Shown in pieces: positions 1 through 34,963 of a stretch of DNA of 34,963 bases. The number at the start of each line of letters is the position of its first letter. The stretch's first letter is position 1. The notes under the pieces are model-generated. The model did no database searches, was not told the DNA's origin, and saw nothing but the letters and a program-made list of their open reading frames with translations. The stretch covers positions 1 to 34,963 of the forward strand of contig JAKOQD010000092.1 of NCBI GenBank assembly GCA_029778515.1, given 5' to 3'. This DNA is from Actinomycetes bacterium. GTDB taxonomy: Bacteria; Actinomycetota; Actinomycetes; Propionibacteriales; Propionibacteriaceae. The position numbers and the translations under genes were made by a program.

Positions 1-159
1 GGCACGAAGATGCTCTACGGCAAGGCGATCGAGGGCGTGATCCGCTCCACCTTCGTGATCGACGTCGACGAGGCCGGTCACGGGGTGGTCGCGGTGGCTC
101 AGTACAACGTCAAGGCCACCGGGCACGTCGCGAAATTGCGTCGCGACCTGGGCATCTAG
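1..159 (+). CDS. bcp: Peroxiredoxin of the Bcp type, C-terminal end only
   Basis: The first 52 codons are open and end at TAG 157-159; the gene begins outside the window. The visible segment contains LYGKAIEGVIRSTFVIDVD followed by a basic stretch ending KLRRDLGI. The pattern Y-G-K-x-x-x-G-V-I-R-S-T-F-(L/V)-I-D is the conserved C-terminal strand of thioredoxin-dependent thiol peroxidases of the Bcp/AhpC-TSA family, which reduce hydroperoxides in the cytosol. The Arg in IRSTF is normally part of the active-site environment. The peroxidatic cysteine lies upstream and cannot be checked. The family call rests on this one motif. Confidence 0.75.
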   Translation, partial: GTKMLYGKAIEGVIRSTFVIDVDEAGHGVVAVAQYNVKATGHVAKLRRDLGI

Positions 160-177
160 GCAGAGCCGCAACGATCC

Positions 178-220
178 CTGAGCTTGTCGAAGGTCGATCA
201 AGGGGCTTCGTCAAGCTCAG
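178..220. repeat. Palindromic dispersed-type repeat (CTGAGCTTGTCGAAG family)
   Basis: CTGAGCTTGTCGAAG at 178-192 is followed after 13 nt by its near-perfect reverse complement CTTCGTCAAGCTCAG at 206-220 (14 of 15 pairs). The CCTGAGC-TTGTCGAAG core belongs to a class of short palindromic repeats scattered through many actinobacterial genomes. A related but decayed copy appears inside folA at 20435-20471. It may also act as a 3' stabiliser or terminator for the upstream peroxiredoxin gene. Confidence 0.65.
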
Positions 221-256
221 CCACCGCATCCCGGCTTGGCCAGCGCCTAGGACGCC

Positions 257-289
257 AGTTGGGCCGGGTCGAATCGCCCCGGCCCAACT
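257..289. terminator. Intrinsic terminator-like hairpin between convergent genes
   Basis: AGTTGGGCCGGG (257-268) and CCCGGCCCAACT (278-289) form a perfect 12-bp stem around a 9-nt loop. On the plus strand it is followed by GCTTTC, a weak T tract. It lies between the peroxiredoxin stop and the stop of the sugar-binding protein gene, where a bidirectional terminator is expected. Confidence 0.75.
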
Positions 290-306
290 GCTTTCAACCC
301 GGACGA

Positions 307-1692
307 CTAGCCGCCGAACAGAGCGTTCACCTGGGTGTTGGCCTCGGACAGTGAGGATGCCTCGGCCTTACCGGCGAAGACCGCGTCCACCGCAGGCTGC
401 ATGATGTTGGTCACCTGCGAGGCGTGATCGGTGATCGGGAACAGGAAGGTCGTCCCGTCCTTGACGTGCACCAGGAACGACGAGTCGGCGTCAATACCCT
501 TGGCCTTGAACGCTGCTCCGGCCGCGTCCGTACCGCTGGGAATGGCCGGGAAGACCACGCCAGCCTTGCCGATGATGTCCTGGCAGGCCGCCGAGCCGAG
601 GAACTCGACCCACTTCACTGCGGCAGCCTTGTTCTTCGAACCGGCCCAGACCGAATCGGCCAGACCGTTGTACATGCTGGAGCGCTTGCCATTCGGGCCG
701 ATCGGGGTCGGGGCGAGACCCGTGTCGATGCCCTTGTAGCCGAACATCTGGTTGATCATCCAGGAGCCGTTGGTGATCATCGCGTACTTGCCGGCGCCGA
801 AGATGTCACCGGAACTCTGGCCCGTGACCGCCTCGAGGCTGGGCATGTAGCCCTTCTCGGCCAAACCGGCCATCCATGCGATGGTGCCCTGGAACTCCGG
901 TGCGTCGTAGTTGTACTTGCTGCCCCACGGGTTCTTGTCGGTAACGGTCCAGCCGGTAGTGCCCGAGTACATGCTCCACTGGGTCTGGCCGTTGCCACCG
1001 CCCGAGCCGCCGTCCAGGCCGAGGCCGTAGACCTTCACCTTGGTCTTGTCGAACCCGGCTTCGTCACCGCGTTTGCCGTTGGCGTCGACGGTGAGGTGGG
1101 CGATCAGCTTCTCGTAGGTGCCGCCGTCCGTCGGGTTCCAGGTCAGGTTGGCCAGATCAGCTTCGGCTACGCCGGCATCTTTGATCAGCGCCTTGTTGTA
1201 GAAGATCGCGACGGTGTCGAAGTCCTTCGGCAGTCCGTACCGCTTGCCGTCCTGGCCAACCCAGAGATCGGCCAGTCCCTTCTGGTAGATGTCGGTCTTC
1301 ACGCCGTCCTTGGCGAGGGTGTCGTCCAGTGCCACCAACTGGCCCTGCGAGACGAACTCGGGATACTTCGACAGGTGGTTGGTGAACACGTCGGGAGCGG
1401 TGCCGGCCACGAAGCCGTTGGTGATACCGGTCCAGTAGTCGTCCCAGGCGTACTGGGTGATCTTCACTGTGATGCCCGAGTTGGCGGACTGGAACGCGTC
1501 CGCGCACTGCTGGTAGGCGGGCTTCTGGTTGTTGTCCCACAACCAGTAGTTGACCTCGCCACTGGCGGAGCTGGTGTCGATGGCTTCACCGCCGGCTGAG
1601 CCGGGCGAAGCCGCCTCGCCGCTGCAGGCGGTCAGCGAGAGGGCGAGGGCTGCGAATGCGGCCACGGCCCCTCTCTTGGTGAATCGGGACAT
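307..1692 (-). CDS. Sugar ABC transporter substrate-binding lipoprotein
   Basis: This 461-residue protein captures an extracellular sugar and delivers it to the permease pair encoded just upstream. It opens with a lipoprotein signal: basic MSRFTKR, a hydrophobic stretch, then the lipobox LTAC with the acylated Cys at 23. A short Ala/Gly/Ser linker follows. The mature part has the family 1 extracellular solute-binding fold: NYWLWDNN near the start, a TAPDVF segment, the KRYGLPKDFDT strand, and late NGSWMINQMFGY and WAGSKNKAAAVKWVEFL segments. AAAGGAAC precedes ATG 1692 at good spacing. It is the last gene of a permease-permease-binding protein operon, 88 nt after the second permease. The neighbouring alpha-galactosidase and LacI gene suggest an alpha-galactoside ligand such as melibiose or raffinose, which is inference. 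Confidence 0.93.
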   Translation of the reverse strand: MSRFTKRGAVAAFAALALSLTACSGEAASPGSAGGEAIDTSSASGEVNYWLWDNNQKPAYQQCADAFQSANSGITVKITQYAWDDYWTGITNGFVAGTAPDVFTNHLSKYPEFVSQGQLVALDDTLAKDGVKTDIYQKGLADLWVGQDGKRYGLPKDFDTVAIFYNKALIKDAGVAEADLANLTWNPTDGGTYEKLIAHLTVDANGKRGDEAGFDKTKVKVYGLGLDGGSGGGNGQTQWSMYSGTTGWTVTDKNPWGSKYNYDAPEFQGTIAWMAGLAEKGYMPSLEAVTGQSSGDIFGAGKYAMITNGSWMINQMFGYKGIDTGLAPTPIGPNGKRSSMYNGLADSVWAGSKNKAAAVKWVEFLGSAACQDIIGKAGVVFPAIPSGTDAAGAAFKAKGIDADSSFLVHVKDGTTFLFPITDHASQVTNIMQPAVDAVFAGKAEASSLSEANTQVNALFGG

Positions 1693-1780
1693 GGGTGTTC
1701 CTTTCGAAGGCGATCTGTTGGTTTGCGGGAGCGGACGGGGTTTCGGCGGACGCGGTTCGCGGCCGACGTCTAAGGAGGGG

Positions 1781-2710
1781 CTACTTCGAGCCGGAGTAGC
1801 CGATCGAGTCGATGATCCTGCGGGCGAATGCGAAGAACAGGATCAGGACGGGGAGCGCGGTGACCAGGGTCGCCGCCATCAGTCCGGCCCAGTCGGGCGA
1901 GCCGGCCGGGGTCTGGGACTTGAACACACCGAGGGCGACGGTGAGCACCTTGGTCTGTTCGGAGTTGCCGACCAGGAGCGGCCAGAAGTAGTCGTTCCAG
2001 GTCGTGATGAAGGTGAGGATGCCCAAGGTGGTGAGCGGTGCGACGCTCATCGGCAGGATTATCCGGAAGAACGTACGCCAGGGCCCGGCGCCGTCCAGGG
2101 CAGCGGATTCCTCGATCTCGTGGTTGATGCCGAGGAAGAACTGCCGCAGGAAGAAGACGGCGAAGGGGGTCATCAGGAAGCTGGGCAGCACCATGCCCAC
2201 GAAGCTGTTCAGCAGGCCGAGGTTCTTGATCAGGATGAAGTTCGGCAGGCTGGTGAAGATCGGGGGCACCAGCAGCGCGCCGAGGAAGATGCCGAACACG
2301 AGGTTGCGTCCGGGCCAGCGCAGCCGGGCGAAGGCGTAGGCGGCCATCGCGCAGAAGAAGACCTGGCCGAGCGTCACCGCGGTGGCGTAGATGAACGAGT
2401 TCCGCAGGTAGAGCCAGAAGTTCACCGACGCACCGGAGCCGCCTTCAGCGATCGCCTTCTCCTGGGACGAGAGGCCGAGGACCCGCTCGAAAGCGCCCCA
2501 GGTGAAGTCGACCGGCAGCAACGAGCTGGGGTCGGACGGGAGCGAGCGCGTGGTGGACAGCGCGGTACGGATCATCCAGAGGAAGGGGACGATCGTCAGC
2601 GCGAGGAAGGCGATCATCACGACCCAGGCTGCGATTCGACCCGGCGCGAGACGGCGCCGGCGGCGACGCTGCTGGGCGTCCGCGATGGCGGTGGCTTCGA
2701 TGGTGGCCAT
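1781..2710 (-). CDS. Sugar ABC transporter permease, MalG-type
   Basis: A 309-residue inner-membrane permease of the carbohydrate uptake type 1 family. A basic cytoplasmic N-terminus (QQRRRRRRLAPGR) precedes the first membrane helix, IAAWVVMIAFLALTIVPFLW. About six hydrophobic segments follow. The cytoplasmic loop for the ATPase is EIEESAALDGAGPWRTFF at about residues 195-212, matching the EAA motif. The C-terminus IIDSIGYSGSK is short, as in MalG. The start lies 9 nt behind the first permease's stop, so the genes are co-transcribed. No ATPase gene is nearby, so the transporter probably uses a shared MsiK-like ATPase. Confidence 0.93.
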   Translation of the reverse strand: MATIEATAIADAQQRRRRRRLAPGRIAAWVVMIAFLALTIVPFLWMIRTALSTTRSLPSDPSSLLPVDFTWGAFERVLGLSSQEKAIAEGGSGASVNFWLYLRNSFIYATAVTLGQVFFCAMAAYAFARLRWPGRNLVFGIFLGALLVPPIFTSLPNFILIKNLGLLNSFVGMVLPSFLMTPFAVFFLRQFFLGINHEIEESAALDGAGPWRTFFRIILPMSVAPLTTLGILTFITTWNDYFWPLLVGNSEQTKVLTVALGVFKSQTPAGSPDWAGLMAATLVTALPVLILFFAFARRIIDSIGYSGSK

Positions 2711-2719
2711 GCTGACTCC

Positions 2720-3661
2720 TTAGGCGAGATCGGATTCGCCGGCGCGGAGCAGGCGTAGCTGGAGGGCGGCCAGAACGGCCAGGATCGCGAAGAGGACCAC
2801 CGAGATGGCGCTGCCGTAGCCGAACTGCCCCTCGCCGAAGGCCTTCTGGTAGATGTAGTACTGGATCACCCGGGTGACGTTCACCGGTCCGCCTCGGGTG
2901 GTCACCGCCACCGTGTCGAACACCTGGAACGAGCCGGTGACCGTGATCACCAGGATCATCGCCAGCACCGGACGGATCAGCGGCAGCGTGATCCGCCAGA
3001 AAGAACTCCATTCCGAACTGCCGTCGATGGACGCGGCCTCGTAGACGTACTTCGGAATCGTCTGCATTCCGGCGAAGACCAGCAGTGCGGTGTAGCCCAT
3101 GTGCCGCCAGACGTTCACGAAGGCCATGGTGGGAATGGCCCAGGCCTCGTCCGCGAAGAAGGCGATCTTGCTCATCCCGATCCATTCGAGGAACTGGTTG
3201 GCCAAGCCGATCTGGTAATCCAACAGCCAGAACCAGAGCAGAGCGGCGATCACGTTCGAGATCAGCCACGGCAGCAGCAGTGCCCCACGGAGCAGGGTCG
3301 ACTGGGTCAGCCGCTGCATCAGCACCGCCAGCAGGATGGCGATCACCGTCTGGAAGCCGATGTTCAGCACCACGTATTCGAGCGTCACCCACAGGGCGTT
3401 CCAGAACAGCGTGTCCTTGCCGAGCTTGGCGAAGTTGTCGAAGCCGATCCACTTCGGAGTGCCCAGCAGGTTGTACTGGGTCATGCTGAAGTAGAAGCCT
3501 CGCAGGGTCGGGAAGAGGTAGAACGCGAGGAAGCCGAGCAGCGCCGGCGCGATGAAGAACAGGGCGATTCGCAACTCGCTGCGTCCGCCCGAATTGCGGG
3601 AAGTCGACGCCCGGCTACGACGCGAGCCACGCGCCACGGGTGCTGCTGTGTTCGTACTCAC
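2720..3661 (-). CDS. Sugar ABC transporter permease, MalF-type
   Basis: First gene of the transporter operon, about 313 residues. After a Ser/Arg-rich N-terminus, the first helix is LRIALFFIAPALLGFLAFYL; about five more follow. The EAA loop reads YVYEAASIDGSSEWSSFW, the ATPase contact site. I place the start at GTG 3661 because GAGGGGA lies 6 nt upstream; an in-frame ATG at 3676 would put that ribosome-binding sequence inside the gene, giving 318 residues. It pairs with the MalG-type permease to form the membrane channel. The operon diverges from the LacI gene, its probable regulator. Confidence 0.9.
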   Translation of the reverse strand: MSTNTAAPVARGSRRSRASTSRNSGGRSELRIALFFIAPALLGFLAFYLFPTLRGFYFSMTQYNLLGTPKWIGFDNFAKLGKDTLFWNALWVTLEYVVLNIGFQTVIAILLAVLMQRLTQSTLLRGALLLPWLISNVIAALLWFWLLDYQIGLANQFLEWIGMSKIAFFADEAWAIPTMAFVNVWRHMGYTALLVFAGMQTIPKYVYEAASIDGSSEWSSFWRITLPLIRPVLAMILVITVTGSFQVFDTVAVTTRGGPVNVTRVIQYYIYQKAFGEGQFGYGSAISVVLFAILAVLAALQLRLLRAGESDLA

Positions 3662-3725
3662 CACTGGTCCCCTCATTGGGTCTACCCCAGGTAGTTACCG
3701 GGGCGTCGTGCGGTTGATGACCAGA

Positions 3726-3754
3726 AAGCTACACGAGTAGATTTAAGAGCGCAA
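3726..3754 (-). promoter_or_regulatory. Promoter of the sugar transporter operon
   Basis: On the minus strand TTGCGC (3749-3754) and TAGCTT (3726-3731) are separated by exactly 17 nt, a good sigma-70/SigA-type promoter about 65 nt upstream of the first permease gene. The -35 box lies within the interrupted repeat GCAA-GGGA-TTGC (3751-3762, plus strand), a possible weak LacI-family half-site pair. The start of transcription is inferred. Confidence 0.55.
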
Positions 3755-3797
3755 GGGATTGCCTAAACCCGGCTACATAGCCGTAGACTGGCGTTGC

Positions 3798-3813
3798 GCC
3801 CGATAGATCGGGC
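3798..3813. promoter_or_regulatory. 16-bp palindrome in the LacI-transporter intergenic region
   Basis: GCCCGAT-AG-ATCGGGC has 7-bp perfect arms around a 2-nt centre, 45 nt upstream of the LacI start and upstream of the divergent transporter promoter. Position and symmetry suit a regulator-binding site. The centre is AG rather than the CG usual for LacI-family operators, so assignment to the adjacent LacI protein is uncertain. Confidence 0.4.
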
Positions 3814-3857
3814 CGTTCTATAGGTGTAGATCAATCAGACCAGGCAGGGAGACGGCC

Positions 3858-4943
3858 GTGAGCGCTGGCATCGCCGCAGTGGCGCCCGCCGGCGCTCCGG
3901 TGCGCCGTCCCTCGGTGACCCGCGCGGACGTCGCCAAGCTCGCCGGCGTGAGCACCGCCGTGGTCAGCTACGTGGTGAACGACGGTCCGCGACCGGTCGC
4001 GGCGGCGACCGCGGCCCGCGTCCGCGAAGCCATGGAGATGCTCGGCTATCTGCCGAACGCCAGCGCCCGCGCCTTGCGCCTCGGCTCCACCGGCACGATC
4101 GGCCTGGTGCTCGGCGACAGCCAGAACCCGCACTTCAGCGAGTACACGTTCGAGCTCGGCCAGGTCGCCGCTGCGCACGGCAAACGCCTGCTGATCGCCG
4201 ACACCCACCAGGACGAACGCACCGAGATCCAGATCGTCGAGGATCTCGTCTCCAGGCAGGTGGACGGCCTGCTGTTCGCCAGCCCGCTGTCCCAGATCGA
4301 CGAGAGCCTGCCGTTGCGGGTGGCCGGCACCCCGGTGGTGCTGATCGACTGCCCCGGGCCGATCCCAGGCCGGCGGACGGTTGGCGCGGACGCGGCCGGT
4401 GGCGCCGAGATGTTGGTGCGGCACCTTGCCGAGCATGGCCGCCGGCGAATCGGGCTGATCGTCGGCGACTCCGGTTTCGGCGACCCCGACCCGCGCGAGC
4501 AGGGCTGGCGCCGCGGCCTGCAGGCGTCCGGGCTGGCCGAGGGACCGATCGTCCGGGTGCCCTTCACCCGGGAGGGCGGCTACGCCGGCGCCCAACTGCT
4601 GCTCGCACAGGTTCCACGGGTGGACGCGGTGCTCGCCAGCAACGACCTGCAGGGCATCGGCCTGGTTCGGGTGCTGCAGGAGCACGGGATCTCGATCCCG
4701 GACGACATCGCGGTGGCCGCTTTCGACGGCACCAAGGAAGCCGCGTACTGCTGGCCGCCGCTCACCGTGGCGCGCCAGCCGCGGGCGAAGCTGGCCGAGG
4801 CTGCGATCAACCTGCTGCTGGAACCTGGCAGCCGGGGCCGGCATGTGCAGCTGTCCACCGAACTGATTCGCCGCGCCTCCTGCGGCTGCCCGCACGCCGA
4901 CGATGTAGTTGAGCCGAGGGCTCACCTGCTGATCCGAAACTGA
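3858..4943 (+). CDS. LacI-family transcriptional regulator
   Basis: A 361-residue sugar-responsive DNA-binding protein. The N-terminal helix-turn-helix is VTRADVAKLAGVSTAVVSYV (about 17-36), followed by the hinge region VREAMEMLGYLPNASARAL. The rest is a periplasmic-binding-protein-like sensor: GTIGLVLGDSQNPHFSEYTF begins the first lobe, QVDGLLFASPL and VVLIDCPGP follow, and DAVLASNDLQGIGLVRVLQE plus DDIAVAAFDGTKEA lie in the second. The GTG start has GGGAG at suitable distance. It sits between the divergent transporter operon and the alpha-galactosidase gene, which begins 31 nt after its stop. It probably represses both until an alpha-galactoside or its product appears. Confidence 0.92.
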   Translation: MSAGIAAVAPAGAPVRRPSVTRADVAKLAGVSTAVVSYVVNDGPRPVAAATAARVREAMEMLGYLPNASARALRLGSTGTIGLVLGDSQNPHFSEYTFELGQVAAAHGKRLLIADTHQDERTEIQIVEDLVSRQVDGLLFASPLSQIDESLPLRVAGTPVVLIDCPGPIPGRRTVGADAAGGAEMLVRHLAEHGRRRIGLIVGDSGFGDPDPREQGWRRGLQASGLAEGPIVRVPFTREGGYAGAQLLLAQVPRVDAVLASNDLQGIGLVRVLQEHGISIPDDIAVAAFDGTKEAAYCWPPLTVARQPRAKLAEAAINLLLEPGSRGRHVQLSTELIRRASCGCPHADDVVEPRAHLLIRN

Positions 4944-4974
4944 AGCTTCCCCGAACCCGAAAGAAGGACCGTCC

Positions 4975-7224
4975 ATGCCGGAAACCCAGGTGTTCGCGCT
5001 GCTGCGCGCCGACGATGTCAGCGTGGTGCTCGATCTCTGTGACGCCAAGCTGCCGGCGATCGCCCACTGGGGCACCGACCTGGGCGAACTGACCGCAGCG
5101 GACGCGGCCGCGCTCGTTTCGGCCGGGGTGCACCCGATCGTGGCCAATATCGTCGACGAACCGCTACGCCTGGCCATGCTGCCCGAGCACCACACCGGCT
5201 GGGTCGGGCGGCCTGGGCTGAGCGGCTCGCGTGGCGGTCGGGCGTGGTCGCCGAAGTTCGTGGTCACCGCGATCGAGGCGGACGGTTCCTCGGTGGCTTC
5301 GGCTGGGGATGAGCCGGTGCTGATCACCGCCTCCCGGGTCTCGGTGGTCGCCACCGACGAAGCGGCCGGGCTGGTGCTGCGCCTGCACCTGGAGCTCACG
5401 CCGTCCGGGCTGCTGCGAACCCGGGCCGAACTGGCCAACACCGGCACCGACGACTACCAGCTGAACGACCTCGTGCTCGCCTATCCGGTGCCGGCCACGG
5501 CTCGCGAGCTGCTGGACCTGGCCGGCCGCTGGGGCCGCGAACGCGTCCCGCAACGTCGCGAGTTCACGGTCGGCACGCACTTGCGCGAAGGGCGCAAGGG
5601 CCGTACCGGTGCGGACGCAGCAACCGTGCTCCATGCCGGCGTTCCCGGCTTCAGCTTCGCCGACGGGGAGGTCTGGGGCGTACACGTCGGCTGGAGCGGC
5701 AACCACACCCACTACGCCGAACGCACCTTCACCGGGCACCAGGTGCTGGGCGGCGGCGAGCTACTGCTGCCCGGCGAAATCGTGCTGGGCCCGGGGCACG
5801 GCTACGCCACGCCGTGGCTCTACGGCGCCTACGGCCGCGGCCTGGATGCGGTGGCCCGCCGCTTCCACCGGTTCCTGCGCTCGCGTCCGCAGCACCCGGG
5901 GACGAAGCGTCCGGTGACGCTGAACGTCTGGGAGGCGGTGTACTTCAACCACGACCTGCCCACCCTGCTCCAGCTGGCCGAGAAGGCGGCGGCCATCGGC
6001 GTGGAGCGGTACGTGCTCGATGACGGCTGGTTCGGTTCGCGGCGCGACGACTTCTCGGGCCTCGGCGACTGGACGGTGTCTGCTGACGTGTGGCCGGACG
6101 GGCTGCACCCGCTGGTCAACCGGGTGCGGGAGCTCGGCATGGAGTTCGGGCTTTGGGTGGAGCCAGAGATGGTGAACCTGGATTCCGACCTCGCCAGGGC
6201 TCACCCCGAATGGGTGATGGCCACCGGCGGCCGGTTGCCGGTGGCCTCGCGGCACCAGCAGGTGCTGAACCTCGGGATCCCGGAGTGCTACGACCACATC
6301 CGCGATGCGCTGCTCGCGATCCTGACCGAGTACGACATCGCCTACCTCAAGTGGGACCACAACCGCGACCTGATCGATGCCGGCACCCAGCCGTCCGGGC
6401 GCCCGGGCGTGCACCTGCAGACCGCCGCGGTGTACCGGTTGCTGGACGAACTGCGGGCGGCCTTCCCGCACCTGGAGATCGAGTCCTGCTCTTCCGGCGG
6501 CGGCCGGGTGGACCTGGGTGTCCTGGAGCGCACCGATCGGATATGGGTCTCGGACTGCATCGACCCGCACGACCGCCAGCAGATGCTGCGCTGGACCGGC
6601 CAGCTGGTGCCGCCGGAGATGCTGGGTTCGCACATCGCGTCCGGCATCTCGCACACCACCGGACGCAGCCACGACCTCAACTTCCGGGCGGCCACCGCGC
6701 TGTTCGGCCACTTCGGCATCGAGTGGAACCTGAACACGGCCACCGCTGCGGAACTCGCGGAGCTGACCGAGTGGATTGCGTTCTACAAGGAGCATCGCGA
6801 GCTGCTGCTGGGCGGCGACGTGGTTCGGCTCGACTTCCCGGACGCTGCGCTGCTGGCCGGTGGTGTGGTCTCCCCCGACCGCAGCCAGGCGATCTATTCG
6901 TTCGCGGCGATGGCTGGGACGGACGCAGTGATGCTCGGCCGGTTGACCTTCCCCGGCCTGGATCCGGACCGGCGCTACCGGGTGACGCCGGTACAGGTCG
7001 GGCAGGCGCCGTCAGGACTGCGTCCGCCACTGTGGTGGGGTCTGGAGCGCGACTACACCAACGAGTTGGCCGACCTGCACTCGGGTGCGGGCCCCCGCTT
7101 CGTGGCCACCGATCGGAACCTTGGCATCGAACTGCCCGGCTCGGTGCTGCTGCACACCGGCCTGACCGATGCCGCAGTGAACCCCGACCACGCGCTGCTC
7201 TACCTGGTAACGGCCGTCGACTGA
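4975..7224 (+). CDS. Alpha-galactosidase, glycoside hydrolase family 36
   Basis: A 749-residue cytosolic-type enzyme without a signal peptide, expected to release terminal alpha-galactose from melibiose, raffinose or related sugars. The N-terminal half is the beta-supersandwich domain; the central TIM barrel starts near KRPVTLNVWEAVYFNHD. The catalytic nucleophile is Asp461 in YLKWDHNRD and the acid/base is Asp527 in WVSDCIDPHDR, in the family-standard positions. VLDDGWFGSRRDD, GLWVEPEMVN and ESCSSGGGRVDLG are further GH36 signatures. Length matches the bacterial GH36 type. AAGAAGGA precedes the ATG. It follows lacI by 31 nt, probably as one operon, and hydrolyses the sugar imported by the divergent transporter. 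Confidence 0.96.
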   Translation: MPETQVFALLRADDVSVVLDLCDAKLPAIAHWGTDLGELTAADAAALVSAGVHPIVANIVDEPLRLAMLPEHHTGWVGRPGLSGSRGGRAWSPKFVVTAIEADGSSVASAGDEPVLITASRVSVVATDEAAGLVLRLHLELTPSGLLRTRAELANTGTDDYQLNDLVLAYPVPATARELLDLAGRWGRERVPQRREFTVGTHLREGRKGRTGADAATVLHAGVPGFSFADGEVWGVHVGWSGNHTHYAERTFTGHQVLGGGELLLPGEIVLGPGHGYATPWLYGAYGRGLDAVARRFHRFLRSRPQHPGTKRPVTLNVWEAVYFNHDLPTLLQLAEKAAAIGVERYVLDDGWFGSRRDDFSGLGDWTVSADVWPDGLHPLVNRVRELGMEFGLWVEPEMVNLDSDLARAHPEWVMATGGRLPVASRHQQVLNLGIPECYDHIRDALLAILTEYDIAYLKWDHNRDLIDAGTQPSGRPGVHLQTAAVYRLLDELRAAFPHLEIESCSSGGGRVDLGVLERTDRIWVSDCIDPHDRQQMLRWTGQLVPPEMLGSHIASGISHTTGRSHDLNFRAATALFGHFGIEWNLNTATAAELAELTEWIAFYKEHRELLLGGDVVRLDFPDAALLAGGVVSPDRSQAIYSFAAMAGTDAVMLGRLTFPGLDPDRRYRVTPVQVGQAPSGLRPPLWWGLERDYTNELADLHSGAGPRFVATDRNLGIELPGSVLLHTGLTDAAVNPDHALLYLVTAVD

Positions 7225-7281
7225 CAGGCGTTCGACGAGCCGGCCGCAGGGGATCCCGACTGGCGCCACCGACCAGCCGCG

Positions 7282-7359
7282 TGTCGCGATCTCGAAGCGG
7301 TGACGTCCTAGAAGCGTCGGTGCCGACGACCCCCACCATCTATTGCCCAGATCGCGACA
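7282..7359. repeat. Inverted repeat between convergent glycosidase genes
   Basis: TGTCGCGATCT (7282-7292) recurs as its exact reverse complement AGATCGCGACA (7349-7359), spaced by 56 nt. It lies in the 178-nt gap between the alpha-galactosidase stop and the GH3 stop. Its words (CGCGATCTCG) resemble those in the duplicated element at 23732-24115. A termination role is possible, but the loop is long and there is no T tract. Confidence 0.4.
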
Positions 7360-7402
7360 TCGATCCTACGGGTTCCGCCGGCCCCTTTGTCCGAGCGCAG
7401 CC

Positions 7403-9202
7403 TCAGCCGGCGGACGCGTAGCGCAGACCGTGGCCGAACCGGAACAGCGGCTCGGCGGTGTCGAAGGGCACGTCCGGCAGGTTCGCTTCGACGGCGGCCA
7501 TGCTGCTCGGCAGGTCGAAGGGCAGCGAGCCCTGCGGCTGGTCGACGCCGGTCAGCACGTCCAGCAGCGCGGTCGGACTGGCGCCCCAGTTGGCGACGAT
7601 GGCCGTAACCACGTCCACGAACGGGGTCAGGATCGCCGGACGGTCAAGGAACACGTCCAGCACCGTCGGCACCACTGCCGCTACCTCGCGCACATGCGCG
7701 ACCACATCGTCGGCAAAGTCGAGCGATCCGGAGTGGAAGAAGTTCTCGAACATCGTCGGACGCTGCTCCCACGGCGCCTGCAGCCGGAGGATCGCGACAT
7801 CCGCCTCCCCCGGCTCGCCCACGACCGTCCCGTAGCGGCCTGCGACCGCCGAGTCGATGCCTTCGACGTACAGCTTTCGCCCGGTGCCGAGCGGCAGCAC
7901 CGATTCACCGGCACCGTACGCACGGTTAGTGAGTAGGGTCAGGGACGCACGCTGTGCGGCCAATCCTGCGGCGACGAACTCAGGTGCACCGACCACCGCG
8001 GACGCCCTCGCGACCTCCACGAACGGCCGGTCGAACAACCCGAGGACGAACTTCTCCCGAAGCAGGCGACGCGCGGACACGTCCAGCCGCTCCTCGCTGA
8101 TCTCGCCGGACTCAACCAGCTCGATCAACAGTTCCGGGCAGGCTTCGCCACCGAATTGGTCGCAGCCGGCCGCCAGCACCTTCACCATGCGCTCACGCGG
8201 GCTGAGGTGCTCGACACCCCAGGCGCGGGCCGGGAACGGTGCACCCATGATCGCGGCGTCGTTGATCAGGCCCCAGTCGGTGCAGACGATGCCGTCGAAG
8301 CCGTAGCGCTCGCGCAGCATGCCGGTGACGACCGCCTTGTTGAAGCCGAAGCCGACCTCCTCGAGCTCGGTGCCGATCGGCATCCCGTAGTACGGCATCA
8401 TCTGGCTGGTGCCGGCCTCGAGGGCCGCCTCGAAGGGCTTGAGATGCAGTTCGAACTGGCCACCTGGGTAGACCTGTTCGCGGCCGTGGGCGAAGTGCGG
8501 ATCCTCGCCGTCGAGCTGGGGGCCGCCGCCCGGGAAGTGCTTGGTCATGGTGGCCACCGAGTCGGTGCCGAGCACGCGTCCCTGGAAGCCCCGGATGTAC
8601 GCCGCGCCCAGGCGAGAAGTCAGTTCGACGTCCTCACCGAAGGTCTGCAGCTGCCGCGACCAGCGCGGCTCGGTGGCCAGGTCGATCTGCGGATGCAGCG
8701 CCACCCGGATGCCGACCGCGGTGTACTCCTGGCGCGCGATGTCGCCGAAGCGCTCAACCACCGCCTCGTCGCCGATCGCGGCGAGCCCGAGCGGCTCCGG
8801 CCAGACCGAGAAGCAGCCCGCGCTCAGTCCGGCGAGCGGGTTGTCGGAGTAAGAGTGCCGTGGGTCGGTGGAGACCGTCACCGGAATGCCGAGACGGGTG
8901 GACGCGGCGAGTTCCTGCAGCCGGTTGTGCCAGGTGGCCATCGCCTCGGGCGTCGGCGCCGCAGTGAGGATGTTGAAGTGGTTCATCAGCCGGCCGTTGA
9001 CGTACTCGTCCGTGCTCGGCAGTCCGAAGACCGGGTCGCCGTCGGTGAGCGAGCCATCCGCGCCCATGGTGGTCATGGTCTGGAAGAACAGACCGGCCTT
9101 CTCCGGCAGCGTCATCTGGCCGAGCAGGATCTCCACCCTTTCAGCGACCGGCAGACTCGCGTCGCGATAGCTCAGGTCCACCTCGTTGCCGGTGTCGGTC
9201 AT
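7403..9202 (-). CDS. Glycoside hydrolase family 3 (beta-glucosidase/xylosidase-like)
   Basis: A 599-residue enzyme of the GH3 type that removes terminal beta-linked sugars. ATG 9202 is preferred because GGGGAG lies just upstream; in-frame ATG 9229 has no such signal. No signal peptide is seen, so it is probably cytosolic. Domain 1 contains AERVEILLGQMTLPEKAGLF, TVSTDPRHSY, and the substrate-binding MTKHFPGGGPQ (KHF). The nucleophile is Asp309 in IVCTDWGLIND. The C-terminal alpha/beta sandwich begins around AAQRASLTLLTNR and ends LFRFGHGLRYAS, a common GH3 terminus; a fibronectin-like third domain is absent. The substrate cannot be told. It converges on the alpha-galactosidase gene. Confidence 0.93.
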   Translation of the reverse strand: MTDTGNEVDLSYRDASLPVAERVEILLGQMTLPEKAGLFFQTMTTMGADGSLTDGDPVFGLPSTDEYVNGRLMNHFNILTAAPTPEAMATWHNRLQELAASTRLGIPVTVSTDPRHSYSDNPLAGLSAGCFSVWPEPLGLAAIGDEAVVERFGDIARQEYTAVGIRVALHPQIDLATEPRWSRQLQTFGEDVELTSRLGAAYIRGFQGRVLGTDSVATMTKHFPGGGPQLDGEDPHFAHGREQVYPGGQFELHLKPFEAALEAGTSQMMPYYGMPIGTELEEVGFGFNKAVVTGMLRERYGFDGIVCTDWGLINDAAIMGAPFPARAWGVEHLSPRERMVKVLAAGCDQFGGEACPELLIELVESGEISEERLDVSARRLLREKFVLGLFDRPFVEVARASAVVGAPEFVAAGLAAQRASLTLLTNRAYGAGESVLPLGTGRKLYVEGIDSAVAGRYGTVVGEPGEADVAILRLQAPWEQRPTMFENFFHSGSLDFADDVVAHVREVAAVVPTVLDVFLDRPAILTPFVDVVTAIVANWGASPTALLDVLTGVDQPQGSLPFDLPSSMAAVEANLPDVPFDTAEPLFRFGHGLRYASAG

Positions 9203-9297
9203 CTCACTCCCCTGTGCGATCCCGTGCATGGAACTTCGATGATCCCATGTGGCTCCGGACCGCGCGGCGAAAACCTCCCACTGTTCACATCCATCCA

Positions 9298-9312
9298 GGT
9301 GGCGACGCCACC
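9298..9312. promoter_or_regulatory. Perfect 15-nt palindrome in the GH3-thioesterase divergent region
   Basis: GGTGGCG-A-CGCCACC is perfectly symmetric about one central base. It lies 96 nt upstream of the GH3 start and 48 nt upstream of the thioesterase start, just before TAGCCT (9323-9328), a candidate -10 for the thioesterase gene. It may be an operator; the protein is unknown. Confidence 0.4.
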
Positions 9313-9359
9313 CCGCTACCCATAGCCTGAGTTCAAACCGGCAATGGCAAGGGACCAAC

Positions 9360-9803
9360 ATGGATCAAGACGTTGAGCGGCGCCATCCGCGCGGTCCGCT
9401 GGTGCTGCGCACCTTGGCCATGCCCAGGGACACCAACCCTCGCGGCGACATCTTCGGCGGCTGGATCCTCTCGCAGATGGACATAGCGGCCGGCATCATG
9501 GCCGCCGAAATCGCCCAGGGACGAGTGGTCACCGTGACCGTCACCGATGTGGTGTTCCACCAGCCGGTCGCGGTCGGCGACACGATCTGCGTCCACGCCG
9601 AACTGCTCAAGGTCGGACGCAGCTCGCTGGACCTCAAGCTCGAGGTCTGGGCCCGCGGCCTGGTCGCGATCTATGAGGAGGAACGCGAACTCGTCGCCGA
9701 GGGCGTCTTCCGCTACGTGGCCGTCGACGAGGACGGGCGTCCGCGCCCCGTCGCCGACAACCCGGCCTTCTTCACCAGGCCGACGAGCGAACCCAACGAA
9801 TAG
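9360..9803 (+). CDS. yciA: Acyl-CoA thioesterase, YciA-like hotdog protein
   Basis: A 147-residue single hotdog-domain enzyme that hydrolyses acyl-CoA to free acid and CoA in the cytosol. It aligns from memory along its length with YciA: PLVLRTLAMPRDTNPRGDIF, GGWILSQMDIAAGIMA with the catalytic Asp, GRVVTVTVTDVVFHQPVAVG, and FRYVAVDEDGRPRP near the end. Start ATG 9360 follows AAGGGA with 6 nt spacing. Its stop (TAG 9801-9803) directly abuts the stop of the convergent activase gene (9804), leaving no space for a terminator. The usual substrate range is broad. Confidence 0.92.
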   Translation: MDQDVERRHPRGPLVLRTLAMPRDTNPRGDIFGGWILSQMDIAAGIMAAEIAQGRVVTVTVTDVVFHQPVAVGDTICVHAELLKVGRSSLDLKLEVWARGLVAIYEEERELVAEGVFRYVAVDEDGRPRPVADNPAFFTRPTSEPNE

Positions 9804-12800
9804 TCAGACCAGATCCCAGACGTCCGCGGGCGAGACCGGCGCCGTACCGAGCTGCGGCTCCCCAAGCCCGACCGAATCAGCGCGCCCGATGGGCTGCTCG
9901 GCGTGATGCCGCTTGTGCGCGGTGGCGACCAGGAGCTTGATCCGGTTGAGCTGGTTGGTCTCCGAGGCGCCCGGGTCGTAGTCGACCGCGACGATGTTCG
10001 CCTCCGGGTGCAGTCGCCGCAGTTCGGCGAACATCCCCTTCCCGACCACATGGTTAGGCAGGCAGGCGAACGGCTGGGCGCAGATGATGTTTGGCGCGCC
10101 GATTTCGATCAGCTCGACCATCTCCGCGGTCAGCAGCCAGCCCTCGCCCGCCCGGGTGCCGAGCGAGATCACCCCGTCCGCCTTCTTGGCCAGATCGCTC
10201 ATTCGCGGCGGCACGTCGAACTTGCCGGTCTTCGCCAACGCCTGCGCCACCGGCTGCTGGTACTTCTCGATCAGCCACGTCGCCAGCTTCTTCACGTGGT
10301 GCGACTTGCGACCGATGCCGAGGGTCTCCCACTGGTACTGCGCCGAGTACAGCGGCATCAGGAAGAACTGCAGAATGCCGGGAATGACCGCCTCGCAGTC
10401 CTCGGCCTCGATCACATCCACCACGTGGTTGTTCGCGTCCGGGTGGAACTTCACCAGGATCTCCCCCACCACGCCGACGCGCGGCTTGCGCGGAACCTCA
10501 CGCAGCGGCAGTTCGTCGAACTCCCGCACCAGCCTACGAATCAACGCGGTGTACCCAACGCTGCGCCCCAGCGTCGCCGAGTAGCCCGAGTGCTGCAGGA
10601 ACTCCTGGCAGATCCGGTCCCAGCGGTCATAGAGCGCCTTGGCCGAACCCGGCACCACTTCATAGGGCCGGACGCGAAGCAGCACCGTCTGCATCAGGTC
10701 ACCCAGCACCAGCGCCTGTAGTGCCGGATGGATCAGTCCCGGCGTGATCTTGAAGCCGGGATTCGCCTCCAGGCCCTGCACGCTGATGGCCAGCACCGGC
10801 ACCTGCGGGTAGCCCGCGTCGGCAAGGGCCTTGCGTAGTAGTCCAACGTAGTTCGTTGCACGACACATCCCGCCGGTCTGGGTGATCGCCACCGAGGTGC
10901 GGTCCGGGTCAGCCTCGCCGCTGCGGATCTTGTTCACCAGTTGGCCGACCACCATGATCGCTGGGAAGCAGGCGTCGTTGTTCACATACTTGAGCCCGAC
11001 TTCCACGTCGTCGCTGCTGGCCCGCTCCAGCAACTTCATGTTCAGTCCGACCTTGCCGAACACCGGCATCAGCAGCCGGAAGTGCATCGGCGCCATCTGC
11101 GGGGCGTAGATCGTATGGGTGTCGCGGGCGTTCTCGTCGAACAGCCGCCGCTCCCCCAGCGGTCCGAACGTGCTCACCGTGGCCGAGCCGCGGCGCTCGG
11201 CCGCCGCCGCCTTCATCGACCGCAGCCGGATCGTCGCCGCGCCGAGGTTCGACACCTCATCGATCTTGAGCAGCGTGTAGGCCTCGCCGGCCTGCTCCAG
11301 GATCTCCTGCACCTGGTCGGTGGTGATCGCGTCCACCCCGCAGCCGAAGGAGTTGAGCTGCACCAGGTGCAGGTCGGGCTGCTTCGCGACCACCGCCGCC
11401 GACTCGTACAGCCGGGTGTGGTAGGCCCATTGGTCGCGCACGCGGATCGGCCGGGCCAGGGCCGTCGCGGACGGTTCGACGACCGCGTCCTCGGTCAGTA
11501 CGGCCATGCCCAAGCCGTTGATCAGGCTGGGGATGCCATGGTTGATCTCCGGGTCGACGTGGTACGGCCGGCCGGCCAGCACGATGCCCTTGACGCCGTG
11601 GGCGGTCATGTACTCCAGTGCACGGCGTCCCTCGGCCCGAATGTCGGCCTTGGCGTTCGCGTCCTCGATGAACCCCGCCTCGACCGCAGCCGTGGCCTCG
11701 GCCAGGGTGACGTCCCAGTCGGCGAACACCTCGACCAGCCGCTTGGCCAGCTTCTCGGGGTTGTCCAGGTTCAGGAACGGGCTGAGGTAGCGGACGCCCG
11801 GCTCCTGCAGCCGCACCAGATTGCGCTGCAGCACCTGCGGGTAGAACGCGACCACTGGGCAGTTGAAATGGTTGTCCGCCCCCTTGACCTCCTTGGCCTC
11901 GAGCGGGACGCACGGGTAGAAGATCGTGTTGATGCCCCGGTCGAGCAGGCTCTCGATGTGGCCGTGCGCGATCTTGGCCGGGTAGCAGGCGTTCTCGGCC
12001 GGAATCGACTCCATCCCGCGCTCGAACACCTCGTGGCTGGACCGCCCCGAAAGGGTCACCCGGAAGCCGAGCCGGGTCAGGATGGTGAACCACAGCGGGT
12101 AGTTCTCGTACATGTTCAGCACCCGCGGAATCCCGATATCGCCGCGAAATGCCAAGTCAGCAGTCAGTCGCCGGTAGCCGAACATGCGCCGGTACTTGTA
12201 GTCATAGAGGTTCGGCAACTCGGACTTCTTCGGCACCTTCTCAGTGCTCGCACCGCGCTCGCAGCGGTTGCCAGAGACATGCCGGGTGCCATCGCCGAAG
12301 GTGGAAATGGTCAGCTGGCAGTGGTTCTGGCAGAGCCGGCAGGTGTCCAGATGCGTGTCCACGCGGAACTCGTCCAGTTCATCGAGGCCGAGCACCTGCG
12401 AGCGTTCGCCGTCCGACCAATTGCGCTGGGCGGTCAGAGCCGCACCGTAGGCGCCCATCAGGCCGGCGATGTCCGGACGGATCACCTGGGCGCCGGTCTG
12501 CAGTTCGAAGGCCCGCAGCACCGCGTCGTTCAGGAAGGTACCGCCCTGCACCACCACCAACTCGCCGAGCTGGGACGCGTCCTTGAGCTTGATCACCTTG
12601 TACAGCGCGTTGCGCACCACCGAGTAGGAGAGCCCGGCAGCGATGTCGCCGACCGCCGCACCCTCACGCTGCGCCTGCTTGACCGACGAGTTCATGAAGA
12701 CCGTGCAGCGGGTGCCCAGGTCGACCGGCGCGGATGACTCCAGCGCCATGCTGGCGAAGGCGGCGACATCGGTGTCCATGGACGCGGCGAACGTCTGCAG

Positions 12801-14147
12801 GAACGAGCCGCAGCCGGACGAACAGGCTTCGTTGACGGCGATGGAGTCGACAGCACCGTTGCGGATGCGCAGGTACTTCATGTCCTGGCCGCCGATGTCG
12901 ATCACGGAAGTCACCCCGGGCGCGATCCGCTCCGCAGCCCGGTAGTGGGCCATCGTCTCGATCTCACCGTCGTCGAGGCGCAGCGCGGCCCGCACCAGGC
13001 CTTCGCCGTAGCCGGTCACGCAGGCGCGAGCCAGGTAGGCGTCCGCTGGAAGCGACGTGAGCACGGTCCGCAGGATGCTGAGCGCCACCCCGACCGGGTC
13101 GTTGCTGCCCTGGTAGTGCGAGAACACGAGTTCACCCGACGCGGTCAGCACCACCGCCTTGACCGTCGTTGACCCTGCGTCGATGCCGAGGAACATCGGC
13201 CCGGACGCCGCGCTGAGGTCGCCTCTCGCGATCGTCTCGCTGCCGTGCCGGACGTCGAACTCGTCGCGTTCGGCCTGGTCCTTGAACAGCGGACGCATCC
13301 GCGTGCTGGCGAGTGGGATCAGGGTGCGTTCGCGAAGCCGTCCGATCAGGTCCTCGATGGCCACACCGGAGCCCGAGCCGGTCAGCAGCGCCGCCCCGAT
13401 GGCGACGTAGAGGTGCGCCTCGTCCGGCGTGGTGAACGAGTCGACCTGAGTTGCGAGCGCGCGCTCGTACGCACGCCGGAGTTGCGGCAGGAAGTGCAAC
13501 GGTCCACCGAGGAAGACCAAGTTGCCGCGAATCGGATGACCGCAGGCCAGGCCGGCGATCGTCTGGGTGGCGACCGCGGCGAACACGGATGCGGCCAGGT
13601 CGGTGTGGGCCGCGCCCTGGTTCAGCAGCGGCTGCAGATCGGACTTGGCGAACACGCCGCAGCGGGAGGCGATCGGGTAGAGGTGCTTGTGCTTGGCTGC
13701 GAGGTCGTCCAGTCCGCCGGCATCGGTGTGCAGGAGCGTGGCCATCTGGTCGATGAAGGCACCGGTGCCGCCGGCGCAGGTGCCGTTCATCCGCTGCTCG
13801 ACCACCGGCCGCAGAAAGGTGATCTTCGCGTCCTCACCGCCGAGTTCGATTACCACATCGGCGTCCGGAATGAAGCGCTCGATGGCCGCGGTGCTGGCGA
13901 TGACCTCCTGCACGAACTCGACGCCCAACAGGTCGGCCACCCCCAGACCAGCGGAGCCGGTCACCGCGCAGCGGAACTGCTGCCCTGGGTATCGCTGCGC
14001 GACGTCAGCCAGGAGGGTCCGCAGTGCGCCGCGCGCGTCCGCGTTGTGGCGACGGTAGGCGCTGAACCGAACCGTACCGGCGTTGAGCACGACGGCCTTG
14101 ACCGTGGTCGACCCGATATCGAGTCCGAGCGCGAACTGCTGGGGCAT
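9804..14147 (-). CDS. Double acyl-CoA dehydratase activase fused to reductase-like domains
   Basis: A 1447-residue protein from ATG 14147 (GGAGGG just upstream). It has two BadF/BcrA/HgdC-type ASKHA ATPase domains in tandem (about 1-260 and 318-575), each beginning GxDxGSTTVKAVV. Each has the cysteine pair that, between two subunits, holds the activase [4Fe-4S] cluster: Cys124 (CAGGTGAF) with Cys163 (SRCGVF), and Cys442 (CSSGCGSF) with Cys481 (TRCTVF). Both pairs are 39 residues apart, as in HgdC. A cysteine group follows (603, 606, 610, 629), then the DUF2229 region (RVLNMYENYPLWF, IPAENACYPAKIAHGH), and a C-terminal part with FGCGVDA, NNDACFPAIM and GGMCRATNY, resembling HgdB/HgdC partner reductases. 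Family members are annotated as activase-related; the reaction is not established. I infer ATP-driven, low-potential electron transfer to a cluster in the same chain, in anaerobic conditions. It diverges from a tetR gene. Confidence 0.93.
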   Translation of the reverse strand: MPQQFALGLDIGSTTVKAVVLNAGTVRFSAYRRHNADARGALRTLLADVAQRYPGQQFRCAVTGSAGLGVADLLGVEFVQEVIASTAAIERFIPDADVVIELGGEDAKITFLRPVVEQRMNGTCAGGTGAFIDQMATLLHTDAGGLDDLAAKHKHLYPIASRCGVFAKSDLQPLLNQGAAHTDLAASVFAAVATQTIAGLACGHPIRGNLVFLGGPLHFLPQLRRAYERALATQVDSFTTPDEAHLYVAIGAALLTGSGSGVAIEDLIGRLRERTLIPLASTRMRPLFKDQAERDEFDVRHGSETIARGDLSAASGPMFLGIDAGSTTVKAVVLTASGELVFSHYQGSNDPVGVALSILRTVLTSLPADAYLARACVTGYGEGLVRAALRLDDGEIETMAHYRAAERIAPGVTSVIDIGGQDMKYLRIRNGAVDSIAVNEACSSGCGSFLQTFAASMDTDVAAFASMALESSAPVDLGTRCTVFMNSSVKQAQREGAAVGDIAAGLSYSVVRNALYKVIKLKDASQLGELVVVQGGTFLNDAVLRAFELQTGAQVIRPDIAGLMGAYGAALTAQRNWSDGERSQVLGLDELDEFRVDTHLDTCRLCQNHCQLTISTFGDGTRHVSGNRCERGASTEKVPKKSELPNLYDYKYRRMFGYRRLTADLAFRGDIGIPRVLNMYENYPLWFTILTRLGFRVTLSGRSSHEVFERGMESIPAENACYPAKIAHGHIESLLDRGINTIFYPCVPLEAKEVKGADNHFNCPVVAFYPQVLQRNLVRLQEPGVRYLSPFLNLDNPEKLAKRLVEVFADWDVTLAEATAAVEAGFIEDANAKADIRAEGRRALEYMTAHGVKGIVLAGRPYHVDPEINHGIPSLINGLGMAVLTEDAVVEPSATALARPIRVRDQWAYHTRLYESAAVVAKQPDLHLVQLNSFGCGVDAITTDQVQEILEQAGEAYTLLKIDEVSNLGAATIRLRSMKAAAAERRGSATVSTFGPLGERRLFDENARDTHTIYAPQMAPMHFRLLMPVFGKVGLNMKLLERASSDDVEVGLKYVNNDACFPAIMVVGQLVNKIRSGEADPDRTSVAITQTGGMCRATNYVGLLRKALADAGYPQVPVLAISVQGLEANPGFKITPGLIHPALQALVLGDLMQTVLLRVRPYEVVPGSAKALYDRWDRICQEFLQHSGYSATLGRSVGYTALIRRLVREFDELPLREVPRKPRVGVVGEILVKFHPDANNHVVDVIEAEDCEAVIPGILQFFLMPLYSAQYQWETLGIGRKSHHVKKLATWLIEKYQQPVAQALAKTGKFDVPPRMSDLAKKADGVISLGTRAGEGWLLTAEMVELIEIGAPNIICAQPFACLPNHVVGKGMFAELRRLHPEANIVAVDYDPGASETNQLNRIKLLVATAHKRHHAEQPIGRADSVGLGEPQLGTAPVSPADVWDLV

Positions 14148-14159
14148 CGGCCCTCCAAT

Positions 14160-14175
14160 CAGAACGATCGTTCTG
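14160..14175. promoter_or_regulatory. TetR operator candidate, copy 1
   Basis: CAGAACGATCGTTCTG is a perfect 16-bp palindrome 12 nt upstream of the activase start codon, partly against its ribosome-binding site. An identical copy lies at 14193-14208. The position between the activase gene and the divergent tetR gene makes it the likely binding site of that regulator. Confidence 0.8.
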
Positions 14176-14192
14176 CTCGTGGGCGAGCCTAG

Positions 14193-14208
14193 CAGAACGA
14201 TCGTTCTG
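14193..14208. promoter_or_regulatory. TetR operator candidate, copy 2
   Basis: This is a second identical CAGAACGATCGTTCTG; here the symmetry extends one pair further each side (14192-14209). The centres of the two copies are 33 bp apart, about three helical turns, so two dimers would sit on the same DNA face. Confidence 0.8.
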
Positions 14209-14245
14209 CATTCTGGCCATGGCCGAATCGTGAGCGGCGCGGCAG

Positions 14246-14251
14246 TACCCT
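14246..14251 (+). promoter_or_regulatory. Candidate -10 element of tetR
   Basis: TACCCT fits the TANNNT -10 pattern and ends 7 nt before GTG 14259. There is no ribosome-binding sequence in front of that GTG, so a leaderless transcript is likely. No convincing -35 is visible. Confidence 0.45.
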
Positions 14252-14258
14252 GCAGATT

Positions 14259-14840
14259 GTGGAGAACGTGCCCGCGCCCGCGCGCGACGCCCGCGAGGCA
14301 ATTATCCGGGCCACTATCGATCTGATCCGGCACCAGGGTGTCGCCGGCACTTCGATCTCCGACATCGTCGCCCGCTCGAAGACGTCCGCGGGGGCCATCT
14401 ACCACCACTTCGGCAACAAGGAGCGGTTGATCCTCGAGGTCGGTCAGAGCATCCTGGCCAAGCCGATGGAAATGGTGCTTCGGACCAGTCCGGAACTGTC
14501 GCCGACGGAGCTCTTCCGGGCCGCCCTCGCGCAGATGGCGCGCGACGAAACCACCCCTGAACTGCTCCTGCAGATCTGGGCTGGGGCGAAGTCGGACGCG
14601 AAGCTGGGCCGCCTGATCCATTCCCAAGCGATGGTGGCCCGGAGCGCCGTTCGCACCTTCATGGCGAACTGGTGTGCCGAGCATTCGTCGGACACCGACC
14701 CGGACGATCTGGTCGACCTGATCATGGGCCTCGTGGCCGGCTACGCCGCACTTCGCGCCATGTCGGTCAACCGTGATCCGGAGGCCTACGGCGAGCTGGG
14801 TAGCCGACTGATCGCACAGGCCCTGGCTACCGGCCTCTGA
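14259..14840 (+). CDS. TetR-family transcriptional regulator
   Basis: A 193-residue regulator. The N-terminal helix-turn-helix region runs from DAREAIIRATIDLIRHQGVA through TSISDIVARSKTSAGAIYHH to FGNKERLIL (about 8-55), the TetR signature. The C-terminal helical ligand domain includes LRTSPELSPTELFRAALAQM and LVDLIMGLVAGYAALRAM. The first start is GTG 14259; GTG 14268 is an alternative. It is divergent from the activase gene, with two identical palindromes between, so autorepression and repression of the activase gene are expected. It is followed after 13 nt by a short-chain dehydrogenase. The inducer is unknown; an acyl-CoA or free acid would suit the context. Confidence 0.93.
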   Translation: MENVPAPARDAREAIIRATIDLIRHQGVAGTSISDIVARSKTSAGAIYHHFGNKERLILEVGQSILAKPMEMVLRTSPELSPTELFRAALAQMARDETTPELLLQIWAGAKSDAKLGRLIHSQAMVARSAVRTFMANWCAEHSSDTDPDDLVDLIMGLVAGYAALRAMSVNRDPEAYGELGSRLIAQALATGL

Positions 14841-14853
14841 CCGAGGGGGGCAC

Positions 14854-15585
14854 ATGGCGCGCGTCTTCATCACCGGGTCAAGCGATGGTCTCGGGCATGC
14901 GGCAGCCGCCACCCTGCTGGCCGTGGGCCACGAAGTCGTGGTTCACGTGCGCAACCAGTCACGAATCACCGCCGTGCAGGGCCTAATCGCGCAGGGAGCG
15001 AAGGCTGTCGTCGGCGATCTCAGCGACCTCACCGCGACCATGGACGTCGCCGAGCAGGTGAACCGCCTTGGCCGGATGGACGCGGTCATTCACAACGCGG
15101 GCGTGGTCTCGGGCCCGGCGGTGTTGCCGGTGAACGTGGTCGCACCCTACCTACTCACCGCTCGCATCGATCGTCCGGGACGGCTGATCTACCTAAGCAG
15201 CGGCCTGCACCGTGGCGGCCGTCCCGACTTGTCCGGTCTCGACTGGGGCGGCGCCAGCGTGACCGCAACGTATTCCGACAGCAAGCTGTTCGTCACCGCG
15301 CTGGCCCTTGCGGTCGCCCGGTTCTGGCCCGGTGTGTTGAGCAATGCGGTCGACCCCGGCTGGGTGCCGACCAGGATGGGTGGTCCGGGCGCGCCGGACG
15401 ACCTGCGACTCGGGCACCTGACCCAGGAATGGCTTGCGACCAGCGAAGCGGCGCCTGCGCTGGTCTCTGGTGGCTACTGGCACCACCAACGCCAGCGTCC
15501 GCCACACCCGAGTACGGCTGACCCCACCTTCCAGGACTCCCTGCTGACCGCGCTCGCCGATCACACCGGTACCGTGCTCGGCTGA
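14854..15585 (+). CDS. Short-chain dehydrogenase/reductase
   Basis: A 243-residue NAD(P)-dependent oxidoreductase with a Rossmann fold. The cofactor loop is TGSSDGLG at residues 7-14; VVGDLSDL and IHNAGVV are the usual SDR strand ends; LIYLSSG carries the catalytic Ser and YSDSK the Tyr-x-x-x-Lys pair. DPGWVPTRMGG follows. GAGGGGGG precedes ATG 14854. It is 13 nt behind tetR and probably in the same operon. The N-terminal pattern resembles SDRs annotated as daunorubicin C-13 ketoreductase-like or general oxidoreductases; the substrate cannot be deduced. It may belong to the same regulon as the activase protein. Confidence 0.9.
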   Translation: MARVFITGSSDGLGHAAAATLLAVGHEVVVHVRNQSRITAVQGLIAQGAKAVVGDLSDLTATMDVAEQVNRLGRMDAVIHNAGVVSGPAVLPVNVVAPYLLTARIDRPGRLIYLSSGLHRGGRPDLSGLDWGGASVTATYSDSKLFVTALALAVARFWPGVLSNAVDPGWVPTRMGGPGAPDDLRLGHLTQEWLATSEAAPALVSGGYWHHQRQRPPHPSTADPTFQDSLLTALADHTGTVLG

Positions 15586-15631
15586 CTCGCCCCGACCTGG
15601 CCCGCACCGACGAATCGATTCTCGCGGGACG

Positions 15632-15659
15632 TTGCGGAGGGACGGTTCCGCGATACTGT
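15632..15659 (+). promoter_or_regulatory. Promoter of the isomerase-oxidoreductase operon
   Basis: TTGCGG (15632-15637) and TACTGT (15654-15659) are spaced by 16 nt and lie 32 nt upstream of GTG 15692, with AGGAGG in between as ribosome-binding site. This is a plausible SigA-type promoter for the two-gene unit downstream. Confidence 0.5.
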
Positions 15660-15691
15660 GAGAGCGCGATCATTTCCATCCAGGAGGCACT

Positions 15692-16420
15692 GTGGCCCGC
15701 GTCAGCATCCAGCTCTACACACTTCGAGACCAGCTCGCGTCCGACCCGGAGACAACCCTCGCGGCCGTCGCCGGGATGGGTGTGGACGAGGTCGAGCCAT
15801 TCGGCATAGAACACTTCGACTGGCTCGCCGATTCGCTTGCCGCGCACGGCCTGAAAGCCGGAAGCGCCCACGCGGGGCTGCTGGACGATCCGGAGAAGGT
15901 GCTCGCAGCGGCGACGGCGCTCGGCGTCCGCACGGTGTTCCAGCCGTATTGGGAGCCGGTGCAGTGGACGTCCGCGGACGGGATCCGCGGATTGGCCGAA
16001 GCGCTGAACAGCCAGGTCGATCGTTTCGCCGAGGCCGGTGTGACCATCGGTTACCACAACCACGACTTCGAGTTCACGGCGCCCGACGTGGACGGCGTCC
16101 CGGCCTATGACTACTTCGTGTCCCTGCTGGACGAGCGCGTCGTGCTCGAGGTGGACACCTACTGGGCCGCGGCCGGCGGACGCGACGTGCCCGCCCTCCT
16201 GGCGAAGTACGGCAGCCGGATCACCCACCTGCATGTGAAGGACGGGCCCTTGCTGCCGTCAGACAGTGGCGCGCTGAACGCTGTCCTCGGCACCGGGTCG
16301 ATGGACCTGCCGCCCATCCTCGACGCATCGCCCGACCGGGTCTGGGTGGTCGAATTCGATCTGGCGACGAGCCCACTCGAAGAGGTCGGCCAGAGCATCG
16401 GCTACCTCCGGGAGCGGTGA
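15692..16420 (+). CDS. Sugar phosphate isomerase/epimerase, TIM barrel (xylose isomerase-like)
   Basis: A 242-residue protein of the xylose isomerase-like/AP endonuclease 2 superfamily. The barrel strands are visible: VSIQLYTLRDQL at the start, VEPFGIEHFDW, GLKAGSAHAGLL, GVTIGYHNHDFEF, VVLEVDTYW and ITHLHVKDGP. The Glu, Asp and His residues in LEVDTYW, NHDFEF and HLHVKDG are in the usual divalent-metal positions. GTG 15692 has AGGAGG 6 nt before it. The next gene, a Gfo/Idh/MocA oxidoreductase, overlaps its stop by one base. Such pairs work in catabolism of inositols or keto-sugars via oxidation and epimerisation, but the substrate here is unknown. Confidence 0.9.
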   Translation: MARVSIQLYTLRDQLASDPETTLAAVAGMGVDEVEPFGIEHFDWLADSLAAHGLKAGSAHAGLLDDPEKVLAAATALGVRTVFQPYWEPVQWTSADGIRGLAEALNSQVDRFAEAGVTIGYHNHDFEFTAPDVDGVPAYDYFVSLLDERVVLEVDTYWAAAGGRDVPALLAKYGSRITHLHVKDGPLLPSDSGALNAVLGTGSMDLPPILDASPDRVWVVEFDLATSPLEEVGQSIGYLRER

Positions 16421-17505
16421 TGCCGATCGGCGTGGGCCTGGTTGGTGCCGGGAACATCTCGACGCAGTACCTGACCAACCTCACCACCTATCCCGACCTG
16501 AAAGTGGTCGCGATCGACGACCTGATTCCCGAGCGCGCCCGGGCACAAGCGGAGAAGTTCGGTGTCGATACGTGGGGCGGCGCGGGCACGGTTTGCGCCA
16601 ACCCTGAGGTCGAGGTGGTGGTCAACATCACGCCACCCGAGGTGCATCTGTCGGTCTCGGCCCAGGCGATCCGGGCCGGCAAGCACGTGTGGAGCGAGAA
16701 GCCGCTCGGTCTGGACCGGACGGCGGCGCGCACGTTGCTCGATGAGGCCGCCGCGCTGGGCGTCCAGGTCTGTTGCGCACCTGACACGGTGCTCGGTCCT
16801 GGCATCCAGGCGGCATTGCGTTCGATGGACGCCGGCTCGATCGGGCGTCCGCTCGCTGGCCTGGCGATCATGCAGGTGCCCGGCCCGGACCTTTGGCATC
16901 CGGACCCCGCCTTCCTGTTCCAGACGGGCGCGGGGCCGGTGCTGGACATCGGGCCGTACTACTTCACCTCACTGGTGCTGGGACTTGGGCCGGTTACTTC
17001 CGTGGTCGCCGCGGGCGGTCGGGCTCGGGAGGTGCGGACGGTCGTGTCCGGGCCGAAGGCTGGGACGGAGTTCGCCGTGACTGTGCCAACCACCGCCAAT
17101 GTGCTGCTGCGGCACGCGTCCGGGGCTTCGTCGGTGTGCCTGTACTCGTTCGACTCGGGGCTCGCGCGCGCCGGGGTGTTGGAGTTCCAAGGCAGCACCG
17201 GCACGATCGTGGCGCCGGACCCCAACATGTTCGACGGAACGGTACGCACCCATGTCGGTGGCGAACTCACCGGCGAGGTGGCGATCGAAGCCGCCGGACA
17301 CGGTCGCGGCATCGGAGTCGTCGACCTCGTGCGGTCCCTGGCCGAGGGGCGGCGTCCGCGGCTGAATGGAGAACTGGCCTACCACGTGCTCGACATCATG
17401 CTGGCCGTAGAGGAGTCGATCGCGTCCGGGGAGCCGGTGGCCGTGACATCTGCTCCGCCAGCGGTCGACCTGTTGCCGGATTCCTGGAGCCCGCTCTCGG
17501 CCTGA
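16420..17505 (+). CDS. Gfo/Idh/MocA-family oxidoreductase
   Basis: A 361-residue NAD(P)-dependent sugar or cyclitol oxidoreductase. The N-terminal Rossmann domain starts PIGVGLVGAGNISTQYL; the family EKPLG motif with the catalytic Lys occurs in HVWSEKPLGLDR, and VLDIGPYY is in the C-terminal alpha/beta domain. ATG 16420 overlaps the previous TGA (TGATG) with GGAG 5 nt before it; GTG 16417 is the in-frame alternative. It is translationally coupled to the isomerase, so the two probably act on the same sugar. No transporter is attached, and the substrate is unknown. Confidence 0.92.
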   Translation: MPIGVGLVGAGNISTQYLTNLTTYPDLKVVAIDDLIPERARAQAEKFGVDTWGGAGTVCANPEVEVVVNITPPEVHLSVSAQAIRAGKHVWSEKPLGLDRTAARTLLDEAAALGVQVCCAPDTVLGPGIQAALRSMDAGSIGRPLAGLAIMQVPGPDLWHPDPAFLFQTGAGPVLDIGPYYFTSLVLGLGPVTSVVAAGGRAREVRTVVSGPKAGTEFAVTVPTTANVLLRHASGASSVCLYSFDSGLARAGVLEFQGSTGTIVAPDPNMFDGTVRTHVGGELTGEVAIEAAGHGRGIGVVDLVRSLAEGRRPRLNGELAYHVLDIMLAVEESIASGEPVAVTSAPPAVDLLPDSWSPLSA

Positions 17506-17544
17506 ATGGAGTGCTTTCATCGTGCGACAACACGAGTCGCGCGG

Positions 17545-17626
17545 TACCGGAGAAGGGACTTGAACCCTCACGCCCGAAGGCACAGGAACCTAAATCCTGC
17601 GTGTCTGCCAATTCCACCACTCCGGC
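17545..17626 (-). tRNA. tRNA-Leu(UAG)
   Basis: Read on the minus strand, the acceptor 5' strand GCCGGAG (17626 inward) pairs with CTCCGGT (17552-17546), with a G-U at the end pair. The D arm contains GTGGAATTGGCAGAC. The anticodon stem is CAGGA/TCCTG around loop TTTAGGT, so the anticodon is TAG. A long variable arm (TGCC-TTCG-GGCG), typical of class II tRNA-Leu, precedes the T arm GAGGG-TTCAAGT-CCCTT. The 3' CCA is not encoded (ACCG follows). It converges on the oxidoreductase gene, 39 nt away. Confidence 0.96.
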
Positions 17627-18227
17627 TGGCGGCTTGAGTCTAGCGGGCGCGTCTGCCCCAGCTGACCACGCCCGTCCGCTCACCGAGGGTCAGCCTTAGC
17701 TTGGCCCGGATGCACCGCTGGCCGTCATCACGGGCGGCGCCAGACCGGTGTCCTGGTTGGCGTCGGGCAGTTGAGCCCGACTTTGATGGCATCTGGTGCG
17801 GGTCTGTCCGACTGTTGCAGGTGAAACCCGGTTTCGATGGGGGTTAGCCGCGAATCGGTGCCGGTGAACCCGCAGCAGGTGAGCGCGGCCACCGACTGAG
17901 TTGTGGACATGAGCATTGGCCAGGCCCAGGCAGCCCCGGATCACCGGTTCGGTCTGCTGCGCAACCCTATACAGGCGCCCTGGCGCAGCCGACCACGCTC
18001 AACTACACGGACCCGGCATGCCATCGCTTGGCTCGGCCGGCCAGGGCACCCGCCCGGCGCCACTCGCGACGACTGCCATCGGTGAATCCAGGCTTAGAGC
18101 CTTGGGCTCGAACCTGAGGTGGGCGTCCCAACCGCCAAGGCCAGCCCTCGGCGGTTGAGCGGGGTAAGCGGGACACGGGTCCGATTCGAGTGCGATCAGG
18201 CGACACGCGGGTACGACGCGAGCGCGA
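17627..18227. other. 600-bp stretch without a recognisable gene
   Basis: Between the tRNA-Leu and the dinB stop no open frame has convincing codon use or a recognisable family. The short frames on both strands have lower third-position GC than the neighbours. Visible structure is limited to an 8-bp inverted repeat CAACCGCC/GGCGGTTG (18129-18136 and 18150-18157, loop 13) and a direct repeat GCGATCAGGCG (18192-18202 and 18224-18234). The part next to 17626 must hold the tRNA promoter. It may be remnant DNA, but no transposase or integrase fragment was recognised. Confidence 0.5.
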
Positions 18228-19523
18228 TCAGGCGGGGCTCAGTTCCGGGTCGTCGGCCGCGAACGTGCGCACCGGGCCGGGACCGGTGTCTGCGGTCTCG
18301 AAGCGGACGGTGACCCGGCCGAGCCCGGAGCCCCATACCCAGCCCTGGCCGAACTGGACGTGCACCACGTCCGCTCCGGCCAGCCAACCGGACGGACGCC
18401 TGGTCAGCGGGGCCTCGGCCTCCTCGACGACCCGCGGTGGAGCGCTGTCCACCAGGTCGAACAATGGCTCCTGCGCCACCTCGACCAGACCGGAGACGCC
18501 CACGCCGAGCAGGCGGACACCCTGACTGGTGTCCAGCCCCTCCAGCAGGCTGCGGGCCACCTGCGCGACCACTTCCACCCGGTCGGTCGCGCCGTTGAGC
18601 GTCCGGGACCGACTGATCGAAGAGAAGTCCGGCCAACGCACCTTCACGGTCACCGTCCGCGCGAACAACTCGGCCTTCGTCAGACGTTGAACTACCGAAA
18701 TGGCTTGGCGGTCGGCGATGCCGGCCAGGACATCCGCGTCCGCCAGGTCGCGCTCGAAGGTGTCCTCAACCGAGATCGACTTCGTCTCGCGTTCCGGTTC
18801 GACCGGTCGGTCATCCACCGCCCAGGCGAGATCGGACAGGTGCTCGCCGCCGGACTTGCCGAGCTCGCGTACCAACTCGGCGCGGCTGAGCCGTTGGAGG
18901 TCGGCCACCGTGCTTACACCCAATCGGGACAATCGGTCCATCGTCGCCGGACCGACGCCCGGGATTGCCCGGGCCGGCAGTTCGGCGATCGTGGCAACCT
19001 CAGTCCCCGGGGCGACCAGCCGGACGCCGTTCGGCTTCGCCAGTTCGCTGGCCACCTTCGCGATGAACTTCGAACTGCCCAGACCGACCGAAGCAGTGAG
19101 CCCGCCCGTCGCGCCCGCCAGCCTGGCGCGCAGGTCCTGCGCGAGGGCCAACAGGGAGTCGTCATTCAGGTCGCGCTCGGGGCCGGCCGCCAGGTCGACG
19201 AAAGCCTCGTCCAGGCTCAGCGGCTCGACCAGCGGCGAAAGCTCATGCAGCAGCCGCATTACGATCGCGCTGGCTTCGCGGTAGGAGCCGAACCGCCCGG
19301 CCAGAAAGGCGGCGTGCGGGCAGCGCCGCCGCGCCTCCCCCATCGCCATCGCCGAGCCCACCCCGAACTTCCGTGCCTCGTAGGACGCTGTCGAGACCAC
19401 GCCGCGCAGTCCGATGCCGCCGACGATCACCGGCTTGCCGCGCAACGACGGTTTGTCGCGTTGCTCGACCGCCGCGAAGAACGCGTCCAGATCGAGGTGC
19501 ATGATCGAAGCTTGCGGACGCAA
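18228..19523 (-). CDS. dinB: DNA polymerase IV (Y-family)
   Basis: A translesion polymerase of about 431 residues. Palm and fingers: ASIMHLDLDAFFAAVEQRD with the first catalytic Asp, RGKPVIVGG, TASYEARKFGV, then SLDEAFVDLA with the second Asp and Glu. The helix-hairpin-helix of the thumb is RAIPGVGPATMDRLSRLGV; the little-finger domain follows (SISVEDTFERDL, TVTVKVRWPDFSSI) and ends LLGVGVSGLVE. The C-terminal 70 residues are variable. I place the start at TTG 19523, 2 nt after the previous stop, because the family's first strand includes the ASI before Met; ATG 19502 would cut into it. Neither has a good ribosome-binding site, so coupling is likely. A beta-clamp motif was not verified. Confidence 0.9.
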   Translation of the reverse strand: MRPQASIMHLDLDAFFAAVEQRDKPSLRGKPVIVGGIGLRGVVSTASYEARKFGVGSAMAMGEARRRCPHAAFLAGRFGSYREASAIVMRLLHELSPLVEPLSLDEAFVDLAAGPERDLNDDSLLALAQDLRARLAGATGGLTASVGLGSSKFIAKVASELAKPNGVRLVAPGTEVATIAELPARAIPGVGPATMDRLSRLGVSTVADLQRLSRAELVRELGKSGGEHLSDLAWAVDDRPVEPERETKSISVEDTFERDLADADVLAGIADRQAISVVQRLTKAELFARTVTVKVRWPDFSSISRSRTLNGATDRVEVVAQVARSLLEGLDTSQGVRLLGVGVSGLVEVAQEPLFDLVDSAPPRVVEEAEAPLTRRPSGWLAGADVVHVQFGQGWVWGSGLGRVTVRFETADTGPGPVRTFAADDPELSPA

Positions 19524-19525
19524 GG

Positions 19526-20167
19526 TCAGTCCAGCGATTCGAGATAGGCCCGACCCCGCGGTGATAGCCGGTAGCCGACCCCGAGGCTCTCGGTGAGCCC
19601 GAGCGCCTTGAGCTTGCGGATATCGGTCTTCATCGGCTGCAGTTCCCGTTGCAGGAGCGCTGCGAGTTCGGTGGAAATCACCCCAGGGTGGTCGCGAATC
19701 CACTCGAGGATCGGACGCGTCCAACCCCCGGTGCGCTTGGCTGCGTCAAGCTTGGCGACGGCTGCGGTGATTTCGGTCAGCTCTTCGGCGCTCGGGAGGA
19801 CGTCGCGGAGCGCGACACGTGGATCGTCGCCCACCCAAGAGAGACGGACCCGGTACACGTGGTAGCCACCTTTGCTGGCGCGGGGGCCGACCCAACGCGG
19901 CTCTCGCGGAGCAACCTCCTCAGGGGGCGGTTCGGGCGGGTAGAGCTGGCGACGCAGGGCGGTCAGGCTCGCGAAGCCGGCCGCGCGGGCGTCCGCATCG
20001 GTGAGCCGCTCTGCACCGAAGACCTCCTCGACGGCATCGAAGCCGACGATGCCGGCACTGGTCAGCTGGGTGCCGCCGACCCGGACGCGGGGTTGCTCCC
20101 ACCGGCGGAACGCCAAAGTGATGGTGCCGTCGCGCACGCCGGCAGCGATCCTGGCCGGGAGCAACAT
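19526..20167 (-). CDS. ASCH/PUA-like domain protein with C-terminal winged helix
   Basis: A 213-residue protein not firmly recognised. The N-terminal part, LLPARIAAGVRDGTITLAFR, RWEQPRVRVGGTQLTSAGIV, looks like the ASCH/PUA-like fold (a short beta-barrel that binds RNA or modified nucleic acid), where a similar 'I-x-x-G-x-x-T-x-x-x-R' pattern occurs. A Pro/Glu-rich linker (PPEPPPEEVAPREP) and a basic middle (YHVYRVRLSWVGDDPRVALR) follow. The C-terminal 65 residues are a probable winged helix: RPILEWIRDHPGVISTELAA, LLQRELQPMKTDIRKLKALG, VGYRLSPRGRAYL. It starts 3 nt after folA and ends 2 nt before dinB, so it is expressed with thyA-folA-dinB. A nucleic-acid-binding or regulatory role is inferred from the folds only. 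Confidence 0.75.
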   Translation of the reverse strand: MLLPARIAAGVRDGTITLAFRRWEQPRVRVGGTQLTSAGIVGFDAVEEVFGAERLTDADARAAGFASLTALRRQLYPPEPPPEEVAPREPRWVGPRASKGGYHVYRVRLSWVGDDPRVALRDVLPSAEELTEITAAVAKLDAAKRTGGWTRPILEWIRDHPGVISTELAALLQRELQPMKTDIRKLKALGLTESLGVGYRLSPRGRAYLESLD

Positions 20168-20170
20168 CGC

Positions 20171-20686
20171 TCAGCGCCGCCGGTAGTGGACAAAGTCGAA
20201 ACCGTCGCGGGGCTCGCGGGACACCTCCACCCACTCGGCCGGGCGCACGTCGGGAAAGAGCACTGAACCGTCCGCAACCTGATGCACCTCGGTCAGGTCG
20301 AGGTCGGTCAGCCGCGGCCAAGCCTGCCGGTAGATGCTGCCGCCGCCGGCGACGTAGATCTCGGCGTCGAGGCCGGCCGCCAGGTCGAGCGCCTCGTCCA
20401 GGGAGGCCACCGCGTAGGCGGTACGGGGCGGCAGGGTTTCGATAGGCTCGACGACCCGAGTGGGCTCAGGGAGCGCGATCGTCTCGGGGTGCGACGTGAC
20501 CACGATCGTGGTGCGCTTGGGCAGCCAGCGGCCGATCGCATCGTGCGTCTTTCGTCCCATGATCAGCGGATGTCCAAGCGTCACCCGCTTGAATCGGGCC
20601 CAGTCCTCAGCGATCTCGAACGGCTGGCGCTCCCCGTCCCCAATCACTCCGTTGGCGCCCACGATTGCGATGGCGATGATCCGCAT
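20171..20686 (-). CDS. folA: Dihydrofolate reductase
   Basis: A 171-residue enzyme that reduces dihydrofolate with NADPH, regenerating the cofactor spent by the thymidylate synthase encoded just upstream. Signatures: IAIVGANGVIGDG, the acidic active-site residue in IAEDWARFK (Asp29), GHPLIMGRKTHDAIGR, YVAGGGSIYRQAWP (NADPH-binding GGG), and LTEVHQVADG. The usual W-x-x-P before the acidic residue is changed to FEIAED. The loop between IVVTSH and ASLDEAL is about 15 residues longer than in the mycobacterial enzyme and contains RVVEPIETLP, the translation of a dispersed repeat (20435-20471). The start is 2 nt after the thyA stop. Confidence 0.95.
   Translation of the reverse strand: MRIIAIAIVGANGVIGDGERQPFEIAEDWARFKRVTLGHPLIMGRKTHDAIGRWLPKRTTIVVTSHPETIALPEPTRVVEPIETLPPRTAYAVASLDEALDLAAGLDAEIYVAGGGSIYRQAWPRLTDLDLTEVHQVADGSVLFPDVRPAEWVEVSREPRDGFDFVHYRRR
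20435..20471. repeat. Dispersed-repeat remnant inside folA
   Basis: GGTTTCGATAGGCTCGACGACC (two 11-nt halves, GGTTTCGATAG and GCTCGACGACC) followed by GGGCTCAGGG matches the common actinobacterial repeat type GGTTTCGACAGGCTCAACCACC, whose reverse translation gives VVEPVET-like peptides. It encodes the extra loop of FolA. Its CCCTGAGC end matches the repeat at 178-220. Family membership is from memory, not a search. Confidence 0.6.
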
Positions 20687-20688
20687 GG

Positions 20689-21483
20689 CTAGACCGCGAT
20701 CGGGGCTTTGATTCCGGGGTGCGGGTCATAGTCGACCACCTCGAGGTCGGCCAGGGTGAAGGCGTCGATCTCGGTCACGCTCGGGTCGACCAGCAGCCTC
20801 GGCAGCGGACGCGGCTCGCGGGTCAGCTGGAGCTTGGCCTGCTCCAAGTGGTTCGAGTACAGGTGCGCATCGCCGAGGGTGTGCACGAAGTCGCCGACTT
20901 CCAGCCCGGTCACCTGCGCGACCAGATGGGTCAGCAGCGCATAGGACGCGATGTTGAACGGCACCCCGAGGAAGATGTCGGCCGAGCGCTGGTAGAGCTG
21001 ACAGGACAGCTTCCCGTCCGCCACGTAGAACTGGAAGAACGCGTGGCACGGCGGCAGCGCCATCTCCCCCAACTGTCCGACGTTCCAGGCCGAAACGATG
21101 TGCCGACGGCTGTCCGGGAAGTTCTGGATCGACTCGATCACGCCCTTGATCTGGTCGACATGACCGCCGTCCGGGGTGGGCCAGGACCGCCACTGGTAGC
21201 CGTAGATCGGCCCGAGGTCGCCGTTCGCGTCGGCCCACTCGTCCCAGATCGTGATGCCGTTATCGTGCAGCCACTCGACGTTTGTCGAGCCCCGCAGGAA
21301 CCACAACAGCTCGCCGAAGATGCTGCGGGTGTGCAGCCTCTTGGTGGTCAGCAACGGAAAGCCAACGGCTAGGTCGAAGCGCATCTGGTAGCCGAACACG
21401 CTCCGCGTGCCGGTGCCGGTGCGGTCAGACTTCGCCGTGCCGTGATCCAGCACGTGTTGCAGTAGGTCGAGGTATTGCTGCAT
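20689..21483 (-). CDS. thyA: Thymidylate synthase
   Basis: A 264-residue enzyme that methylates dUMP to dTMP with methylenetetrahydrofolate, yielding dihydrofolate for FolA. Full-length for the classical ThyA family (264 in E. coli). Motifs: [20 protein letters not shown] with the phosphate-binding Arg, [32 protein letters not shown] with the nucleophilic Cys, [20 protein letters not shown], and [15 protein letters not shown]. The ATG overlaps the rdgB stop by one base (TGATG), so translation is coupled. No ThyX is seen in the window. The order rph-rdgB-thyA-folA puts nucleotide-pool functions in one operon. Confidence 0.98.
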
Positions 21484-22223
21484 CAGCTTTCCTTCGGCTC
21501 AGGTCCAGGATCCGGGGATCCCGGCCTACGCCGGGATGACGAAGGTGAGGGCTGGGATGAGGAAGGTGAGGGCTGAGATGACGATGACTGGACCGCTCCG
21601 TCCTGGGTCGACGACTTCGATCGGCCTAGAAGGTCGCTCAGGATCGGGACCATCGCGCGCACCGCTTGGCCGCGATGGCTGATCGCGTCCTTCTGCTCGG
21701 GGGTCAACTCGGCGTTGGTGACCTCGTTACCCTCAGCGATGAAGATCGGGTCGTAACCGAAGCCGTTCGTGCCGCGCGGTTCGAGGACAAGCCGTCCCTC
21801 CATCACCCCCCGCACCAGGTGTTCGGCGCCCTCCGGCGTCACCAGCGCCATGGCGCACACGAAGCGTCCGGTGCGGTCGGCGTCTGTCGTGTCGGTGAGT
21901 TGCGCGATCAGCAGGTCGAGGTTGCGCTGGTCGGTCGCGTCCGGCCCTGACCAGCGTGCCGAGCGGACGCCGGGCATCCCGTTCAGCAGATCGACCTCGA
22001 TGCCCGAGTCGTCGGCCACCGCCAGCTCACCGGTGGCCGCCGCCGCAGCCCGCGCTTTGAGCAGCGCGTTGCCCTCGAAGGTCCGCTCGGTCTCGGCCGG
22101 CTCGGGATAGGCGGAGAAGGCATCCAGGCCGCGCACATCCGCGTCCACCCCCGCCGCAGCGAGCACGCGGTGCAACTCGGCGGCCTTCTTCGCGTTGTGG
22201 GTGGCGACGACGACGATGCTCAT
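21483..22223 (-). CDS. rdgB: Non-canonical purine NTP pyrophosphatase, HAM1/RdgB family
   Basis: A 246-residue house-cleaning enzyme that hydrolyses dITP, XTP and related triphosphates. The core matches the family: [15 protein letters not shown] with the substrate-binding T-x-N-x-x-[35 protein letters not shown] (catalytic Asp), [12 protein letters not shown] and [11 protein letters not shown]. The usual length is about 200; residues beyond about 198 form a Ser/Pro-rich low-complexity tail ([20 protein letters not shown]...[16 protein letters not shown]). The tail DNA consists of a 21-bp tandem repeat and a dispersed palindromic element (see separate entries). The ATG overlaps the rph stop (ATGA). 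The tail is probably disordered and not needed for catalysis. Confidence 0.95.
21516..21540. repeat. Palindromic dispersed element, copy 1 (in the rdgB tail)
   Basis: On the minus strand it reads GTCATCCCGGCGTAGG followed by CCGGGATCC, forming an ATCCCGGC/GCCGGGAT hairpin. It matches 31550-31574 at 23 of 25 bases. In rdgB it is translated in the frame giving RRRPGSP. Confidence 0.8.
21535..21588. repeat. 21-bp tandem repeat in the rdgB tail
   Basis: Units 21535-21555 and 21556-21576 share 19 of 21 bases (GATGAcGAAGGTGAGGGCTG pattern) and a partial third unit follows to 21588. On the coding (minus) strand they encode SSQPSPS-type repeats. Slippage expansion adjacent to the palindromic element is likely. 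Confidence 0.75.
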
Positions 22224-22945
22224 CTGGCCAACGCCGCCTGCTGCAGCCGGGTGAGTTCCGCACAGCCCGCCAGACCCAGATCGAGCAACTCGTCCAGTAC
22301 CGGACGCGCGAACGGCTTGCCCTCTGCGGTGCCCTGCACCTCGACGAACTCGCCCCCGCCGGTTGCGACCACGTTCAGGTCGACCTCGGCGGAGGAGTCC
22401 TCGGGATAGCAGAGGTCGAGCATGGGGGTGCCGTCGACGACTCCGACCGATACCGCAGCCACGCTGCCGGTGAGCGGTTCGCCAGCGAGCGCGCCGCGGT
22501 TTCGCAACCAGGTCACCGCGTCCACGAGCGCCACGTACGCCCCGGTGATGGACGCCGTCCGCGTGCCCCCGTCGGCCTGCAGCACGTCGCAGTCGAGCAC
22601 GATGGTGTTCTCGCCGAGCGCGCGATAGTCGATCACCGAGCGCAGGCTGCGGCCGATCAACCGGGAGATCTCGTGGGTGCGTCCGCCGATGCGGCCCTTG
22701 ACCGACTCGCGATCGCTCCGCGAATGCGTGGCCCGCGGCAGCATCGCGTACTCGCTGGTCACCCAGCCGAGCCCGCTGCCCTTGCGCCAGCGCGGCACGC
22801 CTTCGGTCACCGAAGCCGCGATCAGTACCCTGGTAGCACCGAACTCGACGAGCACCGATCCTTCGGCATGGTCGAGCCAGTTGCGGGTAATCCGCACCTC
22901 GCGGAGGTCCAGTGGAGATCGGCCGTCGGCTCTTGGTGTTGACAT
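22220..22945 (-). CDS. rph: Ribonuclease PH
   Basis: A 241-residue phosphorolytic 3'-5' exoribonuclease that trims tRNA 3' ends. Full-length and canonical: [58 protein letters not shown] with the RNA-binding basics, [53 protein letters not shown] with the phosphate-binding region and catalytic Asp, and [17 protein letters not shown]. The first ATG (22945) lies 6 nt behind TAGGGT and lacks a ribosome-binding site, suggesting a leaderless transcript. It is the first gene of the rph-rdgB-thyA-folA-ASCH-dinB series; its stop overlaps the rdgB start. Confidence 0.98.
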
Positions 22946-22951
22946 GCGCCA

Positions 22952-22957
22952 ACCCTA
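22952..22957 (-). promoter_or_regulatory. Candidate -10 element of rph
   Basis: TAGGGT on the minus strand ends 6 nt before ATG 22945, the geometry of a leaderless actinobacterial promoter. No clear -35 is seen. Confidence 0.45.
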
Positions 22958-23003
22958 TCGGGCGGCTCCGACAACGCCTGAGCGGGCCGTGCGGGACGCC
23001 GAT

Positions 23004-23034
23004 TTGTTCAGACTGATACCCCCTGGGGTATGCT
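23004..23034 (+). promoter_or_regulatory. CsoR/CstR-like operator overlapping a promoter
   Basis: ATACCCC-CT-GGGGTAT at 23016-23031 has 7-bp perfect arms around 2 nt, the form of operators bound by CsoR-family repressors (copper sensor CsoR, persulfide sensor CstR). It overlaps a candidate -10 TATGCT (23029-23034); TTGTTC (23004-23009) is a possible -35 at 19 nt. The first gene starts 32 nt downstream. No CsoR-family gene lies in the window. Confidence 0.7.
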
Positions 23035-23065
23035 TGGTTCATCGTTCGAGAATGGAGATTGCGAG

Positions 23066-23236
23066 ATGTGTCGTCCGGTTACCTGCAAGGTCTGTGGCAA
23101 GACCACCTGGGCTGGCTGCGGCCAGCACGTCGCTCAGGTCAAGGCCATGGTCCCGGCCAACCAGTGGTGCGGTGGACACGCGGCCGCGACCGCGCCGGAG
23201 AAGTCCAGCGGACTGTTCAAGATCTTCGGCCGATGA
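23066..23236 (+). CDS. Small Cys-rich, probable zinc-binding protein
   Basis: A 56-residue protein from ATG 23066 (ATGGAGA upstream). Cys2, Cys7, Cys10, Cys18, His21, Cys35 and His38 form CKVCGK, AGCGQH and QWCGGH groups, enough ligands for one or two metal ions. The C-terminus is SSGLFKIFGR. Short proteins beginning MCRPVTC are common in actinobacteria, unassigned in function (from memory). It lies behind the CsoR-like operator, and its stop overlaps the start of the rhodanese lipoprotein gene (ATGA). This context suggests copper or sulfane-sulfur handling, which is inference. Confidence 0.8.
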   Translation: MCRPVTCKVCGKTTWAGCGQHVAQVKAMVPANQWCGGHAAATAPEKSSGLFKIFGR

Positions 23237-23688
23237 GCTCTCGCCGATTCACCGGACGTTTGGCTGCAGCGGCGGTCACGCTCCTCGCATCGGCTGCCCT
23301 GCTCAGCGGCTGCTCGAGCACCTCGGTGAGCGTCTCTGCCGGCCCGACAGCCACTGCCGCACCGGCCGCGGGCTCCTCACTGGATGCCAGCGCCTTCGCC
23401 GCGGCCGCGAGGCTGCCGGGCACCGTGCTGCTCGACGTCCGCACCGCGGAGGAGTTCGCAGCCGGACACCTGCCGGGAGCGGTCAACATCGATGTGGAGT
23501 CGCCCGACTTCGCGGCCGGCATCGCCAGCCTCGACCCCAGTAAGCCGTACGCGGTTTACTGCCGCAGCGCGAACCGCTCCAAGGTCGCGATGACCGCCAT
23601 GCAGGGCGTCGGCTTCACCAACCTCTACGACCTGGCCGGCGGCATCAACGCCTGGAAGTCGGCTGGCGGCGAGGTCGTCACCGGCTAG
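23233..23688 (+). CDS. Rhodanese-domain lipoprotein
   Basis: A 151-residue exported sulfurtransferase-like protein. The N-terminus is a lipoprotein signal (SSRRFTGRLAAAAVTLLASA, lipobox LLSGC with Cys27). A Ser/Ala/Pro linker precedes a single rhodanese domain: GTVLLDVRTAEEFAAGHLPG, AVNIDV, the active-site loop CRSANRS with Cys110, and NLYDLAGGINAWKSAG. The active Cys is present, so sulfane-sulfur transfer on the outer face of the membrane is plausible. It is translationally coupled to the Cys-rich mini-protein behind a CsoR/CstR-like operator. CstR operons elsewhere control rhodaneses for persulfide detoxification, which supports that reading. Confidence 0.93.
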   Translation: MSSRRFTGRLAAAAVTLLASAALLSGCSSTSVSVSAGPTATAAPAAGSSLDASAFAAAARLPGTVLLDVRTAEEFAAGHLPGAVNIDVESPDFAAGIASLDPSKPYAVYCRSANRSKVAMTAMQGVGFTNLYDLAGGINAWKSAGGEVVTG

Positions 23689-23731
23689 CTCACCCGAGGC
23701 TGACGGAAAATCTGGTCCCGGGACGCCCCGC

Positions 23732-23874
23732 AAACGACGCAAGAGCCCTGTCCCGGACGATTGCCGGTCGGAATCGCGTCATGCCACCGCGCGATGCCGC
23801 GATCTCGCAGCGCGATGCCCCGATCAGGCCAGATGCGTTCGCTGCCGAGCATCCACCTCCGAGATCACGACACG
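23732..23874. repeat. 143-bp direct repeat, copy 1
   Basis: From AAACGACGC to ATCACGACACG; matches 23973-24115 at 133 of 143 positions without gaps. It lies in the 447-nt gap between the convergent rhodanese and murI genes. The two copies are offset by 241 bp. The overlapping minus-strand frames share the GASRCEIA and GGMTRFRP peptides, but this reflects the repeat, not a known protein. Confidence 0.9.
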
Positions 23875-23972
23875 CCCCGCCGCGATTCTCCAACCCAGCG
23901 GTAGATCTCGCAGATGATCGCCTTGCCCGGCCCTTCGCGCGAGATGACGCGATCCGCACCCACGACACCCGT

Positions 23973-24115
23973 AAACGACGCGAGGGTTCCGTCCCGGACG
24001 ATCGTCGGTCGGAATCGCGTCATGCCACCGCGCGATGGCGCGATCTCGCAGCGCGATGCCCCGATCAGGCCAGATGCGTTCGCTGCCGAGCATCCAGCTT
24101 CGAGATCACGACACG
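23973..24115. repeat. 143-bp direct repeat, copy 2
   Basis: Second copy of the element at 23732-23874, with 10 substitutions clustered near the left end and at two internal spots. The 98 bp between copies are not similar beyond short words. It ends 20 nt from the murI stop codon. Confidence 0.9.
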
Positions 24116-24135
24116 CGAAGGCGGGTCCGGACGCG

Positions 24136-24942
24136 TCACGCGATCGTGTAGACCTGCTCCACCTCATCGACGAAACCGCCCATCAGCCGTCGGCCGATGC
24201 CGGCGAAGAGTTCCGGGCTGCCGGTGGTCAGAAAACGCAGGGTCGGCGTCCGCGGAGCGCTGCGCACCAGGCCGGTGTCGGTAAGGGTGGCGAACACCTC
24301 TTTGGCACACTCCTCGGCGGACGAGACCAGGGTCACCTCGTCGCCGATCACGTAGGAGATCACGCCGGCCAGCAGCGGGTAGTGCGTGCAGCCGAGGATC
24401 AGCGTGTCGATGCCGGCCTCCCGCAACGGCAACAAATAGCCGCGGGCGGCGTCAAGCAACTCGGGGCCGCCGGTGATGCCGGCTTCGACGTACTCCACGA
24501 ACAGCGGGCACGGAGCGGTAAGCAGCTGTACACCGGGCACGGCTGCGAGCGCGTCGTCATAGCTCGCCGAAGTCGCCGTGGCTTCGGTGCAGATCAGCCC
24601 GATGCGTCCGCTCTTGCTGGCGCGGACGGCGCGGCGCGCGGCCGGCAGGATCACGTCGATGACGGGTACGTCGTAGCGCTCGCGTGCGTCCCGCAACACC
24701 GCGGACGAGGCTGAGTTGCAGGCGATGACCAGGGCTTTGACTCCGGACTCGGCAAGGTAATCCAGGCATTCCAGAGCGTATTCGCGCACCTCGGGAATCG
24801 ACTTGGTGCCGTACGGCGCGCGGGCCGTGTCACCGAGATAGACCATGTCCTCACCGGGCAGCTGGTCGAGCAGCGCACGAGCTACGGTCAACCCGCCGAA
24901 GCCGGAGTCGAAGACCCCGATCGGGGCGTCGGACGCGATCAC
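24136..24942 (-). CDS. murI: Glutamate racemase
   Basis: A protein of about 268 residues that makes D-glutamate for peptidoglycan. Both catalytic cysteines are present: VIACNSASSA and LILGCTHYPLL, with the proximal Asp-Ser in PIGVFDSGFGGLTVARAL and the loop YLGDTARAPYGTKS. Length and motifs are standard. GTG 24942 follows TAAAGT (24951-24956) by 8 nt, fitting a leaderless start; GTG 24948 would add two residues. Gene order with rph and rdgB resembles mycobacteria. Confidence 0.97.
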   Translation of the reverse strand: MIASDAPIGVFDSGFGGLTVARALLDQLPGEDMVYLGDTARAPYGTKSIPEVREYALECLDYLAESGVKALVIACNSASSAVLRDARERYDVPVIDVILPAARRAVRASKSGRIGLICTEATATSASYDDALAAVPGVQLLTAPCPLFVEYVEAGITGGPELLDAARGYLLPLREAGIDTLILGCTHYPLLAGVISYVIGDEVTLVSSAEECAKEVFATLTDTGLVRSAPRTPTLRFLTTGSPELFAGIGRRLMGGFVDEVEQVYTIA

Positions 24943-25001
24943 GAGCACCGACTTTAGGCCCGCGGCAGAATGGGTGCCAACCGCAGCCGGAGGGATGGGA
25001 C

Positions 25002-25163
25002 TTGGCCGATCAGATCGACGCCGCCCGGATCGTGCTGCGCACCCTCCGCTGGTTGGACGACGGCCGGCGCAAGCTGGACGAGTCCTGGCGCGCGTTCACC
25101 GGACGCGAAGAGAAGCCGGCCGCGGCGCCGGCCGATCGACGGGAACCGCCGGAGATCTGGTGA
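25002..25163 (+). CDS. Short ORF, unrecognised 53-residue protein
   Basis: TTG 25002 follows CCGGAGGG with 7 nt spacing, and the frame runs to TGA 25161-25163. The product, starting MADQIDAARIVLRTLRWLDD, has an amphipathic helical N-terminal half and a Pro/Ala/Arg-rich tail ending EPPEIW. About 89% of its third codon positions are G or C, as in the neighbouring genes, although it has no recognisable domain. It is divergent from murI. Coding use and the ribosome-binding site support it; function unknown. Confidence 0.55.
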   Translation: MADQIDAARIVLRTLRWLDDGRRKLDESWRAFTGREEKPAAAPADRREPPEIW

Positions 25164-25289
25164 GGCTGTGAGGCGGCCCCTCGCCAAACCAGACCACAAA
25201 GGTAGCGGCCGCCCTTCGTGACGCCTTCCGCCTCGTGCCCCGGTTCGCCGGCAACTTCGGGGCCGGACGCGGACGCGGTCAACCGCGGT

Positions 25290-25595
25290 TCAGCGGCGGG
25301 TGAGGGTCAGCGTCACCAGGCCGGCGCGCCGGCCGGGCACGGGAGCAGGAAGGCCGCAGCCGGGCTCGCCGTCCACCGCGGACGCGCAGCCGCCGCAACC
25401 CGAGGCCGGGCAGCCCATCGAGAGTTCGCGCGCGGATACCCGTCCCGAACGAACCAGGTGGTCCACCGCAGCCCGCACCACCTGCTCGTCGAGCGCGAGA
25501 TTCCGGGCCATCTGCGCGACCGTGGGCGTTCCGACCGCCATCTCATCGAGCACCAGGCTCAACGGGCCGCGCCGCACCCCAGCCGCGGCGGTCAT
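25290..25595 (-). CDS. feoC: FeoC-like winged-helix protein
   Basis: A 101-residue protein: GPLSLVLDEMAVGTPTVAQM, ARNLALDEQVVRAAVDHLVR and SGRVSARELSMGCP form a winged helix, followed by a cysteine group (CPASGCGGC and a later Cys in EPGCG) as in FeoC proteins that carry an oxygen-sensitive Fe-S cluster. It ends with a basic LVTLTLTRR strand. The start overlaps the feoB stop (ATGA). It is probably a regulator or stabiliser of FeoB, according to iron or oxygen. Confidence 0.82.
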   Translation of the reverse strand: MTAAAGVRRGPLSLVLDEMAVGTPTVAQMARNLALDEQVVRAAVDHLVRSGRVSARELSMGCPASGCGGCASAVDGEPGCGLPAPVPGRRAGLVTLTLTRR

Positions 25596-27637
25596 AGGAA
25601 CAGGCTCCCGACCTGGAACACCACGACGGCGAGCCCCCAGGCGATCGCCAACTGCAGCCCGATGCCGAACAGCGTCCAGCGGCCACCGATCTCGCGCCAC
25701 TGCGCAGCCACAGTGGCCACGCAGGGCGTGTAGGCCAGCAGGAAGATCATGAACGCAAGCGCCGCCGGAACCGGATGCCCGCCGGAGGATTCGGTGAAGG
25801 AGGCCAGCACCGCATCGCCGAGGTCGCCGGGGGCAGCCGAATCCTCAGGCTCCTCAACTGCGTAGGTCTGCGCCCAGGACGAGATCACCGCCTCCTTGGC
25901 CACGAACCCGACCACCAGCGTGGAGGTGGTCTCCCACGAGCCGAAGCCCGCCGGGCCGAAGACCGGCGCCACCGCTTGGGCCGCGACGCCGTAGACAGAG
26001 TCGGCCACCGGCACGTCCCCGAACCTCTCACCGGGCTGGGTGGGGATCGACTGCAGCAGCCACACCGCGCACACCGTGATCACGATGACGCCGGCGGCGG
26101 TCTGCAGGAAGCCCTTCAGTCGCACCCAGGTCACCGAAGCGGTCAGGCGCAGGGTCGGACGCTGGTACGCGGGCAGGTCGATGATCAGGGGCTCCGCGCC
26201 CATCGTCCGCCAAAGCGTCCGGCGCAGGATCAGCCCGGTGAAAACGACCAGGAGGATCGAAATCACGTACATCGCGAACACCGCGGTCCCGGCGTACGGG
26301 CCGAAGAACACGCTGCCGAGCATCACGAAGACGGTCAACCGGGCAGTGCAGGACGTGAACGGCACCAGCAGCGCGGTCAGAATCCGCTGCCGCGAGCTGG
26401 GCAGGATCCGGGTCGCAGAGATCGCCGGCACATTGCAGCCGAAACCGACGATCAATGGCAGGAAGGCGCGTCCAGGCAGGCCGATGGCGCGCATCAACCG
26501 ATCGGTGACCACGGCAGCGCGTGCGAGGTAGCCGGAGTCCTCAAGCAGCGCCAGCAGGACGAACATCAGGGTCATCAGCGGCACGAAGGTGAGCAGCATG
26601 CCGACGCCGGCGATGATCCCGTTCACCACCAGGCCCTCGAGCCAGGTGCCGGTGAGCCCCAACTGCGCGAACAGCCACAGCGCGCCATCAGTCAGCGGGC
26701 CAGTGAACAGGCCGTCCAGGAAGTCCTGCAGCGGCGCCGCGACCGCGGTGGTGATCTGGAACACCAGCCACATCACGCCGAGGAAGATCGCCGGGCCGAG
26801 CACCGGGGCGGTCACCCAGCGGTCGACCTTGTCAGACCACGTGTGCTGCGGATCGGCCGGCGCCTTGGTGCCGACCTCCACGGCCTGCGCGATCCAGCTG
26901 AAACGGTCATCGTCCAGTTCGAGCGAGTCGAGTTCCGCCGCCATCGGACGCGGGGCTGGCGCGGGCGTGCCGAGCGTTTCGCGGACGGTACCCGCGAGGC
27001 CCTCCAGGCCGCTGCGCCGACGCGGATCGATCCCCACCACCGGGCAACCGAGCGCCTTCGAAAGGGCTGCGGTATCCACGCTGACGCCGTTCTTGGCCGC
27101 AACATCGAGCATCGTCAATGCGACCACGAGTCGCAGGCCACGCTCGCGCAACTGCGACACCAGATAGAGGCTGTTCGCCAGCCGGGCCGCGTCGCAGACC
27201 ACTATGCACAGGTCGGGGCGCTCATCCGCCGGCACTCCGACCAGCAGTTCCCTGGTCAGTGTCTCGTCCGGCGAGTGCGGGTCGAGAGAGTACGCACCGG
27301 GCAGGTCGACCAGGGTGATGTCGAGTTTCTGGTCGGACTCGTCGCAGGTGCAGTCTTCACAGTCGCAGGTGGCCGCATCCCTGGTGGTCTTCCAAACGCC
27401 ACGGGACACCTCGACGGTGGTGCCCGGCCAGTTGCCCATCGTGACGCGCGAGCCGGTGAGAGCGTTGAAAAGCGTCGACTTGCCGGTGTTCGGGGCGCCG
27501 ACCAGGGCCACCGCTGGCGCGTCCGGCCCGGCTCCCGTACCGGTGCCGGTCTGGCAGCACGCCTTCACCGAGGGCGTCGGCACGCTCGCCACCAGCAGGT
27601 TCAGTTGCCGATTCGGCTTGGTTTCGGTGACCGGCAT
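25592..27637 (-). CDS. feoB: Ferrous iron transporter FeoB
   Basis: A 681-residue membrane GTPase importing Fe(II). The N-terminal G domain has G1 GAPNTGKST (48-56), G2 in GNWPGTTVEV, and G3 DLPGAYSL (111). The G4 position reads TMLD instead of the usual N-M-x-D. A cysteine-rich insert (CDCEDCTCD, 91-99) lies between switch I and G3, and another CC near residue 27. The membrane part has the two Gate motifs: LPLIVGFGCNVPAISATRIL with its Cys, and FLLAYTPCVATVAAQ. Start overlaps the feoA stop (TGATG). The internal guanine-dissociation linker looks short. Confidence 0.96.
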   Translation of the reverse strand: MPVTETKPNRQLNLLVASVPTPSVKACCQTGTGTGAGPDAPAVALVGAPNTGKSTLFNALTGSRVTMGNWPGTTVEVSRGVWKTTRDAATCDCEDCTCDESDQKLDITLVDLPGAYSLDPHSPDETLTRELLVGVPADERPDLCIVVCDAARLANSLYLVSQLRERGLRLVVALTMLDVAAKNGVSVDTAALSKALGCPVVGIDPRRRSGLEGLAGTVRETLGTPAPAPRPMAAELDSLELDDDRFSWIAQAVEVGTKAPADPQHTWSDKVDRWVTAPVLGPAIFLGVMWLVFQITTAVAAPLQDFLDGLFTGPLTDGALWLFAQLGLTGTWLEGLVVNGIIAGVGMLLTFVPLMTLMFVLLALLEDSGYLARAAVVTDRLMRAIGLPGRAFLPLIVGFGCNVPAISATRILPSSRQRILTALLVPFTSCTARLTVFVMLGSVFFGPYAGTAVFAMYVISILLVVFTGLILRRTLWRTMGAEPLIIDLPAYQRPTLRLTASVTWVRLKGFLQTAAGVIVITVCAVWLLQSIPTQPGERFGDVPVADSVYGVAAQAVAPVFGPAGFGSWETTSTLVVGFVAKEAVISSWAQTYAVEEPEDSAAPGDLGDAVLASFTESSGGHPVPAALAFMIFLLAYTPCVATVAAQWREIGGRWTLFGIGLQLAIAWGLAVVVFQVGSLFL

Positions 27638-27867
27638 CAGGCGACGACCTCGGCCCGCAACTCCTTGATCAAGCTGGAGCCGAGAGCGATCCGGGAGCCG
27701 GACACCATTGCGACCCGGCCGCCGCCGGCCGTCCGTGAGAGCAGGGAGAACGTCGACCCCACCCGCAGGCCCAGGCAGGAGAGGCGCTGCCGCGATCCGT
27801 CCGGCGCGCCGACGAGCGTCAGGCTGGTGTGGAGCGGTGCGCTGCCCAGGTCGATACCGACGTACAT
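27637..27867 (-). CDS. feoA: Ferrous iron transport protein FeoA
   Basis: A 76-residue SH3-like protein: RQRLSCLGLRVGSTFSLLSR, VAMVSGSRIALGSSLIKELR, typical of FeoA, which binds the cytosolic face of FeoB. ATG 27867 is preceded by TAGCCT with 7 nt, so the mRNA is probably leaderless. The iron box at 27869-27887 lies directly upstream. First gene of feoABC. Confidence 0.9.
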   Translation of the reverse strand: MYVGIDLGSAPLHTSLTLVGAPDGSRQRLSCLGLRVGSTFSLLSRTAGGGRVAMVSGSRIALGSSLIKELRAEVVA

Positions 27868-27868
27868 G

Positions 27869-27887
27869 TTAGTAAGGCTAGCCTAAG
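27869..27887 (-). promoter_or_regulatory. Iron box (IdeR/DtxR-type operator) of feoABC
   Basis: TTAGTAAGGCTAGCCTAAG (plus strand) matches the TTAGG-N-AGGCT-N-CCTAA-like consensus of DtxR/IdeR sites, with a palindromic AGGCTAGCCT core. On the minus strand TAGCCT (27875-27880) within it is a -10 candidate for feoA. Iron-loaded repressor would block initiation. Confidence 0.85.
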
Positions 27888-27934
27888 AGAAATAGCTGCG
27901 CACCTCGTTCCAAAAACGGTAGGCGCCCGCTCGA

Positions 27935-28489
27935 TCACGCGAGTGCGAGCAAATTCTCGGTCAAATAGGCCACCCACTCGTACACCCGAAACACGTATGC
28001 CTTCGGATCGGTTTCGGGCAGTTCATCCAATTCCTCAGCATCTTCGCTGGTGCGGATTCCCAATCGGACGGCCAGGCTCAATCGCACCGCGGTGAGGGTC
28101 TTCAGCCAGCTGGGCAGGTCGATCAACCGCACTTGCACCGGGTGCTTGCCGGCATCGGAATCCCGCAAAGCCGACATCACGATCTCAGCCTGGTCGAGGC
28201 GCTCAGTCCGCTGCCGGGATTGCGTCAGCCGGCGAAATTCGTCGGAGCCGATCGGGTCCTCCGGGTAGGCGTCCGGAAAGAGCCGCACGATCACCGGGTC
28301 GGTCCGGTCCAGTGGTTCACCGCCGTCGAGCTCAGCCTGCCACCGCGCGAACGGGTCGGCATGGTCGACGGCCTCGGCGTCCGCTTCCAGCAGACCGCAG
28401 AACTGCTCGACCAGCGACTCCAGCAGGGTGGCCTCGTAGTCGGTCAGGCGCATGTTGATCACCGGGCCCTGCCGGCGGAAGTCACGCAT
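27935..28489 (-). CDS. DUF2017 domain protein
   Basis: A 184-residue protein of the DUF2017 family, adjacent to clpS in actinobacteria. ATG 28489 overlaps the clpS stop (TGATG). Segments: MRLTDYEATLLESLVEQFCG, PIVRLFPDAYPEDPIGSDEF-like region with the charged PEDPIGSDEFRRLT, DLPSWLKTLTAVRLSLAVRL, and the end EWVAYLTENLLALA. Largely helical, no membrane segment. Function is not established; the persistent link to ClpS suggests a part in N-end-rule or ClpAP-type proteolysis. Confidence 0.88.
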   Translation of the reverse strand: MRDFRRQGPVINMRLTDYEATLLESLVEQFCGLLEADAEAVDHADPFARWQAELDGGEPLDRTDPVIVRLFPDAYPEDPIGSDEFRRLTQSRQRTERLDQAEIVMSALRDSDAGKHPVQVRLIDLPSWLKTLTAVRLSLAVRLGIRTSEDAEELDELPETDPKAYVFRVYEWVAYLTENLLALA

Positions 28490-28791
28490 CAGACCGGTTC
28501 CAGCGTGGCCCAGAGCCCGTAGCCGTGCATCGCGTCCACGTCGGTCTCCATCTGTTCGCGCGCTCCGGTCGAAACCACGGCCTTGCCGGAGTTGTGCACC
28601 TGCAGCATCAGGTCGGTCGCCTTCGACTCCGGATAGCCGAAGTAGGTGGTGAACACGTGGGTGACGTAGCTCATCAGGTTGACCGGATCGTCCCAGACGA
28701 TGGTCACCCACCCGGTCAGCGCCGACTCAACCGGACGCTCGGATACCGCCACCCCTGCGCTCGGCCGCTCGGTCGTGCTCTCGCCTGCCAC
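28489..28791 (-). CDS. clpS: ATP-dependent Clp protease adaptor ClpS
   Basis: A 100-residue adaptor that binds N-end-rule substrates and delivers them to the Clp ATPase. Core: [20 protein letters not shown] with the substrate-binding [45 protein letters not shown] and [10 protein letters not shown]. The N-terminal 25 residues are variable and flexible as usual. GTG 28791 follows CACAAT by 6 nt, possibly leaderless. It heads the clpS-DUF2017 pair. Confidence 0.96.
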
Positions 28792-28908
28792 CGAACCATT
28801 GTGTCAGGCAGCGCCGACAAAGCTGGCATAGCCCCCAATTGCGGCAGGACGCTCAAGCCCGGTAGCCGCGGGCCGACCGACACTCCTGTTGACCCCGGCC
28901 ATGAGAAT

Positions 28909-28918
28909 GTCGTACGAC
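28909..28918. promoter_or_regulatory. 10-bp palindrome upstream of the antitoxin gene
   Basis: GTCGTACGAC is a perfect palindrome 17 nt before ATG 28936. Toxin-antitoxin pairs of this class are autorepressed through a ribbon-helix-helix antitoxin, so this is a candidate operator. Confidence 0.4.
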
Positions 28919-28935
28919 TGCCGTGCAAGCCTTCT

Positions 28936-29208
28936 ATGGCAGGTGGGACCAAGACACGTCGGCTGGAGGCGAGGCTCGAGCCCACATTGGACGACCTCAT
29001 CAGTGAGGCCGCGAGAACGGTTGGGCAGTCGCGTTCGGAGTTCATCCTGATCGCCGTCCGCGAGTCGGCTGAGCGGGTGTTGGCTCGCGCCGACATCACC
29101 ATCATGTCCGCCCACCAGTTCGACGTCCTCGTCGAGAGCCTCGCCGAGCGAGCGCCGCTGGACAAGCTGGCCCGTGCGGCCGCGTCCGACCGCCCGTACC
29201 GCCGTTGA
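28936..29208 (+). CDS. DUF1778/TacA-like antitoxin
   Basis: A 90-residue protein: KTRRLEARLEPTLDDLISEA, ARTVGQSRSEFILIAVRESA is the ribbon-helix-helix DNA-binding fold, followed by DITIMSAHQFDVLVESL, a segment that in TacA covers the toxin's active site. ATG 28936 lacks a clear ribosome-binding site; no better start is seen. It overlaps the acetyltransferase toxin start. Neutralises the toxin and likely represses its operon. Confidence 0.88.
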   Translation: MAGGTKTRRLEARLEPTLDDLISEAARTVGQSRSEFILIAVRESAERVLARADITIMSAHQFDVLVESLAERAPLDKLARAAASDRPYRR

Positions 29209-29879
29209 CGGCGCACTGGGTCTCGTCGAGGATCAGCCCCAGCCACCTTCTCGACGGGTTCGACTCCGGACCGGAGTCCCTGAACACATGGCTCAAACAG
29301 TTCGCCGCGCGCGCCGACGCCCAAGGAACCGCGCGCACAATCGTCTGGACTCGCCCGGACGACCCCACGGTGGTCGCCTACTATTCGGTCGCCCCAACCG
29401 AGGTGCGACGCGAGGGCCTGACCCGAGCTGCGCACGGCGGGCATTCCGTGATTCCCGCCTACCTGTTGTCTCGCCTCGCCCTCGACCGGAGCCTCCAGGG
29501 AGGCGGCCTGGGCACGTACCTGCTGCTGCACGCGGTCGAACTCGTGGTCGCGGCCAGCACCACGGGCGGCGGCCGCCTCCTGGTCGTCGACGCAATCGAT
29601 GACGCCGCGTCCAGCTTCTACCGCGCACACGCCTTCACCCCGATCAGCGGAACCCGCCGCCTGTACGCCAGGATCAGTTCGCTGCAGGCGTGCTCAACGC
29701 TGGTTCCGAGGCGTAACGCACGACTGTTCCGGGGTGAAGGGTCTCCACGGCTGAACCCAACGGATGGCCGATGCCCTTCGGTCTGGACCTGTCGGGATGC
29801 TAGGCCGCGTCGCACAACCCAGCACGCGCTGCGGTGCACCTCGCAATCGCACGGAGTTGTGCGACACGCCCTAGGCTGA
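29205..29879 (+). CDS. GNAT acetyltransferase toxin, TacT-like, with aberrant C-terminal tail
   Basis: A GNAT toxin of the TacT class, which acetylates aminoacyl-tRNA to stop translation. TTG 29205 overlaps the antitoxin stop (TTGA). Residues 1-160 fit the family: the LDGFDSGPESLNTWLKQ start, TRPDDPTVVAYYSVAPTEV, LSRLALDRSLQGGGLGTYLL (acetyl-CoA binding), VVDAIDDAASSFYRAHAFTP and RRLYARISSL. Usual proteins end near here, but this frame continues 62 residues to 224 with low third-position GC (about 60%), many Arg/Cys, and no similarity, ending 6 nt before pncB. The stop appears lost (or frameshifted), so the toxin may be decaying or altered. Confidence 0.85.
   Translation: MTAHWVSSRISPSHLLDGFDSGPESLNTWLKQFAARADAQGTARTIVWTRPDDPTVVAYYSVAPTEVRREGLTRAAHGGHSVIPAYLLSRLALDRSLQGGGLGTYLLLHAVELVVAASTTGGGRLLVVDAIDDAASSFYRAHAFTPISGTRRLYARISSLQACSTLVPRRNARLFRGEGSPRLNPTDGRCPSVWTCRDARPRRTTQHALRCTSQSHGVVRHALG
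29800..29874. repeat. 19-bp inverted repeat upstream of pncB
   Basis: CTAGGCCGCGTCGCACAAC (29800-29818) and GTTGTGCGACACGCCCTAG (29856-29874) pair at 17 of 19 positions around a 37-nt loop. The inner 10 bp are perfect. The right arm reaches the pncB promoter. Could be a small mobile element or a control site; it lies inside the toxin's tail. Confidence 0.7.
29872..29877 (+). promoter_or_regulatory. Candidate -10 element of pncB
   Basis: TAGGCT ends 7 nt before ATG 29885 and no ribosome-binding sequence is present, so pncB is probably leaderless. It overlaps the right arm of the inverted repeat. Confidence 0.5.
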
Positions 29880-29884
29880 CCGCC

Positions 29885-31273
29885 ATGACTCTCCTGTCGT
29901 CCGTGTCACCATCGACGCTGCGCTCCGGCCAGCTCAGCACTGCGCTGCTCACCGACCACTACGAGCTGACCATGGTTCGGGCCGCATTGCGTTCCAAAAC
30001 CGCACTTCGCAGGAGCGTGTTCGAACTCTTCGCCCGCCGACTGCCCGAGGGGCGCCGCTACGGAATCGTGGCCGGTGCCGGCCGCGCGATGGACGCGATC
30101 CAGGCCTTCCGCTTCGACGAGGAGCAGCTGAACTTCCTGCTTGAGCAGAACGTCATCGACACCGACCTGGCCGACTGGCTCAGCCGCTACAAGTTCAAGG
30201 GCAACATCTGGGGCTACCCGGACGGCGAGGCCTACTTCCCCGGCTCTCCCCTGCTGATCGTCGAAGGCACCTTCGCCGAAGCGGTCATCCTGGAGACCGT
30301 GCTGCTGAGCATCTACAACTACGACTGCGCGGTCGCGTCCGCCGCCTCGCGGATGACCGCGATGGCCGGCGACCGGCCCTGCATCGAGATGGGCTCCCGG
30401 CGCACCAACGAGTCTGCCGCGGTGGCCGCCGCCCGCGCCGCCTACATCGCGGGCTTCCAGGCCACCTCGAACCTCGAAGCTGGACGCACCTACGGAATTC
30501 CGACCACCGGCACGGCCGCGCACTCGTTCACCCTCCTGCACGACACCGAAGAGGACGCGTTCAAGGCGCAGCTGAAGACGCTGGGCAAGGGCACCACGCT
30601 GCTGGTGGACACCTACGACATCGAAGAGGCCGTACGCACCGGCGTCCGCCTCAGCAAAGGCAAGCTGGGCGCGATCCGGCTCGACTCCGGCGACCTCGCC
30701 GAGCAGGCAGCGGACGTGCGCAAGCTGCTGGACTCCCTGGGCGCCGAGAAGACGAAGATCATCGTCACTTCTGACCTGGACGAGTTCCAGATCGCCGCGC
30801 TACGCAGCGCCCCGGTGGACGGTTACGGGGTCGGCACCTCGCTGGTCACCGGTTCGGGGGCGCCGACCTGCGGCTTCGTCTACAAGTTGGTGTCGAGAGC
30901 CACGTCCGAAGCGAAGGACGCCGAACTGCTGCCGGTGGCGAAGAAGAGCGTCAACAAGGGGTCGGTGGGCGGACGAAAGTTCGCGCTGCGCCGGCTGAAC
31001 GCGGCGGGCCGGGCGGAGGCGGAGGTGATCGGTATCGGCACCCCGCCGGTCAACGACGGCAACGACCGTCCGCTGCTGGTGCAGCTGATGGCCAAGGGCA
31101 AGCCGATCGCTCGCGAACCGCTCGAAGCCGCCCGGGAGCGGCACACCAGGGTGCGGGCCGAACTGCCGCTCGCCGCGCACAAGATGAGCAAGGGCGACCC
31201 AGCGCTGCCCACCATCCTGCTCGATGAGGTCGGCGAGGTGACCGACAACCCTTACGCGGCGGTTAAGCGATGA
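29885..31273 (+). CDS. pncB: Nicotinate phosphoribosyltransferase
   Basis: A 462-residue enzyme converting nicotinate and PRPP to nicotinate mononucleotide in NAD salvage. Motifs: LLTDHYELTMVRAAL, SVFELFARRLPEGRRYGIVA, IEMGSRRTNESAAVAAARAA, YGIPTTGTAAHSFTLLHD with the catalytic His, VDTYDIEEAVRTGV, IRLDSGDLAEQA, GYGVGTSLVTG and GFVYKLV. Mycobacterial type in length and sequence. Its stop overlaps the start of the nicotinamidase gene (ATGA), so the enzymes that make and use nicotinate are coupled. Confidence 0.97.
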   Translation: MTLLSSVSPSTLRSGQLSTALLTDHYELTMVRAALRSKTALRRSVFELFARRLPEGRRYGIVAGAGRAMDAIQAFRFDEEQLNFLLEQNVIDTDLADWLSRYKFKGNIWGYPDGEAYFPGSPLLIVEGTFAEAVILETVLLSIYNYDCAVASAASRMTAMAGDRPCIEMGSRRTNESAAVAAARAAYIAGFQATSNLEAGRTYGIPTTGTAAHSFTLLHDTEEDAFKAQLKTLGKGTTLLVDTYDIEEAVRTGVRLSKGKLGAIRLDSGDLAEQAADVRKLLDSLGAEKTKIIVTSDLDEFQIAALRSAPVDGYGVGTSLVTGSGAPTCGFVYKLVSRATSEAKDAELLPVAKKSVNKGSVGGRKFALRRLNAAGRAEAEVIGIGTPPVNDGNDRPLLVQLMAKGKPIAREPLEAARERHTRVRAELPLAAHKMSKGDPALPTILLDEVGEVTDNPYAAVKR

Positions 31274-32454
31274 GCACCGCGCTGATCGTCGTCGACGTTC
31301 AGAACGACTTCTGCGAAGGTGGTTCGCTGGCGGTGACCGGCGGGGCTGCGGTGGCTGCTCGGATCGGTGCTCTGTTAGCTGGCGAGCACGGTTACGACCA
31401 TGTCGTCGCTACCCGCGATCACCACATCGACCCGGGACCGCACTTCTCCGCGACACCCGACTACGTGGACTCCTGGCCGGTGCACTGCGTGGCCGGGACA
31501 CCCGGCGCCGAGCTGCATTCGGCGCTGCTCGGCTCAACTCCGGACCGCCGTCATCCCGGCGCAGGCCGGGATCTCGGGTCGACCTTGGAAGCGGTCTTCG
31601 ACAAGGGCGAATACGCCGCGGCCTACTCCGGTTTCGAGGGTAGGGCGGACGGGGTCGCGCTCGCCGACTGGCTGGTGGACCGCAGCGTGACCAAGGTGGT
31701 CGTCTGCGGCATCGCGACCGACCACTGCGTCCGCGCGACCGCGCTGGACGCCGTCCGCGACGGCTTCGCTACCACCGTGCTGCTCGACTACACCGCTGCG
31801 GTGAGCCCGGAGCGCCTGCCCTCGGTGCTGGCCGAGTTCGAGGCGGCCGGTGTGCGGCTGGTTCGGGGCGAGCCGGACGGTACCCGCCGCGTGGCATGGT
31901 CGGAAGGAGTCTGGACCAACCCGCCCGCCGCCGTGACAACCGCCGAGAAGGCGCTTGAAGTGACCGCGGTGGAAGGCTCGGACGCCTGGCGGCACACCGC
32001 TTACGGATTCGTCCACGACACCGAGCACGCGCTGCTGGCCCCGCTCGCCGTCGGCGAGGCGGTCGAGGTGGTGCTGCAGACGACGTTCTCGGGGCAGTTC
32101 GACCAGGCTGGCGTGCTGGTGCGCGCCGACGCCGAACACTGGGTGAAGGCCGGGTGCGAGTACGCCGACGGCGCGCTCAACCTGGGTGCGGTGGTGACGC
32201 TGGAGCGTTCGGACTGGTCGGTCGCACCGGTCGATTGGAACGGCCAGGAGATCACCGTCCGGGTGAGCCGGGACGCGGAGTCGCTCACGGTCCGCGCGAA
32301 GGTTGCCGGCGGCGACTTCCGGTTGGTGCGGGTGGCGCCCTTCGTTACCGGCGAGGTGTCCGCAGGGCCCTACGTCTGCGCCCCTACCCGGCCGGACTTC
32401 ACCGTCCGCTTCCTGAGCTGGCGCGTCGTTCCCGGGGACGCGTCCCTGCACTGA
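31270..32454 (+). CDS. pncA: Nicotinamidase fused to a DUF1349 domain
   Basis: A 394-residue fusion. Residues 1-200 are nicotinamidase, which deamidates nicotinamide to nicotinate for PncB. Catalytic Asp9 (VDVQNDF), Lys112 (VFDKGEY) and Cys153 (CGIATDHCVRATALDA) are present, as are the metal ligands Asp50, His52, His58 and His72, aligned with the M. tuberculosis enzyme. Residues around 91-104 (PDRRHPGAGRDLGS) are an insertion of about 15 residues from a dispersed palindromic element. Residues about 208-394 resemble DUF1349, a concanavalin-like fold: WTNPPAAV, YGFVHDTEHALLAPL, FDQAGVLVRADAEHWVKAGC, VRFLSWRVVPGD. The ATG overlaps the pncB stop. Confidence 0.93.
   Translation: MSTALIVVDVQNDFCEGGSLAVTGGAAVAARIGALLAGEHGYDHVVATRDHHIDPGPHFSATPDYVDSWPVHCVAGTPGAELHSALLGSTPDRRHPGAGRDLGSTLEAVFDKGEYAAAYSGFEGRADGVALADWLVDRSVTKVVVCGIATDHCVRATALDAVRDGFATTVLLDYTAAVSPERLPSVLAEFEAAGVRLVRGEPDGTRRVAWSEGVWTNPPAAVTTAEKALEVTAVEGSDAWRHTAYGFVHDTEHALLAPLAVGEAVEVVLQTTFSGQFDQAGVLVRADAEHWVKAGCEYADGALNLGAVVTLERSDWSVAPVDWNGQEITVRVSRDAESLTVRAKVAGGDFRLVRVAPFVTGEVSAGPYVCAPTRPDFTVRFLSWRVVPGDASLH
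31550..31574. repeat. Palindromic dispersed element, copy 2 (inside pncA)
   Basis: GTCATCCCGGCGCAGG then CCGGGATCT; it differs from 21516-21540 (reverse strand) at 2 of 25 bases. The hairpin is ATCCCGGC/GCCGGGAT. Read in frame here as RHPGAGRDL, a peptide often seen from this element in many bacterial genomes. Confidence 0.85.
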
Positions 32455-32464
32455 CTCCGCGCTG

Positions 32465-32497
32465 TGAACGAAAAGGGGACGGTTCCCTTTTCGTTCA
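32465..32497. terminator. Strong bidirectional terminator-like hairpin
   Basis: TGAACGAAAAGGG (32465-32477) and CCCTTTTCGTTCA (32485-32497) form a perfect 13-bp stem with a 7-nt loop (GACGGTT). AAAAGGG/CCCTTTT with loop GACGGTT resembles a hairpin widely dispersed in bacterial genomes. It separates the convergent pncA and malQ genes. Confidence 0.8.
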
Positions 32498-32529
32498 AGT
32501 TGTCCACAGTCTCAGCGTCACGGCGCCAA

Positions 32530-34695
32530 TCAGACGACCAGCGAAGTCCCAGAACCGGGCACCTGCAGCGGGGAGCTGAAGTCGTTCATCACGCTGGCCA
32601 GGCGGAACGCGCGCTCGTCCTGGTAGAGGTCCTCCAGTGTCAGCGGGTCGCCGTCCGGCCCGGACAGCGGGATCTTCCAGTTCGGGTACTCCGTCGACGT
32701 GCCGGGCTGATTCTGCGTCCGCCGGTCGCCCACGGCATCGGTGAGGGCCGCGCACAGCACCCGCGCCGGGGTAGCCACCAGGTAACGGTGCAGCGCCTCG
32801 ACGATGTCCTCAGTGGTGGGCTCGCCCACGGCCAGGAAGCCGCGCTCACGCAGCATGTCCAGGTAGGCGTTGCGGTCGCGTTCGGCGTTGGCCAACTCCG
32901 CGTCCAGCGGCTCGGTCAGCAGGCCCAGCCGGTGCTGCAGCCGCACGTGCTCGGCAGCCAGGTACCCGGCCGTCGGCGGCAGGTCGTGGGTGGTCACCGA
33001 AGCCAGGCAGTACTCCCGCCAGGCTTCCGGCGGCAACGGACGGCCGGCCGAGTCCCGCTCGAACCAGGCGATCGACGTGCCCAGGATGCCGCGCTCACGC
33101 AGGTAGTCGCGCACCCACGGCTCCACCACTCCAAGGTCTTCGCCGACCACCAGCGCGCCCGCGCGATGCGCCTCCAGCGCGAGGATCCCGACCATCGCTT
33201 CGTGGTTGTAGCGCACGTAGGTGCCCTGGCCCGCCGGCATGCCGTCCGGGATCCACCACAGCCGGAACAACCCCATGATGTGGTCCACGCGAATACCGCC
33301 GGAGTGCCGCAGGATGCCCGAGACCATGCTGCGGAACGGAGCGTAGGACAGGTCGTCCATGCGGTCCGGACGCCACGGCGCCTGCCCCCAGTCCTGGCCG
33401 GTCTGGTTGAAGTGGTCAGGTGGTGCGCCGACGCTGATCCCGTCCGCGAACAGGTTCGAGTAGGTCCACGCCTCGGCACTGTCGCCGCCGACGCCCACGG
33501 CAAGGTCGTTCATGATGCCGACCCGCATGCCCGCGTCCGTTGCCGCCGACTGCGCGGCCCGCAGCTGGTCGTCGGCGATCCACTGCAGCCAGGCGAAGAA
33601 AATGATCAGGTCCAAGTGCTCTTCGGCGAACACCGCCACCTCGGGCGAGGACGGACGCCGCAGCTCGGCCGGCCACTCCCGCCAGTCGTCGCCGTAGCTG
33701 TTCACCAGCGCCGACCAGGTGGCGAACTGGGTGAGCCCGCGGCCTTCACGACGCAGGAAGTCGTTGAAGGCCATCCGCCGCGCCGGACGCAACCCGTGCG
33801 CGTAGACCACCTGCAGGGCATCGATCTTGGCTGCCCAGATCAGGTCGCGCTGGATGAACGGCTCGCCGGCCAAGTGCTTGCGAAGCTGCGCCTTGTGCTG
33901 CGCGATCCGGGCGCGGGACCGCTCACCCAGCTCGGCGTATTCAGGCACCGCTTCGGGCCGGATGTAGAGCGGGTTCACGTAGCGGCGCGAGGTCGGCAGG
34001 TAGGGGGACGGTTCCAGGGGCGGCATCGGCTGGGCAGCGTGCAGCGGGTTCACCAGCACGAAACCGGCGAACTGCTGGGTCGCCGACCAGGTGGCCAGGT
34101 CGGCGAGGTCGAGCAGGTCGCCCATGCCCCAGGAGTCGGCGGACCTGATCGAGTACAGCTGTGCGGCGTAACCCCAGGTGCGCTTCTCCCCCATCGAGGC
34201 CGGAAAACCGAGGAACGCCGGGCTCACCACCAGGGTCGATTCGCTCTGGCCAGCCGCGGTGGTCGCCTGCAGCCGGTGGTAGCCGAGCGGCAGGTCGGCG
34301 GGTAGCGCGAAGGACGCCTGGCCCGTCAGCACCCCGTCCACCAAGCGCGGCGGCTCGTCGTCGGCCACCTGCTCGGCATCGCGCCAGCCACCCTCTTCCA
34401 GGCGGACGGAGACTCGCACCCAGTCGCCGTGGGGCAGGTGCACCTGGACTGTCTTGGCTGTACCCTGCTCCATCACCACGCACGGCGGCAGCAGCCGGGT
34501 CCACGGCCGCAGCCGGTGTGCGTCCAGTGCGGCCTGAGCGCTAGCCGGTGTGGACGCGTCCACGTCCATGCCGGCGAGGATCGCGATGACCGTCTCGTCG
34601 GTGATCTCGGTCAGCCGGCCCTTCCAGTCCCAGAACTCGGTGGCGATGCCGAGGGCAGCGGCCAACTCGGCCAGTACGGAGGAGGACAACGCCAT
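32530..34695 (-). CDS. malQ: 4-alpha-glucanotransferase (amylomaltase), GH77
   Basis: A 721-residue enzyme that transfers alpha-1,4-glucan segments, releasing glucose from maltodextrins. The N-terminal 170 residues are an extra beta-rich domain, as in actinobacterial and E. coli MalQ. The barrel starts WGYAAQLYSIRSADSWGMGD; SSPYLPTSR-type PSPYLPTSRRYVNPLYI follows. The nucleophile Asp lies in GGIRVDHIMGLFRLWW, the acid/base Glu in VVGEDLGVVEPWV, and the third acid in SVTTHDLPPTAGY. ATG 34695 has AAGAAGG at good spacing. Two 16-bp repeats lie in the leader. Its neighbour upstream is a MarR-type gene on the same strand. Confidence 0.97.
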   Translation of the reverse strand: MALSSSVLAELAAALGIATEFWDWKGRLTEITDETVIAILAGMDVDASTPASAQAALDAHRLRPWTRLLPPCVVMEQGTAKTVQVHLPHGDWVRVSVRLEEGGWRDAEQVADDEPPRLVDGVLTGQASFALPADLPLGYHRLQATTAAGQSESTLVVSPAFLGFPASMGEKRTWGYAAQLYSIRSADSWGMGDLLDLADLATWSATQQFAGFVLVNPLHAAQPMPPLEPSPYLPTSRRYVNPLYIRPEAVPEYAELGERSRARIAQHKAQLRKHLAGEPFIQRDLIWAAKIDALQVVYAHGLRPARRMAFNDFLRREGRGLTQFATWSALVNSYGDDWREWPAELRRPSSPEVAVFAEEHLDLIIFFAWLQWIADDQLRAAQSAATDAGMRVGIMNDLAVGVGGDSAEAWTYSNLFADGISVGAPPDHFNQTGQDWGQAPWRPDRMDDLSYAPFRSMVSGILRHSGGIRVDHIMGLFRLWWIPDGMPAGQGTYVRYNHEAMVGILALEAHRAGALVVGEDLGVVEPWVRDYLRERGILGTSIAWFERDSAGRPLPPEAWREYCLASVTTHDLPPTAGYLAAEHVRLQHRLGLLTEPLDAELANAERDRNAYLDMLRERGFLAVGEPTTEDIVEALHRYLVATPARVLCAALTDAVGDRRTQNQPGTSTEYPNWKIPLSGPDGDPLTLEDLYQDERAFRLASVMNDFSSPLQVPGSGTSLVV

Positions 34696-34706
34696 GCCGG
34701 GACGCC

Positions 34707-34739
34707 TTCTTTGGTGCAGGTAGGTCTTTGGTGCAGGTA
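34707..34739. repeat. 16-bp tandem repeat in the malQ leader
   Basis: TCTTTGGTGCAGGTAG occurs at 34707-34722 and 34724-34739 (one base apart). It lies between a TAGGGT -10 candidate (34749-34754, minus strand) and the malQ start; the copy near 34707 covers the ribosome-binding AAGAAGG. On the mRNA this is CTACCTGCACCAAAGA twice. Confidence 0.9.
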
Positions 34740-34765
34740 GTACAGCTAACCCTATCCGAAAGCGG

Positions 34766-34963
34766 TCAGCTTCTCTCGAATGGCGCCAGCAGCCTGGCCA
34801 GCACGCCGGCGAGCTCCGCCCGCTCAGGCGGTTCGATGGCAGCGAGCACCCGGCGTTCGTACGCGAGCAGGTCTGCCAGCGCGGCTTCCACGCAGTCCCG
34901 GCCCTTGCTGGTCAACCGGACGCGGACGCCGCGGCCATCGTCCGGATTGGGCTCGCGCACCAC
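34766..34963 (-). CDS. MarR-family regulator, C-terminal part (starts outside the window)
   Basis: Sixty-five codons to TGA 34766-34768. The beginning, VREPNPDDGRGVRVRLTSKG, is the wing and following helix of MarR proteins (R-x-P-x-D-x-R-x-x-x-V-x-L-T-x-x-G), then a long dimerisation helix ending LARLLAPFERS. The recognition helix lies beyond the window. Target unknown. Confidence 0.85.
   Translation of the reverse strand: MVREPNPDDGRGVRVRLTSKGRDCVEAALADLLAYERRVLAAIEPPERAELAGVLARLLAPFERS

What the first reader, a model, noticed from the sequence alone, without database searches (positions are those of the whole stretch)
9804..14147. One-polypeptide activase pair plus reductase under its own TetR control
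Two complete activase ATPase domains, each with its two cluster cysteines 39 residues apart (124/163 and 442/481, spacing equal to HgdC Cys127/Cys166), are fused to a C-terminal part carrying further cysteines and HgdB-like motifs. Canonical activases are single-domain homodimers sharing one [4Fe-4S] cluster. Tandem domains could form that cluster within one chain and pass electrons to the fused reductase. No dehydratase subunits, CoA transferase or carbon pathway genes lie nearby, so the substrate is unknown.
Basis: partly seen in the sequence, partly recalled or inferred. Interest (0 to 1): 0.75.

Follow-up and report, generated by a model that had tools for sequence, protein, structure and literature searches.

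The report
Plasmalogen synthase with its repressor
This gene most likely encodes a known one-piece anaerobic enzyme that turns ordinary membrane phospholipids into plasmalogens (vinyl-ether lipids), apparently switched by a neighbouring TetR-type repressor, so it is a well-made example of a recently solved enzyme family rather than a new system.

Summary
The anatomy in the finding is real. One intact 1447-residue protein (9804-14147, minus strand) carries two activase domains with Cys124/163 and Cys442/481, then two reductase halves. The claim that its substrate is unknown is wrong at family level: size, domain order and cysteines match single-gene PlsA, plasmalogen synthase, whose homologues from Enterococcus, Lactococcus and Bifidobacterium make plasmalogens in E. 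coli (PMC12838417). A TetR/AcrR gene beside it is also in print for facultative anaerobes (PMC9702350). The window protein groups with Listeria, Enterococcus, Clostridia and other Actinobacteria.

What I saw in no paper I read is the likely operator: two perfect palindromes, AGAACGATCGTTCT, between plsA and the divergent TetR gene. The site recurs, with up to 3 mismatches, upstream of plsA in 22 of 28 related loci, including 17 of 17 with an orthologous divergent TetR; shuffles give 0.4 on average.

The main rival is Ger, a homologue that makes saturated alkyl ethers, which sequence alone cannot exclude. No tested PlsA or Ger sequence could be obtained for direct comparison.

The parts
9804..14147 (-). 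plsA: single-chain plasmalogen synthase (1447 aa)
   Evidence: architecture as in PMC12838417
13377..14135 (-). Act1, activase domain 1 (residues 5-257), cysteines 124 and 163
12420..13196 (-). Act2, activase domain 2 (residues 318-576), cysteines 442, 446, 481
12261..12341 (-). four-cysteine motif CxxCxxxC...C (residues 603-629), possible extra Fe-S ligands
   Evidence: invariant in 82/82 and 132/132
11148..12146 (-). Red1, reductase half of the BCR/HAD/DCCP fold (residues 668-1000, DUF2229 671-889), cysteines 721, 763, 936
9903..11132 (-). Red2, second reductase half (residues 1006-1415; corresponds to the separate second gene of split members), cysteines 1060, 1095, 1362
   Evidence: hhalign to Red1 over 81 columns, 89%, E 2.3e-6, pairing C721/C1060 and C763/C1095; separate 404-aa gene in Fusobacterium animalis
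14152..14156 (-). probable ribosome-binding site GGAGG of plsA
   Evidence: read
14160..14175 (.). candidate operator O1, perfect palindrome CAGAACGATCGTTCTG, 3 bp from the GGAGG
14192..14209 (.). candidate operator O2, perfect palindrome GCAGAACGATCGTTCTGC; core 33 bp from that of O1
14259..14840 (+). divergent TetR/AcrR-family regulator
   Evidence: TetR_N E 1.1e-14; orthologue in the divergent position in 17 of 30 related loci

Best explanation
The protein is PlsA, a one-chain plasmalogen synthase. Act1 and Act2 hold a [4Fe-4S] cluster between them and use ATP to push electrons to very low potential (inferred from the activase family). The electrons pass to Fe-S clusters in Red1/Red2, which reduce the sn-1 acyl ester carbonyl of a diacyl phospholipid; protonation and loss of water then give the vinyl ether (product shown for homologues in print; the step order is a proposal in print). 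A divergently transcribed TetR protein binds two palindromes just upstream of the plsA ribosome-binding site and represses plsA when plasmalogens are not wanted, probably in oxic growth (binding and signal inferred).
For: Architecture and length: against 4,248-4,920 bp single-gene plsA with Act1, Act2, Red1, Red2 in PMC12838417. Split Fusobacterium version, 975 + 404 aa, resembles the two-gene plsA-plsR of C. perfringens. All 15 key cysteines invariant. The tree groups the window with Enterococcus and Listeria, apart from a second clade (support 1.0). Propionibacteriales are listed among carriers, and a TetR/AcrR gene directly upstream is reported for E. faecalis and other facultative anaerobes (PMC9702350). 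Operator and TetR conservation. No recurring acyl-CoA partner gene beside the relatives.
Against: No biochemically tested PlsA sequence was itself compared; the nearest proxies were Enterococcus raffinosus (50% identity) and Listeria (49%). Two activation domains have been proposed in print to mark Ger rather than PlsA (PMC13274423), although the Enterococcus, Listeria, Collinsella and Fusobacterium members also have two. 8 of 30 related loci have at least 500 bp upstream and no upstream TetR hit, and 6 of 28 lack the operator core. Collinsella, a strict anaerobe (recalled), also has a TetR-like gene upstream, against the printed link to facultative anaerobes only. No sigma-70-type promoter match in 14000-14400. 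No lipid data for this organism were seen.
Confidence: 0.85

Rival explanations
1. It is Ger, glycerol ester reductase: the same machinery, but the product is a saturated alkyl ether rather than a vinyl ether.
For: Ger is a PlsA homologue of similar size (D. alkenivorans Ger 159 kDa). PMC13274423 states that sequence alone cannot yet separate the two and links two activation domains to Ger; the window protein has two.
Against: Members of Enterococcus, Listeria, Fusobacterium and Collinsella also show two PF01869 stretches, and PMC12838417 labels Act1 and Act2 in plasmalogen-making enzymes, so domain count does not discriminate. The window groups with the Enterococcus/Listeria clade. TetR pairing matches the plsA report. 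No Ger sequence could be obtained to place it.
Confidence: 0.1
2. It is a 2-hydroxyacyl-CoA dehydratase or benzoyl-CoA-reductase-like enzyme acting on an unknown CoA ester (the database annotation, and the first reader's frame).
For: Database names; activase and BCR/HAD folds; a 4HBT thioesterase gene ends next to plsA.
Against: No CoA-pathway gene other than that thioesterase seen in the 16 window ORFs scanned, and none recurring among related loci. The thioesterase has no match at E 1e-5 among the ORFs of the fetched loci (flanks up to 8 kb, 1.5 kb for the closest relatives). Tested homologues act on phospholipids.
Confidence: 0.05

Closest known systems
Single-gene PlsA (E. faecalis K-4, L. 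cremoris BAA-493, B. longum subsp. suis; PMC12838417)
   Same: One gene of about 4.2-4.9 kb, Act1-Act2-Red1-Red2, conserved cysteines
   Different: Those were tested for product; this one was not.
Two-gene PlsA-PlsR of Clostridium perfringens (Jackson et al. 2021, seen only as cited)
   Same: Same parts; the split Fusobacterium member found here is 975 + 404 aa
   Different: Here both are one chain
Ger, glycerol ester reductase (T. maritima, D. alkenivorans)
   Same: PlsA homologue, two activation domains, 159 kDa in D. alkenivorans
   Different: Makes saturated alkyl ethers; sequence not available here
Class I benzoyl-CoA reductases BzdNO(PQ), MbdONPQ
   Same: Two different activase subunits plus two related reductase subunits; same folds
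   Different: Four separate chains, CoA ester substrate
HgdC/HadI activators with 2-hydroxyacyl-CoA dehydratases
   Same: Activase domains; dehydratase-subunit fold of Red1
   Different: Homodimeric stand-alone activator, 2-hydroxyacyl-CoA substrate (recalled)
Double-cubane cluster protein DCCP with DCCP-R
   Different: Homodimer with separate reductase; physiological role unclear (PMC11971306)

Membership tests
PlsA (plasmalogen synthase) | Two activase and two reductase/dehydration domains in one (or two) chains of about 1,400 aa in total | tested here: met
   (Red2 rests on a partial profile match to Red1)
PlsA (plasmalogen synthase) | Conserved Fe-S cysteines | tested here: met
   15 cysteines invariant in 82/82 and 132/132
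PlsA (plasmalogen synthase) | Groups by sequence with experimentally tested PlsA | tested here: inconclusive
   Only same-genus or same-clade proxies available (E. raffinosus, Listeria)
PlsA (plasmalogen synthase) | TetR/AcrR regulator adjacent in facultative anaerobes | tested here: met
   also beside the E. raffinosus and Collinsella members
PlsA (plasmalogen synthase) | Product is an sn-1 vinyl ether | not testable with these tools
   needs lipid analysis
Ger (glycerol ester reductase) | Two PF01869 activation domains (proposed mark) | tested here: met
   but also met by Enterococcus, Listeria, Fusobacterium, Collinsella members, so not diagnostic
Ger (glycerol ester reductase) | Product is a saturated alkyl ether; groups with tested Ger | not tested
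   no Ger sequence obtained; product needs lipid analysis
HgdC-type activator | Cluster cysteine pair 39 apart in the activase ATPase domain | tested here: met
HgdC-type activator | Stand-alone single-domain homodimer | tested here: not met
   tandem, fused
2-hydroxyacyl-CoA dehydratase | HGD-D (PF06050) sequence family | tested here: not met
   no PF06050 match for the window protein or pieces; weak, below cut-off, in the Collinsella and P. bifermentans relatives
2-hydroxyacyl-CoA dehydratase | Separate dehydratase subunits | tested here: not met
   single chain; no separate subunit in the 16 window ORFs scanned
Double-cubane cluster enzymes | [8Fe-9S] cluster held by six cysteines | tested here: inconclusive
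   seven invariant cysteines in 603-936; DCCP and a BzdN-sized chain are the only Foldseek matches below E 0.001; ligand geometry not examined

The most novel reading that the evidence does not exclude
Red1 with its preceding CxxCxxxC...C motif (seven invariant cysteines: 603, 606, 610, 629, 721, 763, 936) holds an [8Fe-9S] double cubane as in BzdN and DCCP, while Red2 (three cysteines: 1060, 1095, 1362) holds the catalytic [4Fe-4S]-OH2 cluster as in BzdO. Plasmalogen synthase would then be a one-chain Birch-type reductase that works on a membrane ester instead of a CoA ester.
Probability: 0.25. Interest if true: 0.6.

Novelty: new member of a known kind. Interest (0 to 1): 0.25.

Why it matters
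It removes an apparent orphan: a large family still named 'acyl-CoA dehydratase activase-related protein' or '2-hydroxyacyl-CoA dehydratase' in databases looks like the plasmalogen synthase family. It adds a concrete testable regulatory site for an enzyme whose control by oxygen is only suggested in print. If Red1 does hold a double cubane, it would extend that cluster to a CoA-independent reaction; PMC11971306 (Discussion) names restriction to CoA esters as the current limit of enzymatic Birch reduction.

Tried and rejected
Operon-based function finding: no recurring acyl-CoA partner. In one search (85 of 86 loci; L005 left out) the commonest neighbour is a rhomboid-like protein in 21 loci, then ABC ATPases in 13, pyruvate kinase-like in 7, and PolA-, CoaE-, GlnRS-, Tgt- and YebC-like proteins in 5-6 each (names are my reading of the printed sequences). 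Of 77 immediate upstream ORFs in other loci, 3 match TetR_N, 3 TetR_C_8 and 5 LysM (first 25 of 76 families shown).

A CoA-pathway role suggested by the neighbouring thioesterase: no match at E 1e-5 among ORFs of the fetched loci, so dropped.

Sequence search of the C-terminal half against PDB found nothing credible; the link came only through the predicted fold. VIA rows mainly cover Red1, so Red2's fold was barely tested.

Fetching tested PlsA and Ger sequences: two protein searches aimed at them were filled mostly by E. avium-type sequences and by spirochaete, Fusobacteriota and delta-type sequences. PF09989 rings in 4 of 14 control genomes, T. maritima and L. lactis among them (also Thermus composti and Deinobacterium chartae), but no sequence is handed out. 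Papers reporting primary discoveries were not held.

Cysteine convergence: models obtained but no coordinates in the Python box.

Rex control was suggested by a Rex-like site upstream of a 'CoA-substrate-specific enzyme activase' gene in L. oligofermentans (PMC4972977, passages); its membership in this family was not checked and no such claim is made for the window. The palindrome search between the TetR and plsA genes of E. raffinosus found only one AT-rich inverted repeat at the TetR start.

Full report
What is there. The minus-strand frame 9804-14147 is open and encodes 1447 residues. Its ATG follows a GGAGG. Pfam finds BcrAD_BadFG twice and DUF2229. Cut out alone, both activase domains pass the Pfam cut-off, and each matches chains of HgdC, HadI, MbdP, MbdQ and DCCP-R by sequence. 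Cys124/163 and Cys442/481 fall on the matching cysteines of the solved activators. Profile comparison pairs Act1 with Act2 over 247 columns (99.9%, E 2.3e-31), matching C124 with C442 and C163 with C481. A fifth cysteine, Cys446, is also invariant; Act1 and the three activator chains printed have Thr there.

Conservation. Fifteen cysteines are invariant in 82 of 82 sequences (window plus 81 of 86 loci; the 5 whose longest matching frame is 1,300 aa or less were dropped). They are also invariant in 97 of 97 and 35 of 35 members of two sets (a sample of the listed proteins). I assigned the second set by the search it came from; a midpoint-rooted FastTree tree of 37 then recovered it as a separate clade with support 1.0. 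The window belongs to the first clade, with other Actinobacteria, Clostridia, Enterococcus, Listeria and two spirochaete loci (48% or more identity), and is 33-37% identical to the second (other spirochaetes, Haliovirga, Hypnocyclicus, delta-proteobacterial and Fibrobacter sequences among those that carry names).

What it does. In print, homologues of this architecture are plasmalogen synthases. PMC12838417 (abstract, sections 3, 8 and 16, and passages) reports single-gene plsA of 4,248, 4,311 and 4,920 bp from E. faecalis K-4, L. cremoris and B. longum subsp. suis, and the two-gene plsA-plsR of C. perfringens, all giving plasmalogens in E. coli; it labels Act1, Act2, Red1 and Red2. [quoted passage not shown] faecalis and other facultative anaerobes, absent in strict anaerobes. 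PMC8788747 (passages) gives the proposed mechanism: two sequential electron reductions, protonation and dehydration. The original discovery paper (Jackson et al. 2021) was not held and is known to me only as cited. The split Fusobacterium animalis member, 975 + 404 aa, looks like plsA-plsR.

The rival. Ger makes saturated alkyl ethers with a homologous enzyme (PMC11150832, passages). PMC13274423 (section 18 and passages) says sequence cannot yet tell Ger from PlsA and proposes two activation domains as a mark of Ger. That mark does not discriminate on the current Pfam model: the Enterococcus, Listeria, Collinsella and Fusobacterium members also have two. I could not obtain a Ger sequence. A motif around Cys1095 differs between the clades in the sequences inspected (QTGG[GM]CRATN in the first, KNC..CRAGQ or close forms in five of the second); whether it tracks the product is untested.

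Regulation. Between the plsA start (14147) and the divergent TetR start (14259) lie two perfect palindromes with the core AGAACGATCGTTCT at 14161-14174 and 14194-14207. These are the only two matches in the window at up to 2 mismatches (expected 0.13) and at up to 3. I searched the family of the genome that holds L007: 83 of 147 genomes carry a match at E 1e-50 or better; the 30 best-placed loci were fetched. Of these 30, 17 have an orthologous TetR in the divergent position, 2 a TetR in the same direction, 8 no upstream hit (one of these, L103, has a weaker TetR-like hit on the downstream side) and 3 too little flank. In 28 examined upstream regions (L104 and L112 were left out for lack of upstream DNA) the core occurs with up to 3 mismatches in 22, up to 1 in 17, and exactly in 9. 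It is present in 17 of 17 with the divergent TetR and 5 of 11 others (Fisher p 0.0012; the loci are related, so p is only indicative). First-order Markov shuffles give a mean of 0.4 and at most 3. In the rest of these loci (212 kb in all) there was 1 match at up to 3 mismatches. Among 83 other loci, mostly Clostridia, 2 matched; one of them, L007, is the same genome as L097. I saw no description of this operator in the papers I read; literature searches were seen as listings only.

What is not shown. The lipid product, the Fe-S content, cysteine convergence, repressor binding and the signal are all inferred. The host is inferred to be a Propionibacteriaceae member from its best hits that carry a genus name (Propionicimonas, Micropruina, 81-83%).

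Verdict. The added value is the conserved repressor-operator unit and, more speculatively, the seven-cysteine Red1 that could hold a double cubane.

Noticed in passing
L005:7992-11840 (Paraclostridium bifermentans plasmid): A distant 1282-aa relative (about 23% identity) lies beside a Crp/Fnr regulator, an ABC transporter, cupins, hcp and hemerythrin genes; it may belong to a subfamily with another substrate.
   Followed up: partly
window 12810-12812 (residue Cys446): Act2 has an extra invariant cysteine (CSSGC) four residues after Cys442, present in 132 of 132 sequences, where the three activator chains printed have Thr.
   Followed up: partly
window 10851-10880 (residues 1090-1099) and clade II sequences P0264, P0274, P0287, P0352, L004: The stretch around Cys1095 differs between the two clades (QTGGMCRATN type against KNC..CRAGQ or similar); a candidate mark for a product difference.
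   Followed up: partly
genome G013 (L098 and G013:C26:19943-24193): One related genome carries two near-full-length plsA matches, 81% and 68% identical to the window protein.
   Followed up: no
window 9249-9803 (+): A YciA-like (below the NCBIfam cut-off) 4HBT thioesterase gene ends at the base next to the plsA stop, convergent; no match among ORFs of the fetched loci.
   Followed up: partly
window 31270-32454 (+): One frame joins an isochorismatase domain and DUF1349.
   Followed up: no
L057:6980-11206: A Lachnospiraceae member is broken into two frames (326 and 983 aa) with a gap; left as is.
   Followed up: no
L006:7021-7731 (Collinsella aerofaciens): A TetR_C_8 protein sits 11 bases upstream of plsA in an organism I recall as a strict anaerobe, against the printed statement that strict anaerobes lack the regulator.
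   Followed up: partly
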